Of a DNA stretch of 64,000 nt, positions 1 to 64,000 are shown piece by piece. The number at the start of each line of letters is the position of its first letter. Position 1 is the first letter of the stretch. The stretch is from Cyanobium sp. Tous-M-B4 (lineage in GTDB: Bacteria > Cyanobacteriota > Cyanobacteriia > PCC-6307 > Cyanobiaceae), in the NCBI RefSeq assembly GCF_024345395.1, contig NZ_JAGQBA010000003.1:248001-312000 (forward strand), given 5' to 3'. Under the pieces are notes generated by a model. It saw only the letters and a list, made by a program, of their open reading frames with translations, was not told the origin of the DNA and did no database searches. The position numbers and the translations under genes are program-made.

Positions 1-891
1 CTTTTTCATTGCATTAGCGCTTACAACAACGCTGGCTTCGGCCTCTGGGGCGACAACCTGGTGCGCTACCGAGACAACCCGGTGGTGAATGGAGTCATCG
101 CCTCGATGATCGTGGTGGGCGGCATCGGCTGGCGGGTGATCAACGATCTGTGGAGCAACCGCTCCCGGCTGCAACGGCTGCGCCGCCTCAGCCTGCATAC
201 CCGGCTGGTGCTGCGCAGCACGGCCTTATTAATCGTGTTTGGGGCCCTGGGCCTCCTGTTCACCGAACAATTCGCCTCCGGTGGGATAATCGAAAATCTG
301 CAGTGGTGGCAGCGGATCCAGGTCACCCTGTTTCAGTCGATCACGGCGCGCACGGCAGGCTTCAACACCGTGCCGCTGTCGATCCAGACCTTTTCAGACG
401 CCGGGCTGCTGCTGCTGATCGTGCTGATGTTTATCGGCGCCAGCCCAGGCGGCACCGGCGGTGGCATCAAAACCACCACCTTCGCCACCCTGATGGGAGC
501 TACCCGCTCCACCCTGCAGGGGCGCGAGGAGGTGGTGATCCATCGGCGCCAGATCCCTGACACCGTGGTGCTTCGGGCAGTGGGGGTAACCCTAGCTTCA
601 GCAATTTTTGTGATCTTGATGGCCCTGCTGCTGGGCCTCGGACCAACAGCCTCCGGAGAATCCACCCGCACCAGCTTCAACTTCCTGGAAAAGCTGTTCA
701 CCTGCATGTCGGCCTTCGGCACCGTGGGCCTGGATATGGGCGTGACCGCCCAACTCAACCGCTGGGGCCAGCTGGTGCTGATGGTGGGGATGTTTGTAGG
801 CAGACTGGGCATCCTGCTACTGCTCTCGGCGATCTACGGCAGCCGGCCCCAACCCCGCGTGGGCTACCCCCGCGAAGAGATCTACATCTGA
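1..891 (+). CDS. ktrB: KtrB/TrkH-type K+ transporter membrane subunit, 5' truncated by window
   Basis: Potassium-translocating subunit of a Ktr/Trk uptake system in the plasma membrane. The frame is open from base 1 with no start, so only about 296 C-terminal residues are visible. The first residues include SAYNNAGFGLW, the P-loop/selectivity-filter signature of the family. Later filter-type loops are recognisable at SPGGTGGGIKTTT (about residue 150) and SAFGTVGLDMG (about residue 240), separated by hydrophobic helices. The gene for the gating subunit KtrA follows 22 bp downstream on the same strand, which supports a KtrAB operon. The N-terminal part cannot be judged. Confidence 0.93.
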   Translation, partial: LFHCISAYNNAGFGLWGDNLVRYRDNPVVNGVIASMIVVGGIGWRVINDLWSNRSRLQRLRRLSLHTRLVLRSTALLIVFGALGLLFTEQFASGGIIENLQWWQRIQVTLFQSITARTAGFNTVPLSIQTFSDAGLLLLIVLMFIGASPGGTGGGIKTTTFATLMGATRSTLQGREEVVIHRRQIPDTVVLRAVGVTLASAIFVILMALLLGLGPTASGESTRTSFNFLEKLFTCMSAFGTVGLDMGVTAQLNRWGQLVLMVGMFVGRLGILLLLSAIYGSRPQPRVGYPREEIYI

Positions 892-913
892 ATCCCCTGA
901 ACAGGTTGACTCC

Positions 914-1618
914 ATGACGAACTGGTGGCATTGGAATCCGTCTGAAGGCGCCATTAAAGGTGGCTTTGCTGTGATCGGGGTGGGGCGATTTGGCTCCGCC
1001 GTGTGTAGCGAATTGGTAAAAGCGGGAGCAGAAGTATTGGCCATCGACGCCAGCCAGCGGGCCATAGATGAGCTGCGTCAAATCGACCCCGCCATCGAGG
1101 CCCGGGTGGTGGACTGTACCGACGAAGAAGCCCTACGGGCCGCAGGCGTTCTCGACATGACCACCGTGGTGGTGGCGATGAGCGAGCCGATCGAAGCCAG
1201 TGTGACGGCCACTTTGATTGTTAAAGACAGCCCCGGCAGCAAGGTGAAGCAGGTGATCGCCCGGGCCACCAGTGATCTGCACATGAAAATGCTGCAGCGG
1301 GTGGGCGCCGATCGGGTGGTTTTTCCTTCAAAGATGCAGGGCCACCGCCTAGGGATGGAACTGGTGCGGCCCAACCTGCTGGAGAAGCTGCGCCTCGACG
1401 ACCGCAACAGCATCGAGGAGATCCGAGTGCCCCAGGCGTTCATCGGCCAGTCGCTGCGGGAGATCAATCTGCGCAAGAACTTCAACGTCAGCGTGCTGGC
1501 CGCCGGGCCTGACAACCAGCTGACCGTGAACCCCCCCGCCTCCCACGTCCTCGATGCGGGCGAGCTGCTGGTGGTGATGGGCGCCAGTGAAGACCTGGCC
1601 AAACTGCCTGGCAGCTGA
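914..1618 (+). CDS. ktrA: KtrA/TrkA-type regulatory RCK subunit of K+ transporter
   Basis: Cytoplasmic nucleotide-binding gating ring of the Ktr K+ channel. It has 234 residues, normal for KtrA. The N-terminal RCK/Rossmann domain carries AVIGVGRFGSAV (GxGxxG, about residues 20-31) with an acidic residue ending strand 2 (LAIDAS). The C-terminal third (from about residue 160, IEEIRVPQAFIGQSL) is a TrkA-C/RCK_C domain. The ATG at 914 lies 22 bp after the preceding ktrB stop, so the two are probably cotranscribed. In cyanobacteria this system supports osmotic and Na+ stress tolerance. That physiological role is family knowledge, not visible here. Confidence 0.95.
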   Translation: MTNWWHWNPSEGAIKGGFAVIGVGRFGSAVCSELVKAGAEVLAIDASQRAIDELRQIDPAIEARVVDCTDEEALRAAGVLDMTTVVVAMSEPIEASVTATLIVKDSPGSKVKQVIARATSDLHMKMLQRVGADRVVFPSKMQGHRLGMELVRPNLLEKLRLDDRNSIEEIRVPQAFIGQSLREINLRKNFNVSVLAAGPDNQLTVNPPASHVLDAGELLVVMGASEDLAKLPGS

Positions 1619-1712
1619 GGCAGGCCAACGCGGGGCCAAACCAGCCCCCACCTAAACCTCGTATCCCGATCAGGGAACCGTAGTTTAAGATCTCTATGCC
1701 CGAGGGATATCT

Positions 1713-3521
1713 GTGACCGACCTTCTGCAGGCCTCACTACAGCCCGGCGCCCTGATCACCCTGACGGTGCTGGTCCTCTCAATCGTGCTGTTCGTGTGGG
1801 GAGTGATCCCGCCAGAAGTCACGGGCCTGCTGGCGGTAGGCCTGCTGATGGCCACTGGGGTACTCAAGCCGGGAGAAGCCCTCGAGGGCTTCGGCAGCCC
1901 GGCCCTGATCACGGTGATGGCCCTGTTCGCCTTGTCAGCGGGGCTGTTTCGTTCCGGTGCCCTCGATCGCCTGCGGGGCTTGATCGGCTCCGATGCGGTG
2001 CGAAGCCCCAAACGCATGATTGTGTTGTTATCGGCAGTGGTGGGGCCGGTATCGGCCTTTGTGCCCAACACCCCAATTGTGGCCTCGCTGCTGCCGGTAG
2101 TTGAGGGCTGGTGCCACCGCCGCCGCATATCTCCCTCCAAGGTGCTGCTGCCCCTTTCGTTTGCCACGGTGCTGGGTGGCACCCTCACCCTGCTGGGCAG
2201 CTCGGTGAATCTGCTGGCCAGCGAAGTCAGCGAAAAGCTCGGCTATGGCGCCTTCGGCCTGTTCAGCTTCACAAAAATCGGCATCGGCGTCTGGCTCGTG
2301 GGCAGCCTGGTGATGGCCCTGCTATCAGATCGCTTGCTGCCAGATCGCGGCAGCGATGACGACGACCTAGCCCGCGATATAACCAGCAGTGGCTATCTCA
2401 CCGAGGTGATGATTCCAGCCAGCTCGGAATTAATCGGCCAGTCTTTGCATGGCAGCCGTCTGCAACGACGCTTCGATGTCGATGTGCTCGAACTGCATCG
2501 GGGCCCAGAACGTTTCACCCCACCCCTGGCCGACCGCCCCCTGCAGCAGGGCGACCGGCTGCTGCTGCGCTGCACCCGGGCCGATCTACTGCGCCTGCAG
2601 CAGGAGCAAATGGTGGTGCTTGCTCCGACCCCCGACAGCCCAGACACCGCAGATACCCTTTCTGGCAGCCAGCGTATGGTGGAGGTGTTGCTGCCTTCCG
2701 GATCGAGCCTGGCTGGTGGCTGCCTGCGCGACCTGCGTTTCCGCCAGCGATACAACGCCACAGTGCTAGCCCTGCGCCGCGGAAACTCTGTGCTTAGGGA
2801 GCGCCTTGGCAAGGCGGTGCTGCGAGAGGGCGATGTGCTGCTGCTGCAGGGGCCTAAGGATGCCATTCGCGGTCTTCAAGCCAACAACGATCTAGTGGTG
2901 CTGGAACAGCTAGAAGACGACCTGCCCACGGTGAGCCGCAAGCGCCTGGCCCTAGTCATTGCCGTGCTGGCAATCCTGCTGCCGAGTTTGGGGCTAATTC
3001 CGCTTGTGGCCTCAGTACTGCTTGGCACCGTGGCGATGGTGGCCACAGGCTGCCTGCGCAGCGGTGAGCTGCAGCGCTCAATCCGACTAGATGTAATCCT
3101 GCTGCTGGGATCCCTGGGCAGCTTCAGCGTGGCCCTTGAGAAAACAGGCCTGGCCGAAGCTATGGCCAAGGGACTGCTCAGCGGCCTAGATGACTGGCCC
3201 ATCTACTGGGCCATCGCGGCCGTGTTCTTGTTCACCACCCTGCTAACCGAGGTGATGAGCAATGCCGCCACAGTCGCCATGCTGATTCCGATCGCCGGCA
3301 AACTGGCCATAGGCCTTGGCATTGCGCCAATGGCGCTGATCTTTACCGTGCTGTTTGGGGCCAGCCAAAGCTTTTTAAGCCCGGTTGGCTATCAAACCAA
3401 CTTGATGGTATTTGGCCCTGGCCGCTATCGCTTTTTAGATGTGGCCCGCTACGGCTTCCCCCTCACCATGGTGATGACCCTGCTGGTACCCCTATTGGTT
3501 TGCCGCCAATTTGGGATCTAG
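1713..3521 (+). CDS. SLC13/DASS-type permease with two internal RCK_C (TrkA-C) domains
   Basis: Predicted Na+-coupled anion permease of 602 residues. Two blocks of hydrophobic helices (about 15-205 and 410-600) flank a hydrophilic centre holding two tandem TrkA-C-like domains (about 227-290 and 322-388; matching starts VMIPASSELIGQSL and VLLPSGSSLAGGCL). This matches the cyanobacterial and algal sulfate-transporter-like SAC1/SLT architecture. Family-type motifs include VPNTPIVASLLPVV and VMSNAATVAMLIP. The start is the GTG at 1713. It follows ktrA by 94 bp on the same strand. Sulfate is the usual guess for the substrate, but the sequence does not fix it. Confidence 0.88.
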   Translation: MTDLLQASLQPGALITLTVLVLSIVLFVWGVIPPEVTGLLAVGLLMATGVLKPGEALEGFGSPALITVMALFALSAGLFRSGALDRLRGLIGSDAVRSPKRMIVLLSAVVGPVSAFVPNTPIVASLLPVVEGWCHRRRISPSKVLLPLSFATVLGGTLTLLGSSVNLLASEVSEKLGYGAFGLFSFTKIGIGVWLVGSLVMALLSDRLLPDRGSDDDDLARDITSSGYLTEVMIPASSELIGQSLHGSRLQRRFDVDVLELHRGPERFTPPLADRPLQQGDRLLLRCTRADLLRLQQEQMVVLAPTPDSPDTADTLSGSQRMVEVLLPSGSSLAGGCLRDLRFRQRYNATVLALRRGNSVLRERLGKAVLREGDVLLLQGPKDAIRGLQANNDLVVLEQLEDDLPTVSRKRLALVIAVLAILLPSLGLIPLVASVLLGTVAMVATGCLRSGELQRSIRLDVILLLGSLGSFSVALEKTGLAEAMAKGLLSGLDDWPIYWAIAAVFLFTTLLTEVMSNAATVAMLIPIAGKLAIGLGIAPMALIFTVLFGASQSFLSPVGYQTNLMVFGPGRYRFLDVARYGFPLTMVMTLLVPLLVCRQFGI

Positions 3522-3555
3522 GCGAAACCAGAGCCAACACTTATTTCAGCAACTA

Positions 3556-4218
3556 CTAGCGCCAGTGGAATTTCTTGCCAATCCACCTCAAAAACAGCCA
3601 CAACAATCCGCCAACTGCCGCAACCAAAAGTATCCCAACTAGAACGCTGGTAAATGGTTTAAGGGCGGCTGCAACACCTGCGTAGCCAGCCCCCAGCGTT
3701 TGACCGGCAACCGTGAGCAGCAATATCCAAATCAGGCTGCCTGCCGTAGTCCAAATCAGAAACAAAGGCTGGGGCATCAACTCGATGCCAGCCGGTAATG
3801 ACACCAGCGTGCGGACCCCGGGGATAATCCTCCCCCAAAACACCACCGCTACTCCATGGCGATTAAACCAACGGCGGCTGCGGGCCAGGTCCGCAGGCCT
3901 CAAGCCAAACCAGCGGCCATGGTTTGCCAGCCACTGCTCCAGATGCTCCTCGTTGATTAATCGGCCGATTCCATACCAAAACCAAGCGCCAAGCACGGTG
4001 CCCAACAGGCCAGACAGCACTACAGGAAACAGCTGCAGCCTTCCCTGCTGGATCAGAAAACCGGCTAGCGGCATCACCACCTCAGAGGGAATAGGTGGCA
4101 CCAGGTTTTCCAGCAACATCACCAGGGCAATTGCCCCATAACCCAGCAGCGGATTGGCATCCACCGCCGCCAAGAGAAGCTGGGGAAGCTTCTCCATCAA
4201 GGCGGACAGATCAGCCAT
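3556..4218 (-). CDS. DedA family membrane protein
   Basis: DedA/SNARE-associated-type integral membrane protein of 220 residues. It contains the conserved ENLVPPIPSEVVMPLAGF segment (about residues 38-55) and the downstream FWGRIIPGVRTLVSLPAG motif (about 128-145), with several membrane helices. Family members act in membrane lipid and proton-motive-force homeostasis. The ATG at 4218 overlaps the stop of the upstream P-type ATPase as TGATG, which indicates translational coupling. A TTG one codon earlier is possible but less likely. Confidence 0.9.
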   Translation of the reverse strand: MADLSALMEKLPQLLLAAVDANPLLGYGAIALVMLLENLVPPIPSEVVMPLAGFLIQQGRLQLFPVVLSGLLGTVLGAWFWYGIGRLINEEHLEQWLANHGRWFGLRPADLARSRRWFNRHGVAVVFWGRIIPGVRTLVSLPAGIELMPQPLFLIWTTAGSLIWILLLTVAGQTLGAGYAGVAAALKPFTSVLVGILLVAAVGGLLWLFLRWIGKKFHWR

Positions 4219-7004
4219 CAATTCATTACTGCCGGGGTATTAGCCCTGCGGCGGCCAAACCACTGCCGCAGAATTTTTTCGGCCTCGAGGTAGGTGAAGA
4301 AAACCAGGCTCACCCCTACACACACCATTAGATCTCCAAAGGCCAAGGGCACGGTGCCGAAGAAACGAGACAACCAGGGTACATATAGAAGCAGCAATTG
4401 CAGGCCACTAGTAAACACCACTGCCCAGAGCAGCCAGGGATTACTGAAGGGATTCACTTGCAACAAGGGGCGATCACTGCGAGCGGAGAGGGCATGACCC
4501 ATCTGGGCCAGGCACAAGGTGGTGAATACCATGGTTTTCCAGGGGCCATCAACCCCCTGGATGCGGTAACTCCACACCATCAAAGCAATCACCATTAAGC
4601 CGAACACCACACCAACTCGCACGATGTAGCGGCCAATTCCTCTAGCAAAGATCGATTCACCTGGCCGAGCCGGGTCCCGGTCCATCAGGCCCGCCTCCGC
4701 CGGTTCAAGGGCCAGGGCTAGGGCAGGCACCCCATCTGTGACCAGATTCATCCAGAGGATCTGCAACGGAGTCAAGGGCACGCCAAAGAGACCAACCAGG
4801 GGAGCTGCCGCAATCGTGACCAACTCGCCGACATTGCTACCGAGAATGTATTTAACGAAGCGGCGAATATTCGCGTACACCAGTCTCCCCTCCTCCACCG
4901 CACTAACAATCGTGGCGAAGTTGTCATCCAGCAGCACCATGTCGGATGCCTCCTTACTCACCTCCGTGCCAGTAATGCCCATGGCCACGCCGATATGGGC
5001 TTGCTTAAGGGCAGGGGCGTCATTGACCCCATCTCCCGTCATCGCCACCACCTGGCCATTGGCCTGCAGGGCCTTAACGATGCGCAGCTTCTGCTCAGGC
5101 GGCACCCGGGCATAGACACTGCAGCGAGCTACTACCGCGCGCAGCTCCTCTTCACTACAAGCTTCCAGCTCCCGGCCCAGCACCACCTCAGCATCAAGGG
5201 TGGTGAGCCCAATCCCAGCGCCGATGGCCCTGGCGGTGAGAGGGTGATCGCCGGTGATCATCACGGGCCGAATGCCAGCTCCGCGGCAGATCGCCACCGC
5301 CTCAGCAACCTCAGGCCTGGCCGGATCAAGTTGGGCCATCAGGCCAAGCAACACCAAACCCGATAGGTCTTGCTCTGGACTGGGATGGTGTGGGGCGCAG
5401 GCAAAGGCCAGCACCCGCAAGCCTGAAGCTGCCAGATCGCGAGCCTGATCGAGCCACCACTGGCGCTGATCGGCTCTGAGATCTATCACCCCGGAACCAT
5501 CCAGCCAGCGGCTGCAGCTAGCCAGGATCACTTCTGGGGCACCTTTGCTGATCATCAACTGATGGGAGCCTTCTGCCGCTGCCCCGAGGGGAGCCTGGAG
5601 GCTGCCGTCAGGATCGTCCACCCAAACAGCCATCAACTGACGCTCTGAGCTGAAAGGAATCTCAGCCTTGCGGGCGTAGCGCCGCCTGAGCTCAAAATCG
5701 TCGTAACCAGCCTTACCAGCCACCACGGCCAAGGCGCCTTCGGTGGGGTCGCCAAGCACCTCCCAGAGCCCATCTGCGCCTTGACGCAACTCGGCATCAC
5801 TGCAGAGCACGCCCGCCTGCAGCAGCAGATTCTGCAAACCAGGATGGGCACCGGCCAAGGCACCCTCAGGGGTTGCAAGGGGCACCGACGTGAATTCTCC
5901 TGTTGGTTCGTAGCCTTGGCCACCCACCGCCACCGATTGGTTACCGAAGCGCAGCTCCTGAACTACCTGACGATTTTGGGTGAGGGTGCCGGTTTTATCG
6001 GAGCAGATCACGGTGACAGACCCCAAGGCCTCCACCGCCGGCAAGCGCCGGATCAGGGCCGCACGCTGCACCATGCGCTGGGTGCCGATCGCCAGGGTGA
6101 CGGTGATCACCGCCGGCAAGCCCTCGGGCACGATCGCTACCGCCATCGACAGGGAAACTTCGAGCAGGTTGAGCGGGTCTTGACCCAGCAACAGCCCAAG
6201 GCCCACAACTACTGCTACTAAGGCCAGGGAGGTGCCAACCAACACCTTGGCCAGACCATCGAGCCGCTCCTGCAGGGGGGTGCTCTCGCCGCCAGCGGTG
6301 TTGATCAGGGTGGCTATCTGCCCCAGCTCAGTCGCCATGCCGGTAGAGGTCACTACCGCCACACCGCGACCCCGCACCACCTCGGTGCCCTGGAACAGGC
6401 AGTTCTGGCGCTCCAGCACCGGCGTGCCTGGCTCCAGCACCAGATCGGCCCGCTTAAACACGGCCTCCGATTCACCAGTGAGGGCGGCTTCGCGTACGCC
6501 CAGATCGGCCGTCTCCAGCAGGCGTCCATCAGCCGGCACCCGATCGCCGGCCTCGAGGCGAATCAGGTCGCCCGGCACCAGCTCCTCACTCGACAACCTT
6601 TGCCACTGGCCGTCGCGGCGCACCTGCACCTGGGGTTGGGCCAAATCGCGCAGAGCCAGCAGCGCCTTCTGGGCTCGGCTCTCCTGCAGGTAGCCCAGCA
6701 ACCCGTTAAGACCAACGATCAGCACGATGGCGATCGCATCCTTAGGAAACTTCTGCTCCACATAGGCCACGCCGGCGGAAACCGCCGCAACCGCCAGCAA
6801 CATGATCAACATCACGTTGCTGAACTGGTCCCAGAGGATCTGCCAGTTGCTGCGACCCGCTGCAAGTTCAAGCCGGTTGGGGCCAGCAGCGGCCAGCCGC
6901 CGGCTTACCTCAGCCGTGGTCAGCCCAGCATCCCCACACTGCAGCTCCTGCAGGCAGGATTGCCCATCGATGGCATGCCAGCTCTGGGGCATGGGAGTTG
7001 TCAT
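4218..7004 (-). CDS. P2A-type Ca2+/cation-transporting P-type ATPase
   Basis: Primary-active cation pump of 928 residues. In order: cation-ATPase N domain (about 7-75), actuator domain with TGES at 176-179, M4 PEGLP at 293-297, and the phosphorylation motif CSDKTGTLT with Asp336. [12 protein letters not shown] follows in the P domain, then a C-terminal helix bundle. M5/M6 contain SNVGE and NLVTDG, which keep the Glu, Asn, Thr and Asp ligands of SERCA-type Ca2+ sites, and M4 keeps the PEGLP glutamate. This favours Ca2+ (PacL/PMA1-like) over other cations. DedA is translationally coupled downstream. Specificity is inference. Confidence 0.93.
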
Positions 7005-7043
7005 GAAAGCAGGCGCAGTTGGGGTGGAATACCTAGGGAGAAC

Positions 7044-7790
7044 TCAGCTGATCTGGCTGAGAAACTGCTTGCTGCGCTCATGCTGCGGGTTAGTAAAAAA
7101 CTGCTGCGGCGGCGCCACCTCCACCACCTCGCCATCTGCCATAAGCACCACCCGGCTGGCCACCTGGCGCGCAAAGCGCACCTCATGGCTTACCACCACC
7201 ATGGTCATGCCATCGCGGGCTAGCTCCTGCATCACCGCCAGCACCTCCTGCACCATCTCGGGATCTAGGGCGCTGGTGGGCTCGTCAAACAGCATGATCC
7301 GGGGCTCCATGCAAAGCGAGCGGGCAATCGCCACCCGCTGCTGCTGGCCGCCGGAGAGCTGGCCTGGAAACTTGTGGGCTTGTTCGGCGATCCCAACTCG
7401 CTCCAACAACTCCAGCGCTTGGCGCTCCACCTCAGCTTTAGGGCGTTTGCGCACTTTCACCGGCGCCAAGGTGAGGTTGTCGAGCACCGAGAGGTGGGGA
7501 AACAAATTGAACTGCTGGAACACCATGCCCACCTCCCGGCGGATCGCATCGATGCGGCGCAAATCGTCGCTGATTTCAATGCCATCCACCACGATTGAGC
7601 CCTTCTGAAAATCCTCCATGGCATTGAAGGTGCGCAGAAAAGTGCTCTTTCCCGAGCCCGAAGGACCCATGATCACCACCACCTCGCCTTGGTGCACGTA
7701 TAGATCAACACCACGTAGGGCATGGAAGCCGTTGGGATACCACTTCTCGACCCCACGGGCTTCGATCATCAGGGCGGGTGAGCTGGTCAT
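7044..7790 (-). CDS. aapP: Polar amino-acid ABC transporter ATP-binding protein
   Basis: Cytoplasmic ATPase of a PAAT-type importer, 248 residues. It shows Walker A GPSGSGKST (about 42-50), Q-loop VFQQFNLFP, signature LSGGQQQR, Walker B IMLFDEPTSALD and the H-loop in VVSHEVRFA. It is the last gene of a four-gene minus-strand operon and overlaps the permease upstream by 4 bp (7787-7790). Order and sizes match AapJQMP/BztABCD and the cyanobacterial Nat-II acidic/neutral amino-acid transporter. The substrate range is inferred from that similarity. Confidence 0.93.
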   Translation of the reverse strand: MTSSPALMIEARGVEKWYPNGFHALRGVDLYVHQGEVVVIMGPSGSGKSTFLRTFNAMEDFQKGSIVVDGIEISDDLRRIDAIRREVGMVFQQFNLFPHLSVLDNLTLAPVKVRKRPKAEVERQALELLERVGIAEQAHKFPGQLSGGQQQRVAIARSLCMEPRIMLFDEPTSALDPEMVQEVLAVMQELARDGMTMVVVSHEVRFARQVASRVVLMADGEVVEVAPPQQFFTNPQHERSKQFLSQIS

Positions 7791-9028
7791 GCCTGGGGCG
7801 CAGAGGGGGAATGGGGGTTAAGGCGAGTTTCTAAGGCGCGACTGCCCAGCCCAAGGGCCGCGCAACAACTCCAAAACAAAATGGCGAGCACTAAATACAC
7901 CTCCGCGTTCTTACCAAGAAACATTGGGTTTGCCATCACCGTACGGGCGGTGCCGAGTAGGTCAAGCAGGCCGATCAAGGAGAGCAAGGTGGTGTCTTGC
8001 AGCAGGGAGATGAATTGGCCCACCGTGGCTGGCAGGGCAACTCGAATGGCCTGGGGCAGCACCACATGCACCAGAGCAAGTGGCACCGGCAGGCCCAGGG
8101 AGCGAGCCGCCTCCATCTGACCCGCAGGCACTGCTACCAAACCTGATCGCACCGCCTCAGCCACATAGGCAGCAGCAAAGAAGGTGAGCACCCAGGCAGC
8201 CCGCCAAACCCGATCGGGAGCCAGCCCCCCTGGCAGCAGGAAGCCGAGGATGTTTTGCCCCAGAAACAACAAGGTGATCAGCGGTGCCCCGCGGATGAAC
8301 TCGATGTAAATCACCGAGCCCCAGCGCAGCAGCGGCAGCTCGCTGCGGCGACCAAGGGCGAGCAGCACCCCCAGGGGAAAGCAGAGCAGGATGGCAAAGG
8401 TGGCCATCAACACCGTGAGCAGCAAGCCACCCCACTCGGAAGGCGGCACCTGCACCAGCCCCAGGCCACCACTAATCAGCACCATGCCCACCAGGTAAAG
8501 CAAGGGCCAAAGCAGGGGAATCAGCCGGCGGCAAGCCTGGGGAATGGCTTGCCCATAGCGCCCAGAGGCCCAGCGGGCGAGAAGCAGTAGGGCAGCGATC
8601 CCCCACCAACGCACCTGGATGGCAAGGGTTAGTTGGAGCGCCATAGGCCGCCAGAGGGCTAGGGCCGCCAAGATTGCGGCGGCCCAGCGGTCATTGCGGG
8701 GCCAAAGAGGCTGAACAGCCCCGGAACCTGGAAAAGCCCTCAACAGACCCCAACTCAGCCCAGTTGCGAGGGCCAGCAAGGTAGTGAGCAGCCATAGGCG
8801 CCACTGCTGCTCAACTGGATAGCGACCTACAGCAAACAGGGTGCTGTTGGCACTGAGCACGGCCCATTGGGCCTGGAATAGCGCCCAGCGGAAAAAGCCC
8901 AAGCCCGCTGCCAGCAGGGCGGCCAAAAGGGCGATTGAAATCAAGCCATCGAGTCGGCTGCCAAAGAGCTCCTTTTGCAATCTGCGCAAGGGATTGGCTC
9001 GCACCACCAGAGGAGCTGTACTTGCCAT
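7787..9028 (-). CDS. aapM: Polar amino-acid ABC transporter permease (AapM/BztC type)
   Basis: Inner-membrane permease of 413 residues. It is longer than simple HisM-type permeases, as AapM/BztC proteins are, because of extra N-terminal helices (about 1-190). The canonical PAAT permease core follows, with the EAA loop around YVAEAVRSGLVAVPAGQMEAARSLG (about residues 282-306). It lies directly after the other permease (1 bp gap) and overlaps the ATPase gene by 4 bp. Two different long permeases in one operon imply a heterodimeric membrane channel. Confidence 0.92.
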   Translation of the reverse strand: MASTAPLVVRANPLRRLQKELFGSRLDGLISIALLAALLAAGLGFFRWALFQAQWAVLSANSTLFAVGRYPVEQQWRLWLLTTLLALATGLSWGLLRAFPGSGAVQPLWPRNDRWAAAILAALALWRPMALQLTLAIQVRWWGIAALLLLARWASGRYGQAIPQACRRLIPLLWPLLYLVGMVLISGGLGLVQVPPSEWGGLLLTVLMATFAILLCFPLGVLLALGRRSELPLLRWGSVIYIEFIRGAPLITLLFLGQNILGFLLPGGLAPDRVWRAAWVLTFFAAAYVAEAVRSGLVAVPAGQMEAARSLGLPVPLALVHVVLPQAIRVALPATVGQFISLLQDTTLLSLIGLLDLLGTARTVMANPMFLGKNAEVYLVLAILFWSCCAALGLGSRALETRLNPHSPSAPQA

Positions 9029-9029
9029 T

Positions 9030-10013
9030 TCAGCGTTCTCTCAGCTGCACAAGGCCACTTAGCCCATTCATCAGGGCAGAAATCACAAGGTCGATCACTA
9101 AATAAGAACCCAATAAAATCAACATCACCTCAATGGCACGGCCGGTTTGATTGAGCGTGGTTTCAGCCACCGAATAAAGGTCGGTGAAGCCGCAGGCCAC
9201 TGCCAGCGATGAACTCTTGGCAAGCGAAATGTATTGGCTGTTGAGACCTGGCACAATCACGCGCAAGGCTTGGGGCAAAACGATCCGCCGCAGGGTCAGC
9301 AGGGGCGAAAAGCCCAGCGAGGTGGCTGCCTCCCACTGCCCCTTAGGCACCGAGGCAATACCGCCGCGCACCACCTCGGCGATAAAGGCTCCCGAATAGA
9401 TCACTAGACCACTCAGCAAGGCTGCAAATTCCACTGAAATCCTCAATGGCGCTTGCCACACCCCGTTCTCAAGCAGGGGCAACTGCCATTGCAACGCCGA
9501 ATCAAACCAACTGAGATAGAGGCCAGATTTAGCCAGCACCACCCCGGGCATCTGCAGGGCTGCTGCGCCGTTAGGGAGAGACAGAAAAACCACGAAGTAC
9601 CAAAACACCAATTGCAACAACAGGGGAATGTTTCGAATCAGCTCAACGTAGATGCGGGACAGGAGACGCAGCAGTCCGTTGGAACTGAAAGAAGCAGTAC
9701 CAACTGCAACCCCTAGCAAGGTGGCACCGAACAAGCCAAATAAAACCACCCTTAAGGTGTTCATCAAGCCAGCCATCAATGCACGCCAATAGGGCATTGA
9801 TGCATCGAATGGAATCACCGTTTCGGAGATTTCAAATCCAGAGGGATTACCAAGCCAACTCCAGGTAAGTAGCAATCCGGCATTGGTGAGGTTGCGCACC
9901 AAATTACCGAGCAAAAAAGCTACCAACACCAGCACAACAAGCCCAACAACCGCCTGGAGCAGCCAAGGAATCAGTCGGCGGTTGCGCCACCAAGGCGTGA
10001 CTCCAGAACTCAT
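9030..10013 (-). CDS. aapQ: Polar amino-acid ABC transporter permease (AapQ/BztB type)
   Basis: Inner-membrane permease of about 327 residues with an N-terminal extension, followed by the PAAT core. The EAA-type loop appears as AEVVRGGIASVPKGQWEAATSLG and is paired in the next gene. The ATG at 10013 is preferred. A TTG at 10028 in the same frame would overlap the stop of the binding-protein gene (TTGA) and cannot be excluded, since neither has a clear Shine-Dalgarno. It is the second gene of the aapJQMP-like operon and is expected to pair with the longer permease downstream. Confidence 0.9.
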   Translation of the reverse strand: MSSGVTPWWRNRRLIPWLLQAVVGLVVLVLVAFLLGNLVRNLTNAGLLLTWSWLGNPSGFEISETVIPFDASMPYWRALMAGLMNTLRVVLFGLFGATLLGVAVGTASFSSNGLLRLLSRIYVELIRNIPLLLQLVFWYFVVFLSLPNGAAALQMPGVVLAKSGLYLSWFDSALQWQLPLLENGVWQAPLRISVEFAALLSGLVIYSGAFIAEVVRGGIASVPKGQWEAATSLGFSPLLTLRRIVLPQALRVIVPGLNSQYISLAKSSSLAVACGFTDLYSVAETTLNQTGRAIEVMLILLGSYLVIDLVISALMNGLSGLVQLRER

Positions 10014-10024
10014 CGCAGACCGGT

Positions 10025-11095
10025 TCAACGGAACGGGGGCGAGTAAATCAGCCCGCCTTGAGTCCAGAGACGATTCATGCCTCGATCTAATTTGAGTTTA
10101 GAATCTCGACCAAGATTACGTTCAAATATCTCACCATAATTACCAACAGCTCTTATGGCCTGAACCACAAAATCAGCAGGCAATCCAAGTTGACGACCAT
10201 ACTCTCCCTCCACCCCGAGGAATCTGCGTAGCTCAGCCTGATTTGGATTTGCCTTGGCTTCAGCAAGCTTCGCCTCAAGATTGGCCTGAGTAATCCCCAG
10301 CTCCTCGGCTTGCATCAGGCCATATACGATCCATCGCACTGCATCAGCCCAAGCCGGATCGGCATTGATGGTGGAGGGCGTGAGCGGCTCCTTGCTCATC
10401 ACCACCGGCAACAAGCTATGGAGCGCCGGCTGGGGAAGGATGCTGCGGTAGGCCGCCATCTGGGAGCGATCGGTGCTCACAGCCGCACATCGGCCGCTGA
10501 AATAGGCCGTCCACATCTGGTCGAGGGTCTGGAACTTCAGCGGGGTATAGGCAATGCCCTCTTCCCGCATCCGGTCGGCCAGGTTGAGCTCGCTGGTCGT
10601 GCCGCTTGGAACACAAACAGGCTTGCCGGCCAGATCCTTGAGCTCGCGGATACCACTAGCCGAGGGCGCCATCACACCTTGGCCGTCGTAAAAAGTAGTT
10701 GGGGCAAAGCTCAGCCCATTGCCCCCGGGCGCATCCCTGCTGAGGGTCATGGTGGTGTTACGGGCAAGCAAATCCACCTCACCACTGGAGAGGGCGGCAA
10801 AGCGCTCGCTGGGATTTAGATCTCGGAACTGCACCTTCTCGCCATCGCCCAACATCGCAGCGGCAACGGCCCGGCAAGTATCCACGTCGAGCCCGGCGTA
10901 GCGGCCGTCTGAGTCCACGTAGCCAAAGCCAGGCAGCTTTCCATCGGTACCGCAGAGCAGGCTGCCCCGGGCCTTGATAGTGGCCATCTTCTGGCTTTGA
11001 ACACCACCGCCGTCTCCTGCGCAGGCCACCAGGGCCAAGGACGCGATCAGGAGTATGACGGCATTGAACCGGCGAAGCAGGACCATCAGGACCAT
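10025..11095 (-). CDS. aapJ: Amino-acid ABC transporter substrate-binding lipoprotein (AapJ/BztA type)
   Basis: Periplasmic solute-binding protein of 356 residues, first gene of the operon. The N-terminus is a lipoprotein signal with lipobox LVAC (Cys25). The mature part has the type II binding-protein fold. It carries the family sequence RGSLLCGTDGKLPGFGYVDS and the GLDVDTCRAVAAAMLGD segment characteristic of AapJ/BztA. The closing region (AIRAVGNYGEIFERNLG) also matches this subfamily. It probably captures neutral and acidic amino acids for the two permeases and the ATPase downstream. The promoter must lie between 11096 and 11164, shared with the divergent gene. Confidence 0.93.
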   Translation of the reverse strand: MVLMVLLRRFNAVILLIASLALVACAGDGGGVQSQKMATIKARGSLLCGTDGKLPGFGYVDSDGRYAGLDVDTCRAVAAAMLGDGEKVQFRDLNPSERFAALSSGEVDLLARNTTMTLSRDAPGGNGLSFAPTTFYDGQGVMAPSASGIRELKDLAGKPVCVPSGTTSELNLADRMREEGIAYTPLKFQTLDQMWTAYFSGRCAAVSTDRSQMAAYRSILPQPALHSLLPVVMSKEPLTPSTINADPAWADAVRWIVYGLMQAEELGITQANLEAKLAEAKANPNQAELRRFLGVEGEYGRQLGLPADFVVQAIRAVGNYGEIFERNLGRDSKLKLDRGMNRLWTQGGLIYSPPFR

Positions 11096-11164
11096 GGATA
11101 ATTCCGATCTCGGCCCAGTGTTACATCAAGGTTAGTGTGGCGCCCTAATGTTTTCATCAGAACC

Positions 11165-11701
11165 ATGGCTCACCGTCAACATCGCCTTGAGTGGATATTT
11201 GAGCGTTGGCTGTGGCGCTTCCGGCTGATCGCGATTGTGCCGGTGGTGATGAGCCTGCTCAGTGCTGCAGCCGCTTACCTTGCCGGCACCCTGGAGGTGC
11301 TTGGTGCCCTGAAAATTCTGATCGATGGCTCTAGCGACTCAAGTTACACAATCGCCATGCAGCTGGGCAGATTGGTGGGCGGAGTAGACCTTTACCTGAT
11401 CGGCATCGCCCTGATGATCTTTGGCTACGGGGTGTATGAGCTGCTGATCTCCAACATCGAAGCGGCGCACCTGGACGGGAAAGACGGAGGTAGCGGCCTG
11501 CTCGACATTCGCAGCCTAGATGACCTCAAGGAAAAGCTGGTTAAGGTGATCGTAGTGGCATTAATCGTATCCGCCTTCAAGGCAATGTTGATCTTCCCAA
11601 TCAATAGCACCACCAACTTGCTGGTATTCAGCGGCAGTGTATTTCTGTTAGCCCTGAGCGCCTGGCTGGTGGCTGGCGGCAAAAAGCTCCCCCACTCCTA
11701 G
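11165..11701 (+). CDS. UPF0114/YqhA-type small membrane protein
   Basis: Integral membrane protein of 178 residues with about four helices (roughly 20-45, 65-95, 125-145 and 150-170) and the short polar loop DIRSLDDLKEKLVKVIVVALIV typical of the YqhA/UPF0114 family. The function of that family is not established. The ATG at 11165 is chosen over a GTG at 11135 because similarity to the family begins at HRLEWIFERWLWRFR. It is transcribed divergently from the amino-acid transporter operon and converges on the antiporter gene that follows. Confidence 0.8.
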   Translation: MAHRQHRLEWIFERWLWRFRLIAIVPVVMSLLSAAAAYLAGTLEVLGALKILIDGSSDSSYTIAMQLGRLVGGVDLYLIGIALMIFGYGVYELLISNIEAAHLDGKDGGSGLLDIRSLDDLKEKLVKVIVVALIVSAFKAMLIFPINSTTNLLVFSGSVFLLALSAWLVAGGKKLPHS

Positions 11702-11753
11702 GTGAAGGGAAAAGGCCTCAAGAGGGCTGGCTCAGCACTGCTGGCTAGGTGGC

Positions 11754-12821
11754 TCAAGCGAAGCGATTCCGGCGCCAGCTAAGGGTTTGCCACACGAGAA
11801 ACACAAACACCAGCGGCAGGATCGCCACTAGGGCTACAAACCTGAACTCATCAACTGCTGATGTGACCGTATTTGTAAGCACCTGCTCCACCAGATACAA
11901 GCCGTAGAGACCTACCAAGATTCCCCCCTCGAGGCGGGTGATCACACCATGGGTCCAGAAAATCGGCAAGCAAGCCAGGGTGGTTAGCACCATGATTGGA
12001 AAATCTCGGCTCACCATCACCGGATCAACCGCCAGGCCCTGGGCACCGGAAGCCACACCGCATACCCCAAGGATCACCAGCTGGTTGAGCAGGTTGCTGC
12101 CCACCACGTTGCCGATTGCCAGGTCTGCCTTGCCGCGGTAGGCCGCCACAAGTGAAGTAACCAATTCCGGCATCGAGGTGCCGGCGGAAACAATCGTGAG
12201 GCCAATAACTGTTTGGCTGACGCCCAAGCCCACGGCCGCTGCGGTGGCCCCCTTGACCAAAATCTGGGATCCCACCACGAGCAACACAAGCCCGCCCGCC
12301 AATTTGGCTCCTGCTACAACCGGTGTAGCCCGATCGTTTTCGTCAATATCATCAGCCTCATCAGGATTCTCACCGGCAGTGCGCATCTCCCAAACGACGT
12401 TGATCACCGTGCCAACCAGCAGGGCCAGTCCGGCCTGCCAGGTGATCCGGCCACCAGAGGCCATGCCCCACACAGCCATCGACACGCCAAGCAGCAGTGG
12501 CACATCACGGCGTATCAGCCGGCTTTTGACTCGCAGCGGCACCACCAGGGCGCTGAGCCCAAGCACCACCAGCACGTTGAAAATATTGCTACCCACAACG
12601 TTGCTGACAGCAATAGCATCGTTGCCTTGAATCGTGGAGATCAAGCTCACAAACAGCTCTGGCGCGCTGGTGCCGAGAGACACCACCGTGAGCCCGATCA
12701 CGATCTGGGGAATGCCAAACAACAGGGCCACGGCCGTGGACCCACCCACAAACAACTCGCCGCCACCAAACAGCAGCAGGATGCCAACGATGATTTCGAT
12801 GGCGCTGGGCAACAGGGGCAT
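11754..12821 (-). CDS. Ca2+/Na+ (CaCA family, YrbG-like) antiporter
   Basis: Cation:Ca2+ antiporter of 355 residues with the two inverted alpha repeats of the family: TVVSLGTSAPELFVSL (about residues 45-60) and TIVSAGTSMPELVTSL (about 205-220). Each carries the conserved acidic and Gly-Thr-Ser residues that line the ion site. An acidic loop (DEADDIDENDRA) separates the two halves. No regulatory CBD domain is present, as expected for bacterial YrbG types. It is transcribed alone and lies in a stretch rich in cation transporters. Confidence 0.92.
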   Translation of the reverse strand: MPLLPSAIEIIVGILLLFGGGELFVGGSTAVALLFGIPQIVIGLTVVSLGTSAPELFVSLISTIQGNDAIAVSNVVGSNIFNVLVVLGLSALVVPLRVKSRLIRRDVPLLLGVSMAVWGMASGGRITWQAGLALLVGTVINVVWEMRTAGENPDEADDIDENDRATPVVAGAKLAGGLVLLVVGSQILVKGATAAAVGLGVSQTVIGLTIVSAGTSMPELVTSLVAAYRGKADLAIGNVVGSNLLNQLVILGVCGVASGAQGLAVDPVMVSRDFPIMVLTTLACLPIFWTHGVITRLEGGILVGLYGLYLVEQVLTNTVTSAVDEFRFVALVAILPLVFVFLVWQTLSWRRNRFA

Positions 12822-12935
12822 CGGTGAAGGGCTGCCAAAGAAGCGATATAGGGATTCTGTACGGTCGCCCTCCGTCAGGGGTCAACCTGGGTGCTCCGAC
12901 CTACGCTTTGGCTTGATTTCGGGCAGACATTACGA

Positions 12936-13235
12936 GTGATTGATCCGGACGCCAAAACCACAGCAGCTGGCTCCGGTCAGCCCGACGAGCTCGAAAGCCT
13001 CTTTACCTTCCTGGGCCAGATTCAGCAGGATGGTGCCCTGCGCGACCAGCTCAACGAAGTGATAACCGCTCCCGATGTGGTGGCCATAGCCGCCGATCAG
13101 GGCTTCAGCTTCCAGGCCTCCACCTTGCTGGGACTGTTCGAGCGCTGCAATGAAGCGCCTCTGGCGCGCCAGGGGCTGATGGACGAAAAGTTGATTCGTG
13201 TCTATCTGCAGCGGCAGCGCCTGCAGGCCCCATGA
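12936..13235 (+). CDS. Small Nif11-like leader-domain protein
   Basis: About 99 residues. The segment from DELESLFTFLGQIQQDGALRD through APDVVAIAADQGFSF (about residues 17-60) has the helical pattern of the Nif11/nitrile-hydratase-like leader domain. No double-glycine cleavage site or Cys/Ser/Thr-rich core follows, so it need not be a peptide precursor. The tail is arginine/glutamine-rich. The start is uncertain: a GTG at 12936 is preferred, with a GTG at 12891 in frame. Its stop overlaps the next gene's start as ATGA, so the two are probably translated together. Confidence 0.65.
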   Translation: MIDPDAKTTAAGSGQPDELESLFTFLGQIQQDGALRDQLNEVITAPDVVAIAADQGFSFQASTLLGLFERCNEAPLARQGLMDEKLIRVYLQRQRLQAP

Positions 13236-13654
13236 CCACAACTAAACTCCTAGCCCTGCTTGATCTCTGGCAGCAGCAGATCAGGTCCTGGGCCCAGAAC
13301 GGCGAACTTGTGAGCGCCGCTGTGCATGCCCTGGGGCTAGGTCAGGAGCCTTTGGCTCTGACAGCTTTGGCTAAGGCCCTGGCCCAGGGCGATTTCAGCG
13401 GTCTGCCAAAGGTGGAGTTGATGGCAGACGACGAATTGCCAGGGGCTCGCAGCCATTTTTCAGAAAGCAGCCAAACGGTATTTCTCAACACCAACTGGCT
13501 GGCTGGTTCTGACCAAGACGCCGCACTGCGTGAGTTGACGGTGCGCTGGGGCGAGCATCTAGATGTGCTTTTAAACACCTCCGACACCCCTGGAGACGAG
13601 GGCAGACACTTTGCGGCCCTGCTCAGCGCTGGCCTAGCAACTCCTCCCAAGTGA
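13232..13654 (+). CDS. Hypothetical protein resembling the N-terminal module of large cyanobacterial repeat proteins
   Basis: 140 residues. The part from about 62 onward (PKVELMADDELPGARSHF, then TVFLNTNWLA and HLDVLLNTSDTPGDEGRHFA) resembles, from memory, an N-terminal module of large cyanobacterial RTX/adhesin-like proteins. In those the usual form is EELGHHLD near LNTxDTPGDEGExFA. Here the Glu/His pattern reads TVRWGEHLD, so any HExxH-like site is degenerate. There is no signal peptide and no repeat region follows. It may be a stand-alone domain or a relic. It overlaps the Nif11-like gene upstream by 4 bp. Confidence 0.6.
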   Translation: MTTTKLLALLDLWQQQIRSWAQNGELVSAAVHALGLGQEPLALTALAKALAQGDFSGLPKVELMADDELPGARSHFSESSQTVFLNTNWLAGSDQDAALRELTVRWGEHLDVLLNTSDTPGDEGRHFAALLSAGLATPPK

Positions 13655-14021
13655 GCGGTTGGGAGGTGGGACGTCCTTGGGGACGGGAGTGCAGCGGGCA
13701 GCTGGGATAGCTGGTGCGGCTAGAGCGGGATGGGGACGGGGAAACAAGAAACATGGAAAAGTGAATCGATATGGATCTCGCACCGAAAGATTGCCATTCC
13801 CGCAAAGGGAATTCACACGGAGCAATCGCTAAGCAGAACAATCAAACTGGACTGAGCTGACTTGGCCTACAGATCTGAATTAGCAGACTGATCGGCCTTC
13901 CCCAGGAAGCGCAGGGGATGCATGGTGCTTGTTCTGGCCTGCGCAAGCTCTTAGAGCTAGCCGGCTTCTGCCAGACCCCTCAACCATAGCCCGAGAGCAG
14001 GTAGCCGTTCGCTTGAGCGAT
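13655..14021. other. Intergenic stretch between convergent genes, no feature recognised
   Basis: About 370 bases between the Nif11-associated gene (plus strand) and the Ca2+/H+ antiporter gene (minus strand). Both end here, so terminators are expected. I see G-rich runs in the first 100 bases but no clear stem-loop followed by a T-run, no convincing coding frame and no tRNA-like structure. Confidence 0.5.
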
Positions 14022-15137
14022 TCAAATGATGGGTTTGAGCAACAAAGCACCCACGAACAGGGCCGTATAGATGCTGAGCAGCAGCAAACCCTGGTACCAG
14101 GTCAGGGAATCCCCTTCCGTCACCCAGTGCACTGCAAAGGCAGTGGCCCCAAGGCAAGCAAGGGCCTGGGGCGGGAAGGTGAGGTGCAGGAAACGCCCCA
14201 TCAGTGGTCCGAGCAGCACCAAAACGGGCAATACGAACAACATCAACTGGACGCTGGATTCGACGGTGCTGGCCATCGCCAGGGCCATCCGACCTCGACT
14301 GGCCGCCCGAAAGGCGACCAGAGCTTCTGGGATTGCCGAAAACAACGGCAACAACAACATGCCCACAAATAGGGGGGTGACCGCACTGCCTTTGACCAGA
14401 TCCTCGAGCCCAGCCACCAGGTGCTCCGAAACCCCGGCAATGGCCAGGGCCACCAAAACCAGTACCCCCACAATTGCCAGCAGGGACCCCTTGGACTCGC
14501 TGGTAGCACTGGCTTCAGTCAGCTCCCTCTCAACAGCAAAGAGCCCCCGATGGGTTCCCAGTTGATATAGGTAGGAAAGCAGATAAGCCAGCATCACTAT
14601 CACCGCCACGATCAGTGAGTAGACGGCAAATAGATCAAATACGTTGCTGCCCTCGGTGATCGGGTGCATCGAGTCCCAGAAAAATATCGAGGGGACCGAC
14701 ATCAAAATCACGCTGATCAACAACTGGCGGGTGCTAAGGCCACGACTGTGGCGATTGAGATCCACCACCAACTCACGCCGGCCAGCCACGATCGTGCTGA
14801 TTCCGAGCACCAACAGGCTGTTGGTGATCACGGCACCGGCAATGCTCAACACCACTAGGTCGTACAGGCCGCTTTTCAAGGCCGTCAGGGCGATCACCAG
14901 CTCAAGCAAATTGCCCAGGGTGACGTTCAGCAGCCCTCCCAACCGCTCACCAACGCGGTGCACAAGGTGATCGACCAGCTCAGCTGTGATCTGGGCCAGA
15001 GGGATCAGGGCCAGACCGCAAAGCAAGAAATAGGGAAGCTTGAAAGGACCCGCCGCCTCAGGCGGCACCACAATCGCCACAGCGCTCAACAGCAGCAGCA
15101 GCTTCCAGCGACCACTCAAAACCTCTCTAATTACCAC
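14022..15137 (-). CDS. Calcium/proton exchanger (Cax/VCX type)
   Basis: Ca2+/H+ antiporter of 371 residues with about eleven helices. The two Cax c-repeats are visible: GGLLNVTLGNLLELVIALTAL (about residues 63-83) and VGMLLLPLFSAIPEALVAF near residue 250, with polar and acidic residues that form the cation pathway. The central acidic linker is short. The start is the GTG at 15137. The gene lies immediately left of the attL end of the tRNA-Leu element, so the insertion did not break it. It would export Ca2+ using the proton gradient. Confidence 0.92.
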   Translation of the reverse strand: MVIREVLSGRWKLLLLLSAVAIVVPPEAAGPFKLPYFLLCGLALIPLAQITAELVDHLVHRVGERLGGLLNVTLGNLLELVIALTALKSGLYDLVVLSIAGAVITNSLLVLGISTIVAGRRELVVDLNRHSRGLSTRQLLISVILMSVPSIFFWDSMHPITEGSNVFDLFAVYSLIVAVIVMLAYLLSYLYQLGTHRGLFAVERELTEASATSESKGSLLAIVGVLVLVALAIAGVSEHLVAGLEDLVKGSAVTPLFVGMLLLPLFSAIPEALVAFRAASRGRMALAMASTVESSVQLMLFVLPVLVLLGPLMGRFLHLTFPPQALACLGATAFAVHWVTEGDSLTWYQGLLLLSIYTALFVGALLLKPII

Positions 15138-15159
15138 GAGGCAAGTCCAACCAAAATCA

Positions 15160-15217
15160 ATGGGGGCAGGGGGACTTGAACCCCCACAACGTTGCCGTCT
15201 GCGGATTTTAAGTCCGC
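15160..15217 (-). repeat. attL: duplicated 3' part of tRNA-Leu(UAA)
   Basis: 58 bases identical to 20645-20702. They cover the discriminator base, the 3' acceptor strand, T arm, variable loop and anticodon arm of tRNA-Leu(UAA). To the right (AGTTGTGTC) the sequence no longer matches the D arm or 5' acceptor strand, so this copy is not a functional tRNA. It marks the left boundary of the integrated element. Confidence 0.92.
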
Positions 15218-15253
15218 AGTTGTGTCAATGGTAGCAGTCATTTTGAGATTGGG

Positions 15254-15272
15254 TTGCCTAACAGTTTGCCTA
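15254..15272. promoter_or_regulatory. Putative integrase arm-type sites, left end
   Basis: Two direct copies of TTGCCTA at 15254 and 15266, 12 bp apart, lie about 37 bp inside the attL repeat. The same heptamer with the same 12-bp spacing occurs just inside attR. The symmetric placement suggests binding sites for the N-terminal domain of the element's recombinase or its directionality factor. This is inference from repeat placement. Confidence 0.6.
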
Positions 15273-15401
15273 GCAAGCGTTCAAAAAGTCCAATGGAGAC
15301 CACGTGAGCCCTGGATGACTTAACCGCAGCTGGGGCATGCGTGCTCCAGACCATCAAAATGGTGATTGCCAAGAAAAAGCCAAGCGACGCGTGCATACAC
15401 A

Positions 15402-15698
15402 ATGGAAAACTTATCGTTACCTCCTCAAATGGCTGATCACGAAGGACGCAAGCTCAGCGTTCGGGAGATGATCAATGCTCACCTGTTCCCGCTCCTGGCC
15501 TTGGTCGCCACAGCGAGCTCAGTCTCGATTGCCCTGTCGCTTGGCCCAATTGCTGGCCAGTCCCACCGGTGGAACAAGTGCTACGACGCTGGGCTGGCAT
15601 GGCTGGAGCGAACCAGTCCCAGCATCAAGGGCGGTGACCGCACGGCCATTGCGGCCAACTTCTGCAATGGAGGGCTGCCCAACAAACCTGCGCGGTAG
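15402..15698 (+). CDS. Hypothetical small single-membrane-span protein
   Basis: 98 residues from the ATG at 15402; an in-frame upstream extension to 15366 is unlikely. A polar N-terminus is followed by one hydrophobic helix (about 30-52), then a short domain with conserved-looking RWNKCYDAGLAWLE and FCNGG motifs carrying two cysteines. I recall similar small picocyanobacterial proteins of unknown function, but name no family. It is the first gene inside the left end of the element. Topology suggests a periplasmic or lumenal C-terminus. Confidence 0.55.
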   Translation: MENLSLPPQMADHEGRKLSVREMINAHLFPLLALVATASSVSIALSLGPIAGQSHRWNKCYDAGLAWLERTSPSIKGGDRTAIAANFCNGGLPNKPAR

Positions 15699-15882
15699 AG
15701 CAGGTTGCAACGGCTAGCCGCGCTGGGCCTAGCGCACCACCGCTACTCAAGACTCGTAGTCACATGCGCCGTAACGACGCGAGGGAGCTATGGCTGAGGC
15801 TCAAGGCCCTGGGTTGGAAGCAGGTGAACCCCTAGCGGGGCGCCGACTTAGTTACCTGAGCACGACGAGTGACAGATGTGCC

Positions 15883-16044
15883 ATGAGCAGCTACCTAATC
15901 CGACGCCACGACGCGGTCTATGCAGTGGTTGAACGCTATAACGCCGACATGTACTGCTCAGACGACCGTGAGTACTACAGGATCGCGGTCGTGAGCGAGG
16001 AGCTCCCTGACTCCCCCTACCCCAGCTATTCGCCGGCGGGCTGA
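15883..16044 (+). CDS. Hypothetical 53-residue protein in the element
   Basis: Small soluble protein from the ATG at 15883, rich in Tyr, Asp and Glu (SSYLIRRHDAVYAVVERYN; YCSDDREYYRIAVVSEELP). It has no recognised domain. The pattern of short strands could form a small beta fold. The stop overlaps the next start as TGATG. An in-frame start at 15790 would add a less plausible N-terminus. It is supported only by coding-like composition and coupling. Confidence 0.4.
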   Translation: MSSYLIRRHDAVYAVVERYNADMYCSDDREYYRIAVVSEELPDSPYPSYSPAG

Positions 16045-16397
16045 TGTCGCGCGAATGGCGCGAGGACCCCAACGGCTTCCTCTACGTGCTGAGCGACGGC
16101 GACGGCGATTGTCAGCTGCTTTCTGGCCCTGCCTGGCACGGCACTGCGCGGCGTGCTCCTGGTGCTGAGGGATCAGGAGATGCTGATTCCCACGAACAAG
16201 AGACCTGCGAGCGAGATATGTATCTTTCGGTTAAGAAATTGCATGACGCTTGGCCTGGTAGACAATACGAGTTCAGCCTTGTTAAAGATACAAAGATTCC
16301 GCAGGCCCTTGGCGGCAGAGTCTGTCAGTGCGCCGCCGTAAGTTCCCCAAAATTGTTCAGCATTGGACTAACATCATGGGCAAGATCTTTACGCTAG
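16044..16397 (+). CDS. Doubtful hypothetical ORF coupled to the preceding small gene
   Basis: The ATG at 16044 overlaps the previous stop (TGATG). The first about 35 residues (MSREWREDPNGFLYVLSDGD, then a QLLSGP segment) look protein-like and Asp-rich. The rest reads like non-coding sequence and its end overlaps the start of the next repeat protein in another frame. It could be a truncated or frameshifted remnant. Low certainty. Confidence 0.3.
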   Translation: MSREWREDPNGFLYVLSDGDGDCQLLSGPAWHGTARRAPGAEGSGDADSHEQETCERDMYLSVKKLHDAWPGRQYEFSLVKDTKIPQALGGRVCQCAAVSSPKLFSIGLTSWARSLR

Positions 16398-17385
16398 ATA
16401 GACGCAATCAGGCGTTGCTGCTTGGCACCGAGGGCGATGACATCGTTCAGGGGAGTACCGAGTTCCCACCCGTTTGGAATGGAAAAAGGGGAGCGATCCG
16501 CCTGCTGAGAGGCGACGACGTCATCAGCAGCAGAAGTTTTGTGCAGATCAATGGAGTGATTGAGCTAGGCGGCGGACGTGACGTGATCACGGGCCTAGGC
16601 GAAAACCTCCCCCCTGGCCAGAGCGCCATCTACCTGCTCGCGGTCGACAATTTCAATGGCAATGTCACGATGGGTCGCGGCCGAGACGCGATCCTTGTGC
16701 AGAGCGGAAGTCTGTGGGTCGGTGAAGGTAGTGGCCTGGATATGGGAGAAGGAAATGATCGTATAGAAGCAGACGCAATGGTTGTGCTTGGAGGATCGGC
16801 TTCTACCGGGGATGGGAATGACAGGATTGATATTGGAGATGGACGACTTAGTGCTGATTTGGGAAGTGTTTCCTTTGGCTCCGGAGATGATGTTCTCATT
16901 GCCCGTGGAGGCATGCGTCTCTCTGAGGGAGGTGGAATCTCTATGGGATCCGGTAATGATCTCATTGATGCGAGGAATGGAATCGAAAACTCTTTTTATA
17001 GTGGCGGTACCAGTCTCGGATCAGGTGATGATAAAATAATCGGGTCGCTGCGTTTCCGGATCCGCCCGAAACCATTGAGCCTGGTCGCTTGATTGGAGGC
17101 AGGGGTAAAGACACGATCGTTCTGACTACGGGTGTCTACGAGATCACAGCCGATCAGATCAGCACAAGCGAGGCTTTCCTGTCCGTTGCCGGCATCAACT
17201 ACCTAGAGGGAATCAACGGAGGTCGATTCGCTTATGCACCTGGCATCCTCGCGGTCAGCGATCAGGGAGTCGCCACCTTTGCTGCAGCTCTGAAGGTGTG
17301 CTGTGTCGGGCGTTTTTTGACAGCGGTTTCTAGGCCGCCTAATCAGGACTTAGAGGCGAACAGTGGCCTAGGTCTATCCGAGTGA
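16376..17385 (+). pseudogene. Gly/Asp-rich repeat (RTX-like) protein, frameshifted near 17040
   Basis: Paralogue of the intact gene that follows. The ATG at 16376 gives MGKIFTLDRRNQALLLGTEG, which aligns with the start of the neighbour. GxG(N/D)D motifs follow every 21-23 residues (GEGNDRI, GDGNDRI, GSGDDVL, GSGNDLI, GSGDDKI). Frame 2 then stops at 17092. The paralogue's C-terminal sequence resumes in frame 1, as FPD about 17053-17061, then GGRGKDTIVL and SVAGINYLEGINGGRFAYAPG, ending at 17385. A one-base loss (or a -1 frameshift) near 17030-17055 explains this. No signal peptide is seen. It may be a pseudogene, a programmed frameshift or a sequencing error. Confidence 0.65.
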
Positions 17386-17503
17386 TTGTCTAGGCCTATG
17401 GGGTTCGCCTGGCTAAAGCTGTGGGAAATGTCTAGTGTTTGTTCATGGGGGTAGCCCTTGCTGGACAAGGGCTTTATCGGTGTCTTCTACTGCGGAGGTC
17501 GCT

Positions 17504-18439
17504 ATGGCTACTGTCTTCAACCTAGAAACGAGGAACTCCGGACTACTACTCGGTACCGGTGGTGATGATCTGGTTCAGGGCAGCGCATCAACGCCTGAGC
17601 TTGTCAATGGCCGTAATGGTGTGATCCGACTGCAAAAAGGTTCGGACACGATTCGCTTCGGTTCTTTTCGAAATCCTGGTGTTGTGCAACTGGGCAGAGG
17701 TCAGGACCTAATCACAGGCCTCGACACCCTGCGCTCGGGGAGAGTCAGCCGCGAGGGGGATGGCCAAGGTGGAATCTGGATGGGACAGGGAGCGGATCTA
17801 CTCGGCTCGGCTTCCGAGAGGCTGAACATTGATTCCGTTGGTCTTCTGGATCTCGGCGCCGGGAATGATCAGGTCTACGCGACAGATCTGACTATGGGGT
17901 GGGCGCCCATCGTGATGGGTGCTGGTGATGATCTACTTGATGTGGCCGGTGAGATCGTGATCCGCTTTGCCAGTGGAATCCTTGGGGACGCTGGTGATGA
18001 TCGCATCATTGCCGGTAGCGGACTAGTTCTTGACCCAGATGCGGGCATCAATCTGGGTGCAGGCAATGACCTCATAGATGCCTCTGCCGGTTTTCAGGGC
18101 CTGTGGGGGTCGGGCAACGTGCGCCTGGGGCCCGGAGATGATGTGTTTCGGGGATTCCTGGCACCTAGAAGCGATTTCCCTGATTCGGTGGTGAGCCCCT
18201 GGGGCACCCTACAGGGCGGCAAGGGCAAGGATGTTCATGTTCTGCCGCCCGGCACCTATGAAGTCGTCAAGGAAAAGTCTGATTTCTACCCCAGTCTATT
18301 TTCCCTCAGAGATGTTCAATCTGAACTGGAGATGGGGGTGTCAGGAATAAATGCCCTGGCAGGTTTAAACGGCGGCCGAGCAGCCATTGCGGAAGGACTC
18401 TTTGAGGTCTCCGCGGATGGCATTGGAGCATTCGCATAA
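17504..18439 (+). CDS. Gly/Asp-rich repeat (RTX-like beta-roll) protein
   Basis: 311 residues from the ATG at 17504, preceded by a good Shine-Dalgarno (GCGGAGGT at 17492). The start is FNLETRNSGLLLGTGGDDLV. GxG(N/D)D-type motifs (GQGADLL, GAGNDQV, GAGDDLL, DAGDDRI, GAGNDLI, GPGDDVF) recur at intervals of roughly 20-24 residues, not at the 9-residue period of classical RTX. The C-terminus (GTLQGGKGKD ... GINALAGLNGGRAAIAEG) is shared with the frameshifted copy upstream. No classical signal peptide is present; RTX-type proteins leave through type I secretion by a C-terminal signal. Ca2+ binding is inferred. Confidence 0.75.
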   Translation: MATVFNLETRNSGLLLGTGGDDLVQGSASTPELVNGRNGVIRLQKGSDTIRFGSFRNPGVVQLGRGQDLITGLDTLRSGRVSREGDGQGGIWMGQGADLLGSASERLNIDSVGLLDLGAGNDQVYATDLTMGWAPIVMGAGDDLLDVAGEIVIRFASGILGDAGDDRIIAGSGLVLDPDAGINLGAGNDLIDASAGFQGLWGSGNVRLGPGDDVFRGFLAPRSDFPDSVVSPWGTLQGGKGKDVHVLPPGTYEVVKEKSDFYPSLFSLRDVQSELEMGVSGINALAGLNGGRAAIAEGLFEVSADGIGAFA

Positions 18440-18754
18440 CAAGGGCTGGGGAAACATGAATATAAAATCTTGCGTGCCAATCAGCGGACCAGAGACCAAG
18501 GCGGCAGCATGATCCAAAATACCGGCGAGCTTTTTACAGCCCACTCCGTCCACTTAGCGAAAGGCAATATATTCGCCCAGCATGACTATAATTCAAACAA
18601 ACCGCTTAAGACACAATATTTAGCATGACAATTATTTCGAGCCAGCCGATCGACAACTAAAATAAAACTATGTGGAGAATACGCCTAATAACACCCTGGA
18701 GAATTGAGCGAACATAAGCTGCGCAAGGGCCAGAACGCCCGCCCACAAATACCT
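18440..18754. other. AT-richer intergenic stretch inside the element
   Basis: About 315 bases between the intact repeat protein (plus) and a small minus-strand gene, both of which end here. The sequence is clearly more AT-rich than the host chromosome from about 18560 (runs such as AAATAAAACT). I see no convincing gene or strong terminator. Confidence 0.5.
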
Positions 18755-19111
18755 TCAACCAAAAATATCACGCGGGTCAAAAATAGATCCACTTGCAAAT
18801 TTCGTGGAGCCATAAAAAAGCTTGAAGCGACCAGTATCTTCATCGGCCACAAATCTTCCAAACGCAATATCAGGAATATTGCCTCCGGTGACGAAACGTG
18901 TCTTCGCGGAAAAGCCACCAATAACTATGTCAGTCACATCAGGTCTACCATTTCCATTGGAGTCGACAGCGAAAATAGCCTTGGCCCGTCGGCCGCTGAC
19001 GTCCTGGTAAGCGTAGAAGCCTTCTATTGCTTTTCCTTCAAACGAGATTACCAGATCTCCGCTAAAGGAATTTGTCTTCCAGCTACCCGTGATTCGATCG
19101 GCTTTAGACAT
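18755..19111 (-). CDS. Hypothetical protein with a Ca2+-loop-like DSNGNGRPDVTD motif
   Basis: 119 residues from the ATG at 19111 (SKADRITGSWKTNSFSGDL). The centre contains AIFAVDSNGNGRPDVTDIV, a DxNxNxxxD loop like dockerin or EF-hand calcium loops, and repeated Phe/Gly strands suggesting a beta fold. It is AT-richer than the flanking chromosome and lies inside the element, transcribed toward the repeat proteins. No signal peptide is obvious. Calcium binding is inference from the loop. Confidence 0.55.
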   Translation of the reverse strand: MSKADRITGSWKTNSFSGDLVISFEGKAIEGFYAYQDVSGRRAKAIFAVDSNGNGRPDVTDIVIGGFSAKTRFVTGGNIPDIAFGRFVADEDTGRFKLFYGSTKFASGSIFDPRDIFG

Positions 19112-19342
19112 ATAATTTAAATATTTTACTCTTCTTAGCATAGAAGCAGTCGACCGTCAACCATATGCCTTGCTCTGCAGGAAATAGCTTAACGAGGTGG
19201 AAGGCCAACTTTCTCAACTTAAAATCACCGCATGCATTGCGCGCCCAGATCAACAACGGAAATTTTCAAACTGAGTGTTTCCGCGTTGATCCCACCTCGT
19301 CTGGGCAGGCAGTACGTTACTTGATCCACATGGAGCGCTACG

Positions 19343-20509
19343 TCAAGCAGCTTCGCTGAGCAGTTGAGCATGTAGAGCTTCCATCCCAGAGGCATCGAAC
19401 CACTTCTGGTAGTCCCGGTTGTGTACCTGCAGGGAGTGCCCCATCGACTTGGCCGCAAGCGATGGGTTTATCTTGGGTGAATAGATCGTCCTTAAGGCAA
19501 AAGCATGTCTGACGTCATACGGCTTAAAACCTGCCTGCGCTTTGCGAAAATAGATACTCATCTCTGCCCCAACTACCTTGTTGCTGCGGTCGTAATCAAA
19601 AACTGGTAATCGCTTAGTTGTCAGATCCCAACGATCAATCCACTGGCTCGGCAACGGAAAGCATGTGCGAGAACCAGTCTTGCCATCACTGATTGCCAGC
19701 AGCTTGGAGCTAAGTACTTCGGAGTAGAGCAAAGCTTCATGGGGCCTGGCTCCATACACAGCACAGATACCCACTGGCCACTGCCAATCTGTCGGAAGCG
19801 AATCGATGAATGCCACCAGCGCCTCATCGGTCGGTACATTCATCGGGGCTGTATCGGTGGTTGGGCTGTATCCCTTCCCCATCGTCCGAAGCTTTTGCTG
19901 TACCTCCGCTGAGAACCCGATAGCGGTAGCAAGTGTTGCAGCGGCCTGACTGCAGCGTCTCCTGGTTCTTGTACAAGGTGAAGTTGCCTCCACCAGGCTG
20001 ATCAGGTGTTCTGGTTGCAAGTCTGGGATCAACAGCAGAGGCTTCAGGGGAGCGGCGTAGTCGACTGCCCAAGTGGTGTCAGCGCTAACACTTCGTTTGC
20101 GTTTCTGGTGCCAGCAAAGTTCGGTCTGGCGTAGAGCATCGACACCTGTGAAAAGCGGCCTGGCTGGATCCAGGTGATGTCGATAATCAGATTGAACATT
20201 GTCCCATGAGCGCCAATCAAATGGTTCTTTGGTTCGTTTCGCCTTCTCGATGCAGGCTCCCAGCCGCTCCGCCTTCTTGACTGCATCTGATGCCTGATCC
20301 GGATAGCGCAGTCCAGTGCTGATTCGGCGCTGCTTCCAAGGACTGGTTAACGGCTCTGAAGGCTTGGGAGGGAGGGTTGCCCTCAGCCGAAACAGGCCCT
20401 GGTGGAGGTCGAGGGAAACCTGATAGCCCCGATCACGAAGCGCACGGTTCTGGCTTTCAACCCAGCCTTCCTGCTTACGGATACCCTCTCCCTTGGCCGC
20501 CTTTGCCAC
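19343..20509 (-). CDS. Tyrosine recombinase (integrase) of the tRNA-Leu element
   Basis: 388-residue site-specific recombinase. Catalytic residues are recognisable in the C-terminal half: Arg255 (YGARPHEAL), Lys277 (SDGKTGSR), Arg334 (YDVRHAFALR), His358 (KSMGHSL) and the nucleophile Tyr367 (NRDYQKW). The usual first His of box II is Tyr331. The N-terminal about 200 residues would hold arm-binding and core-binding domains. The start is the GTG at 20509. The gene sits about 135 bp from the attR copy and reads inward, as expected for an enzyme integrating at the tRNA 3' end. Upstream TTGCCTA repeats may mediate both recombination and autoregulation. Confidence 0.92.
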   Translation of the reverse strand: MAKAAKGEGIRKQEGWVESQNRALRDRGYQVSLDLHQGLFRLRATLPPKPSEPLTSPWKQRRISTGLRYPDQASDAVKKAERLGACIEKAKRTKEPFDWRSWDNVQSDYRHHLDPARPLFTGVDALRQTELCWHQKRKRSVSADTTWAVDYAAPLKPLLLIPDLQPEHLISLVEATSPCTRTRRRCSQAAATLATAIGFSAEVQQKLRTMGKGYSPTTDTAPMNVPTDEALVAFIDSLPTDWQWPVGICAVYGARPHEALLYSEVLSSKLLAISDGKTGSRTCFPLPSQWIDRWDLTTKRLPVFDYDRSNKVVGAEMSIYFRKAQAGFKPYDVRHAFALRTIYSPKINPSLAAKSMGHSLQVHNRDYQKWFDASGMEALHAQLLSEAA

Positions 20510-20519
20510 CTGAGGTCAA

Positions 20520-20579
20520 TTGCCTAAACCGTTGCCTAATTTTGGCATTTTTTGTAGGCAAAGGAGCATTGCTTGCCTA
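20520..20579. promoter_or_regulatory. Putative integrase arm-type sites and integrase promoter region, right end
   Basis: Four copies of TTGCCTA: direct at 20520, 20532 and 20573, and inverted (TAGGCAA) at 20555. The first pair has the same 12-bp spacing as the pair inside attL. The cluster lies between the integrase start and attR, so bound protein could act in excision and also control integrase expression. Inference from repeat geometry. Confidence 0.6.
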
Positions 20580-20644
20580 CCGACTACGGAGCTTTGCTGC
20601 TGCTGAATCCTTGAAATCCAATGCAATGCAGTGGATTTGACTCG

Positions 20645-20702
20645 ATGGGGGCAGGGGGACTTGAACCCCCACAACGTTGCCGTCTGCGGATTTTAAGTCC
20701 GC
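20645..20702 (-). repeat. attR: 58-bp repeat within intact tRNA-Leu(UAA)
   Basis: This copy is identical to 15160-15217 but continues into the D arm and 5' acceptor strand, so it belongs to the functional tRNA. Identity stops one base outside the discriminator and after the anticodon stem (AGTCCGC). Confidence 0.92.
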
Positions 20703-20729
20703 TGCGTCTACCAATTCCGCCATGCCCCC
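20646..20729 (-). tRNA. tRNA-Leu (anticodon UAA)
   Basis: 84-nt class II tRNA. The acceptor stem GGGGGCA pairs with TGCCCCC, followed by discriminator A. The D arm has GGCGGAATTGGTAGACGC. The anticodon stem GCGGA/TCCGC encloses loop CTTAAAA (anticodon TAA). The long variable arm is AGACGGCAACGTT and the T arm is GTGGGGGTTCAAGTCCCCC. CCA is not encoded. No group I intron interrupts the anticodon, unlike the tRNA-Leu(UAA) genes of many cyanobacteria. It serves as integration target for the element to its left. Confidence 0.96.
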
Positions 20730-20770
20730 TGCTTGGTCATCCTAAATTGGTGGCAACACGAAGGTTTGCC

Positions 20771-21028
20771 GTGCAGCTGCCCGGGTTTCTTCAATCCGCT
20801 TCGCCTGATCTGCTGCTGGTACTGGTGGCCTATGCCGTGATCGGAGGCGCCTACCTAGTGGCAGTGCCCCTGCTGCTCTACGCCTGGATGATCAAGCGTT
20901 GGACAGTGATGGGCAAGCTTGAGCGCTTCGGGGTTTACGGACTGGTGTTTCTGTTTTTCCCTGGTCTGATTTTGTTTGCACCCTTCATCAACCTGCGCAT
21001 GGCAGGCCAGGGCAACGTGCTCTCATGA
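20771..21028 (+). CDS. ndhL: NAD(P)H-quinone oxidoreductase subunit L
   Basis: Small thylakoid membrane subunit of cyanobacterial NDH-1, about 85 residues with two to three helices. The core [17 protein letters not shown] and the segment [20 protein letters not shown] are diagnostic of NdhL. The start is the GTG at 20771; a GTG at 20750 in frame is an alternative. The next gene overlaps its end by 4 bp (ATGA). The neighbouring DUF3007 gene and trpA reproduce the conserved picocyanobacterial order ndhL-DUF3007-trpA. Confidence 0.93.
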
Positions 21029-21366
21029 CCAACGGACGGGCTCTGCTGCTTGCCCTGGGGGTTTTTGGCTTGGGCGGTGGCGGTTATTGGCTTTTTCAGG
21101 CCGGGGGCTTTGAGGGCTTTTCTGCTGGTATCGCCGCCTCAGCGCTGCTGATGGTGCTGGTACTCGCCTGGACGGGCAGCTACCTATTTCGGGTGGTCAC
21201 AGGCAAAATGACTTTTATCCAGCAGCGGCGTCAATACCGCGAGGCCTACGACGCCTTCACCACTGAAGCCCTGCAACGCAAGTTTGACGCCCTCAGCCCC
21301 GAAGAGCAGGAGCGTCTACTGCGCGAAACGGGCCAGCTGCCAGATGCTCCCCAGGGAGAGGCATAG
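21025..21366 (+). CDS. DUF3007 family membrane protein
   Basis: 113 residues with two hydrophobic helices (about 7-27 and 35-58). A charged C-terminal tail carries [20 protein letters not shown] and [13 protein letters not shown]-like helices. It matches the cyanobacterial/plastid-lineage DUF3007 family, whose role is not established. The consistent position after ndhL suggests thylakoid membrane work. It overlaps ndhL by 4 bp, so translation is probably coupled. Confidence 0.88.
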
Positions 21367-21395
21367 GCTCACTGGCCGAAGCCCTACTCGCTGCT

Positions 21396-22211
21396 GTGTC
21401 TGCCGCCCCCACCCAAATCCAGCAGCGTTTCAGCTCCCTTCGCCAACGCGGACGCTGTGCCCTGATGCCGTTTTTGATGGCGGGCGATCCGGATCTGGCC
21501 CACACCCGGGCCAGCCTGCTGGCCCTCCAGGCCAATGGCGCCGACCTGGTGGAGCTAGGCATTCCCTACAGCGATCCCTTGGCCGATGGACCGGTGATTC
21601 AGGCCGCTGCCAGCCGAGCCCTGAAGGCTCGCACCACTCCAGCAGGGGTGTTGGAGATGCTCAGCTCCCTCAAGGGTGAACTGACCATGCCGGTGGTGCT
21701 GTTCACCTACAGCAACCCCTTGCTCAACCGCGGCATGGAGGCCTTCTGTGCCGCCGCCGCCGCCGCCGGAGCCGCCGGCTTGGTGGTGCCCGACCTACCC
21801 CTTGAAGAGGCCGAGAAACTCTCAGCAATCGCAGCAGCTGCCGGTCTCGATCTGGTGCTGCTAGTGGCGCCCACCACGCCAGCCGAGCGCATGGGAAGAA
21901 TCCATCAGGCCAGCCGCGGCTTCACTTACCTAGTGAGCGTCACCGGCGTGACCGGGGTGCGCACAAACCTTGAGTCCCGGGTGGGCGATCTGGTGGGCCA
22001 GCTCAAGATCCTGGGAGATACGCCAATCGCCGTGGGCTTTGGCATTTCCGGCCCCGAGCAAGCCCGTCAGGTGCGCGACTGGGGCGCCGATGGAGCAATT
22101 GTGGGCAGTGCCCTAGTGAAAGTGATGGCGGCCGCCCATGGCCAGCAGGGCGACGTTGCCGCCGCGGCCGGGCGCTTCTGCGCCGAGTTGCGGGCCGGGC
22201 TCGACGCTTAA
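21396..22211 (+). CDS. trpA: Tryptophan synthase alpha chain
   Basis: Cleaves indole-3-glycerol phosphate to indole and glyceraldehyde 3-phosphate in tryptophan synthesis. It has 271 residues, the usual length. The signature [19 protein letters not shown] carries the catalytic Glu and Asp, and the phosphate-binding loops VGFGIS and GAIVGSALV are intact. The GTG at 21396 follows DUF3007 by 29 bp. The TIM-barrel is complete, including [10 protein letters not shown]. Confidence 0.97.
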
Positions 22212-22241
22212 GCCCCAATCAGGCTGCAGGGATTTCCCCTC

Positions 22242-22829
22242 ATGCTGTTTTCCCCCGCCTGCGAGCGCAACAAAGGGCCGATCCTGGCTGTGCTTAAAGA
22301 GTGTCTGCCTGCCCACGCCCAAGTACTGGAGATCGGCTCGGGCAGCGGCCAGCACGCAGCGTTCTTCTGCGAGCAAATCGCAGGCCTCAGCTGGCAGGCC
22401 AGTGAACGCCAAGAGAGCCTCCTTGATCTGCAGGCCCAGCTGGAGGCCCTGAGCCCCGCGCTGCCAGCAGCCATCGCCCTGGATGTCACGGACGTTGGGC
22501 AGTGGCCACGCCAGGGCTTCGATGCTGTTTTCAGCGCCAACACCTGCCACATCATGTCGGCAGCGGCCTTACCGCATCTGCTAGCCGGAGCCTCGCGGGT
22601 GTTGCGGCCGAGCGGGCTGCTGCTGCTCTACGGCCCCTTCCACGACGGCGGCGTTCACACTGCCGCCAGCAACGCCGCCTTCGACCAGCACCTGCGCAGC
22701 CTCGATCCAGCCATGGGGGTGCGTGATGCCATTGAGCTGGTGCAGCAAGCCCAAAATCTCGGTCTCGAGCGCCTAGCCGATCTGCCCCTGCCAGCCAACA
22801 ATCGAATGCTGGTGCTCGAGCGTCGATGA
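22242..22829 (+). CDS. DUF938 family SAM-dependent methyltransferase
   Basis: 195 residues of the DUF938/COG-type class I methyltransferase. It begins SPACERNKGPILAVL, with motif I VLEIGSGSGQHAAFF (about residues 28-42) and the family sequence FSANTCHIMS followed by LLLYGPFHDGG. Substrate unknown. It lies 30 bp after trpA and overlaps the next, broken methyltransferase gene by 4 bp (ATGA at 22826). Confidence 0.88.
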   Translation: MLFSPACERNKGPILAVLKECLPAHAQVLEIGSGSGQHAAFFCEQIAGLSWQASERQESLLDLQAQLEALSPALPAAIALDVTDVGQWPRQGFDAVFSANTCHIMSAAALPHLLAGASRVLRPSGLLLLYGPFHDGGVHTAASNAAFDQHLRSLDPAMGVRDAIELVQQAQNLGLERLADLPLPANNRMLVLERR

Positions 22830-23460
22830 ACGAGGCAACCAACGAGACAACCAAGCTATTCAGCGCGGTAGCCGCGGCCTACGCCCGCCACCGGATCACC
22901 TACCCCGCTGCCTTCTTAGATGCCTTCCTGGGCCACCTGATCAGCAACCCCCTGGAGTGGGACTGCGGCTGCGGCTGCGGCCTGGACAACGCCAGCGTCG
23001 ACGGGTGCTGGTGGCGGCCGCAGTGCACTGGTTTGCCGGCGACGCGTTCAACACCGAAGTGCGGCGGGTGTGCAAATCGGGGGCTGTGGTGGCCTGGATT
23101 GGCTACCTGCCGTTGCGCTTGGCGGATCAACGGCTCCAGTCATCACTGGACGCGTTCCACAGCGTCACCCTGGCCCCCTGGTGGCCCGCCGAGCGCCGCT
23201 GGGTGGAGCAGAGCTACGCCGGTTTGGCCTTCCCAGCTGAGGAGTGGCAGTTTCCGGCTGGGCTATGGATCGAACGCCACTGGACCCTGACCGAACTGAT
23301 CGCCCATATCGGCACCTGGTCGGCGGTGCAGCGCAGCCGTGAGGCCGGTAGTGATCCACTCCCCAACCTTCAGGCTGAGCTGGAGCCCCTATGGCCCGAG
23401 ATGGGTCAGGCTGCACTGCTGGTGCGCTGGCCCTTCATGGGTCGCTGGGGCCAGCTGTAG
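22826..23460 (+). pseudogene. Class I SAM methyltransferase remnant (internal deletion plus frameshift)
   Basis: The N-terminus reads as a UbiE-like methyltransferase (LFSAVAAAYARHRITYPAAF, then EWDCGCGCG). The sequence jumps from motif I straight to LDNASVD, which normally lies about 60 residues later. The expected VLVAAAVHWFAGDAFNTEVRR continues only in another frame, through GLWIERHWTLTELIAHIGTWSA to the stop at 23460. A deletion in the SAM-binding domain and a one-base shift near 23001-23007 have therefore inactivated the gene. Residual function is unlikely. Confidence 0.8.
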
Positions 23461-24679
23461 CAAGCAGGCGGCGCAGGCCGCTGAATAGCCGATCGAGGGC
23501 CTCAGCCAGATCCGCAGCGTCGAGCAGGCCGTAGCTGAGCCGCAACACTGGGCCAGCGTCGCTGGAATCCAGCCCGAAGCTGCCGCCACTCAGCGTCGCC
23601 ACCCGGTGCTCGAGCACCAGCCGCCGCATCAGCGTGTCCGCAGCGAAGGGCAACGGCGCTGCAACTTGCAGCAGGCCGTAAAAGGCCCCATCGGGCTGGG
23701 CCAGCAAACGCACCGGCAAGCCCTGGTCCTGCTGCTCTGCCACGGCAGCCAGCAGCTGCAGGCGCAGCTCCGCCAGGGCTGCGATCCGGGGCGCGCACCA
23801 AGCCGGCCCAGCAGCCAAGGCGGCCCGGGCGGCGTGCTGGGTGAGTCGGGGCGGACAGATCAGCACCGTGTCCTGCACCTTCAACAAGGGAGGCAGCAGC
23901 GCCTGCGGTACTGCCGTATAGCCCAACCGCCAGCCCGCCAGGCCATAGGCCTTAGACAGCGAATGCAGCGAAACGGTGTGGGCGGCGCTGCCGGGCAGCG
24001 AACCGGCGCTCCAGTGGGGCTCCTCGCCGTAAACGAACTGCTCGTAGGCCTCATCGCTGATGTGAAAGAGGCCGTGCAACGCACAGAGCTGGTTGATCGC
24101 CGCCAACACCTGGGCCGGAATCACCACGCCGCTGGGGTTATTTGGCGACACGGTGACGATGGCCCGGGTGCGCGGGGTGATTGCCGCCGCCAGTCGCTCG
24201 GGATCGGGTATCAGGCCGGCCTGCACCGGTACCGGCACGGCACCGGCCAGCTGCACCGCCATCACGTGGTTGAAATAAAAGGGCACAGGCAGGATCACCT
24301 CGCTGGGTTCCCCAGGGGGACCCGCTGCGATCACTTGAGCTACCGCGTTGAAAGCCATGTTGCTGCCGGCTGTGACCAGCAGCTCAGCCCCTGTGAGATC
24401 AAGGTCGTTTTGGTTGGTGAGCTTGGCTGTGATCGCCGCCAGCAGCTCTGGATCACCCCGGAGTGGGCCGTAACGGTGCAGCGCTGGCCCCCCGGCAGCC
24501 AGAGCCTCGGCCACGGCAAGGGCTACCCCCGGTGGCGGATCCCAGCCCACCATTCCCTGGGCCAGCGACAGAGTTCCTGGGGTCTGGTGCACCAGGGCAG
24601 CCAGCTCAGGAATGATTGGGCTGAGTACCTTCGCCAACCTCTGGCTTGGGCCTAGTAGGGGGTAAGCAGTAGAGCTCAC
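23435..24679 (-). CDS. Class I/II PLP-dependent aminotransferase
   Basis: About 414 residues, fold type I. Recognisable are GTLSLAQGMVGWDPPPG near the N-terminus, the aromatic/turn region TAGSNMAF, VSPNNPSGVV, the DEAYEQF motif and the PLP lysine in SLSKAYGLAGWRLGY. A C-terminal Arg lies in VLRLSYG. This resembles aspartate/aromatic/methionine-type transaminases; the substrate is not determined. The start is uncertain: GTG at 24679 is preferred, TTG at 24694 is in frame. It overlaps the end of the methyltransferase remnant by 26 bp in convergent orientation. Confidence 0.9.
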   Translation of the reverse strand: MSSTAYPLLGPSQRLAKVLSPIIPELAALVHQTPGTLSLAQGMVGWDPPPGVALAVAEALAAGGPALHRYGPLRGDPELLAAITAKLTNQNDLDLTGAELLVTAGSNMAFNAVAQVIAAGPPGEPSEVILPVPFYFNHVMAVQLAGAVPVPVQAGLIPDPERLAAAITPRTRAIVTVSPNNPSGVVIPAQVLAAINQLCALHGLFHISDEAYEQFVYGEEPHWSAGSLPGSAAHTVSLHSLSKAYGLAGWRLGYTAVPQALLPPLLKVQDTVLICPPRLTQHAARAALAAGPAWCAPRIAALAELRLQLLAAVAEQQDQGLPVRLLAQPDGAFYGLLQVAAPLPFAADTLMRRLVLEHRVATLSGGSFGLDSSDAGPVLRLSYGLLDAADLAEALDRLFSGLRRLLATAGPSDP

Positions 24680-24690
24680 AGCCCTAAGGC

Positions 24691-24984
24691 TCAAAGGTTG
24701 TATTTGGCAGTTGACTGCTTAACGCAGGCGGCCTTGGCCTGGTCCAAGCTTTGACCTTTGCCGTAGCCGTCGGCAATGCAGCCACAGGTCTCGCTGACCA
24801 TTCCAGCAGGGGGTGTTTTACCTGCCTTCTTGAAGTCATCCTGCATGGCGCTGGAGCACTTGCCGACAATGATTTGCTTCACCATGTTGGCGTGGGCAGG
24901 AGCCGTGAAAAAGGCAGCAGCAACAAGAACGAGAAAGGAGCGCAAAACGGTGATTGGGAAGCTTGATCTCTGTCCTAACACCAT
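24691..24984 (-). CDS. Small secreted protein with conserved cysteines, function unknown
   Basis: 97 residues. A hydrophobic signal peptide (about 12-31, ending APAHA) is followed by a compact mature part with four cysteines (GKCSSAM, SETCGCIADGYGKGQ, KAACVKQ). These probably form disulfides in the periplasm or lumen. The ATG at 24984 is chosen. It precedes the aminotransferase gene on the same strand by about 11 bp, so they may be cotranscribed. No family name is certain. Confidence 0.7.
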   Translation of the reverse strand: MVLGQRSSFPITVLRSFLVLVAAAFFTAPAHANMVKQIIVGKCSSAMQDDFKKAGKTPPAGMVSETCGCIADGYGKGQSLDQAKAACVKQSTAKYNL

Positions 24985-25044
24985 TGATCGGCAGCCAGTA
25001 AGCAGGTAACCCCGTAATGTCAGGCCCTGACAACTCCCATCACC

Positions 25045-25311
25045 ATGCGCTTCGTGCTCTGGGGCACCTACTGCGATAACGCCCTCGCAAAGCGCAGCCC
25101 CTATCGGGAAGAGCACCTGGCCGGACTGCAGGGCCTTAAGGACGCCGGCACCCTGATCACCCTGGGCCCCACCGAAGGCAGCACCCATGTGTTCGGTATC
25201 TACGAGGCGGGCAGCAAGGAGCAGGTTGAAGCCCTTGTCAAGGCAGACGTCTACTGGCTCAATGGCATCTGGACTGAGGTTCAGGTGTATCCCTGGATCC
25301 AGGCCTTCTGA
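25045..25311 (+). CDS. YciI family protein
   Basis: 88-residue YCII-related protein of the ferredoxin-like dimeric barrel superfamily. Typical features are RFVLWGTYCDNALAKR, then REEHLAGLQGLKDAGTLITLGP with the conserved His and Asp-Ala-Gly, and a C-terminal PWIQAF. Family members are small and poorly characterised enzymes or binding proteins. The gene is transcribed divergently from the cysteine-containing secreted protein and converges on the cytochrome c6 gene. Confidence 0.87.
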   Translation: MRFVLWGTYCDNALAKRSPYREEHLAGLQGLKDAGTLITLGPTEGSTHVFGIYEAGSKEQVEALVKADVYWLNGIWTEVQVYPWIQAF

Positions 25312-25318
25312 AGCAACT

Positions 25319-25684
25319 TCAGGCCTTAGGCCAATCCAGCTGGGCCTGCTGCCATACGTAGGCGGCCACCGCCTCTGCCCCCCCATCCCCAAGCACGGCT
25401 GCATAGCCCGACATCTGGCCCTGGCCAGCGGCGGCTATTACGGCGATCCGCTCCGGAACATCGATGCCATTGCGCTCCAGGGCCGCCAGGCGCAGGGTTT
25501 TACCCCGGCGAATGATGTTGCCGCCGTTGACGTGGCAGCCAGCGCAATGGTTGGCAAACAGCTCAGCCCCATCCGCCTCAGGGGCAGCCCAGGCCGGCTC
25601 TGCGCTGATAACCAGTGCCGCCATCACCACGGCTAACAAGGCCAATCTGGCCAACCCCACCCCCCGCAACAGCTTCTGCAGCAC
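25319..25684 (-). CDS. petJ: Cytochrome c6-type soluble c cytochrome
   Basis: Lumenal/periplasmic electron carrier of 121 residues. The signal peptide (about 1-33, ending AWA) precedes a mature class I cytochrome c domain with heme motif CAGCH (Cys47, Cys50, His51), a Met in GQGQMSGYAAVL as probable axial ligand, and the C-terminal helix AVAAYVWQQA typical of c6. It would shuttle electrons from cytochrome b6f to PSI or oxidase. Cyanobacteria often carry c6B/c6C paralogues, so the exact subtype is not certain. Confidence 0.87.
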   Translation of the reverse strand: MLQKLLRGVGLARLALLAVVMAALVISAEPAWAAPEADGAELFANHCAGCHVNGGNIIRRGKTLRLAALERNGIDVPERIAVIAAAGQGQMSGYAAVLGDGGAEAVAAYVWQQAQLDWPKA

Positions 25685-25772
25685 CTTGGCAATCTTGCAA
25701 TCGATGATTCCAGTGTGCGCCTGCAGGCGCTAAACAGGGTCTTACGCCGCCACCTGGGCCCTGGCTAGCCCC

Positions 25773-26972
25773 TTGCCACCCGTCACCCTGCTGCACAGCG
25801 CCGACTGGCAGATCGGCAAGCCCTATGCCCGGGTCAGCGATCCAGACAAACGCGCCCTGCTGCGCCAGGTGCGGCTCCAGGCAATCGGCCGGATCGCAAC
25901 CCACGCCGCCGCCACAGCAGCCGACTTGGTGGTGGTAGCTGGGGATCTATTCGACTCACCCACGCCTGGAGCAGCGGATGTGAGTGCCGTGTGTGCCGCC
26001 ATCGGCACGATCCCTTGTGCCGTGCTGGTGATCCCCGGCAACCACGACCACGGTGCCCCAGGCAGCGTGTGGCATACGCCCTATTTCCAGGCGGAGCAGG
26101 GGCGCCGCGCCGCCAACCTGCAGGTGTTGCTGGAGGCCACACCCATCGAACTGGAGAGCGTGGTGGTGCTGCCCTGCCCGCTTCTGCGTCGCACTGATGC
26201 GAGCGATCCCTGCGGCTGGCTCAACGGCCTCAACTGGACTGAGCTGCCTAAAAACAAGCCCCGGCTGGTGCTCGCCCATGGCTCGGTTCACGGCTTTGGT
26301 GCCACCGACCTTGATGCCGCTGGCGAGCCAGACGACGACAACCCCGGCGATGCCAGCAACCGTCTGCGGCTAGATGGGGCCTGGATGGAGCATGTTGACT
26401 ATGTGGCACTGGGCGACTGGCACGGACTCAAACGGGTATCCGAGAAGGTTTGGTACAGCGGCACCCCCGAAGCAGATCGCTTTCCCCGCAGCGCCGACTA
26501 CCGCTGCGGCCAGGTATTGCAGGTGCAGATTGGGCGGGGCGTGCTGCCCCAGGTGAGCCCCTTGGCCACCGGAGCGCTGAGCTGGCATCCCCTCCGCGTC
26601 CAACTGCAACAGGACAGCGATCTTGAGCGACTCGAAGCTCAGCTGGAAAGCCTGCTTGGCGGGCGCATCGGCAGCGACCTGCTGCTGCTGGAGGTGGGCG
26701 GCAGCCTCAGCCTGGCTGGCCATCGCCACTACGCAGAGCTGCTGGAGCGCCTGGATGCCCAGCTGTTGCGCCTGAAGCTGCGGGGTCGCTGCGAAGCAGC
26801 GCCGGGTGAAGCCGAACTAGCCGAGCTCACCCAGCGCCCCGGCGATCCCCTGGTTGCCCGGGTTGCCCAAGAGCTGCATCGCTGCCTGAAGATCCCTGGC
26901 GACGCCAACCCAACGGTGGTGCGTCTAGCCCTCAGCGAGCTGCACCAGACCGTGGCCCAGTTGCAGGGCTAA
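25773..26972 (+). CDS. sbcD: SbcD/Mre11-like nuclease subunit
   Basis: Metallophosphoesterase of 399 residues with Mre11 motifs in order: HSADWQIG, VVAGDLFDSP, IPGNHDHG, LAHGSVHG and LGDWH. These supply the two-metal site. The start is a TTG at 25773 just before the first motif. It stands 2 bp before the ATPase gene and would form an SbcCD-type complex that processes DNA ends and hairpins. The C-terminal capping domain (about 270-399) is present. Confidence 0.88.
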   Translation: MPPVTLLHSADWQIGKPYARVSDPDKRALLRQVRLQAIGRIATHAAATAADLVVVAGDLFDSPTPGAADVSAVCAAIGTIPCAVLVIPGNHDHGAPGSVWHTPYFQAEQGRRAANLQVLLEATPIELESVVVLPCPLLRRTDASDPCGWLNGLNWTELPKNKPRLVLAHGSVHGFGATDLDAAGEPDDDNPGDASNRLRLDGAWMEHVDYVALGDWHGLKRVSEKVWYSGTPEADRFPRSADYRCGQVLQVQIGRGVLPQVSPLATGALSWHPLRVQLQQDSDLERLEAQLESLLGGRIGSDLLLLEVGGSLSLAGHRHYAELLERLDAQLLRLKLRGRCEAAPGEAELAELTQRPGDPLVARVAQELHRCLKIPGDANPTVVRLALSELHQTVAQLQG

Positions 26973-26974
26973 AT

Positions 26975-29656
26975 ATGCGCCTGCTCCACGCCACCCTGCG
27001 CCAGGTGCGCTTGCACCAGCAGCTCAAGCTTCAGTTTGATCCCCGCTTCACCCTGCTAGGCGGCCCCAACGAGGCGGGTAAGAGCACGGTGGTGGAAGCC
27101 CTGCACAAGGTGCTGTTCCTGAAGGCCAGTGCCACGGGCCGCGCGGTAGACGAAATGCGCTCCCGCCTGCACAGCGGCCTGCCCGAGGTGGAGCTGGCCT
27201 TTGAAGCGGCCGGCGCCCGTTGGGAGCTACGCAAGCGCTTTTCCGGGGCAAGTGGCACCTGCCAGCTCAGCAGTGATGCTGGCCTGGCCCTGCGGGGGGC
27301 GGCGGCGGAGGAGCAGCTGGCCCGTCTGCTGGGGGTGGATGGGCCAATCGAGGGCAGGCGCCACAGTCAGTTGCCGCTGCGCTGGGCCCACCTCTGGGTG
27401 CGCCAGGGGGAGGCGGGCACCAACCTGCTGGCCAGCCCCAGCGAGGCCTACGACGTTGAACAGCTTGTACAGCAACTGCAGCAGCGGGGCGCGGCGGCCG
27501 CAGCCCTGGAATCCCCCCTAGATCGCCTGGTCAGCGAGCAGCTGCAAGCCCGGCTCGACCAGCAGTTCACGGCCACAGGCAAGCTCAAAGCCGGCTCCAC
27601 CCTGGCCGCGGCCCGCCAGCGCTGCTCAAGCGCCCTACTGAACCTGGAGCAGGCCCAAGCCCTCCAAGCTGAGCTGGAAGCGGCCATGGAGCAGCTGCGT
27701 CAAATAGGTCAAAGGTTGCAATTGATCGAAGCCCAGGAGCGGCCGCAGCTGCAGCGAGCTCTCCAGCTGGAGGCCCAATTACGGCTGCGGCGAGCCCAGG
27801 TGGAGCCCCTGCGCCAGCAACTGAGCAATCTTGAGCAGGCCCTATCGCAGCTGCAAGCGGTGCAGCGGCAGCTGGGCGAACTAGGGGCGCAGCAGCAGGG
27901 CTGCCAGCTGCAACGCAGCACCCGGCAACAGCAATTCCGCAGCTTGGAAGCCAATTGCCAAAGCTCAGACCAGGCCTGCCAGGAGCTGAAAAACCAGCAG
28001 CAGCAACAGGTCGAGCGTCTCGAGCTAGCCCAGCAACTGCTCGATCTAGCCAACCTCGAGCGGGAGGCTCAGCAGCTCCAAGAGCATCAACAACAATTCC
28101 AGCGGCTCCAGCTCCAGGCGGAACAGTGCAAGCAAAGCCTTGCCCAGCTGGCCCCGATCGATGCCGCCGCTGTGAAGTCCCTGCGGCAGGCCGAACAGCA
28201 ATGGGCCCAGGCCGAAGCCCGCAGCCAGGCCATGGCAACAGCAATCAGTTTGATTGAGGCAGATCAGCCCGTGAGCCTCGCCGGCCAGACCCTATCCCCT
28301 GGAGAAACAGCTCAGCTCAATGGCAGCGCCGAGCTAGCGGTGGGCTGCGGGGTACGGCTGCGAATCAGCCCTGGAGGAGGGGAGGCAACCGCCCAAGCTG
28401 CAGCTGCACTGCAGCAAAGCGGCGCGGCCCTGCGCGAGCTGCAGACCGCCATTGGCGTGGCCAACAGCGAAGCGGCAGAAGTAATTGCCCGGCAGCGCCA
28501 GGCCCTGGAGCTGGAGCTGGCCAACCTGCGCCAAGCGGCCAGTGCCATCCCCTGGAGTCGCCTGGAAGAGCAGATCGCCGCCCTTGAGCCCAGGCGTCAG
28601 CGCCTGCTCAGCCGGCTGGCAGAGCATCAATTGCAGCGCCAGAGCCTGACCGAACGCGGCGAGCTGCCCCAGGGGCGCGCGGAGCTCGAAGCCTGGATCG
28701 AAGAGCTGCGGCGACAAGCTAATGAGCTCAGTAAAAGGCAGCAGCAGGCCGAGGCCGAGCGCACAAGCTGGCGCCAGCAGCTGGAGCAGCAGAGCCGAAG
28801 CAGCCAGGAGCTGGAGCGAAACCTCGAGCAACTCACGGGCTCCCTGAGCACCTTGGCGGAACGCGAACTAGCCCTACAAGCCAGTCACGGTGATGCGCAG
28901 CAACTAACTGATGCGGTGAACAGCAGCCGCCAGGCCCTGCTCATCCAGGAGGCGGAGTTGGCCGCCCTGGATAAGGAAATACTCGACAAGCTGCCAGCTG
29001 GCGGCGCCATCGAGCAGCGCCTTCGCCTGCTAGATGGCGAGAAAGACGCCCTGCTCACCAGCCGCGGCCAAAACGAGCAACGCTGCCTCACTCTTAGCTC
29101 GGATGATCCAACGGCATTAGTCGAACACCGCCAGGCCGCCTGGGAGTCGGCCCAGGCAGATCTGGAGGCGCTGGAGCTCCAAACCCAGGCATTGCAGATG
29201 TTGCAGAACCTGTTTCACCAGAGCCGCCAGGATTTCTCCCAGCGCTACAGCGAATCGCTAGAGCAGGCCATTGGGCCCTACCTCCAATACCTGCAAAACG
29301 GCAGGCACCAGGCAAGCCTGGACTTTGACCCCAAAAGTGGGTTTGGCAATTTCGAACTTCAGCAGGGCCCACACCGCTTTGGCTTCGAGCAGCTAAGTGG
29401 AGGCATGCGCGAACAATTAGCCGCCGCCCTACGCTTGGCCATAGCGGAGGTGCTCCAACCCGCCTACGACGATTGCCTGCCGTTGATATTCGACGACGCC
29501 TTTACCAACAGCGATCAACAGCGCCTGCAAGCGCTGCAGCAAATGCTGCGCCGAGGGGCCAACCACGGCATGCAACTGATCCTGCTGTCCTGCAACCCGA
29601 ATGACTATCAGGCGCTGGCTGCCGAGCTTGGCAGTGAAATCGCTTTAGCCGCCTGA
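26975..29656 (+). CDS. sbcC: SbcC/Rad50-like (YhaN-type) coiled-coil ATPase
   Basis: SMC-type ATPase of 893 residues. Walker A is GGPNEAGKST (29-38). Two long Gln/Leu-rich coiled coils (about 190-430 and 495-750) follow, then the ABC signature QLSGGMREQL, Walker B LPLIFDDAF and the D/H loop. I find no CxxC zinc hook at the apex; instead a beta-like insert with AGQTLSPGETAQLNGSAEL lies around residues 430-470, resembling YhaN-type proteins. It is shorter than typical SbcC. The ATG lies 2 bp after the nuclease stop, so the two form one unit. Confidence 0.88.
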   Translation: MRLLHATLRQVRLHQQLKLQFDPRFTLLGGPNEAGKSTVVEALHKVLFLKASATGRAVDEMRSRLHSGLPEVELAFEAAGARWELRKRFSGASGTCQLSSDAGLALRGAAAEEQLARLLGVDGPIEGRRHSQLPLRWAHLWVRQGEAGTNLLASPSEAYDVEQLVQQLQQRGAAAAALESPLDRLVSEQLQARLDQQFTATGKLKAGSTLAAARQRCSSALLNLEQAQALQAELEAAMEQLRQIGQRLQLIEAQERPQLQRALQLEAQLRLRRAQVEPLRQQLSNLEQALSQLQAVQRQLGELGAQQQGCQLQRSTRQQQFRSLEANCQSSDQACQELKNQQQQQVERLELAQQLLDLANLEREAQQLQEHQQQFQRLQLQAEQCKQSLAQLAPIDAAAVKSLRQAEQQWAQAEARSQAMATAISLIEADQPVSLAGQTLSPGETAQLNGSAELAVGCGVRLRISPGGGEATAQAAAALQQSGAALRELQTAIGVANSEAAEVIARQRQALELELANLRQAASAIPWSRLEEQIAALEPRRQRLLSRLAEHQLQRQSLTERGELPQGRAELEAWIEELRRQANELSKRQQQAEAERTSWRQQLEQQSRSSQELERNLEQLTGSLSTLAERELALQASHGDAQQLTDAVNSSRQALLIQEAELAALDKEILDKLPAGGAIEQRLRLLDGEKDALLTSRGQNEQRCLTLSSDDPTALVEHRQAAWESAQADLEALELQTQALQMLQNLFHQSRQDFSQRYSESLEQAIGPYLQYLQNGRHQASLDFDPKSGFGNFELQQGPHRFGFEQLSGGMREQLAAALRLAIAEVLQPAYDDCLPLIFDDAFTNSDQQRLQALQQMLRRGANHGMQLILLSCNPNDYQALAAELGSEIALAA

Positions 29657-29680
29657 GCAAAGAGTCTTAGGCGGCAAGGC

Positions 29681-29706
29681 AAAAAAAAACCCCGGACCAG
29701 CCGGGG
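29681..29706 (-). terminator. Rho-independent terminator of the cyAbrB gene
   Basis: Read on the minus strand, stem CCCCGG/CCGGGG with a 5-base loop is followed by nine T. It lies about 48 bp beyond the stop of the cyAbrB gene and just after the SbcC stop on the other strand. Confidence 0.85.
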
Positions 29707-29753
29707 TAAACAATCAACAGATGCTTAAGCAGCGTCAAATGGGGACGCGACTA

Positions 29754-30119
29754 TCACTCTTCGTCTTCGTCGGTGGCACCGGCGGGAATCAGGCGAATCT
29801 GCTTGCGGCCGAGCTTGATCTCGAACTCATCGCCGGGCTTGAGATCAAGCAGTGCCGTGTAGGCCTTGCCGATCAGCAGATTGCCATTGCCTTGCACGGT
29901 AGCGATGTAGCTGAGTTTGCGGCCGCCCTTGCCAACCTTGCCAGCACCGCCAAGCTCAACGCCCTTGGCTTCAAGCAGGGCCTCATAGAAGGCAGTGAAA
30001 TTAAGGCGCTCGCCGCCATCCTTCTTATTGGAGACATAGCCGCAGGCCCGGACGATCTCCGACTTACCCACATCGCCAAGCTCTTTGACCTTGGCAAGCA
30101 GTTCTGATCCTGTGAGCAT
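29754..30119 (-). CDS. cyAbrB-type transcriptional regulator
   Basis: 121-residue cyanobacterial AbrB-like DNA-binding protein. The N-terminal part (LTGSELLAKVKELGDVGKSEIVRACGY) and the C-terminal AbrB-like swapped-hairpin region (GNGNLLIGKAYTALLDLKPGDEFEIKLGRKQIRL) match the cyAbrB family. That family globally tunes nitrogen and carbon genes. In cyAbrB proteins the AbrB domain is C-terminal, as here. The gene is followed by a clear terminator and is divergent from the acetyltransferase gene. Confidence 0.92.
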   Translation of the reverse strand: MLTGSELLAKVKELGDVGKSEIVRACGYVSNKKDGGERLNFTAFYEALLEAKGVELGGAGKVGKGGRKLSYIATVQGNGNLLIGKAYTALLDLKPGDEFEIKLGRKQIRLIPAGATDEDEE

Positions 30120-30304
30120 CGATTTAGGGGATTGGTGGGTGAATTGGCGGGGCTTAAGAGGTTTGCCCCTGGAAATTACATTCAGAATTTACACCATTAA
30201 CTGCAGCTGCCAAGCTTTGCCAGGCAAATCAATGCCTAAACATTCAGCCCATTTCGATGCTGGCTGGCAGCGGTGATAGAAAGCAGGCTGAACCCAGCAA
30301 CGGG

Positions 30305-30808
30305 ATGGAAAACCTGCGGGTGCTGCATCCTGTCGATCTCGATCAAGTAGCAGCGGTGTATCACGACGCCGTGATCAGCCAGGCCAAAGGCCTCTATAGC
30401 CAAGCTCAGATTGCGGCATGGGCCAACCATGCCCACACCAGCAATGCTGTTCGCGAAGCCCTGCATAGGGGCTATGGCCTGGCCAGCTGCGCAGCCAACA
30501 ACCAAAACATTATTGAAGCTTTTGGGGTGCTGGATCCGCCGCAACGGCTATCGCTTCTCTATTGCCGCGGCAGAGCCTCCCGGCAGGGAAGGGCCCGCCT
30601 AATTCTCCAGTCCCTTGAAAGCCACGCCTGGCAACAGGGGTGCCGCCAGTTGCACACCGAGGCGAGCCAGCTTTCCAAACCGCTTTTGCTCCATCTCGGC
30701 TGGCAGATCGATGCCGAAGAGAAGGTGATATTTGCTGGTGAATCCTTCCTGCGATGGCGGATGATCAAAGATCTAAGCCAGCAAAGCGAACGGGGCCGCG
30801 ATGGCTGA
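30305..30808 (+). CDS. GNAT family N-acetyltransferase
   Basis: About 167 residues from the ATG at 30305 (ENLRVLHPVDLDQVAAVYHDAV). An in-frame start at 30257 is possible. The middle has the CoA-binding pattern of the GNAT fold in degenerate form (RASRQGRARLILQSLESHA), followed by LHTEASQLSKPLLLHLGW, the usual closing motif. The substrate is unknown. Its 3' end overlaps the Nif11-cupin gene by 8 bp, suggesting coexpression. Confidence 0.75.
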   Translation: MENLRVLHPVDLDQVAAVYHDAVISQAKGLYSQAQIAAWANHAHTSNAVREALHRGYGLASCAANNQNIIEAFGVLDPPQRLSLLYCRGRASRQGRARLILQSLESHAWQQGCRQLHTEASQLSKPLLLHLGWQIDAEEKVIFAGESFLRWRMIKDLSQQSERGRDG

Positions 30809-31331
30809 AGCCCAATTGCAGCAATTTCTCGAGAAGGTACGCCAGCTGAATGCCTTCGTGGCCCTCAGCGAGGCCGAGCCATCCCTGCGCCAGGCCCTGC
30901 GGAATTGCAGTGATCACCACGCGGTGGTGGAACTAGCCCGCAGCCGGGGCTTCGAGATCGGCCGGCGCTGGGGTGAAACCGATCCCCCCCGGCAAGCCGA
31001 AGCCAATCTCTTAGCTAGTCCCTGCCCGGCTACGGGGCAGGAAATCAGCGTTGTTTTAGTGGATCAAAAAAATTGGCGACTTGAGCGGATTCACTCCTGC
31101 CTTGCAGCCAGTCCTGAGGGTTTTTGGTACGACCAAGAGGAACACGAGTGGGTAACCCTGCTCCAAGGCAGCGCCCTGCTTGAGCTAGACGGTGAGGAGC
31201 TGCCCGTAGAGCTCTGCCGAGGTGACAGCCTGCTGATTGCAGCCCACCGGCGGCACCGGATCCTCGCTACGGATCCTGCTCCTGGGACCGTATGGCTGGC
31301 CCTGTTCTGGCGGGAGGCTGGCGAATGTTGA
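30801..31331 (+). CDS. Nif11-like domain fused to a cupin domain
   Basis: 176 residues with two modules. Residues about 1-58 (AEAQLQQFLEKVRQL to VVELARSRGFEIG) have the Nif11-leader pattern. Residues about 80-172 form a single cupin barrel (EHEWVTLLQGSALLELDGEE; GDSLLIAAHRRHRI), with several His/Glu as possible metal ligands. No peptide core follows the leader-like domain, so the Nif11 part may serve as a binding module. It overlaps the acetyltransferase by 8 bp upstream and the convergent psiE-like gene by 65 bp downstream. Confidence 0.78.
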   Translation: MAEAQLQQFLEKVRQLNAFVALSEAEPSLRQALRNCSDHHAVVELARSRGFEIGRRWGETDPPRQAEANLLASPCPATGQEISVVLVDQKNWRLERIHSCLAASPEGFWYDQEEHEWVTLLQGSALLELDGEELPVELCRGDSLLIAAHRRHRILATDPAPGTVWLALFWREAGEC

Positions 31332-31761
31332 CGCTGCGAACCAGCCAGAACGCCGCCGCTAGGGCGAGCACCGCAATACCTAGCCCGCCGAGAAGCTGGG
31401 GCTTGTTTTCAGCCCCGGGGGGCAGCACTATCACTTTGCGAGCTACCGCGGTCATGGCTGTGAGCAACACCAGCTCGATCTGCACCACATGACGGCGCAG
31501 ATAGGAGGTCACGTTTTGGAGCACCTCCACCGCAATTAGCAGGGTGAGCAGATCGCCCAAAACCGCATTCATCTTGCTGCCGAGCCAGGGCGTATCGGGC
31601 TGCAGCACCGCCGCGGTTACACCGATCGTCAACTGCACAGTGCCAGCCACCAACACCACCAGCAGCACGATGCCGAGCAGCTTGGCCAGGGATTGCTCGC
31701 CGCGATCAACCAGCTGGAGATAGGTGGCGTCTTGCCAGAGCCGGCGCAGTTTTTTGATCAC
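31267..31761 (-). CDS. PsiE-like (phosphate-starvation-inducible E family) membrane protein
   Basis: 164 residues with four hydrophobic helices. The family-like segment GDLLTLLIAVEVLQNVTSYLRRHVVQIELVLLTAMTAVARKVIVL (about residues 68-113) matches PsiE-type proteins. No function beyond phosphate-stress association is known for the family. Its 3' end overlaps the Nif11-cupin gene by 65 bp in convergent orientation. The start codon lies at 31761. Confidence 0.8.
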   Translation of the reverse strand: MIKKLRRLWQDATYLQLVDRGEQSLAKLLGIVLLVVLVAGTVQLTIGVTAAVLQPDTPWLGSKMNAVLGDLLTLLIAVEVLQNVTSYLRRHVVQIELVLLTAMTAVARKVIVLPPGAENKPQLLGGLGIAVLALAAAFWLVRSVNIRQPPARTGPAIRSQEQDP

Positions 31762-31770
31762 GGTCGCCCG

Positions 31771-32052
31771 TTAATTCTTGAACTGTTCATAGATAGGTCG
31801 GGCTTGGGTGTCGCTGGGGGAGTTTTCCAGCTGGGTGTCACAAGTAATGGATCCATCCGCCGCTGTGACGCAATTTTTGGGCTTGACCTTGGTGGATGGC
31901 CCCACGGAACTGCCCGGGCCCAAAAGAAAACTTTCAGCCTGGGCCAAGACCGGAGCCATGGTGAGCAAGGTGCTGGCGGCAAGGGTTGCCAAAGAGAGGC
32001 CTGGGAGCTGCATCGAAGCGATGGCTGTTATTTCTCCACTCTGAACTGCCAT
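31771..32052 (-). CDS. Small secreted hypothetical protein
   Basis: Up to 93 residues; the likely signal peptide (QLPGLSLATLAASTLLTMAPVLAQA) suggests an alternative start at the Met at 32013. The mature part is about 50 residues with two cysteines in KNCVTAADGSITCDTQLEN and the tail GDTQARPIYEQF-like (here SDTQARPIYEQFKN). I recall similar small picocyanobacterial secreted proteins without known role. The cysteines probably form a disulfide. It lies between two other minus-strand genes with very small gaps. Confidence 0.65.
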   Translation of the reverse strand: MAVQSGEITAIASMQLPGLSLATLAASTLLTMAPVLAQAESFLLGPGSSVGPSTKVKPKNCVTAADGSITCDTQLENSPSDTQARPIYEQFKN

Positions 32053-32054
32053 GC

Positions 32055-32381
32055 TCAGGTTTGCTGGTCTTGGCGAATTTCCTGCAACAGCAGATCTAGC
32101 TGCCCCAGCGAAGCCTCCAACCCCGGCCGGCCTGCACCCTCACTCTGGCCCGCTCCGTCTTCGTTTTGCCAGAGCTCCTCAACGCCACACAGCTGCTGGG
32201 CGAGGCCAGGCAACCCGTCGCTGTTGTGGGTGCGTTGCAGCACCTCAAGCAGGACGGGCATCCGAATCGAAGCTGCATGCAGGGCGCGCCTGAGATCCGC
32301 CTGGGTGCGTCCGGTGTGGCGCAGCCAGTCTTTGAGAAAGCTCTGCAGATCATCGAGCTCTGCACCTGTGAGGCTGGCCAT
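32055..32381 (-). CDS. Hypothetical helical protein downstream of a DUF1232 gene
   Basis: 108 residues from the ATG at 32381 (ASLTGAELDDLQSFLKDWLRHTGRTQ). Mostly amphipathic helix, with the segment TQADLRRALHAASIRMPVLLEVL that could form a helix-turn-helix-like unit. It has no membrane segment or signal peptide. It starts 5 bp after the DUF1232 stop on the same strand; longer in-frame starts up to 32465 would overlap that gene. Function unknown. Confidence 0.65.
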   Translation of the reverse strand: MASLTGAELDDLQSFLKDWLRHTGRTQADLRRALHAASIRMPVLLEVLQRTHNSDGLPGLAQQLCGVEELWQNEDGAGQSEGAGRPGLEASLGQLDLLLQEIRQDQQT

Positions 32382-32386
32382 CGGTT

Positions 32387-32800
32387 TCAGCGGTTCAGGG
32401 GAAACCATTGATCCAGTCTGCGCTGGGCCCGCAACTGCACCGCCGGGGTGCGATGGCGACTGCACAAACCAAGCAACGCCGTAACGGCCACAAGATCGTC
32501 GCTGAAGCCCGCCGCCGGAATGAAATCTGGAATCAGATCTAGGGGCACCAGCAGGTAGGTAAGCGCAGCCAGCACAGTGAGTTTGGCTGGTGCAGGGGTC
32601 TGGGGGTCAAGCAACAGCTCCAGACATTCAAGGGCTGGTCTGGCCAGGGTGCGGCCAGCTCGGCGCAACAACTTGAGCAACACCACCTCATTCACCTCGG
32701 TGCTCTCCAACACCTGGGCATCAACGACGGGAGCATCCGTTGCGGGGGCATCCCCTGAGGTCGGATCTACGAACTCGGTCACGGGCAGCACTGCAGCCAA
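32387..32800 (-). CDS. YkvA/DUF1232 family protein
   Basis: 137 residues. The C-terminal half has the DUF1232 signature YLLVPLDLIPDFIPAAGFSDD (about 84-104), a hydrophobic hairpin followed by an acidic turn. The N-terminal part is low-complexity, rich in Asp, Ala and Val. Family members are small membrane-associated proteins of unknown role. It probably forms an operon with the helical protein 5 bp downstream. Confidence 0.85.
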   Translation of the reverse strand: MAAVLPVTEFVDPTSGDAPATDAPVVDAQVLESTEVNEVVLLKLLRRAGRTLARPALECLELLLDPQTPAPAKLTVLAALTYLLVPLDLIPDFIPAAGFSDDLVAVTALLGLCSRHRTPAVQLRAQRRLDQWFPLNR

Positions 32801-32830
32801 CCTGCTTATTCAAGGAGCAAACGACAGCTA

Positions 32831-33751
32831 CTAGGCCTCCACCAAACCGCTATCGATGCCGGTTTTCCGCAGTTTGCGCAGGGCCCGCTGCAGCACCTGG
32901 CGGCAATACTCCCGGCTGCAATCGAGCTGGCGGGCCACCTCTGCCAGGGTCCGCCATTCGTGGCTGCTATCGAGACCAAAGCGCAGCATCACCACCGTGC
33001 GCTCCTTGGCTGTGAGGTTGGCGCGTTCGAGCAGGGTCCACACCGTGGCTGTGCGCTCGGCAAGCTCAGCGCGCTCCATCGGCGGCAGCTCCGGGCTGGG
33101 CAACACATCAACCAACTCAGTGGGATCAGACTTCGACTTCACCACCCCCTGCAGGCTCACGGTGATGCTGCGTAGTTCGCAGCCCAGTAAATCCTCCACT
33201 TCCGCCTGAGGCAGATGCATCATCTGGGCCAACTGGGCTGGCCTTGGTGCAACTCCGTTGGCCTGGAGATAGCGAGATTTGGCAGCCCGCAATTTTGTGA
33301 GTTTTTCATTCACATTTACGGGAATGCGAATGGTGCGGCTCTGGGTGGATAGGGCGCGATTTAGACCTTGACGAATCCACCAATAGGCATAAGTACTAAA
33401 GCGATGCCCGCGGCTGGGATCGTATTTCTCCACGGCGCGAGTGAGACCAAGGGTGCCCTCCTGGATTAGGTCCAGCAGCTCTAGGCCCTTGTTCTGGTAG
33501 CGCTTGGCCAGATTGACCACCAGCCGCAGATTGGCCGTGATCATTTGGTTTTTGGCCCGCTCACCGGTTTTGAGGGTGCAGCGCTCCAGATCATTGAAAT
33601 CACAAGCAAGTCCCGAGCCACCGGCATCACGGCAGCGCTCCTGCAAAAGGGCCATGGCCTGCACCTTGCGACCCAAGGTGAGCTCCTGCTCGGGTGTCAA
33701 CAACTGATGACGGCCAATTTCACCCAAAAAGGCGCTCAAGGAGCTCACCAT
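32831..33751 (-). CDS. Group 2 RNA polymerase sigma-70 factor
   Basis: 306 residues. Region 1.2 begins the protein (SAFLGEIGRHQLLTPEQEL). Regions 2.1-2.4 are fully recognisable (NLRLVVNLAKRYQNKGLELLDLIQEGTLGLTRAVEKYD; FSTYAYWWIRQGLNRAL). Region 3 and the region 4 helix-turn-helix (TLAEVARQLDCSREYCRQVLQRALRKLR) follow. No long region 1.1 is present, so this is a non-essential group 2 factor, of which picocyanobacteria carry several. The exact orthologue cannot be assigned. The ATG at 33751 is clear. Confidence 0.93.
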   Translation of the reverse strand: MVSSLSAFLGEIGRHQLLTPEQELTLGRKVQAMALLQERCRDAGGSGLACDFNDLERCTLKTGERAKNQMITANLRLVVNLAKRYQNKGLELLDLIQEGTLGLTRAVEKYDPSRGHRFSTYAYWWIRQGLNRALSTQSRTIRIPVNVNEKLTKLRAAKSRYLQANGVAPRPAQLAQMMHLPQAEVEDLLGCELRSITVSLQGVVKSKSDPTELVDVLPSPELPPMERAELAERTATVWTLLERANLTAKERTVVMLRFGLDSSHEWRTLAEVARQLDCSREYCRQVLQRALRKLRKTGIDSGLVEA

Positions 33752-33953
33752 GGATCACCCAAGCAGTGAATTGAACCTAAGGGCAATCAGCAGGCACAAA
33801 CGGACTAACAGAAAAGCTTCCGACTTTCAAAATTCCTTCGCAATTTCCGTGATTGTTCAACTTTCATAATGGCTGCTGATTTCAGCTCACTTTTGAGCAG
33901 GCAGCAGGCCAGCTGAGCCGCCGGTTACGGTTGCAGGGATCTGCTTACTACAA

Positions 33954-34442
33954 ATGCCTGGCTTGGCTGCCATCCCCCCTGAAGTGCTCTCCCGCGCTGG
34001 GGTGGCCTACGTGCACTACGTGAGCTTCATGCTCTGTTTTGGCGCCTTGGTGCTGGAGCGGCGCTTGATCAAGCCAAATCCAAACAAGGCCGATGCCACC
34101 TTGATGGTCATCACCGATGTGGTGTACGGCCTGGCAGCCCTTGCCTTGCTGGTGAGCGGGATTCTGCGGGTTCTGTACTTCGGCCAGGGAAGCGAGTTTT
34201 ATACGGAGAACCCCCTGTTCTGGTGGAAGGTTGGGCTCTATCTAGGGGTGGGCGGCCTGTCCCTCTATCCCACCATCACCTACATCCTCTGGGCCATCCC
34301 GCTGCGCAAGGGCGAGCTGCCCCAGGTGAGCGAGGCTCTAGCCACCCGTCTGGGCTGGATCCTCAATATCGAGTTGGTGGGCTTTGCCCTGGTTCCCCTA
34401 CTAGCCACCTTGATGGCCCGCGGCGTCGGCCTGCCTGCCTGA
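33954..34442 (+). CDS. DUF2214 family membrane protein
   Basis: 162 residues with four helices. DUF2214-type features include VAYVHYVSFMLCFGALVLER with a buried His, a central DVVYGLAALALLVSG helix and LFWWKVGLYL. The family resembles CopD-like membrane proteins and may bind heme or metal through the His residues, which is inference. The next gene starts at its stop codon (TGATG), suggesting coupling. Confidence 0.85.
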   Translation: MPGLAAIPPEVLSRAGVAYVHYVSFMLCFGALVLERRLIKPNPNKADATLMVITDVVYGLAALALLVSGILRVLYFGQGSEFYTENPLFWWKVGLYLGVGGLSLYPTITYILWAIPLRKGELPQVSEALATRLGWILNIELVGFALVPLLATLMARGVGLPA

Positions 34443-35119
34443 TGCTGCGGCGATTAAGCCGGCGATTAAATCGAGCGAGCCTGCCGGTTTACGGCCTAGT
34501 TCTTGCTCTCGGTCTTTTCCCCGCCAGGGGATTGGCCGCAGCACCAGCTGCTGGTGATTATCGCCAGCGGCTAGTGCCCACACCCCACGGCTGGCCCAAG
34601 CGTCAGCATTGGTGCGTTTGGATCGAGCCCGCCGCAGCGGCCGGGCCTGCTGCCCGCTGGGATCAGCTTTGGCTGCAAGCCGTGGAAGCGGCGCTGGCAA
34701 GCTGGGCTGAATTGGTCACGATTCACCGCAGTGAAAGTAAGGAATCGGCCCAAGTACAGATATTGAGGCGCCGGCCACCTCTGCAGAGGGGTCGGGCCAG
34801 CCATGGCCGCGCTGAACTAACTCTGGCGACGAACAAGCCAGGCGAACCGCCAAAAATCGAGCCGCGAGTACTGGTGAGCATCAGCCCTGGGCAGCGACCA
34901 GACGCCATGCAGGCCACGGCCCTGCACGAACTTGGCCACGCCTTCGGGATGTGGGGACACAGTGATCACCCCCAAGACGCCATGGCGGCCGTGCCTGGAG
35001 CGCCCCCCGTGCTGCAGCTGACGTCCCGGGATCGGGCCACTTTTATGTGGCTGCAACAGCAGCCCGGCTTACCAGGCAATGACCCAACTGCAGCCGGCCT
35101 GACCTCCGGCTGCCATTAA
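34442..35119 (+). CDS. Secreted metzincin-like zinc metalloprotease
   Basis: 225 residues from the ATG at 34442 (MLRRLSRRLNRASLP). The N-terminal signal peptide (about 14-34, ending GLAAAP) is followed by a catalytic domain with HELGHAFGMWGH (His162, Glu163, His166, His173). This is the metzincin pattern HExxHxxG with a third His one residue later than the canonical HExxHxxGxxH. A DAMAAV segment about eight residues on may provide a Met-turn. Predicted to act outside the cytoplasm. Coupled to the DUF2214 gene by TGATG. Confidence 0.82.
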   Translation: MLRRLSRRLNRASLPVYGLVLALGLFPARGLAAAPAAGDYRQRLVPTPHGWPKRQHWCVWIEPAAAAGPAARWDQLWLQAVEAALASWAELVTIHRSESKESAQVQILRRRPPLQRGRASHGRAELTLATNKPGEPPKIEPRVLVSISPGQRPDAMQATALHELGHAFGMWGHSDHPQDAMAAVPGAPPVLQLTSRDRATFMWLQQQPGLPGNDPTAAGLTSGCH

Positions 35120-35223
35120 TTACGCGATGTTGCCCATTGTGAAGTTGTCTGATGTTCGAGCGAATCTTTTAAAGAGCAGCGGAAAACTCTCATACGTTGC
35201 CCGACCTGACGAGTTTTCGCCCC

Positions 35224-35988
35224 ATGCCCTTGCCCGTTCTGGCCACCAAACCACTGACCAACAGCGCTCGTGTCAGCAGCTTTCTGGCCGCCGGTGAGGA
35301 AAGCCCCCGCCAGAGCGACACCACTTGCCTGGTGCGGGATCCGGCAGCTACCGATGCCCTGATTGAGCAGGCCTACCGCCAGATCTACTTTCACGCCTTC
35401 AAGGTGGACCGCGATGCGGTGCTGGAATCCCAGCTGCGCTCCGGCCAGATCAACACCCGCGACTTCATCCGCCAACTCCTGCTCTCGGAGAAGTTTCAGA
35501 GGGATTTTTATCGCTGCAACAGCAATTACAGGGTGGTCGAACAGGTGGTGAGTCGGGTATTGGGCCGGCCGGTGCATGGCCAAGCTGAACAGATTGCCTG
35601 GTCGATCGTGATCGCCGAGCAGGGGCTACCCAAGTTTGTTGACGCTCTGCTGAATTCCGACGAATACCGCGACAATTTCGGCGAAAACCTGGTGCCTTTT
35701 CAGCGCTCGCGGGTACTTCCCGGCCAGGCATTAGGCACCATGCCCTTCAACCAGCAAGCCCCCCGCTACGACTCCTACTGGCGTGAGGCGATGGCCAGGC
35801 GCGCTCCCGCTGGCGGATCTCCCTGGTCGGCGAACGGAGGCTGGCCCCGCCCAAGCTGGCTAGCTGGCCAGCCAACTCCGGCGATGCAAAGGATCTGGCA
35901 ATACACCGTGGCCACTGGAGGCTTCGTGCTCACCGGCCTGCTGATCTGGATTGCTGCGGCCATGCTCAGCACAGGCGCCCAGGGCTGA
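35224..35988 (+). CDS. cpcL: CpcG/CpcL-type phycobilisome rod linker with C-terminal membrane helix
   Basis: 254 residues from the ATG at 35224 (PLPVLATKPLTNSARV, matching the usual CpcG start). The PBS linker domain spans about 20-175 (EQAYRQIYFHAFK, SGQINTRDFIRQLLLSEKFQRDFY, LLNSDEYRDNFGE). A Trp/Pro-rich spacer leads to a hydrophobic helix at about 228-249 (TVATGGFVLTGLLIWIAAAM). A C-terminal membrane anchor is the hallmark of CpcL (CpcG2), which attaches rods to the membrane and PSI without a core. It is not next to other phycobilisome genes here. Confidence 0.87.
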   Translation: MPLPVLATKPLTNSARVSSFLAAGEESPRQSDTTCLVRDPAATDALIEQAYRQIYFHAFKVDRDAVLESQLRSGQINTRDFIRQLLLSEKFQRDFYRCNSNYRVVEQVVSRVLGRPVHGQAEQIAWSIVIAEQGLPKFVDALLNSDEYRDNFGENLVPFQRSRVLPGQALGTMPFNQQAPRYDSYWREAMARRAPAGGSPWSANGGWPRPSWLAGQPTPAMQRIWQYTVATGGFVLTGLLIWIAAAMLSTGAQG

Positions 35989-35996
35989 GGCGGCCC

Positions 35997-36713
35997 TCAG
36001 CCCCGCCGAGGAGCGCCGCGGCGGGCGGCCAACACCTGCTGCACCTGCCGCCAGCTGACGCCGTGGTGAGCTAGCGCCACCTGCAAGTGGAAAACGATGT
36101 CGGCGGCTTCGCTGGCGATCTCCTCGCCGTTGTCGTCCTTGCAAGCCATCACAAACTCAGCGCTCTCCTCCCCGATCTTCTTGAGGATGCGGTTGTCGCC
36201 CCCCTCTAACAATTTGTTGGTGTAGCTGCCGGGCTCGGGAAGGTCGCGGCGCGCTTCGATCACCCGCATCAGTTCGGTGCAGACATCTGCCGGGGGCGGT
36301 GCGGCGAAAGCGCCACCGGCCGTGGGCTCAGGGCCCGCGTCGTAGAAGCAGCTGCGGGCACCGGTGTGGCAGGCCACATCCCCGCTCTGCTCAATGCTGA
36401 GCAGCAGCACGTCGGCGTCGCAGTCGTAGCGCAGGCCCTTGAGCTGCTGGATATGGCCGCTAGTGGCCCCCTTGTGCCATAGCTCCTGGCGCGAGCGGCT
36501 CCAGTAGTGCACCTCGCCGCTGGCCAGGGTGTGCTCGATCGCCTCCTGGTTCATCCAGGCCACCATCAACACGGCGCCATCGAGCCAGTCTTGGGCGACA
36601 GCGGGGATCAAACCAGCTTCGTTGAAGCGCAAGGCCCCAATGAATTGAGGGTCAGGGGGCTGAAATACTGCTGACAAGGCCCTTGCGCTGCTGCTGTCCC
36701 GATCCTCACCCAT
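35997..36713 (-). CDS. hisIE: Bifunctional phosphoribosyl-AMP cyclohydrolase / phosphoribosyl-ATP pyrophosphatase
   Basis: Steps two and three of histidine synthesis in one 238-residue protein. The HisI domain (about 20-130) has [30 protein letters not shown], the metal-binding RYDCDAD and [10 protein letters not shown]. The HisE domain (about 142-230) has [22 protein letters not shown] and the [13 protein letters not shown] helix. The ATG at 36713 shares the tetranucleotide CATG with the divergent queD-like start, so one of the two starts may be misplaced. Confidence 0.94.
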
Positions 36714-37176
36714 GCCCACTCCGGCCTACAGCTGCATTAAAACTTTCAGCGGTTATCCCTGTTGCCATCGCCAATGGCGCCACCAGGGCCACTGCCGCTT
36801 CGTGCATGGCTACAGCCGCAGTTTTAGCTTCTGGTTTCGGGCCAATGAACTCGACGAATGTGGCTTTGTGGTGGATTTTTCCAGCCTGAAACAGCTAGAA
36901 GCCCGGCTGGCAGATCAATTCGACCACACCTTTCTGGCCAATGCCGATGACCCCCTCCTCTCCACCTGGCGCCAGCTGCACGACCAGGGCGCCCTCGACC
37001 TGCGGGTGATGGCCAATGTGGGCATGGAGGCCAGCGCTGAGCTGGTTTGGGGCTGGGCCAACGAACTGCTGCACGGCCGCGACAGCGGCCGCAGCTGCTG
37101 CTGGAAAGTGGAGGCGAGGGAAAACGAAAACAATGCCGCCTGTTTTGAAGCCCTGCCGGGGTGGTTCAAACCCTGA
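36712..37176 (+). CDS. queD: 6-carboxytetrahydropterin synthase-like protein (QueD/PTPS family)
   Basis: 154 residues of the cyanobacterial QueD/PTPS-type family. [21 protein letters not shown] (positions about 15-35) carries the Cys/His zinc- and catalysis-associated residues. [33 protein letters not shown] and the C-terminal [14 protein letters not shown], with the pterin-binding Glu, complete it. It would make 6-carboxytetrahydropterin for queuosine or a related pterin. The ATG at 36712 overlaps the opposite hisIE start. Confidence 0.88.
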
Positions 37177-37230
37177 CATCAAGCCAGCAATGAATGGGCC
37201 AGGGGCGCGAGGCTCCTAGCTTGCGCCTCA

Positions 37231-37476
37231 ATGAACCGCCACCGCCCTATGGGCCGCTTGCTCCAACTGCTGACCGCTGCCCTGATGCTGCCCGCTGCCG
37301 CCCTGGCTCAGACCAGCCCTGGTGGAGGTGGGGTTCAGGCGCTATATCCCAGCAAGGCCGCGGCCGAAAAAGCCGCCAAGCACTTCCACTGCACCGGAGC
37401 GCACCAGATGGGCGATAAATGGATGCCATGCGCCAAACATGGCGATGGCCATGGCAGCCATATGCCGGCTCACTGA
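37231..37476 (+). CDS. Small secreted DUF3721-type protein
   Basis: 81 residues. The signal peptide ends about ALAQ (residue 27). The mature part contains YPSKAAAEKAAKHFHCTGAH followed by QMGDKWMPCAKH, the DUF3721 pattern with conserved WMPC, and a His-rich tail (HGDGHGSHMPAH). Spacing of Cys and His (CxxxH ... WMPCAxH) suggests a metal or heme-like ligand set. An alternative start is the Met at 37249. The next gene starts in the stop codon (TGATG) and carries a second copy of the motif. Confidence 0.78.
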   Translation: MNRHRPMGRLLQLLTAALMLPAAALAQTSPGGGGVQALYPSKAAAEKAAKHFHCTGAHQMGDKWMPCAKHGDGHGSHMPAH

Positions 37477-37901
37477 TGGCCAAGTGCGGCGACAAACCCA
37501 AGCTGCTGGCCATCGGCATCGCACCCCTGGGCATCATCTCGATCGGCATCGTGCCAATGGGGGTCGTGAGCATTGGGGTGGTGCCGATGGGCGTGCTGAG
37601 CCTCGGTGCCGTGGGCATGGGGGTGATCAATATCTGCGTGGTGGGCATGGGCATCGTGGTGGCTGGCATCAACGTGATGGGTATTTGGAACGCCGGTGCC
37701 AGCTCCCCCCACCAGCACCACCAAGCGGCCACCGGGACCCATACCCCAAACCTCTACGCCTACCCAAGCAAGCAGGACGCCCTGATCAAAGCCAAACAGC
37801 TGGGCTGCAACGGCGTCCATGCGATGGGTTCGCTGTGGATGCCCTGCGCCACCCATCCCGAGCTCGAGCCACCCCCAGCTGCGCATAGCCAAAGGCCCTG
37901 A
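37476..37901 (+). CDS. Hydrophobic pentapeptide-repeat protein with C-terminal DUF3721-like motif
   Basis: 141 residues. Positions about 12-75 are at least eleven tandem five-residue units of the form (I/L/M)G(I/V/A)xx, with alternating Pro and Ser at unit ends (IGIAP LGIIS IGIVP MGVVS IGVVP MGVLS LGAVG MGVIN). A linker with HQHH follows, then YPSKQDALIKAKQLGCNGVH and WMPCATH, the DUF3721 motif shared with the upstream protein. No classical A(D/N)Lxx pentapeptide is present. The repeat could be a hydrophobic solenoid or a membrane-inserted segment. Function unknown; metal-related context. Confidence 0.7.
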   Translation: MAKCGDKPKLLAIGIAPLGIISIGIVPMGVVSIGVVPMGVLSLGAVGMGVINICVVGMGIVVAGINVMGIWNAGASSPHQHHQAATGTHTPNLYAYPSKQDALIKAKQLGCNGVHAMGSLWMPCATHPELEPPPAAHSQRP

Positions 37902-37931
37902 ATCAGCATCCATGATGTCTATCCCTGCGGG

Positions 37932-38894
37932 TTGCTCTTGGCACAGCTGGCCACCGCCTGGGCGATTTTTCAGGGTTTGCTACTCGAAGCCCTGCCGTTT
38001 CTGCTGATTGGCGTTGGTATCGCCAGCCTGGCCCGCTGGCTGGCGCCTGGAGGTGCCTGGCTGCGGCAGTTGCCCGCCCACCCCCTGCTCGGGCCCCTCA
38101 CCGGTGCCGCCCTTGGCTTTGCCCTGCCCGCTTGTGAATGCGGCAATGTGCCGGTGGCGCGGCGGCTGCTGGCCGGTGGCGCCCCGGTTGGCACTGCCCT
38201 GGGCTTTTTATTTGCCGCACCGGTGCTGAATCCAATCGTGCTGGCCAGCACCTGGGCCGCCTTCCCCAACCAGCCCTGGCTGCTGGCGGCCCGCCCTGGA
38301 GCAGCCCTGCTGCTGTCGGTGCTGCTGGCCACGGTGCTGCGCCTGCTGCCCGAGGCCGAATTACTAGATCCGGTGCTACTTGAAGAACGGCGCCTGAGCC
38401 AGCCCTTGGCCCAGGTGGGGCTGCTGGAGCGTCGCAGCGGACTTGTGGGTGCCATCGACGCCAAGGTGCAGCCCATGAAGGTGGCGCGGCCGCCCTTACA
38501 GGAGGTGCTCCAGCACGGCAGCCGCGAATTTCTCGATCTGGCCGCCCTGCTGGTGCTGGGTTGTGCCATCGCCGCCACGGTGCAAACGTTGCTGCCGCGT
38601 AGCTGGCTGCTGGCGGTGGGGGGAGCTCCAACCATCTCTGTACTGAGCCTGATGCTGCTGGCGGTGGTGGTTTCGGTTTGCTCCAGCGTCGATGCCTTCC
38701 TCGCCCTGGGCTTCGCTGCCCAGGTCACCCCGGGAGCGCTTCTGGCCTTCCTGGTGCTGGGCCCGGTGGTCGACCTGAAGCTGCTGGGACTGTTCCGGGT
38801 GCTGTTCAAGCCCAAGGCCATCGCCCTCACCAGTGCCGCCGCAGCGGTGGCCGTGTTGGTGCTGGGGCAATGGGTCAATTTGCTGCTGCTGTGA
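37932..38894 (+). CDS. UPF0718/YcgR-like two-component permease subunit
   Basis: 320 residues with about eight helices. The family-like segment FALPACECGNVPVARRLLAGGAP (about residues 58-80) has the conserved Cys-Glu-Cys, and VCSSVDAFLALGFAA carries a second Cys/Ser/Asp motif. These are features of the permease DUF318/UPF0718 group. Its partner, the next gene, overlaps by TGATG. Homologous pairs in other bacteria are linked with Zur or metal stress. Direction and substrate are unknown. Confidence 0.83.
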   Translation: MLLAQLATAWAIFQGLLLEALPFLLIGVGIASLARWLAPGGAWLRQLPAHPLLGPLTGAALGFALPACECGNVPVARRLLAGGAPVGTALGFLFAAPVLNPIVLASTWAAFPNQPWLLAARPGAALLLSVLLATVLRLLPEAELLDPVLLEERRLSQPLAQVGLLERRSGLVGAIDAKVQPMKVARPPLQEVLQHGSREFLDLAALLVLGCAIAATVQTLLPRSWLLAVGGAPTISVLSLMLLAVVVSVCSSVDAFLALGFAAQVTPGALLAFLVLGPVVDLKLLGLFRVLFKPKAIALTSAAAAVAVLVLGQWVNLLLL

Positions 38895-39571
38895 TGCGCG
38901 CCTTCGCCCTGGGGCTGTGGGGAGCCGTGCTGCTGCAAAGCAGCCTCAGCGGCAGGCTGGATCTCTTGCTCAGCGGCGTTTTCCACCCACTAGTGGCGCT
39001 GAGCGGTGTGGCCTTGCTGCTACTGGCTGGCCTGCTGCTGGCTGAACTAGCGCGAAGGGGCCAGGGAAGCCCAGCCCCATCGCGACGCCAAGCCATCCCA
39101 AAAATCTGGTGGCTGAGCGCCGCAGTGGCTTTGCTGGTGTTGGCCATTCCCCCCAACCCCTCCTTCAGCACCCTGGCCGCCAACCGGCCCGCCGAGCTGG
39201 GCGATGAGACTGAGCTGAGCTTCGTGCTGCCGCCAGCCCAGCGCAGCCTCACCGATTGGGTGCGCTTGCTGCGCAGCCAACCCGACCCCAGCCTCTACGC
39301 GGGTGATCCCGTGCGGATCAGCGGCTTTGTCTTGCCCCAGCCGGGTGAGCCCCCCCAGCTAGCCAGGCTGCTGGTGCGCTGCTGTCTCGCCGATGCCACC
39401 CCGGTGGGCCTACCTGTGCGCTGGCCAGCCGGCCGGCCGCCCCGGGCGGATCAATGGCTGGCGGTGGAGGGCACCATGGCTATTGAGGAACGCAACGGCC
39501 AGAGCCGCAGCGTGGTGGTACCGCAGCGAATCACACCGATTGCCCGGCCCAAGCGGCCCTTGGAACCATGA
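38894..39571 (+). CDS. TIGR03943/YcgQ-like permease partner subunit
   Basis: 225 residues from the ATG at 38894, overlapping the preceding stop. Two or three membrane helices (about 1-20, 28-50 and 70-90) precede a soluble domain with PSLYAGDPVRISGFVLPQPG and LLVRCCLADATPVGLPV. The CC pair and the OB-like fold pattern are typical of TIGR03943 proteins, which pair with UPF0718 permeases. It probably forms the second half of a membrane complex. The next gene overlaps it by 4 bp. Confidence 0.82.
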   Translation: MRAFALGLWGAVLLQSSLSGRLDLLLSGVFHPLVALSGVALLLLAGLLLAELARRGQGSPAPSRRQAIPKIWWLSAAVALLVLAIPPNPSFSTLAANRPAELGDETELSFVLPPAQRSLTDWVRLLRSQPDPSLYAGDPVRISGFVLPQPGEPPQLARLLVRCCLADATPVGLPVRWPAGRPPRADQWLAVEGTMAIEERNGQSRSVVVPQRITPIARPKRPLEP

Positions 39572-40887
39572 CGGCCACGGGGCAACGGATCACGTTGGCT
39601 CTGGCAGCAGGACTTGCCCTGGCCTTGCTGCAGCAACAACTACTGCTACGACGCCCACCACGGCTGCTGGAGCTGGAGTCAAGCAGCGCCAGCTCCGGTC
39701 CAGCGGCCCTGGACCTGCGCTTCAGCCGACCGATGCGCAGATCCAGCCTGGTGGTCTCCAGCAGCCTGCAACCCCAGCTGGCCTGGACGTGGCTGGGGGA
39801 AAGCAACCCCCTGCGCCTGCTGCTGCTTCCAGGCCAAACCATCCCCGGACCATTGCGGTTGCTGCTGGCAGGGGTCGACCGCCGCAACCTGCCGCTGCGC
39901 CGCCAGCAGTGGCTCTGGGACCCCCGGCCGCGCTTGCTGGCGGTGGTGCCCGTGGCCGGCGGCGAACAGCTGCAGCTGCAACGGCGCGATGGCAGCTGGC
40001 AGGCGCTGACCCCGGTGTGGCCGCAGCTGGCCCAAGTGCAGCCCCTCGGTAACGGTGCCGGTGTGGCCCTGCTCAGTGGTGATGGCATGGGCAGCCACCG
40101 TCTCTGGCTGCTGCCGCTGCAGCAACACAACCTGGTGCGCGAACCGCAGCGCCTCTCCGAACCCGTGGCGGGTGGGCTGCAACCCCTAGACGACGCAGAC
40201 CTGCTGTTTGCCCACCTGAGCAGCAACCGACGCGGCGACCTGCTGGTGCAATCGTCCACCACCGCCCTGGATCCGGGCAGCACCAGCGTGCGTTCCGCCC
40301 AGGGGCGCCAATGGTCCCTGCCCCACTCTGCTTCTGGCCCCATGCAGCTGCTCCCCGAGGGAGGCGGGGTAGTGGTGCCTGAGCTTGAAGGCCTCACCCT
40401 GCACAACCTGCCGGGCCAGCCCAGCCGGCGCCAGCTGCTGCCTGGCAGTAGGGAACTCAGCAGTTTCTGCCCCGTGAGCGGCCGCGCCCTGCTGGTGCGT
40501 CACTGGCCCGACTACCGGCGCTCCCTAGAGCTGGTGGAGCCTGGCCAACCGCCGCGGCAGCTTTGGATCGGCAGCGAAGCCGTTCTGGCCAGCGCTTGCG
40601 ACCGGGGTGGGGATCGGGTCTGGCTGGTGGTGAGCAACTGGTCCCAGGGATCCCAGCCCCTGATGCTGGCCCTCGATCGCCGCGGCCAACTGCTCAAGCA
40701 ACGCTCCTTGAAGGGCTGGGAGGTAGAGCCGGGAGCGCCGATGTTGTTTGATACCACCCGCCAGCAGCTGCTGCTCACCCTGCGCTCAGGCAGCCACGCC
40801 AAGCCGGTGCTGGTGGATGGCAGCAGCCTGAGCCTGCACCCCCTGGCCAAGCCGGTGCGCCTGGCTCTGTGGCTACCGGCAGGCTGA
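39568..40887 (+). CDS. Large hypothetical protein, possible Ig-like plus propeller repeats
   Basis: 439 residues. An N-terminal hydrophobic anchor or signal (about 8-28) is followed by a segment with LDLRFSRPM, as in bacterial Ig-like domains. The rest is a long series of short beta blades with W/L-rich motifs (HRLWLLPLQQHN; DLLVQSSTTA; LWIGSEAVLAS; DRVWLVVSNWS), compatible with a beta-propeller on the outer face of the membrane. No named family is recognised. It overlaps the TIGR03943 gene by ATGA and ends 15 bp inside the convergent znuB, so it closes the permease operon. Confidence 0.7.
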   Translation: MTATGQRITLALAAGLALALLQQQLLLRRPPRLLELESSSASSGPAALDLRFSRPMRRSSLVVSSSLQPQLAWTWLGESNPLRLLLLPGQTIPGPLRLLLAGVDRRNLPLRRQQWLWDPRPRLLAVVPVAGGEQLQLQRRDGSWQALTPVWPQLAQVQPLGNGAGVALLSGDGMGSHRLWLLPLQQHNLVREPQRLSEPVAGGLQPLDDADLLFAHLSSNRRGDLLVQSSTTALDPGSTSVRSAQGRQWSLPHSASGPMQLLPEGGGVVVPELEGLTLHNLPGQPSRRQLLPGSRELSSFCPVSGRALLVRHWPDYRRSLELVEPGQPPRQLWIGSEAVLASACDRGGDRVWLVVSNWSQGSQPLMLALDRRGQLLKQRSLKGWEVEPGAPMLFDTTRQQLLLTLRSGSHAKPVLVDGSSLSLHPLAKPVRLALWLPAG

Positions 40888-41685
40888 TAGGCGCCGGTGC
40901 TGCAGGGAGGCCAGGGGCAGCAGGCCCATGCAGAGCACCCCGATCAGGGGGCCGGGCGGCAGGTTCACAGCTGGCTGGATCGCCAGCAGAAAGCCGCCAC
41001 CGCTGATCCCCATACCCACCAGGGCCGAGCGCCACAGGGCCTGGCGCAGGCTGGCGGCTCCAGCCAAGGCCACTAGGGCCGGAGCACCCATCAAGGCAAT
41101 CACCAGCACCACCCCCACGGCGGTCATGGCGCTCACCACCGTGAAGGCCGTCACCAGGGTGAGCAGCAGCCGCAGCCGCTGCACCGGCAAACCAGCACTG
41201 GCGGCGCCGAGGGGATCCACCCCCAGATACACGTAGTGATGATAGCGCCAGGCGAGCAGCAGCAGCACCGCCACCAGGGCCAGCAGGCTGCGCAGCAGGT
41301 CGGCAGGAGCGGCGGCCAGCAGATCGCCAAACAGCACCGCCTCCAGATCGACCCGGATGTGCAGCAGGGGAATCAACAGCACCCCTAAACCGAGAAAGCC
41401 AGCCAGCACGGTGTTGAGCACCGCCTCATCGCCCCCTTCACCAGAACGATCACCGCGGCTGAGCCGCTCCGCCAACAGGGCACCGGCCAGGCCGCTGATC
41501 ACCCCACCGAGGCCCGGATCAAGCCGCAGGGCCAGCGCCAGCGCCAAACCCGGCAACACCGCGTGCGACACGAGATTCGCCAGGAACAGGCGCCGCTGCA
41601 CCAGCAGCAAGGTGCCGGCCAATGGGCAGAGGCCGCCGATCACCAGCGCCAGCACCAGGGGCAGCAGCCACCAAAGAGTCTCCAT
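40873..41685 (-). CDS. znuB: Zinc ABC transporter permease ZnuB
   Basis: 270-residue ABC-3 family permease with about eight helices. Typical stretches are GGLCPLAGTLLLVQRRLFLANLVSHAVLPGLAL near the N-terminus (about 17-50) and VVSAMTAVGVVLVIALMGAPALVAL near residue 190. It would import Zn2+ together with ZnuC and ZnuA. On the minus strand it follows znuC, but the zur gene lies between them on the opposite strand, leaving only 34 bp between the znuB and zur start codons. Confidence 0.93.
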   Translation of the reverse strand: METLWWLLPLVLALVIGGLCPLAGTLLLVQRRLFLANLVSHAVLPGLALALALRLDPGLGGVISGLAGALLAERLSRGDRSGEGGDEAVLNTVLAGFLGLGVLLIPLLHIRVDLEAVLFGDLLAAAPADLLRSLLALVAVLLLLAWRYHHYVYLGVDPLGAASAGLPVQRLRLLLTLVTAFTVVSAMTAVGVVLVIALMGAPALVALAGAASLRQALWRSALVGMGISGGGFLLAIQPAVNLPPGPLIGVLCMGLLPLASLQHRRLSACR

Positions 41686-41719
41686 AGGATCAGCGCACTA
41701 CGCCCCAGCCACTCTGGCC

Positions 41720-42121
41720 ATGCCATCCCAGGTTGCCGCGTCAAGCGACCGCCAGCAGCTGCTGCTTACGGCGTTGCGCCAAGCCGACCGGGAACTCTCC
41801 GGCCAGGACCTGCACGCCCTGCTGCGCCAAGGCTCCCAGCCCATGGGGCTGGCCACGGTCTACCGCCACCTGCGCCAACTGCAGCAGCGGGGCTGGATTC
41901 GTTGCCGCCACCTGCCCAGCGGCGAGGCCCTGTTCGCCCCCACAGAGCGGGACGAGCACCACCTCACCTGTGTCGACTGCGGCGCCACGGTGGTTCTTAA
42001 TAACTGCCCCATGCACGACGTGCACCTAGACGGCGACCAGAGCGCAGGCTTCCAGCTGCTGTTTCACACCCTGGAATTTTTCGGGCTCTGCGGAAGCTGT
42101 CAACAGCGCCAGGCCAGCTAG
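41720..42121 (+). CDS. zur: Fur-family zinc-uptake regulator Zur
   Basis: 133 residues. The winged-helix part has ATVYRHLRQLQQRGWI (about 45-60). The dimerisation domain carries the two CxxC pairs that hold structural zinc (Cys84/Cys87 in CVDCG, Cys124/Cys127 in CGSC) and a His-rich sensory site (DEHH at 78-81). Assignment to Zur rests on its position among znuA, znuB and znuC. A start further upstream would run into znuB. It is antisense to the gap between znuC and znuB. Confidence 0.9.
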   Translation: MPSQVAASSDRQQLLLTALRQADRELSGQDLHALLRQGSQPMGLATVYRHLRQLQQRGWIRCRHLPSGEALFAPTERDEHHLTCVDCGATVVLNNCPMHDVHLDGDQSAGFQLLFHTLEFFGLCGSCQQRQAS

Positions 42122-42160
42122 CAGCAGCCCAGCTAGCAGCAGGCCATCAACCGCAGCCCA

Positions 42161-42856
42161 TTAACCGCAGCAGTGATTGCCTACCCGCAGGTCGCCGAGG
42201 GCTTGGCGCACCTGCTGGGGGCTGCCGTCGGCGAGCAACGAGTGATCGAGCACCAGCACCCGGTCGTAGGCGTCGAGGTCGCGGCCCCAGTCGTGGCTGC
42301 TCACCAGCAGGGTGAGACCGGCATCGCGCAGCTGGCCCATCACCTTGAGCAGCTGGGTGCGTGAAGGGGGGTCGATGGCAGCGCAGGGCTCATCCAGCAG
42401 CAGCAGCCTGGCTGGCTGCACCAAGGTGCGGGCCAGCAGGGCTCGCTGCTGCTGGCCACCGGACAACTGATCCAGGCGCCGGCCCGCCAACCCGGCCAGG
42501 CCGACCCGCTGCAGGGCTGCTTCCACATCACAGCAGCCAGGACGCTTGGCGGCCATCCGCCCCAAGGCCACCAACTCCCGCACACTGATAGGAAAGTGCC
42601 AGGCGATCTCCCCCCGCTGGGGCATCAGGGCCAACTGCTGTCGCGCCAGGGCCAAGGTAAGGGGCACCCCATCGAGCCGGATCGAACCGCTCTCGATCGG
42701 CAGCTGACCCTCAATGGCCTGCAGCAGGGTGCTTTTGCCGGCGCCGTTGGGGCCCACCAGGGCGGTGAGCGTGCCGGGCTCGAGCGCAAAAGCCACGCCG
42801 TCGAGAGCAAGGTCGCCGCCGCGGCGCACCCGCAGCTCACTCACCTCAAGCGACAC
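42161..42856 (-). CDS. znuC: Zinc ABC transporter ATP-binding protein ZnuC
   Basis: 231 residues: Walker A GPNGAGKST (about 35-43), signature LSGGQQQR, Walker B LLLLDEPCAAID and switch His in LLVSSHDWGRD. The C-terminus ends in HCCG. It sits 26 bp after an uncharacterised membrane-protein gene on the same strand and upstream of znuB beyond the antisense zur. The start ATG is at 42856. Confidence 0.92.
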   Translation of the reverse strand: MSLEVSELRVRRGGDLALDGVAFALEPGTLTALVGPNGAGKSTLLQAIEGQLPIESGSIRLDGVPLTLALARQQLALMPQRGEIAWHFPISVRELVALGRMAAKRPGCCDVEAALQRVGLAGLAGRRLDQLSGGQQQRALLARTLVQPARLLLLDEPCAAIDPPSRTQLLKVMGQLRDAGLTLLVSSHDWGRDLDAYDRVLVLDHSLLADGSPQQVRQALGDLRVGNHCCG

Positions 42857-42882
42857 GCAACATCATCAGTGCAACCGCAAAC

Positions 42883-43878
42883 CTAACGACGGTCGAGCAC
42901 CAGCACCCGCGCTCCCAGCACGGCAAACACCGACACCGCCGCCGTGGCCCCGAGGTCACCGCCGATCCCCGCCAGGCGCGGAGCGAAGCTGAAGCTCAGC
43001 AGGGCGAACAGCAAACCCATCGCCAGCAGCAAGGGCACCGGCCGCGGAGCGAGCCGCTCTGGAGCTGTCATGCCGACGAAACTGGCACCTAACCACATAG
43101 CCGCCAAGGGCCCTGGCGCCAGCTCCAAAGAAGGGGGCAGCAGGGCAAGGAGCAGGGCCACCAGCAGGGAGGGCAGGGCGGAGCCCAGCACCACCCCGAA
43201 GCCGTAGCGGTAGCTGATGGCGTGGGTGAGCAGCGGGGAGAGCAGGGCAGCGAACAGCACCAGCCAGCGCTCATCGCCAGACCAGGCATGCAGAGGGGCA
43301 CCCGCGCCCATGGCACCGGAGACCAGGGCCACCCCCATGGCACCGAGCACTCCGAGAAAGGCGGTGGTCCCAAGCTTGCCGCCGATCCCGCTCCAACTGT
43401 TCGCCAGGAGCGACAACGCCAGTCCGGCCAGCACCCCGGCCAGCACCACCCAGCCCGGATGGCCGAGCACCAGCTCAGAGGTCATCCCAGCAAAAGCGCC
43501 GCAGTACAACGGGCCAGCCACCCCCCGGCAACGACGGCTGGAATGGCCGATGGCCTCGACCAGCCCGCCGGCAGCACCCACCAGCGCCGCAGCCAGTGCC
43601 ACCGAAACAAGCGCTCCACGGCTCAGGGCCAGCACGACCAGAGCCGCGAAAGCTGCCAGCAGCACGGGCGCGGGCTGGATCGCTCCAGGGGGGCCATGGC
43701 CGGCATGCCGCAAAAAGCCCAGCAGAACCACCAGCGCCAGCAGCAGCAGCGCCAACGCCATCCCGCCCGGAGCCCCCAGCACGAAGGCATCGAGATAAAA
43801 AAACAGCAGCACACCCGCCATCAGCAGGGCGTGGGGCCTGGTCAGAGCAGAACGATCCACGCCCTGGATCAGCGGCAT
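42883..43878 (-). CDS. Uncharacterised multi-span membrane protein in the znu locus
   Basis: About 331 residues from the ATG at 43878 with roughly ten helices and almost no polar domains. An in-frame TTG at 43932 would begin only 10 bp from the Zur-type palindrome, so the later ATG (or a GTG at 43896) is preferred. Visible features are YCGAFAGMTSELVLGHPGWV and SWSGIGGKLGTTAFLGV, with pseudo-symmetry to a C-terminal SFVGMTAPERLA and GIGGDLGATAAVSV. The two halves may be an internal duplication. It leads the znuC transcript, so a role in zinc handling is likely but unproven. Confidence 0.75.
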   Translation of the reverse strand: MPLIQGVDRSALTRPHALLMAGVLLFFYLDAFVLGAPGGMALALLLLALVVLLGFLRHAGHGPPGAIQPAPVLLAAFAALVVLALSRGALVSVALAAALVGAAGGLVEAIGHSSRRCRGVAGPLYCGAFAGMTSELVLGHPGWVVLAGVLAGLALSLLANSWSGIGGKLGTTAFLGVLGAMGVALVSGAMGAGAPLHAWSGDERWLVLFAALLSPLLTHAISYRYGFGVVLGSALPSLLVALLLALLPPSLELAPGPLAAMWLGASFVGMTAPERLAPRPVPLLLAMGLLFALLSFSFAPRLAGIGGDLGATAAVSVFAVLGARVLVLDRR

Positions 43879-43941
43879 CAACTCCAACAATCCCACTTGG
43901 AGGGCGACAGAACGAGCCGCAGCCAACCCCAAGCAACACCC

Positions 43942-43962
43942 TGAGAACCATTATCATTCGCG
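43942..43962. promoter_or_regulatory. Putative Zur box between znuA and the znuC operon
   Basis: Contains TGAGAACCATTATCA (43942-43956), close to a palindrome of the Fur/Zur type, followed by TTCGCG. It matches 15 of 21 positions with a second site at 45051-45071. It lies in the short divergent gap upstream of znuA, so one bound dimer could repress both directions under zinc sufficiency. Confidence 0.7.
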
Positions 43963-43980
43963 GGATCAGGCGCGCCAGCT

Positions 43981-45030
43981 ATGCCTCATATCCCCTCTCC
44001 CGCTGCTGCCTCTCCCGCTGCTGCCTCTCTCGCTCTGGCATTGGCAGCAGCCGTAGGACTGCAGGCTTGCCGCACTCCCCCACCGGCCGACGTGATCGCT
44101 GCCGACGGAGTCCTTTGCGACCTGACACAACGCCTGGCCGCCAGCGACCTACGGGTGAGCTGCCTTTTGCAGCCGGGCGACGACCCCCATCAATTCCGGC
44201 TAACACCCCAGCAGAGCCGGGAGCTCAGCCAGGCCCAGCTGGTACTGATCAACGGCTTCGGCCTCACCCCAGCCCTGGCCGAACTGACCAAGCCGGGAAC
44301 AAGCCGGACCAAAACCGTAGCCGTAGCAGAGCTAGCCGTACCCAACAGCCCCGTCCTAGAGGCTGCGCCGCCCAAGACCGCCGATTCTCACCAGCACCAC
44401 GATGAGGATGGCCAGCACCACGATCAAGATGAGCATGCCCATGGCGACAGGGATCCCCACGTGTGGCACGACCCAAACCAGGCGGCCGCCCTGGTGCTGC
44501 TGGTGGCCCAGCAACTTCAGCAGCTAAAGCCTGCCGCCCAAGCCCCCATTGCCGCCCGGGCCCAGGCGATGACGGCGACCCTGCAGCAGCTGGACGCCTG
44601 GAACCGCCGGCAACTTGCCACCATTCCCACCGCCAGCCCCCTGGCCACCGGACACCGGGCCTTTGCCAGCCTGGCCCGGGCCTACGGACTGCAGGAACTG
44701 GCGGTGGTGGATGCCAGCAGCAGCAGCGACAACCTGCGCCCCCAGGCCTTCCAGGCCGTGCTGGAGCAATTGCGGCGCGAGCAGGTGCCGATGCTGTTCG
44801 CTGAACAGCTGCCTGCAGGCAAAGCGCTGCAGCGGGTCAGCAGCCTCAGCGGTGTACCCATCGCCGCCGCACCACTGGTGGCCGATGGTCTGGCAGCGGA
44901 ACCCGATGGGAACGGCAACCTGGTAGCCACCCTCGCCGCCAACACCTGCCTGATCGTCAACGGCCTAGGCGGCCGCTGCGACCCATCCGGCCAGCAGGCC
45001 CTGAGCCAGCGCTGGCAGGCCATCCGCTGA
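43981..45030 (+). CDS. znuA: Zinc ABC transporter substrate-binding lipoprotein ZnuA
   Basis: 349 residues. The lipoprotein signal ends in LQAC (Cys30). The cluster A-I fold carries zinc ligands at His70 (DPHQF), His160 (DPHVW) and the GHRAF His near residue 220. A His/Asp-rich mobile loop lies between (about 136-156, HQHHDEDGQHHDQDEHAH), typical of ZnuA. The Zur-type palindrome sits about 20 bp before the ATG at 43981. The porin remnant follows. Confidence 0.95.
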   Translation: MPHIPSPAAASPAAASLALALAAAVGLQACRTPPPADVIAADGVLCDLTQRLAASDLRVSCLLQPGDDPHQFRLTPQQSRELSQAQLVLINGFGLTPALAELTKPGTSRTKTVAVAELAVPNSPVLEAAPPKTADSHQHHDEDGQHHDQDEHAHGDRDPHVWHDPNQAAALVLLVAQQLQQLKPAAQAPIAARAQAMTATLQQLDAWNRRQLATIPTASPLATGHRAFASLARAYGLQELAVVDASSSSDNLRPQAFQAVLEQLRREQVPMLFAEQLPAGKALQRVSSLSGVPIAAAPLVADGLAAEPDGNGNLVATLAANTCLIVNGLGGRCDPSGQQALSQRWQAIR

Positions 45031-45050
45031 CACCCAACCAGCAGCCACAA

Positions 45051-45071
45051 CGAGAATCGTTCTCATTCTCG
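45051..45071. promoter_or_regulatory. Putative Zur box upstream of the porin remnant
   Basis: The perfect inverted repeat CGAGAAT/ATTCTCG has 7 bp between the arms (45051-45057 and 45065-45071). The interior contains GTTCTCATTC, shared with the znuA site. It ends 33 bp before the remnant's GTG, a position expected for an operator. Confidence 0.68.
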
Positions 45072-45104
45072 CCATGCACTGGCTCCGTGCCTCGCTCCGC
45101 AGCC

Positions 45105-45816
45105 GTGAAAATTCGCCCAATCCTGCTGATTGCAGCAACTGCTGCTGGAGTACTGGCACCGGTAACCGCAGCTGCAGTTGAATTCGAGCTCGCTGACCTC
45201 AATACCTGCATCAGCCACTTCTCTGATCTGCGCCCCACCGACTAGGCCTATCAGGCGCTGACCAACCTGGTAGAGAAATACGGCTGCGTCGCCGGCTACC
45301 CCAACGGCAGCTTCAGAGGTGGGCAGGCCATGACCCGCTTCGAGGTGGGTGGCCGGTGTGGGTGTGCCCGATGCCACCCCCTTCATCACCACCCAGATCG
45401 AGACCAATCAGATCGAGGAGAACGGCGTCAACACCAATGCCTTAGGCATCAGCGGCTTCTGGCAGCCGGCCAAGAGAGGCTGGCTGCCCTCGATCAGCGC
45501 TGGTTACGGCGTCAACGGCAGCTCCGGCTCAGACCTGCCCACCAGCCAGTCGTGGATGGTGGGCCTGCAATGGAGCGATGTGCTGGCTGAGGGCAACAGC
45601 TTTGGCATGGGAGTGGGCCAACCCGCATTTGCAACCGCCACCCGCAATGGGGCTACCAGCGAATCCGGCGTGTGGGCTTGGGAGTGGTGTTACCAGTGGC
45701 AGGTCACCGACGCCATCTCCGTGACTCCGGCGATCTTCGTGCTCAACAATCCTGGGGGTAATGGGGGTGGTGCCAACCAATTCGGTGCCCTGATCAAAAC
45801 CAGCTTCCAGTTTTGA
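45105..45816 (+). pseudogene. SLH-domain outer-membrane porin remnant
   Basis: The GTG at 45105 gives a signal peptide (KIRPILLIAATAAGVLAPV) and the start of an SLH domain. The reading then hits TAG at 45243 where the intact porin has Trp (RPTDW). SLH sequence continues (AYQALTNLVEKYGCVAGYPNG, GGQAMTRFE). At about 45340 it jumps, in another frame, to the C-terminal barrel (GISGFWQPAKRGWLPSISAGYG to LIKTSFQF, ending with the terminal Phe). Several hundred codons are missing. The gene is a deletion and nonsense remnant related to the intact porin at 47941. Confidence 0.85.
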
Positions 45817-45880
45817 GTCGAGCTAACCCCTGCCCCAATGGAATGCAGCAAAGGGTTCCTAGGGTCATCACAGCCAAGCC

Positions 45881-46993
45881 ATGCGCCATTCCATGACCGC
45901 CAGTGCCACCCCCACGGGCCTGCCCGTGACAATCCTCACCGGCTTTCTGGGGGCGGGTAAGACCACCCTGCTCAACCACATTCTCAGCAATCAGCAGGGG
46001 GTCAAAACCGCCGTGCTGGTCAACGAATTCGGTGAAATCGGCATCGACAACGACCTGATTGTTGCCACCGGCGAAGACATGGTGGAGCTGAGCAACGGCT
46101 GCATCTGCTGCTCCATCAACGGTGAACTGCTCGAAGCGGTGTACCGCATCCTGGAGCGCCCCGATCCGGTGGACTATCTGGTGGTGGAGACCACCGGCCT
46201 GGCCGATCCCCTGCCGGTGGCCATGACCTTCCTCGGCAGCGACCTGCGAGATGCCACCAGGCTCGATTCGATCATCACCCTGGTTGACGCGGAGAACTTC
46301 AGCGACGAGCTGCTGGAGGGTGAGGTGGCCCGGGCCCAGATCGTTTACAGCGACATGCTGTTGCTAAACAAATGCGACTTGGTAGCTGAGGAGCGGATGG
46401 CGGCTCTGGAGGCCCAGTTGCGCGAGATCAAGACCGATGCCCGCATCCTGCGCTCGGTGAAGGGCGAAGTGCCCCTGCCCCTACTACTCAGCGTGGGGCT
46501 GTTCGAAAGCGACAAAATCGTTGCCCAGCAGCAGCTCAGCGCCGAGCCAGACCACAGCTCCTGCGACCACGATCACGGCCACTGCGAACACGATCACCAC
46601 GACCACGACCATCACAAGCACGAGCACCACGACCACGATCATCACAAGCACGATCACGCCGATCACCCCGACCACGCCGCCATCGAGGGATTCACCTCGT
46701 TGTCGTTTGAATCAGAGGGGCCTTTCGCCCTGCGCAAATTTCAGAACTTTCTCGACAACCAGCTGCCAGCCGAGGTGTTTCGCGCCAAGGGGATCCTCTG
46801 GTTCAACGAAAGTGAGCGCCGCCATGTGTTCCACCTGGCTGGCAAGCGCTTCTCGATCGACGATTCCGACTGGCCAGAGGGCTCAGGGCGCAAGAACCAG
46901 ATCGTGCTGATCGGTAAAAATCTCGACCACGCCCAGTTGCGCAAGCAACTGCAGGTGTGCGTTGCCAAAGATTCCGGCAAGGGCTTCGCTTGA
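45881..46993 (+). CDS. COG0523/CobW-family GTPase, putative zinc chaperone, His-rich
   Basis: 370 residues. Walker A GFLGAGKTTLLN (21-32), the COG0523 metal motif CICC (Cys74, Cys76, Cys77) and GTP-binding NKCD (163-166) define the G3E GTPase. A His-rich stretch at about 225-266, with dozens of His and Asp, is inserted before the CobW C-terminal domain. Zur-linked members act as zinc metallochaperones; context argues for that here rather than cobalamin. The start is the ATG at 45881, with 45893 as alternative. Confidence 0.9.
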   Translation: MRHSMTASATPTGLPVTILTGFLGAGKTTLLNHILSNQQGVKTAVLVNEFGEIGIDNDLIVATGEDMVELSNGCICCSINGELLEAVYRILERPDPVDYLVVETTGLADPLPVAMTFLGSDLRDATRLDSIITLVDAENFSDELLEGEVARAQIVYSDMLLLNKCDLVAEERMAALEAQLREIKTDARILRSVKGEVPLPLLLSVGLFESDKIVAQQQLSAEPDHSSCDHDHGHCEHDHHDHDHHKHEHHDHDHHKHDHADHPDHAAIEGFTSLSFESEGPFALRKFQNFLDNQLPAEVFRAKGILWFNESERRHVFHLAGKRFSIDDSDWPEGSGRKNQIVLIGKNLDHAQLRKQLQVCVAKDSGKGFA

Positions 46994-47027
46994 ACGGGAT
47001 ACTGACTCAGAGGATCCAGCCAAATTC

Positions 47028-47603
47028 ATGATGTCCACCACCGTGCGCCAACTGGCCCCGGCCGCAGCCGCTGGCTTGGCCCTCAGCCTGTTGTCGACCC
47101 TGCCAGCAGGTGCCCATGGCCTGGCAAGCGCGGGCTTGGCCGCAGGAGCAAGCCACCCGCTGCTTGGGCTAGACCACTTGCTGTTGCTGCTGGGCGTTGG
47201 CAGCGCTGCCGCCCTGGCCGGTCCATCGTTACTGCTCGTGGCCCTAGCCGCTGCGATTGCTGGAAGCTTGTATGGGGCCCTAGGGGGCAACCTGCCAGGC
47301 GCCGAGGTGTTAGCAGCCTTGATGGTGTCTGGTCTTGGCCTAGCGATGGCTGCACGCCAGGGCCAGCTGCTAGCCGTAGTGCTGGCAGGAGGAGTGGCTA
47401 TTCACGCCATGCTGCATGGCCAGGAAGCAACAGGCAGCAGCGCAGATCTGCTGGGCTGGTGGCTAGGGGCGAGCCTCTGCTCAGCGGCCGTGGTGGGGGC
47501 AAGTTTCGCCGTGATCCGCCAGCTTGCCCCCAGCTGGGGACGGCGCTTGGCAGTTGCCCTCAGCATCGCTGGAGCGCTGCTAGCGCTTGCCCCGTTGGCG
47601 TGA
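47028..47603 (+). CDS. HupE/UreJ-like membrane protein
   Basis: 191 residues from the ATG at 47028; a second ATG is at 47031. The signal-like first helix ends around PAGAHG. It is followed by the HupE motif ASHPLLGLDHLLLLLGVG (His and Asp in HPxxGxDH) and a second His in AIHAMLHGQE. Five to six further helices follow. HupE/UreJ proteins are thought to move Ni2+ or Co2+. The neighbouring COG0523 gene (34 bp upstream) suggests zinc or another divalent metal. Substrate not determined. Confidence 0.85.
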   Translation: MMSTTVRQLAPAAAAGLALSLLSTLPAGAHGLASAGLAAGASHPLLGLDHLLLLLGVGSAAALAGPSLLLVALAAAIAGSLYGALGGNLPGAEVLAALMVSGLGLAMAARQGQLLAVVLAGGVAIHAMLHGQEATGSSADLLGWWLGASLCSAAVVGASFAVIRQLAPSWGRRLAVALSIAGALLALAPLA

Positions 47604-47682
47604 GAACCGTCCCAAGCGGACACTTTTGTTACACAAGTCCCTTGCTGAGCTAGCTACGCTTATCAAAGCGAAATCAAACGCC

Positions 47683-47826
47683 ATGGCCGAGCTGATTCTT
47701 TTCTCCGGCGTTGTCGCCTTGTTTGGCTTGGCTTTTTGGCTCGCCACCGATTCCGATGATGACAATGGTGGTGGCGGCCTGATGCAACCCGTGCTGGTCC
47801 CAGTGCGCGTCAGACAAAACCGGTGA
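47683..47826 (+). CDS. Small single-span membrane protein
   Basis: 47 residues from the ATG at 47683 (AELILFSGVVALFGLAFWLAT as one helix, then a DSDDDNGGGG acidic/glycine turn and a basic tail PVRVRQNR). The upstream sequence TTGTTACACAAG to TATCAA resembles a promoter. No family known. It is conserved-looking and short, as many cyanobacterial membrane peptides are. It lies between the HupE-like gene and the porin. Confidence 0.5.
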   Translation: MAELILFSGVVALFGLAFWLATDSDDDNGGGGLMQPVLVPVRVRQNR

Positions 47827-47940
47827 TATTGGTTACATCATTTTGAATCAATAGTCTGCACGCCCATCGTCTAAATCCAATAGAAGTATGGCTAGTTGGG
47901 TCCCCAGTGGACATCAACAAACTTCTGTTGTGAGGAGTCT

Positions 47941-49512
47941 ATGAATCAGTTCCATCGCCTATTGCTGGCCCCAGCCATTTTTGGCGCACTATTACCAAGC
48001 TTGGCCGCCCAAGACTCCGCCGTTGCCAATGAAATCCCGTTGCTGAATAGCCGGGAGGCAATCAACGACTACATGGAGCAACAAGAAATTGACGAGCTCA
48101 AGGCTTGGCGCTCCCTCAACCAGGTCACCAGCGTCAACCAATTTTCTGACGTAAGGCCCACCGACTGGGCTTATCAAGCACTTTCCAATCTGGTGGAAAA
48201 GTACGGCTGCGTGGCCGGCTATCCCAACGGCACCTACAAGGGTGGACAGGCCATGACCCGCTACGAGGCGGCGGCCCTTTTGAATGCATGCCTCGACCGT
48301 GTCACCGAAGTGACCGACGAGCTGCAAAGGTTGATGGATGAATTCAAGAAGGAGCTAGCTGTGCTGAAGGGCCGCGTCGACGGACTTGAAGCAAAGGTGG
48401 GCAGCCTGGAAGCCCAGCAGTTTTCTACCACCACCAAGCTCAAAGGCGAGGTGAACTTCATCCTGGGTGGCGTACCCGACTACAACTCAGATACCAGTGG
48501 CCGGCAAGATCGCACCACCTTCAATTACGACCTGCGCCTGAATCTGGATACCAGCTTCACCGGCAAGGACCTGCTCAAAACCCGCCTGCGCTCGGGTAAT
48601 TTCACGGCCTTCAGTCCCTTCAATGCTGGAGACAGCCTGTTCAAGTTGGATAAAGCCTCCAGCACTAATGCGGGAGCATCAGGCGCTGGTGGCCTCGATA
48701 CGGTGTCAATCGATCGCCTCTATTACCAGTTCCCGGTGGGCAAGCAATTCACGCTTACCGCCGGTGCCCTGGTGCGCAACACTGAAATTCTCGCCTTTAT
48801 TCCCAGTGCCTACCGATCCCAGCTGCTCGACTTCTTCGCCGTGGCGGGGACCCCTGGTGCATACAACAAAGTAACCGGCCAGGGATTTGGCGCTGTTTGG
48901 AAGCAACAGGTAGCAAAAGGGCAGGGCTTCTGGAACGCCTCGCTCAACTACATCGCCCAGGATGGTGAGATTTCCAACGAGGGCATCTTCGACAGCGATG
49001 GCAGCCTCAACACCACGGCCCAGATCGGCTACAAAGCCCCCAACTGGGGAGCCGCCATCGCCTACCGCAACGGCACCACCGGCACCCGCACCATCAATGC
49101 CAACGGCACAGCAAACAGCAACCTGAGCTCTGGCCAGAGCTCCAACAGCTTCTCCTTAGCTGGCTACTGGCAACCCCTTGACAGCGGCATTATCCCCTCG
49201 ATCAGCGCTGGTTATGGCTTCACTGACATATCAGGGGGCGTAGCTGGAGCCGCCGATTCCCAGTCCTGGTACGTCGGCTTGCAGTGGGATGACGCCTTCG
49301 TTAAGGGCAACATCGCCGGTGTGGCAATTGGGCAGAACCCCAGCGCTGGAACAGGCATAGATGATCCTCTCTCTCTTGAGCTCTTCTACAAGTTCCAGGT
49401 AACTGACAACATCTCAATCACTCCAGGGCTGTTCTACATCACCAACAGTTCTAACCAGGTGAATGAAAAAGATCTCTGGGGTGGAGTGATTCAAACCCAG
49501 TTCCGCTTCTGA
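47941..49512 (+). CDS. SLH-domain iron-uptake-type porin (OprB/SomA family)
   Basis: 523 residues from the ATG at 47941, with Shine-Dalgarno GAGGAG. Signal peptide (about 1-24), SLH domain (FSDVRPTDWAYQALSNLVEKYGCVAGYPNG, about 68-120), a coiled segment (about 130-160, DELQRLMDEFKKELAVLKGRV), then a barrel of beta strands ending in a terminal Phe (GGVIQTQFRF). This is the typical cyanobacterial outer-membrane porin plan with SLH binding to peptidoglycan. Iron uptake is the usual name and fits the FutA/FutB neighbours. It is homologous to the broken copy upstream. Confidence 0.92.
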   Translation: MNQFHRLLLAPAIFGALLPSLAAQDSAVANEIPLLNSREAINDYMEQQEIDELKAWRSLNQVTSVNQFSDVRPTDWAYQALSNLVEKYGCVAGYPNGTYKGGQAMTRYEAAALLNACLDRVTEVTDELQRLMDEFKKELAVLKGRVDGLEAKVGSLEAQQFSTTTKLKGEVNFILGGVPDYNSDTSGRQDRTTFNYDLRLNLDTSFTGKDLLKTRLRSGNFTAFSPFNAGDSLFKLDKASSTNAGASGAGGLDTVSIDRLYYQFPVGKQFTLTAGALVRNTEILAFIPSAYRSQLLDFFAVAGTPGAYNKVTGQGFGAVWKQQVAKGQGFWNASLNYIAQDGEISNEGIFDSDGSLNTTAQIGYKAPNWGAAIAYRNGTTGTRTINANGTANSNLSSGQSSNSFSLAGYWQPLDSGIIPSISAGYGFTDISGGVAGAADSQSWYVGLQWDDAFVKGNIAGVAIGQNPSAGTGIDDPLSLELFYKFQVTDNISITPGLFYITNSSNQVNEKDLWGGVIQTQFRF

Positions 49513-49528
49513 TCTTGAAGCAAATCCA

Positions 49529-49558
49529 CCTTGGGCGTAGCAATAGTTACGTCCAAGG
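49529..49558 (+). terminator. Stem-loop after the porin gene
   Basis: CCTTGG and CGTA pair with TACG and CCAAGG around an 8-base loop, 17 bp after the porin stop. No T-run follows, so it may be a weak terminator or mRNA-stabilising hairpin. Confidence 0.45.
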
Positions 49559-49633
49559 CTTGCATTGATCACAGGGGGAAGGCGTGAGCGTTCTTAGCCT
49601 GAGGGCATTGTCAGCGCCAAATCCATTTCCAAC

Positions 49634-50698
49634 ATGACTCTCCCACCCAGCACAAGCTGCCAACGTTCCCGCCCCTGGGGCCTACATCTTGGCTTTTGTG
49701 CCCTAGCCGCTACCACCCTGGCCAGCGCCATCGGCGTGGCCGGCATGGCCCAGAACCGGCCCCAGGAAGTGAATGTCTATTCCGGAAGGCACTACAACAC
49801 CGATAAACAGCTCTATAGCGAGTTCACCAAACGCACCGGCATCAAGGTGAACCTGCTGGAGGGTAAAGATGACGAGCTGATCCAGCGCCTCAAGAGCGAG
49901 GGCAACAACAGCAAAGCCGATCTGCTGGTACTGGTGGATGCGGCCCGGATTTATCGAGCCCAGGAGGCCAATCTGTTTAGGTCGATTCGCTCCGCTGAAC
50001 TCAACAATGACGTGCCTGCCAACCTGCGGGACCCCAAGGGTCATTGGTTTGCCTTGACCCGCCGGGCCCGGCCCGTAATGGTCAACCCAGCAATCGTGAA
50101 GCCCGGCCTGATCCGCAGCTACGCCGACCTCAGCCGTCCGGAGCTCAAAGGCAAGCTCTGCCTACGCAACCGCGCCAGCGTCTACAACCAATCGCTCACG
50201 GCCGATGAGCTGGTGCGGCGCGGCAAACCTGCCACCCAGCAATGGCTGCAGGGGATGCTCGCCAACACCAAAAGGCCCTTCTTTACCTCCGACACCCCCA
50301 TGCTGCGAGCCGTGGGACAGGGACAGTGCGGCGCTGCTGTGGCCAATCAGTACTACCTAGCACGCATGCTGCAAGACAAGAACAGCACTGAGCGCAGCAC
50401 CGCTTCGAAGCTGAAAGTTGTGTGGCCCAACCCCACCCACATCAATATTTCGGCCGGTGGCGTCACCCGCAGCTCCCGCAACCCCGAGGGTGCGCAACGT
50501 CTGCTGGAGTTCCTGGTTTCGCCCCAATCAGGAGAGGGCTACGCCGCCGCCAACAACGAATACCCCCTCAAGGGCTGGGGCAACAACCCAACCCTGAAGG
50601 CATTTGGCACTTTTAAGGCCTCAACGGTCTCCATGGAGCAGCTGGGCCGCCGCAACCGCGAAGCGGTGCAACTGATGACGCAGGCTGGCTGGGAGTAA
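49634..50698 (+). CDS. futA: Iron(III) ABC transporter substrate-binding protein (FutA/IdiA type)
   Basis: 354 residues. The signal region (about 18-38) is followed by the FutA-type domain: VNVYSGRHYNTDKQLYSEF with the conserved Tyr and His, KGHWFALTRRARPVMVN, and CGAAVANQYYLARML with the tandem tyrosines that bind ferric iron. Other motifs are ISAGGVTRSSRNPEGA and ANNEYPLKG. It presents ferric iron to the permease encoded 15 bp downstream. No clear Fur box was found in the 120 bp upstream. Confidence 0.93.
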   Translation: MTLPPSTSCQRSRPWGLHLGFCALAATTLASAIGVAGMAQNRPQEVNVYSGRHYNTDKQLYSEFTKRTGIKVNLLEGKDDELIQRLKSEGNNSKADLLVLVDAARIYRAQEANLFRSIRSAELNNDVPANLRDPKGHWFALTRRARPVMVNPAIVKPGLIRSYADLSRPELKGKLCLRNRASVYNQSLTADELVRRGKPATQQWLQGMLANTKRPFFTSDTPMLRAVGQGQCGAAVANQYYLARMLQDKNSTERSTASKLKVVWPNPTHINISAGGVTRSSRNPEGAQRLLEFLVSPQSGEGYAAANNEYPLKGWGNNPTLKAFGTFKASTVSMEQLGRRNREAVQLMTQAGWE

Positions 50699-50713
50699 CG
50701 ACTTGGCATCGCG

Positions 50714-52285
50714 TTGACGCCCTCCACGATCCAAGGCGCCCCTGCGCAGGGACAAGGCGCTCCCGCGCAGGGACCGGGCCGCTCCAGCAGCCGGACCTGG
50801 CTCTTACTGGTTGTGATTTTGGCCAGTGGGCTCGCCCTATTGCCCCTGCTCAGCCTGTTGAAAGACGTGTTGATCAACAGGGGCGAAACCAAGCTGGTGC
50901 TGGGATTTGACGGGCTCAGACAGGTGCGGGGCACCTTGCTGCTGGTTGCAGGGGAGGGGCTCTTAGGCGCCGTTGTGGGAACTGCCATCGGCTGGCTCAC
51001 CGCGGTTTGCCGCTTCCCAGGCCGCCGCTGGCTGCGCATCGCCCAACTGGTGCCAATGGCCTTCCCTGCCTACCTCCTGGCCGCCAGCCTGATCGACTGG
51101 GGCAGCTACCGGGGCCTGCGCATCCATGGCCTGGGCTGGGCCATCGTGCTGCTCACCCTGGCTAACTACAGCTATGTATTTCTGCTGAGCACCGAGAGCT
51201 TCTCTGTTAGTGGCAGGCGGCTATTGGAAGCCAGCCGCAGCCTTGGCGTGGGCCCTTGGAGAAGTTTTTTTCGCGTCGCCCTGCCAATTGCCCTGCCCTC
51301 GATCGGCGCCGGCATTGCCCTAAGTGCCATGGAGGTCGTGAACGATCTCGGCGCGGTGCGACTGCTTGGCGTGCCCAGCCTCTCTGCTGGCATCCTCGAT
51401 CGCTGGCAGGTGGATGGCGATCCCCAGGGTGCGGCGCTGCTATCTCTGGTGGCTCTGGCAATCGTGGCGGTGTTGATCGCCAGCGAACGTCAGTTGCGCC
51501 AACGCAGTCGGCGCTGGAACCTGGAAGGCGGAACGGGCAGCGCCCACGTTTGGCATCTGGCGGGCTGGCGCGCAGCCCTGGCCCAGTTGTTCTGTGTGCT
51601 GCCACCCCTTATTGCTGTGGCCATTCCAGCCCTATGGATTCAACAGGGCTGGCAAGGGCTGCAGAGCGAATCGTTCGCAGAACTGGGCCAGCTGGCAAGC
51701 CGCAGCCTCGGTTTGGCCTTGATTGCCACTGCGGTGACCTGCCTGGGTTCGCTGCTGCTGGCCATCTGCCGGCGCTGGAGCCCCCAACCGCTCGTCCAAC
51801 AGCTCAGCTTCATCGCCGGCTTGGGATACGCCATTCCCGGCAGTGTGCTGGCCCTCGGGCTGATCGTGCTGGGCGGCCCCCTCGGCTTCAGCCCAGTGCT
51901 GCTATTGCTCTGGGGCTACGGCGACCGCTTCATCGCTGTCTCAAAACAGGGGCTTGATGCTGCGCTTGAGCGCATACCCCCCAGCATCGACGAAACGGCG
52001 ACCAGCCTGGGCTGCGACTGGCTGGCTGTGTTGCGGCGGATTCACCTGCCCCTACTGCGAGGGCCTCTGCTGGTGGGATCACTGCTGGTGTTTGTAGATG
52101 TGGTGAAAGAACTGCCAATCACCCTGGCCCTGCGGCCCTTCGATTTCGACACCCTGGCGGTGCGTGTATTCCAATACGCCAGTGACGAACGGGTGGGTGC
52201 CGCAATGGCACCAGCCGTCATGATCATGGCGTTTGGCTTGCTAGCTGCATTTGCCCTAGTGCCCACCCTGGAGCAGCGCGACTAA
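50714..52285 (+). CDS. futB: Iron(III) ABC transporter permease (FutB type)
   Basis: 523 residues with about twelve helices and two permease halves. EAA-type loops are visible in LLEASRSLGVGPWRSFFRVALP (about residues 175-196) and IDETATSLGCDWLAVLRRIHLPLL (about 425-448). It starts at the TTG at 50714, 15 bp after futA. The first 28 residues contain a short repeated Gly/Gln/Pro stretch (GAPAQGQGAPAQGPG). The ATPase gene (futC) is not in this window and is commonly separate in cyanobacteria. Confidence 0.92.
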   Translation: MTPSTIQGAPAQGQGAPAQGPGRSSSRTWLLLVVILASGLALLPLLSLLKDVLINRGETKLVLGFDGLRQVRGTLLLVAGEGLLGAVVGTAIGWLTAVCRFPGRRWLRIAQLVPMAFPAYLLAASLIDWGSYRGLRIHGLGWAIVLLTLANYSYVFLLSTESFSVSGRRLLEASRSLGVGPWRSFFRVALPIALPSIGAGIALSAMEVVNDLGAVRLLGVPSLSAGILDRWQVDGDPQGAALLSLVALAIVAVLIASERQLRQRSRRWNLEGGTGSAHVWHLAGWRAALAQLFCVLPPLIAVAIPALWIQQGWQGLQSESFAELGQLASRSLGLALIATAVTCLGSLLLAICRRWSPQPLVQQLSFIAGLGYAIPGSVLALGLIVLGGPLGFSPVLLLLWGYGDRFIAVSKQGLDAALERIPPSIDETATSLGCDWLAVLRRIHLPLLRGPLLVGSLLVFVDVVKELPITLALRPFDFDTLAVRVFQYASDERVGAAMAPAVMIMAFGLLAAFALVPTLEQRD

Positions 52286-52321
52286 GCGCTACCGATCAGG
52301 CCCCCATCAGGCACCCTTCAA

Positions 52322-52918
52322 TCAGGCGGCAGCCAAAGGGGCGGAATCAATTAGTTCCGGCGCTAGGCGCATGCCGGCCTCGCCGACGGGGGCCTCGAGC
52401 AGCTGGGCCTGGCGAATCCGTGAAATCAGCCGCGTGGTGGTAACCCTGGTGGTGCCGATCAATTCACCGATCCGTTCATGGGTGAGACGAAACGGCAGAT
52501 CACACCAGCTACCGCAGCGACGACCGAGTCGGCGCACCAGCAGACCAAACAATGCATGTAGCCGCTGGTCAGCGCTACCTAAGTGACGGATGCGCAGTAG
52601 CTGCAAGGTCCATTCATTGACGGCATCAAAGCCATCACCCTGCCGGAGCGTGGCGTCACTGCGGAAACTCAAAGGCGTGAGCGCCTCCACGCAGACACCC
52701 TCACTGCAGAGGCGCTCGGTGCATAGCTGATCCCCCGCTTGCAGGAAAGCCAAGGTCATCCCCTCGATTTCCTCGCAGGGGCAATAAACGCGAGCCACCC
52801 CGTCCAGCACCTCAATGCAGCTACCAGCTGGGAGCAGGGCGGGGTTTAGCAGCACGGTTTGCCCAACCGGCATACGCACGGCGGCAAGGGAATCGGCGGG
52901 CAGGAAGCGAAAACTCAT
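52322..52918 (-). CDS. Crp/Fnr-family transcriptional regulator
   Basis: 198 residues from the ATG at 52918. The N-terminal cyclic-nucleotide-like barrel (GQTVLLNPALLPAGSCIEVLDGVARVYCP, from about 18) is compact. The C-terminal winged-helix has the HTH LTHERIGELIGTTRVTTTRLISRIRQ (about 145-170), as in NtcA/Crp relatives. Effector unknown. It is convergent with futB; a Crp-family regulator near idiA (IdiB) is known in Synechococcus elongatus, which makes an iron-response role possible. Confidence 0.85.
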   Translation of the reverse strand: MSFRFLPADSLAAVRMPVGQTVLLNPALLPAGSCIEVLDGVARVYCPCEEIEGMTLAFLQAGDQLCTERLCSEGVCVEALTPLSFRSDATLRQGDGFDAVNEWTLQLLRIRHLGSADQRLHALFGLLVRRLGRRCGSWCDLPFRLTHERIGELIGTTRVTTTRLISRIRQAQLLEAPVGEAGMRLAPELIDSAPLAAA

Positions 52919-53191
52919 GGCCGCGGCAGAAGGCTTGTTGCGAATGAGTCGCAACCTAAACAAGAATGACGCCTTTTGCAAGCGATTCTCAATAACAACT
53001 AGCAATTGCAAGAGGGCAGGCGTCCGGGCCAAGCGCGGTTTCAATTGCGCTTTTTGTCTACTTTTTCACCAGTTGCATCTCTAACGCACGCAAAATCGGC
53101 CTTTGTAGCTATGGGCTACAACTTGCAGCCAAAATCCTCAGCCATAGGCATCCTGGAATTGCTTCCCACCGACGTTGGGGATTTTCCCTTC

Positions 53192-53686
53192 ATGTTGAAC
53201 CGCAACCCCATCTGCAGCCGCATCGGCCTGCTGGCCGCTGCCGCGAGCCTGCTGGCGGCAGCTCCAGCCCTAGCCCAAACAGAAACCCTCTACAAGCTAG
53301 ACACCAAGTGCAGCATCAAAGGCGGTGAACCGCAGGCCTGCGTAGTGGAGGCTGTAAACGAGGGCAATGCAACCCTCTACCGCCACATCATGGGCAAAAA
53401 CGTCGAAACGATTCGAGTAACCGATAGCCCAGTGCGGATGAGCATTTGGGTTGACAGCACCAAAACCTGGAAAAACCTCGACTCCGCAGCAGCTCGCTTC
53501 TCTACGAACACGATCTGCTTCAACGGGCGCGACCTGTGCGTGATCAACCCCAATTACCTCAACAGTGTTAAGGAAGACCGCCCTGACGCAACGGCAGGCC
53601 GCGACCTGATCAAGGTGCAGTTCGGCGCTGATGGCCGCATAGATCTCACCTGCTACGACGACGGCTGCAAGGGGGTCGGCAAATGA
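53192..53686 (+). CDS. Secreted hypothetical protein
   Basis: 164 residues from the ATG at 53192. The signal peptide spans about 8-29 (SRIGLLAAAASLLAAAPALA). The mature domain is beta-rich with cysteines at DTKCSIKGGEPQACVVE and INPNYL-adjacent FNGRDLCV, plus CYDDGCKG at the end, suggesting two or three disulfides. I recall similar secreted picocyanobacterial proteins but no function. The next gene overlaps by ATGA, so they are a coupled pair. The 270 bp before it show no gene. Confidence 0.72.
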   Translation: MLNRNPICSRIGLLAAAASLLAAAPALAQTETLYKLDTKCSIKGGEPQACVVEAVNEGNATLYRHIMGKNVETIRVTDSPVRMSIWVDSTKTWKNLDSAAARFSTNTICFNGRDLCVINPNYLNSVKEDRPDATAGRDLIKVQFGADGRIDLTCYDDGCKGVGK

Positions 53687-54657
53687 ACAGTGCTCTCAAA
53701 ACCCCGTGGAGTGGTCTGGGACTGGTGCTGGCGGGAGTGCTGGCCCTGCCGATCGGCACGGCGTTTGCCATTGATCGCCCCATGGCGAATAACCCCATGC
53801 CGGATAGCGGCACAGCCCAGCTGCTTGCCCGCGGTGGCGGTGGTGGGGGCTCCCGTGGTGGTGGTGGCGGATCCCGAGGCGGTGGTGGCGGTAGCGGTGG
53901 TGGCAGTGCCAGGCGAGCCAGTGGCAACAGCGGCTTCAGCAATGCCGGTGCGGGCCTCAACCGCGGCTCAAGCCGACCCACCGGTGGCTGGAGCAACAAT
54001 GCCAAGGTTGGTGCGGGAGCCGGAGGGGCCGGAGGACCTTCCCTAAACCGGCCAGCAGCGACTAACCGTTCGGCAGGCGGCACGCGTCAATTACCAGGCG
54101 CCGGCCAAGGCGGTGACCGTATCGCCAACCGTGACGGCAATCGAAATGTAAATCGCGATGTGAATCGCAACGTCAATCGAAATGTGAATCGGAATATAAA
54201 TCGCGATGTGAATCGCAACTGGAACCGAAGCGTCAATATCAACAATGTCAATGTACGCCCAGGTTGGGCGAGGCCCGGATGGGGTGTGGCACGCCCTTGG
54301 AACTACGGCTGGTATGGCGGCTGGTCGACCCCAACTTGGGGATGGTGGGGCGCGAGGGCAGCGGCTTGGGGAGTGGCAACTCTCGCCACCGCAGCAATTA
54401 TTAACGAGTCCGTTAATAATGCCGTAAGCAGCAATACAACTTATATTGTTGTCCCGAATACTAACTATCAGTTGCTATTCGGAACGGTCCAACCATCCGG
54501 CACTAATGCAGTGAGTTTTGTGATGCAGGCAGATGGCAACAACTACCAGCTGACTGCTAACTGCAACCAAGGCACAATCAACGGTCAAGAGCCCAGCAAT
54601 GCCGAAGAGGCCGAGCTACTCAATGCCGCCTGCCAAGTGGCATACGGATCGGTTTGA
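53683..54657 (+). CDS. Secreted Gly-rich and Asn-Val-Asn-Arg-repeat protein
   Basis: 324 residues. Signal peptide (about 10-29). A Gly/Ser/Arg-rich segment lies at about 51-76. Tandem NVNRD/NVNRN units at about 152-184 follow, then a Trp/Gly-rich stretch (about 190-230), one hydrophobic helix (GVATLATAAIINESV), and a C-terminal beta domain with two cysteines (ANCNQGTINGQE; NAACQVAYGSV). The repeats look like a surface or cell-wall linker. It is coupled to the preceding secreted gene and ends before a good terminator. Confidence 0.72.
   Translation: MNSALKTPWSGLGLVLAGVLALPIGTAFAIDRPMANNPMPDSGTAQLLARGGGGGGSRGGGGGSRGGGGGSGGGSARRASGNSGFSNAGAGLNRGSSRPTGGWSNNAKVGAGAGGAGGPSLNRPAATNRSAGGTRQLPGAGQGGDRIANRDGNRNVNRDVNRNVNRNVNRNINRDVNRNWNRSVNINNVNVRPGWARPGWGVARPWNYGWYGGWSTPTWGWWGARAAAWGVATLATAAIINESVNNAVSSNTTYIVVPNTNYQLLFGTVQPSGTNAVSFVMQADGNNYQLTANCNQGTINGQEPSNAEEAELLNAACQVAYGSV
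53827..53911 (+). repeat. Gly-rich coding repeat (GGGGGS-type)
   Basis: Repeated GGTGGTGGCGG-like units in frame, encoding Gly runs broken by Ser-Arg. Internal to the preceding repeat-protein gene. Confidence 0.7.
54139..54234 (+). repeat. Tandem coding repeat for Asn-Val-Asn-Arg units
   Basis: Near-identical units of about 12 bases (AATGTGAATCGC-like) in tandem, giving NVNRD/NVNRN. Such runs can expand or contract by slippage. They are part of the coding region, not CRISPR. Confidence 0.75.
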
Positions 54658-54673
54658 CTGGCTAACAACCCAT

Positions 54674-54711
54674 GGATCTGTCGCCATAGCAGCGGCAGAT
54701 CCAACTTTTTT
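54674..54711 (+). terminator. Rho-independent terminator after the secreted-repeat operon
   Basis: Stem GGATCTGTCGC/GCGGCAGATCC (one G-T pair) with loop CATAGCA, followed by AAC and six T. It lies 17 bp after the stop at 54657. Confidence 0.85.
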
Positions 54712-54770
54712 GATAAAAAAATTGATGGCAAAATGTAAGCCATCGTTCCAACTTCCATGTATTAGCCGAG

Positions 54771-55700
54771 ATGATGAAGCAACTTCTTGGCAATCAAGCC
54801 AGGCAGCAGGCCAGAGCCATACCCATCTTGTTAGGGCTCAGCCTTGGCTGTGGCCTAACAAATGAACTGCGCGCCCAGCAGTCTGATACCGCCGCTGGTA
54901 ATCCCCCTAGCGAAGAGACTCCCGCTGTCTCCACACCCCAGCCAGCGGCTGCCACTCCTTGGGCAGGCACAATTGAGTTATATGGCTTTGCTCCAGTGCG
55001 TAGCACCGGGACAACAACTGTCACAAATGGAACAAGAAACTTCAGTACGGACACCGATCTGAATCTCGGTGAAGTTCTTTCTAAGCTGAAGTGGGCAACC
55101 ACCCTGCGCGGTAGCATCGAAAAGGATCGACTAGGTGTTTTAGTAGATCTGGATTACGTCAAACTTGGGCAATACGGATCAAAAACAGGCCAGCGTGGGA
55201 TTTTCACGGGGAGTGCCGATGTCACCGCTAGCCAGGGTATTTACGATCTTGCCCTGCGCTATCGCTTTGGGGATCGAGAAGCTGCAGTGGGCAAGCCGGG
55301 GCAATTCAGCCTGATCCCCTACGCCGGCATACGGGTAATCGATGCCCAGTTGGATGTGGCAGCCCAGATTCAAGGCAGTGGAGGACGGGTCAGTTTTGAA
55401 CGAGAAGGTTCTTTTGGACGCACCTGGGTTCAACCTCTTTTGGGAACCCAAGCTACGATTTTTATGTCTCCCCGCTTACGGGCATTTGCCCGCGCCGACA
55501 TCGGTGGCTTTGGGCTAAGTGGATCAGAAGATCTTTCCGGAAACGCCCAGATCGGCCTTGGCTATGCAGTTGGCAATAGCACTGACCTAAACATTTCCTG
55601 GCGCTATTCGGGGATCAATTATAATACTGGCAATACCCCCGATAGTGGCTACAGCAGCTATCGGAACGGCTTTGAAATTGGCCTCAAATTCTTCTTCTAA
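54771..55700 (+). CDS. Outer-membrane beta-barrel-type hypothetical protein
   Basis: 309 residues from the ATG at 54771. An N-terminal signal (about 15-35) and a Pro/Ala/Thr linker (about 38-64) precede a domain of alternating hydrophobic strands. These start near ELYGFAPVRSTG and end with EIGLKFFF, a C-terminal Phe as in outer-membrane barrels. Features such as LALRYRFGDREA and LNISWRYSGINY support a barrel of roughly eight to ten strands. The substrate or role is unknown. It lies 5 bp before mscL on the same strand. Confidence 0.72.
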   Translation: MMKQLLGNQARQQARAIPILLGLSLGCGLTNELRAQQSDTAAGNPPSEETPAVSTPQPAAATPWAGTIELYGFAPVRSTGTTTVTNGTRNFSTDTDLNLGEVLSKLKWATTLRGSIEKDRLGVLVDLDYVKLGQYGSKTGQRGIFTGSADVTASQGIYDLALRYRFGDREAAVGKPGQFSLIPYAGIRVIDAQLDVAAQIQGSGGRVSFEREGSFGRTWVQPLLGTQATIFMSPRLRAFARADIGGFGLSGSEDLSGNAQIGLGYAVGNSTDLNISWRYSGINYNTGNTPDSGYSSYRNGFEIGLKFFF

Positions 55701-55705
55701 CTAAA

Positions 55706-56083
55706 ATGAAACGTCGCACCACTTTTCTTTCAGACTTCAAGGCATTTGTCGGCAAAGGTAATGTTGTCGATCTCGCTGTTGCAGTGGTTATCGGCGGAGC
55801 TTTTGGCAAAGTAGTGGATGCGGTAGTCAGCCTAGTGATGACCTCACTGCTTGCTCCTACGCTGAAAGCTGCCAATGTGTCGGCTATCAGCGCTTTGCCA
55901 GCAGGAGCTGTGCTCGTGGCGCTGATCAATTTCATCGTGATCGCCTTCGTGGTGTTCCTGATCGTGCGCGGCCTTGAAGCCATGAAGCGTGGCGAACGAC
56001 CGATCTCAGCTCCCGATCCCCAGGTTCAACTTGCTGCTGCCGCTACCCGCCTGGCAGAAGCTTTAGAACGTCGCCAGCTCTGA
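55706..56083 (+). CDS. mscL: Large-conductance mechanosensitive channel
   Basis: 125 residues. The signature FKAFVGKGNVVDLAVAVVIGGAFGKVVDAVVS (about 11-42) is the first helix with the gate. A second helix (LVALINFIVIAFVVFLIVRG) and a short C-terminal coil follow. It opens as a pressure-relief valve on hypo-osmotic shock. The periplasmic loop (APTLKAANVSAISALPAG) is shorter than in E. coli. Its 3' end overlaps the convergent FGE gene by 21 bp. Confidence 0.94.
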   Translation: MKRRTTFLSDFKAFVGKGNVVDLAVAVVIGGAFGKVVDAVVSLVMTSLLAPTLKAANVSAISALPAGAVLVALINFIVIAFVVFLIVRGLEAMKRGERPISAPDPQVQLAAAATRLAEALERRQL

Positions 56084-57031
56084 AGGCCTCACCACACAGC
56101 GAAAACCCATATGGCCCGTGGAGGTATCAAGCCCCTGGGCCATTCGAGCTGCTGGTCGGTAACGACGGCAATAGCTAGGTGCACATAAATAAGAACCGCC
56201 CTTAACCACTTTGCGTGGTTGCTCGCCGTGCTGGGAGTGGCGATCGATGCTCGCTTCACGCGCTTTGACTTCGGCGGCTGCGGCGCAACAGCCTCCCGTG
56301 CTCTGCTGGTGGTGGCCATACCAGCTATCGGTCCACTCCCACACATTGCCGATCATGTCGACTAGCCCATAGCCGTTGGCAGGAAAAGCGCCTACGGGGG
56401 AGGTGCGCTCGTAGCCATCTAAGCGGCTGTTGTGGTGGGGGAAATCACCCTGAAAGGTATTAGCTAGGGGCACCCCACCGGGATAGAGCTCTTCACCCCA
56501 GGCAAACTCGACATTGCACAGGCCGCCCCAAGCAGCCCGCTCCCATTCCTCCTCCGTAGGCAACTGTTTGCCGCACCAGCTGGCGTAGGCCAAAACGTCC
56601 TCCCAGGCAACATGGACCACCGGATGCTGCTCGCGGCGCTTAATCGAACTTCCCGGCCCCTCCGGATGACGCCAGTTTGCTCCGGCAAGATATTGCCACC
56701 AGCGGTAGTGGCTTCCAGGCCCTAGCGGCCCCGGGGGCGGCACAAAAACAATTGATGCCGGCGCTAATCGTTCGTGATTGGCGCCGGGATAGAGAGCGGG
56801 GTTTGCTGGCTGCTCCGCCAGCGTGCGGTAACCGGTCGCTTTCACAAAGCTCCGAAACTGGGCGTTAGTAACGGGAGTGCGATCGATCCAGAATCCAGCA
56901 ACCTCGACGTCATGGGCCGGAGCCTCCTCGGGGTAGTGGTGGTCTGACCCCATCCGGAAGCCGCCCGCCGGTATCCACACCATTCCAGGGAATGGGGGAC
57001 GACCGGGGGATCGGGCGGTGCCGGCTGACAT
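56063..57031 (-). CDS. Formylglycine-generating enzyme (SUMF1/FGE family)
   Basis: 322 residues. Family features are FRMGSDHHYPEEAPAHDVEV, PVTNAQF, ANWRHPEGPGSSI, LPTEEEWERAAWGG and NVWEWTDSWY. The catalytic pair Cys283 and Cys288 in YLCAPSYCRRYRPAAR keeps the C-x4-C spacing of active FGE. It oxidises the sulfatase active-site cysteine to formylglycine. The target sulfatase is encoded 10 bp upstream in the same operon. Confidence 0.93.
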   Translation of the reverse strand: MSAGTARSPGRPPFPGMVWIPAGGFRMGSDHHYPEEAPAHDVEVAGFWIDRTPVTNAQFRSFVKATGYRTLAEQPANPALYPGANHERLAPASIVFVPPPGPLGPGSHYRWWQYLAGANWRHPEGPGSSIKRREQHPVVHVAWEDVLAYASWCGKQLPTEEEWERAAWGGLCNVEFAWGEELYPGGVPLANTFQGDFPHHNSRLDGYERTSPVGAFPANGYGLVDMIGNVWEWTDSWYGHHQQSTGGCCAAAAEVKAREASIDRHSQHGEQPRKVVKGGSYLCAPSYCRRYRPAARMAQGLDTSTGHMGFRCVVRPSELATF

Positions 57032-57041
57032 GGCGGCAGGA

Positions 57042-58544
57042 TCAGGGTCCGCCGACAGTATTCACCATCTTCTCCATCACCTGCTGCAGCGAGAAGCTGG
57101 CAGCCTTTTGGCGGGGTGGGTATTCAGCGAAGGTGGCGAGGAACTGGGCCACGTAGGTCTGGGCTGGTACCAGAAGGAAAATGTGATCAAACATCCAGTC
57201 CCAATAGGTGTTTGAGGTCACATCAGCGCGCTCATAGGGGTCGGTGAGCAGGTTGAAGATCTTGGGTACCCGCAGAGCCGTAAATGGTTCGGCCCAGATC
57301 TGGCAAGTGCCCTGGGAGCGCTGCTCCATGAACACAAACTTCCAGTTGTCGTAACGCAGACCGGTGAGGTCGCCGTCGTCGGAGAAATAGAAGAACTCAA
57401 CCCGGGGACTCTTTTCAGCCTGGCCAGTCCAATAGTCGAGCATGTTGTAACCATCGAGGTGCACCTTGAAGGTCTTATTGCCCACCTGATAGCCCGCCTT
57501 AAGCTTCTCCTTGATCTCAGGCTCTCCAGCCGCCGCAAGGATGGTGGGCAGCCAGTCGAGGTGGCTACAGATACCGGAGAAGATGGTGCCTGGAGCAATG
57601 TGCCCCGGCCAGCGCACTAGGGCCGGCACCCGATAAGCCCCTTCCCAATTGGTATTCTTCTCGCTGCGGAAGGGTGTCATGCCGGCATCAGGCCAGCTAT
57701 TCATGTGGGGGCCGTTGTCGGTGCCATACATCACGATGGTGTCGTCGGTGACACCCAACTCGTCGAGCAGGTTGAGCATTTCACCAATGCACTCGTCGTG
57801 ATAGATCATCACGTCGTGATACTCCGACTGCCAGCGACCGCTGCGGCCCACATCCTGGGGACGCGCATAGGTACGGAAGTGCATGTGGGTGGTGTTGAAC
57901 CAGACGAAGAAGGGCTCACCAGAGGCAACGGCATCGCGAATGAAACGCTTTGCCTCAGCCATGAATTCGTCATCGGCCGTCTCCATCCGCTTACGGGTTA
58001 GGGGGCCGGTATTTTCAATCCGTTGGCTGCCATCACCATTGGCCCAGCAATGCAACACACCACGGGGGCCGAAACGCTCCTTGAAGTTCGGGAAATCTTC
58101 AGGCGTGGGATAGTCGCGCAGCTCCGGCTCCTCCTCGGCATTGAGGTGATAGAGGTTGCCAAAAAACTCGTCAAAACCGTGCATGGTCGGCAGATGCTCA
58201 TCGCGATCGCCGAAGTGGTTTTTGCCAAACTGGCCGGTGCGATAGCCCTGGGGCTTGAGCAGTTCAGCAATGGTGGGATCTTCCGCTTTAAAGCCAGCTT
58301 CGGCGCCAGGCAGCCCCACCTTGCTAAGACCGGTGCGGAAGACGCTCTGGCCGGAGATGAAGGCCGCACGACCAGCGGTGCAGCTCTGTTCGGCGTAGTA
58401 ATGGATGAAGCGACCACCCTCCTTGGCTACGCGGTCAATGTTGGGGGTCTGATACCCCATCAAGCCATCGCTGTAGCAACTCAGATTGCTTTGGCCGATG
58501 TCGTCACCCCAGAGGATGAGAACGTTGGGTTTTCCGTTTGGCAT
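57042..58544 (-). CDS. Arylsulfatase (Cys-type)
   Basis: 500 residues, no obvious signal peptide. The active-site signature CTAGRAAF has Cys55, to be converted to formylglycine. Metal-binding Asp14 and Asp15 (GDDIG), the phosphonatase-fold motif GQFGKNHFGD, TTHMHF, and MYGTDNGPH with the second metal site complete the fold. It acts on sulfate esters or sulfonates; substrate unknown. It precedes the FGE gene, an arrangement that supports maturation by it. The ATG at 58544 is preferred over a TTG at 58553. Confidence 0.93.
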   Translation of the reverse strand: MPNGKPNVLILWGDDIGQSNLSCYSDGLMGYQTPNIDRVAKEGGRFIHYYAEQSCTAGRAAFISGQSVFRTGLSKVGLPGAEAGFKAEDPTIAELLKPQGYRTGQFGKNHFGDRDEHLPTMHGFDEFFGNLYHLNAEEEPELRDYPTPEDFPNFKERFGPRGVLHCWANGDGSQRIENTGPLTRKRMETADDEFMAEAKRFIRDAVASGEPFFVWFNTTHMHFRTYARPQDVGRSGRWQSEYHDVMIYHDECIGEMLNLLDELGVTDDTIVMYGTDNGPHMNSWPDAGMTPFRSEKNTNWEGAYRVPALVRWPGHIAPGTIFSGICSHLDWLPTILAAAGEPEIKEKLKAGYQVGNKTFKVHLDGYNMLDYWTGQAEKSPRVEFFYFSDDGDLTGLRYDNWKFVFMEQRSQGTCQIWAEPFTALRVPKIFNLLTDPYERADVTSNTYWDWMFDHIFLLVPAQTYVAQFLATFAEYPPRQKAASFSLQQVMEKMVNTVGGP

Positions 58545-58733
58545 GGGAAGCAAGAAGACGAATACGCCTGCCTAAAGGATGGAATGGCTGCAGAACATCG
58601 CTGGAAACGTATGCACTTCTTCACACCAAAATATTCAGGCCAGAATTTATTTGCGCAAATGCAAATATTGGCGCAAACGCAAAGAATCAATGCTAGGAGC
58701 GAATCTGCCAGCTGGATTGCAATCCAACATTTT

Positions 58734-59594
58734 TCAGACCTGAAGACTGCGCTGCCATCTCAGAAATGGAATCGATAGCAACACAGTTATCAATAGATAC
58801 ACCAGAATGCCAAGTTTGACGGCGGGCACTTCCGGGGCATAAATGCCAGCCAGCAACAACGCAAGACCTGGATTACGCATTGATGTTACTAACGCCAGGG
58901 TGACCCCTAGGCAGGGATCTCGGTTAGTGAGGCCATAGCCCAAAGCCAGGCTGATCAACACCAAAGCCGCCATCACCGGCAGGGCAATCAGATTGGCGCC
59001 CACATAGGTAACCAAAAGCGGCGCCGTTTTCCACAACACCACCAACACGAGCAGCAGCAGCAGCCCGTTCGCGAGGCGATCGAGAGGACTTTCTAGTCGG
59101 CTTGCCCACTTGGGCGCTAAGCGCCTCAATAACAAACCCAGCAACAGGGGGAGCAGCTGAACCAGGGCCACCTGCGCGGCTACATGGTGCGACTGAACCT
59201 GCCAACCCTCAACTCCAAAGATGCGGGTGAAGCCGCTCGCCAGCAGAGGAATGGTGATGATCGCCGCCAGGGCTGCGGCCACTTGGAGCAGGGCCGCCAG
59301 GATCCGATCTCCTCCCTGCTTGCCTGCCTTGCGCATCAGCAGGGGAGCACTGGGGCAAACAGCCATCAGAGCGATAGAAAATCGAGCCGGCTGGGAGAGG
59401 GCCATGGTGGGCGGCAGCAACAGCAACAGCGCAGCTGCCACAGGCACGAGCAGGCAGGTGCCGATGAGACCACGCAACAGCAGACCCCGGTGCTGCCGCC
59501 AGCGACTTAAGCCATCGAGGGGCAGTCCCACCCCCAGGGCAAACATGATCGCGAACAGGGTGGCAGTAACCAACAGGGGCGGCGATTGAGCCAT
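58734..59594 (-). CDS. BASS (bile acid:Na+ symporter-like) family transporter
   Basis: 286 residues with nine to ten helices. Features in the family pattern are ALGVGLPLDGLSRW, LMAVCPSAPLLMRKAG (about residues 77-92) and VTSMRNPGLALLLAGIY near residue 240. The name is historical: bacterial members move organic anions such as pyruvate, 2-oxo acids or others. It is separated from the sulfatase by about 190 bp upstream on the minus strand; shared regulation is possible but not shown. Confidence 0.85.
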   Translation of the reverse strand: MAQSPPLLVTATLFAIMFALGVGLPLDGLSRWRQHRGLLLRGLIGTCLLVPVAAALLLLLPPTMALSQPARFSIALMAVCPSAPLLMRKAGKQGGDRILAALLQVAAALAAIITIPLLASGFTRIFGVEGWQVQSHHVAAQVALVQLLPLLLGLLLRRLAPKWASRLESPLDRLANGLLLLLVLVVLWKTAPLLVTYVGANLIALPVMAALVLISLALGYGLTNRDPCLGVTLALVTSMRNPGLALLLAGIYAPEVPAVKLGILVYLLITVLLSIPFLRWQRSLQV

Positions 59595-59643
59595 CGGAGC
59601 AAGGCGCGGAACAGCAGATCAAAAAGAACCAGGTGGCTGGGGC

Positions 59644-60024
59644 CTAGCTGCCGGCGCGGGCAGCAATCAGCCCCAGGGCCAGCACCCCGATCAAAGTGAG
59701 GATCACAGCTGTAGCGGCAGCTATGTGGGGCTTGTCTCGGTAGACGTAGTCGTCTAGATGGAGACGGCGCAGCTCTTTGCGGTATTGGACCGTGGCTCCG
59801 GCCATGGCGAGAATCCCCGTGATCGTGAAGGCCGCCGCCACTAGCTGCACTCCCCACTCCACCTGGGCACCTTGGCCACCGACAGCACGATCGATTGCTC
59901 CCACGATCTTGTCTAGGCCGAAGCCAAAACTGATCAGCGAGAGACAGGTGCGGATCCAGGCCATCAGGGTGCGTTCGGCCGCATCCCGATTGCGTTGCTT
60001 GGCCAGTTCGTTGGTGAGATTCAT
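59644..60024 (-). CDS. DUF202/YidH family membrane protein
   Basis: 126 residues with three helices. The start RNRDAAERTLMAWIRTCLSLISFGFGLDKI (about 12-41) is the DUF202 motif, with Arg-Thr near the first helix. A polar loop and two further helices follow. Function unknown. It starts in the stop of the DUF1622-type gene (ATGA), forming a two-gene operon. Confidence 0.9.
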   Translation of the reverse strand: MNLTNELAKQRNRDAAERTLMAWIRTCLSLISFGFGLDKIVGAIDRAVGGQGAQVEWGVQLVAAAFTITGILAMAGATVQYRKELRRLHLDDYVYRDKPHIAAATAVILTLIGVLALGLIAARAGS

Positions 60025-60416
60025 GGGCGCCCCTCCGGGCTCAGGGATCGATGGGATGCTTCAGCCTCCAAATCACGGGCTAAAAACACATTGAGCAAGG
60101 TGCGGATCACGGCCACCACGCCCAATTGGATCAGATGGGCACCGGTTGGAGAAGTGGAGGTGGCGACGATGTCTGCCCCGAGCTGAAACTCCAGAGCCAT
60201 CGCCAACCAGCTGCCGAAGGTGAGCCTTACCGCCTGAAAAGCACTGGGGCCGCGCCGCCTGGCACGCCAACCCTGCCAAGATTGGCGCAGGGTGATCAAC
60301 AAACCGAGCACCACTGTGGCGAGCGAGAAGGCCTCAAGCACGCTGCGCAGGGCCATGGCCAGGGTGGCCAGTCCCTGATCAAAAACAAGCAAAAAGCTTG
60401 GCTCGGAGCTAGGCAT
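60021..60416 (-). CDS. DUF1622 family membrane protein
   Basis: 131 residues with three helices. The segments VLEAFSLATVVLGLLITLRQ and RLTFGSWLAMALEFQLGADIVATS match DUF1622. The end is polar. Function unknown. It is the upstream gene of the pair with DUF202, overlap 4 bp. Confidence 0.88.
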   Translation of the reverse strand: MPSSEPSFLLVFDQGLATLAMALRSVLEAFSLATVVLGLLITLRQSWQGWRARRRGPSAFQAVRLTFGSWLAMALEFQLGADIVATSTSPTGAHLIQLGVVAVIRTLLNVFLARDLEAEASHRSLSPEGRP

Positions 60417-60544
60417 CGAAGTCAGCTGGCAAGCACGGGTACATTCACTTTCCCAAACCTAAGGAGCACTGCCGATGCCGTCAGCTGCGCTGACGCTTTT
60501 GCAAAAGGCTGCGCTTAATGGTTGTCTTGAGGTGTATGCGGGAG

Positions 60545-61033
60545 CTACTCCGCCGCCGCACAGCTGGGGCAGAGGCCCCGAACGTTGAGCACGCACTCAA
60601 GCAAGCGGAAGCCATAGCCACCCGCGGCCCGCTCGCCAGCCTGGAGAACTGCAGAATTTTCAAATTCCTCAGTGCGGCCGCAACGCACACATACCAGATG
60701 GTGATGGTCGCGGTGGGCGTCACTGGCCAGCTCAAAGCGGCGACCACCCTCTGGTAGCTCCAGCTCCTGCAGCAGCCCCATGGAGCTCAACAGCCGCAGA
60801 GTGCGATACACCGTGGCGAGTGACACCCGCTCCTCGCTGCGCAGCAGACGCTGGTGCACCTCTTCAGCGCCCAGGTGGCTGCCTTCACCAATGCGCTCAA
60901 ACAGGGCCAACACCCGCTGGCGCTGGGGCGTCAGCCTCTGGCCGCGATCGTGCAGGCTGGAGCGCAGGCCATCGCCACCGGTGGAAAGGGTTGCAGCTTG
61001 GGGCTGGGCTCCAGGGCTGAGTCGGGCGGTCAC
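60545..61033 (-). CDS. fur: Fur-family transcriptional regulator
   Basis: 162 residues. Winged-helix part about 27-95 (LTPQRQRVLALFERIGEGSHLGAEEVH; VSLATVYRTLRLLSSMGL). The C-terminal dimer domain has structural Cys pairs CVRCG (Cys115, Cys118) and CPSC (Cys155, Cys158), and HRDHHH (107-112), the metal-sensing site. It is separate from zur at 41720. It could be the iron regulator Fur or the peroxide sensor PerR; sequence alone does not settle it. Confidence 0.85.
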   Translation of the reverse strand: MTARLSPGAQPQAATLSTGGDGLRSSLHDRGQRLTPQRQRVLALFERIGEGSHLGAEEVHQRLLRSEERVSLATVYRTLRLLSSMGLLQELELPEGGRRFELASDAHRDHHHLVCVRCGRTEEFENSAVLQAGERAAGGYGFRLLECVLNVRGLCPSCAAAE

Positions 61034-61082
61034 AGCATGATCCCAGGCTTCTCAACAATAGATGTAGTTGCGAAGAGGTGCC

Positions 61083-62030
61083 ATGAGCAAACCCCGGGCC
61101 GTCTTTCTCGATGCCCTCAGCCTGGGCCCGGTAGACCTGGCTCCCCTGGAGCGTCATGCCGAGCTGATCTGCTGGCCCAGCACCCCGCCGGAGCTACGCC
61201 TGGAGCGGCTGCAGGGGGCCGAGATCGCGATCACCAACAAGATCCGGCTGGATGGAGAGCTGTTGCGGCAACTGCCCCAGCTGCGGCTGATTTGCGCAGC
61301 CAGCACCGGCACAGACCAGATCGATGGCCAGTCCTGCAGCGAGCTGGGTATTGCCGTTCGCAATGCCGGTCGATACAGCACGGCCTCGGTGGTGCAGGTG
61401 ACCTGGGCCTTGATCCTCGAGCTGGTCTGCGATCTGCAAACCCGGCGGCGACAAGTGCTGCAGGGCGACTGGCAACGCAGCCCAGTATTTTCCCTGGTGG
61501 AGCCGGAATTTAATGAACTAGCAGGCCGCACCCTCACCGTGGTGGGAGCCGGCACCATCGGCCGAGGCGTGGCAGCCGTTGCGGAGGCCTTCGGGATGGA
61601 GGTGCGGCTGATCACCAGCCGCAGCAGGGCCGGCGAACTCGAAGCCGCCCTGCGCCAGGCGGATGTGCTGAGCCTGCATGCCCCGCTCACCCCGGCGACC
61701 CGGGGCCTGATCAACGCCGAGCGGCTGAGCTGGTTGAAGCCGCCTGCCGTACTGGTGAACCTGGGCCGGGGCGGCCTGATCGAGCTGCCGGCCTTAATTG
61801 AAGCCCTGGAGCAGGACCGCCTGGCTGGAGCTGCGCTCGACGTGCTTGACAAGGAGCCGCCAGGCGACGAGTTGGAGGCCCTTAAAAAGGTGCCAAACCT
61901 GATCCTGACGCCCCACATCGGCTGGGCTTCCCGCCAAGCCCGCCAGCGCCTGGTGGCCGCCCTTGCGGAAGCCCTGGAGATCCATAGGGGGATTACACCC
62001 GAAGGATCGGCGACATGTGAAGGCTCATGA
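61083..62030 (+). CDS. D-2-hydroxyacid dehydrogenase (NAD-dependent)
   Basis: 315 residues from the ATG at 61083 (SKPRAVFLDALSLGP). Rossmann NAD-binding motif TLTVVGAGTIGRGVAAVAEAFG (about 145-166). Catalytic Arg in LVNLGRGGLIEL, Glu in ALDVLDKEPP, and His in LTPHIGWAS. Related to hydroxypyruvate/glycerate dehydrogenases, so it may serve photorespiratory or serine metabolism; exact substrate unknown. It is divergent from the Fur-family gene. Confidence 0.92.
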   Translation: MSKPRAVFLDALSLGPVDLAPLERHAELICWPSTPPELRLERLQGAEIAITNKIRLDGELLRQLPQLRLICAASTGTDQIDGQSCSELGIAVRNAGRYSTASVVQVTWALILELVCDLQTRRRQVLQGDWQRSPVFSLVEPEFNELAGRTLTVVGAGTIGRGVAAVAEAFGMEVRLITSRSRAGELEAALRQADVLSLHAPLTPATRGLINAERLSWLKPPAVLVNLGRGGLIELPALIEALEQDRLAGAALDVLDKEPPGDELEALKKVPNLILTPHIGWASRQARQRLVAALAEALEIHRGITPEGSATCEGS

Positions 62031-62101
62031 AAACGCCCATGCCCTAAAAGCCGCTTGATAAATAATTAGGCGCTCTATGTGTAGGGCGAGCTTTCAGAGA
62101 G

Positions 62102-62575
62102 TTATATGTCTAAAATCTCACCCTTGCTGTTCAAAAAGCCTTCGACATCATCGTCGACGAATGCCGTTATTCCATAGGCTCGACTAAAAAACTTTGTTTG
62201 GCCACCTTGAGCTGAAATTGACCATTTGCGACTATTTTCAAGCTCAGGAAGAAATAAATAATCAGCCCCCTTGCCGCCCTTGGCGAAAACCTCAACCTGC
62301 AAACCCGTACCGTTTACGACACTAATAATGTCGTCGTCATTGCCACCATGTACCGATATCGAACCAACTTTCCCCGCATAATCAACTTCCCTACGGGTGG
62401 GCGCAATTCCAATTATATCATCTCCATCTTTACCCTTAACATTTTTTCGATCACCAGCCACCGCATAGCGTTCAATTTTTTCCCAATCGAATTTATCTTT
62501 TGCGCTGGTACCCAGTACAAAAACCTTATTGGACTCATTCTTGATAGTTATCGATCCGATCGAATAGGTTGACAT
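62102..62575 (-). CDS. AT-rich hypothetical protein with RTX-like Gly/Asp motifs
   Basis: 157 residues from the ATG at 62575 (STYSIGSITIKNESNKVFVL). Motifs GKDGDDIIGIA, HGGNDDDIISV and KGGKGADYLFL resemble RTX-type calcium-loop units; the spacing is irregular. No signal peptide is seen. Composition is AT-rich and unlike the GC-rich neighbours, suggesting transfer. A start upstream at 62632 is possible but less likely. It is not near the integrated element but is similar in style to its genes. Confidence 0.6.
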   Translation of the reverse strand: MSTYSIGSITIKNESNKVFVLGTSAKDKFDWEKIERYAVAGDRKNVKGKDGDDIIGIAPTRREVDYAGKVGSISVHGGNDDDIISVVNGTGLQVEVFAKGGKGADYLFLPELENSRKWSISAQGGQTKFFSRAYGITAFVDDDVEGFLNSKGEILDI

Positions 62576-62944
62576 TTTGGCAGCCAATTTATACTTATTC
62601 AACATCATCGCACACCAGCCGTCGACAGTCAACGGTCACAATTCCTTATTAGCTGCGCGACTTGGCAAGCAATTGTGCAGCGAGATTAGTCCGCAACCTC
62701 GGCATTGATCTAGCCGCCCCTATCAAGCCAGAAGCAGACAAGAGTCATACCCAGAGGACACGAGCTCCTTAAATATTCTTAAATGCAAGGGCTTGTCCCT
62801 GAATGATCGGACTGATTGGATATTTGCTTGTAAGCGCCTCGCGGCGGGGTTTTGTGATCCGCCGGCAGCATCAGCCCTGCGCCTCTCCCCCCCCCCGTGG
62901 CGACGAAGGCAGACTGAACCCATCTCCCCAGGCCGCGAGCTGCC
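62576..62944. other. Intergenic stretch between divergent genes
   Basis: About 370 bases holding the promoters of the AT-rich orphan (minus) and the arsM-like gene (plus). A run of ten C at 62887-62896 is the only simple repeat. I see no ORF with good support and no RNA gene. Several overlapping open frames here are shadows of the next gene. Confidence 0.45.
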
Positions 62945-63997
62945 ATGCCCACCCAAGCCGCCGTTCAGGCCTATTACGGCCAGGAGCTCACCGGCACGGC
63001 CGACCTCAAAACCAGCGCTTGCTGCGATGCCGACGCGGTGCCGGCCTGGCTGCGGCCGCTGCTGGCCCGGATCCACCCCGATGTGCTGGCGCGCTACTAC
63101 GGCTGCGGCCTGGTGTGCCCGCCCCTGCTGGAGGGCTGCCGCATCCTCGATCTGGGCTGCGGCACGGGCCGCGACGTCTACGCCCTAGCCCAGCTGGTGG
63201 GAGCGAGCGGCTCAGTGGTGGGCGTCGACATGACGCCGGAGCAGCTAGCGGTGGCCCGCGAGCACCTGGACTTTCATGCCGAGCAGTTCGGCTACGCCAA
63301 CGTGTCGTTTCTGGAGGGCACGATCGAAGCTCTCGAGGCCCTGCCCCTGGAGCCCGGCAGTTTCGATGTGGTGGTGAGCAATTGCGTGCTCAACCTCTCC
63401 ACCGATAAAGCGGCTGTGCTGCAAGGGGTGAAAGGGCTGCTCAAACCCGGCGGGGAGCTGTACTTCTCCGATGTGTATGTGGATCGGCGACTGCCGGAAG
63501 CGGTGCGGCGCGATCCAGTGCTCTACGGCGAATGCCTGGGCGGAGCCCTCTACTGGAACGACTTCCTGCGCCTCGCCAAGGGTGCTGGCTTCCCCGACCC
63601 ACGGCTGGTGAGCGACCGCGAGCTCCGGATCACCGAGCCGGCCCTGGCGCCCCTGGTGGGCGAGGCCCGCTTCTATGCCGCCACCTACCGCCTGTTCAAC
63701 ATCGCCGAACTGGAGGATGCCTGCGAAGACCATGGCCAGGCCGTGATCTACCGCGGCACGATCCCCCTCCACCCCAACCGCTTTGACCTCGATGGCCACC
63801 ACGCCATCGAAACCGGCCGGGTGTTTCCGGTTTGCGGCAACAGCTTCCGCATGCTGCAGGCGACGCGATTTGCGCCCCATTTCACGTTCATCGGCGACTT
63901 CAGCCGCCATTACGGCCTGTTCCCCGGCTGCGGCAGCAGCCTGCCCTTCACGGGCAGCGGCTCCGGTGAAGCGACTAACAACGGCAGCTGTTGCTGA
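62945..63997 (+). CDS. arsM: Arsenite S-adenosylmethionine methyltransferase (ArsM-like)
   Basis: 350 residues. Motif I DLGCGTGRD (69-77) binds SAM. Conserved Cys147 (VSNCVLNL) and Cys197 (YGECLGG) are 50 residues apart, as in well-studied ArsM. Further cysteines (CC at 26-27, Cys54, Cys58, Cys65) are available. The C-terminal half matches the ArsM-associated domain, ending GSCC. It would methylate arsenite to volatile or less toxic forms; activity is inferred. The stop is at 63995-63997, three bases from the window edge. Confidence 0.9.
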   Translation: MPTQAAVQAYYGQELTGTADLKTSACCDADAVPAWLRPLLARIHPDVLARYYGCGLVCPPLLEGCRILDLGCGTGRDVYALAQLVGASGSVVGVDMTPEQLAVAREHLDFHAEQFGYANVSFLEGTIEALEALPLEPGSFDVVVSNCVLNLSTDKAAVLQGVKGLLKPGGELYFSDVYVDRRLPEAVRRDPVLYGECLGGALYWNDFLRLAKGAGFPDPRLVSDRELRITEPALAPLVGEARFYAATYRLFNIAELEDACEDHGQAVIYRGTIPLHPNRFDLDGHHAIETGRVFPVCGNSFRMLQATRFAPHFTFIGDFSRHYGLFPGCGSSLPFTGSGSGEATNNGSCC

Positions 63998-64000
63998 TGA

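Follow-up and report, generated by a model that had tools for sequence, protein, structure and literature searches.

The closest working model for the gene pair described here is the YcnI-YcnJ system of Bacillus (DUF1775 and CopC-CopD), in which YcnI is reported to bind Cu(II) (PMC8424229) and to exchange copper with YcnJ (PMC12362106). The likeness that we propose is one of arrangement: two putative extracytoplasmic metal sites, one of them membrane-borne, encoded in one operon. YcnI also lies in a gene cluster with relatives of the repeat studied here, yet it shows no sequence relation to our two proteins, neither of which matches DUF1775, CopC or CopD at E up to 1 in a profile scan. Further reference points are PetR/PetP, described as the copper-dependent switch for plastocyanin and cytochrome c6 (PMC7896320, PMC12292863, PMC13421787), the Synechocystis proteins Slr0601 and Slr0602, listed in the PetRP regulon, which responds to copper (PMC7896320, PMC12382314), and the Zur regulon of Synechococcus WH8102, given as eight genes, several of them uncharacterised (PMC9337993).

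Two Pfam families complete the background. DUF3721 (PF12518) carries a description without a function, and the GLTT repeat (PF01744), for which Pfam likewise gives no function, is, like ours, a hydrophobic five-residue repeat with glycine. A full-text literature search for DUF3721 and the GLTT repeat returned no paper, and a pairing of DUF3721 with a GLTT-type repeat was not found described. The initial annotation had proposed an undescribed metal-handling unit; as far as the literature searched goes, the pairing is undescribed, while the repeat itself already belongs to a Pfam family.

The window, that is, the whole stretch of 64,000 nucleotides from Cyanobium sp. Tous-M-B4 that we analysed, contains two adjoining genes whose products share the DUF3721 domain:

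37231..37476, forward strand: exported partner, 81 residues, with a signal peptide and DUF3721 at residues 39-70 (PF12518, E 1.7e-15)
37476..37901, forward strand: gene of the repeat + DUF3721 protein, an open reading frame of 141 residues
37503..37691, forward strand: repeat region, residues 10-72, made of twelve hydrophobic five-residue units and periodic at ten residues (PF01744, GLTT repeat)
37761..37859, forward strand: C-terminal DUF3721 domain (PF12518, E 2.6e-16), with C111, H115 and C124 inside it and H127 at its edge

The TGA of the partner gene (37474-37476) overlaps the ATG of the repeat gene (37476-37478) by one base, in line with the coupling noticed in the initial annotation, whose placement of the repeat gene and of its C-terminal motif also proved right. 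That motif, CNGVHAMGSLWMPCATH, has its counterpart CTGAHQMGDKWMPCAKH in the exported protein, and the DUF3721 scores of the repeat protein (59.5 bits) and of the partner (56.9 bits) both exceed the cut-off of 27. The linker between repeat and DUF3721 domain contains PHQHH, and the C-terminal tail of the partner is likewise histidine-containing (GDGHGSHMPAH). With signal peptides and lipoboxes assigned by eye from sequence, the idea of a matched pair, one protein exported and one hydrophobic, was supported.

The repeat starts with the units LLAIG, IAPLG, IISIG, IVPMG, VVSIG and VVPMG, continues with VLSLG, AVGMG, VINIC, VVGMG, IVVAG and INVMG, and is closed by IWN. These are twelve full units, where at least eleven had been claimed; nearly all end in glycine, and S-I-G and P-M-G ends take turns in the first half, in agreement with the proline/serine alternation first noticed. 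Self-identity reaches 0.34 at lag 5 (maximum 0.31 in 10,000 shuffles) and 0.49 at lag 10, so the natural repeat unit is ten residues. Mean hydropathy over the 63 residues is 1.95, and it is plausible that the protein is inserted in or attached to a membrane.

The five-residue unit is shared with classical pentapeptide repeats, from which the initial annotation had set the repeat apart. At the level of profiles that distinction stood: PF00805 was absent from the profile matches at E up to 1, and Pentapeptide_2 (PF01469) gave only E 0.57, under its cut-off. A known Pfam repeat is nonetheless involved, as PF01744 matches in three stretches (51.6 bits, E 6.8e-14, cut-off 21) and scores 38.9-71.5 bits in four relatives. 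The present repeat differs from PF01744 in its true period of ten, its near-fixed length, its fusion to DUF3721 in picocyanobacteria and, in most of its wider relatives, a ladder of His and Met.

Structure prediction, suggested as a check, was informative for one part of the protein only. AlphaFold2 modelled the DUF3721 domain fairly (mean pLDDT 75, 85, 84 and 67 for the ten-residue blocks of residues 91-130), with a predicted helix at 99-109 and a hairpin at 115-122. The repeat received no confident fold, mean pLDDT being 55 for the whole protein and 57 for the repeat alone; the low-confidence repeat-only model places strands at 22-45, then a helix at 51-67, to be set beside the right-handed, four-sided beta-helix of classical pentapeptide repeats. 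Comparison of the whole-protein model with solved structures aligned four chains, none with Z of 2 or more, and a sequence search of solved structures returned EmrE at chance level only (E 0.28 and 0.74).

We surveyed the family of the window's organism, the Cyanobiaceae, for both proteins, and most of these tiny ocean and lake cyanobacteria carry the two-gene unit. Among the best 80 of 172 relatives, the named ones include Cyanobium, Synechococcus and Prochlorococcus (e.g. MIT 9302). From these 80 loci 75 proteins were extracted (five were missed by the pattern), and 62 of them were aligned with the window protein as alignment A1 (63 rows). The profile search proposed earlier, run with A1 at E 1e-10 or better, matched 100 of 121 family genomes and 66 of the 76 better ones; some matches are partial, covering for example the first part (G013), the DUF3721 part (G103) or the repeat part (G023, G100, G127). 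DUF3721 itself occurred in every one of 21 family genomes versus none of 173 other class members in one sample, and in 89 of 101 genomes in a family sample. Phage and plasmid sequences gave no match.

Across the 63 rows of A1 the repeat has almost constant length and C4, C111, H115, C124 and H127 are invariant; a second alignment, A2 (66 rows), has 24 invariant columns. Exceptions in length or frame are L075, which lacks two units, L062, which is short, and L052, with an in-frame TGA. Comparison of the window with its three near relatives indicates purifying selection on the repeat: the repeat gene has dN/dS of 0.09-0.21, with no more than 0.17 in the repeat region, and the less constrained partner gene 0.21-0.48. 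These values bear on whether the repeat might be a low-complexity artefact, a chance hydrophobic frame in GC-rich DNA. The antisense strand is partly open too, which would fit such an origin, but the low dN/dS, the Pfam matches and the presence of the same repeat in Prochlorococcus despite its other codon usage, together with the near-fixed length, reduce the likelihood of an artefact to a negligible level.

The pairing of the two genes is likewise widespread. Upstream sequence of 450 bases or more was available for 95 of 98 distinct repeat genes, the window's included, and in 89 of these 95 a DUF3721 protein lies upstream; the pair, whose lack of conservation would have spoken against the initial annotation, is conserved. 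The partner was missed upstream of the other six (L044, L048, L053, L060, L093 and L137). Because the detection profile was built from pattern-found partners of the same loci, the figure of 89/95 is no independent test of domain identity. Most partner proteins in Prochlorococcus have a lipobox (e.g. SLIGC, SLMGC) and those of Cyanobium a signal peptide, as judged by eye. Many Prochlorococcus partners have a His-rich end such as HDGHHHHH.

Variants of this architecture were also observed. In six Prochlorococcus or Prochlorococcus-like loci (L043, L051, L052, L054, L116 and L121), a repeat-only paralogue without DUF3721 lies directly behind the pair. At L060 (8422-8751) the repeat ends in a His-rich tail where DUF3721 would be expected, and so resembles the form found outside the picocyanobacteria; a search for an upstream partner at this locus found none.

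To the extent that a metal-binding protein is recognised by a conserved set of ligand residues, C111, H115, C124 and H127 are good candidates for such a set. With a search pattern that fixed W, P and M and left the four C-H-C-H positions free, distinct repeat-attached domains showed C-H-C-H in 88 of 89 cases and other domains in 80 of 84, or 168 of 173 overall, counting only copies that fit the pattern. Outside the pattern, a repeat-bearing copy (L213) has Met at the fourth ligand position. Two copies at L033 lack both histidines. Thirteen of 16 further DUF3721 loci encode stand-alone exported proteins that keep C-x3-H and W-x-P-C and lack the last histidine. In these thirteen (L067, L069, L195-L200, L205, L206 and L210-L212) a histidine directly follows the point where the signal peptide is presumably cleaved (e.g. 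ALA-HGKGLY, by eye), an N-terminal position that recalls the histidine-brace copper proteins.

A rival reading is a structural or assembly role. In that case the two cysteines would form a disulfide, the histidines would be structural, and the repeat would be a scaffold in the membrane on which envelope proteins or those of photosynthesis are held, with metal-related neighbours being incidental. The thirteen stand-alone proteins, which retain both cysteines and one histidine and not the fourth ligand, would suit this explanation, as would the two L033 copies and the diversity of genes beside the pair. Retention of C-H-C-H in 168 of 173 distinct domains speaks against it, as do the His-containing tails on the partner and on relatives, and the metal regulators and metal-binding proteins with which it is associated in different lineages; we regard a purely structural role as unlikely. 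The favoured reading is that the pair has a role with metals, to which the C-H-C-H residues, the His-rich tails and the metal-gene neighbours all point.

Downstream of the pair, the window encodes permeases and a zinc cluster:

37932..38894, forward strand: ArsP_1 permease (PF03773, E 3.1e-57), 30 bases downstream of the pair
38894..39571, forward strand: protein of the TIGR03943 permease-subunit family (DUF1980_C; TIGR03943, E 4.4e-50)
40873..41685, reverse strand: ZnuB-like ABC permease (ABC-3, PF00950, E 2.9e-42)
nearby zinc cluster: Zur, to 42121 (FUR, PF01475, E 6.5e-16); ZnuC, 42161-42856; ZnuA, 43981-45030

The names ZnuA, ZnuC and Zur are those that we presume from context; the NCBIfam models for ZnuB and Zur match the window proteins under their cut-offs.

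The metal-permease genes had been taken as a clue to function in the initial annotation, and this clue did not hold in general. Apart from the window, ArsP_1 and TIGR03943 adjoin the pair in no more than three of 40 loci, L036-L038, all near relatives, and the association is lineage-specific. We therefore dropped the two proteins as general functional partners and treat them as local neighbours. A 439-residue open reading frame (39568-40887) overlaps the TIGR03943 gene by 4 bases and is conserved in three near relatives; Pfam and NCBIfam searches with it at E up to 1 gave no match.

The zinc genes recur more broadly. In the window about 3 kb separate the pair from znuB, and at 19 of 97 distinct loci, whose gene orders are not all alike, a ZnuB homologue lies within 6.5 kb of the repeat; the examined stretch of the other 78, many of which end early at contig ends, contained none. 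CobW genes were found near the pair at six of the 97 loci, many of them shortened by contig ends. Such surroundings suggest zinc as the metal: the pair might buffer or deliver envelope zinc alongside ZnuABC, with C-H-C-H, a common zinc ligand set, as the zinc site. One Prochlorococcus gene order, however, accounts for many of the 19 ZnuB loci, and in the wider repeat family the adjoining genes are copper genes.

Regulatory sites also weigh against zinc. With an assumed consensus for the Zur box, the window yielded 12 matches at up to three mismatches versus 8.6 expected by chance. Sites resembling a Zur box lie beside the zinc genes at 43942 (one mismatch) and 45051 (two mismatches), and the window scan found none upstream of the pair (near 37231). 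Among 82 pair upstream regions, three had a match with at most two mismatches, compared with 3.8% of control stretches. ZnuABC/Zur uptake is a neighbour in the window and at 19 of 97 loci, but a site like its Zur box was not found at the pair, and on the two scans we rejected a Zur box as the pair's regulator. Zinc is, in our estimate, a less probable metal for the pair, although the likeliest after copper.

Other regulators adjoin the pair in several lineages. A MerR-type regulator is divergently transcribed near it at ten of the 97 loci, and a Fur-family regulator adjoins it at L056, L057, L072 and L137. The MerR proteins contain CNC and a C-terminal Cys; one of them scored 77.1 bits with the CueR model, 76.3 with CadR-PbrR and 74.7 and 71.7 with two zinc-responsive models, all under cut-off. 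The stretch between MerR gene and pair contains CCCTCYA in nine of ten cases and, 3-9 bases further on, TRGAA in six of ten (raw counts).

The divergent regulators (CueR/CadR/ZntR group) and their shared intergenic motifs would accord with detoxification, in which a MerR sensor induces the pair under excess metal, for sequestering rather than acquiring it. Against this, the operon partners that the repeat has in one genus of relatives (c-type cytochrome, YcnI and CopCD, see below) would point to low copper. Detoxification seems doubtful to us; since it overlaps the copper and zinc readings, the likelihoods assigned to them are not exclusive of one another.

Further genes near the pair were recorded in the same survey. 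Porins occur at 27 of the 97 loci, a count kept at that figure because the corresponding neighbour cluster C1 (36 loci) includes antisense or wrong-frame readings; clusters C7 and C14 were excluded as readings of that kind. Thirteen proteins of the porin cluster fit a His-rich pattern within their first 170 residues. In the window, a porin gene behind znuA (45051-45816) looks decayed, its frame being broken and stretches of the L038 porin missing; the L038 counterpart retains a long open frame, and the window copy adjoins the Zur-box-like site at 45051-45065. At seven loci (L088, L101, L104, L108, L110, L111 and L119) a small, apparently exported Gly/His-rich protein (ACGGGGSGSYRKP...QHQHQH) is encoded behind the pair, and the one scanned, that of L088, had no Pfam match. 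A protein of about 205 residues (cluster C2) lies near the pair at 22 of the 97 loci, including L047, L074, L124 and L125; the 160-residue part that was scanned gave no Pfam match.

Outside the window's family, the repeat was matched in 20 of 173 class members. We read 21 such loci, namely 18 of those 20 and three more, and kept 20 after L229 proved to be a different repeat. The two matched class members outside this set show the usual form (G140) and an early stop without the tail (G047, L066). The wider-family proteins are colinear with the picocyanobacterial repeat. In 16 of the 20, His occupies two (L227) or three alternate units and Met those that follow, in ten-residue steps; the ladder typically runs AHG, AHG, THG, then AMG, SMG, SMG, at positions where the window has PLG, PMG, PMG, GMG, GMG and VMG. 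The His ladder is absent from the remaining four (L214 and L230-L232), as it is from the picocyanobacterial repeat. After the repeat, at least three histidines are found in 19 of the 20 proteins and two in L226.

Gene order at these loci links the repeat with copper. In all six genomes of one genus, a c-type cytochrome gene directly precedes the repeat gene and YcnI (DUF1775, PF07987) follows it, with CopC-CopD next in three and a long CopD elsewhere in the other three. By its sequence features, the cytochrome presumably resembles cytochrome c6. At L220, and by sequence likeness at L221, the repeat is followed by a repressor of BlaI/CopY type and a protease of M48 type; they recall PetR/PetP, which is only a resemblance. 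A DUF411 protein lies near the repeat at L219 and a PepSY_TM protein at L225 and L227. When 46 of 58 chosen neighbour proteins were scanned, DUF1775 came first with four members among the 25 of 67 families listed; most of these 25 occur once, many are housekeeping families, and no other recurring copper family appeared among them at the remaining loci. DUF1775 was found in eight of 194 genomes overall, two of which (G170 and G206) gave no repeat match. The C-H-C-H conservation within the window's family, the His/Met ladder of the relatives and these copper contexts are, like the pairing, undescribed as far as our searches go.

Taking the candidate ligands, gene contexts and wider family together, our tentative first choice is that the two genes encode proteins that capture a metal ion and hand it over, copper being the likeliest metal. 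The wider family favours copper and the surroundings in the window favour zinc, and we rank copper first with modest confidence; counting against it, the copper contexts come from relatives that lack DUF3721, and the genus with six of six genomes is a single lineage. Moreover, short CopD-like proteins are present in 13 of 21 genomes of the window's family, its own included, and copper import there may therefore run by another route. The earlier proposal of metal handling is in keeping with the C-H-C-H residues, the His tails and the metal-gene neighbours, while the strongest link in the wider family is with copper, not zinc.

Under this copper hand-over reading, the exported partner would capture the metal outside the cytoplasmic membrane through its C-H-C-H residues and His-containing tail. 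The repeat protein would present a like DUF3721 domain on its very hydrophobic repeat, which we take to be membrane-attached, and the ion would be exchanged between the like domains, as YcnI does with YcnJ, through the latter's CopC domain, in Bacillus. The repeat, which in most relatives bears the His/Met ladder, may hold the site in place or assist in the onward transfer of the ion.

A bolder version would make the repeat a new membrane-embedded metal path, with His or Met every ten residues and copper passed between like domains, and would have the DUF3721 pair of picocyanobacteria assume the extracytoplasmic supply of copper to photosynthesis. YcnI (DUF1775) was found in none of the 21 family genomes sampled. 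We consider the bolder version quite improbable as a whole.

Collectively, the pair is a widespread unit of the picocyanobacterial family that has no described function and is tied by context to metal handling, which makes it a small, concrete and testable target. In the relatives, the cluster of c-type cytochrome, YcnI and CopCD genes connects the repeat family with copper and perhaps with the electron transport of photosynthesis.
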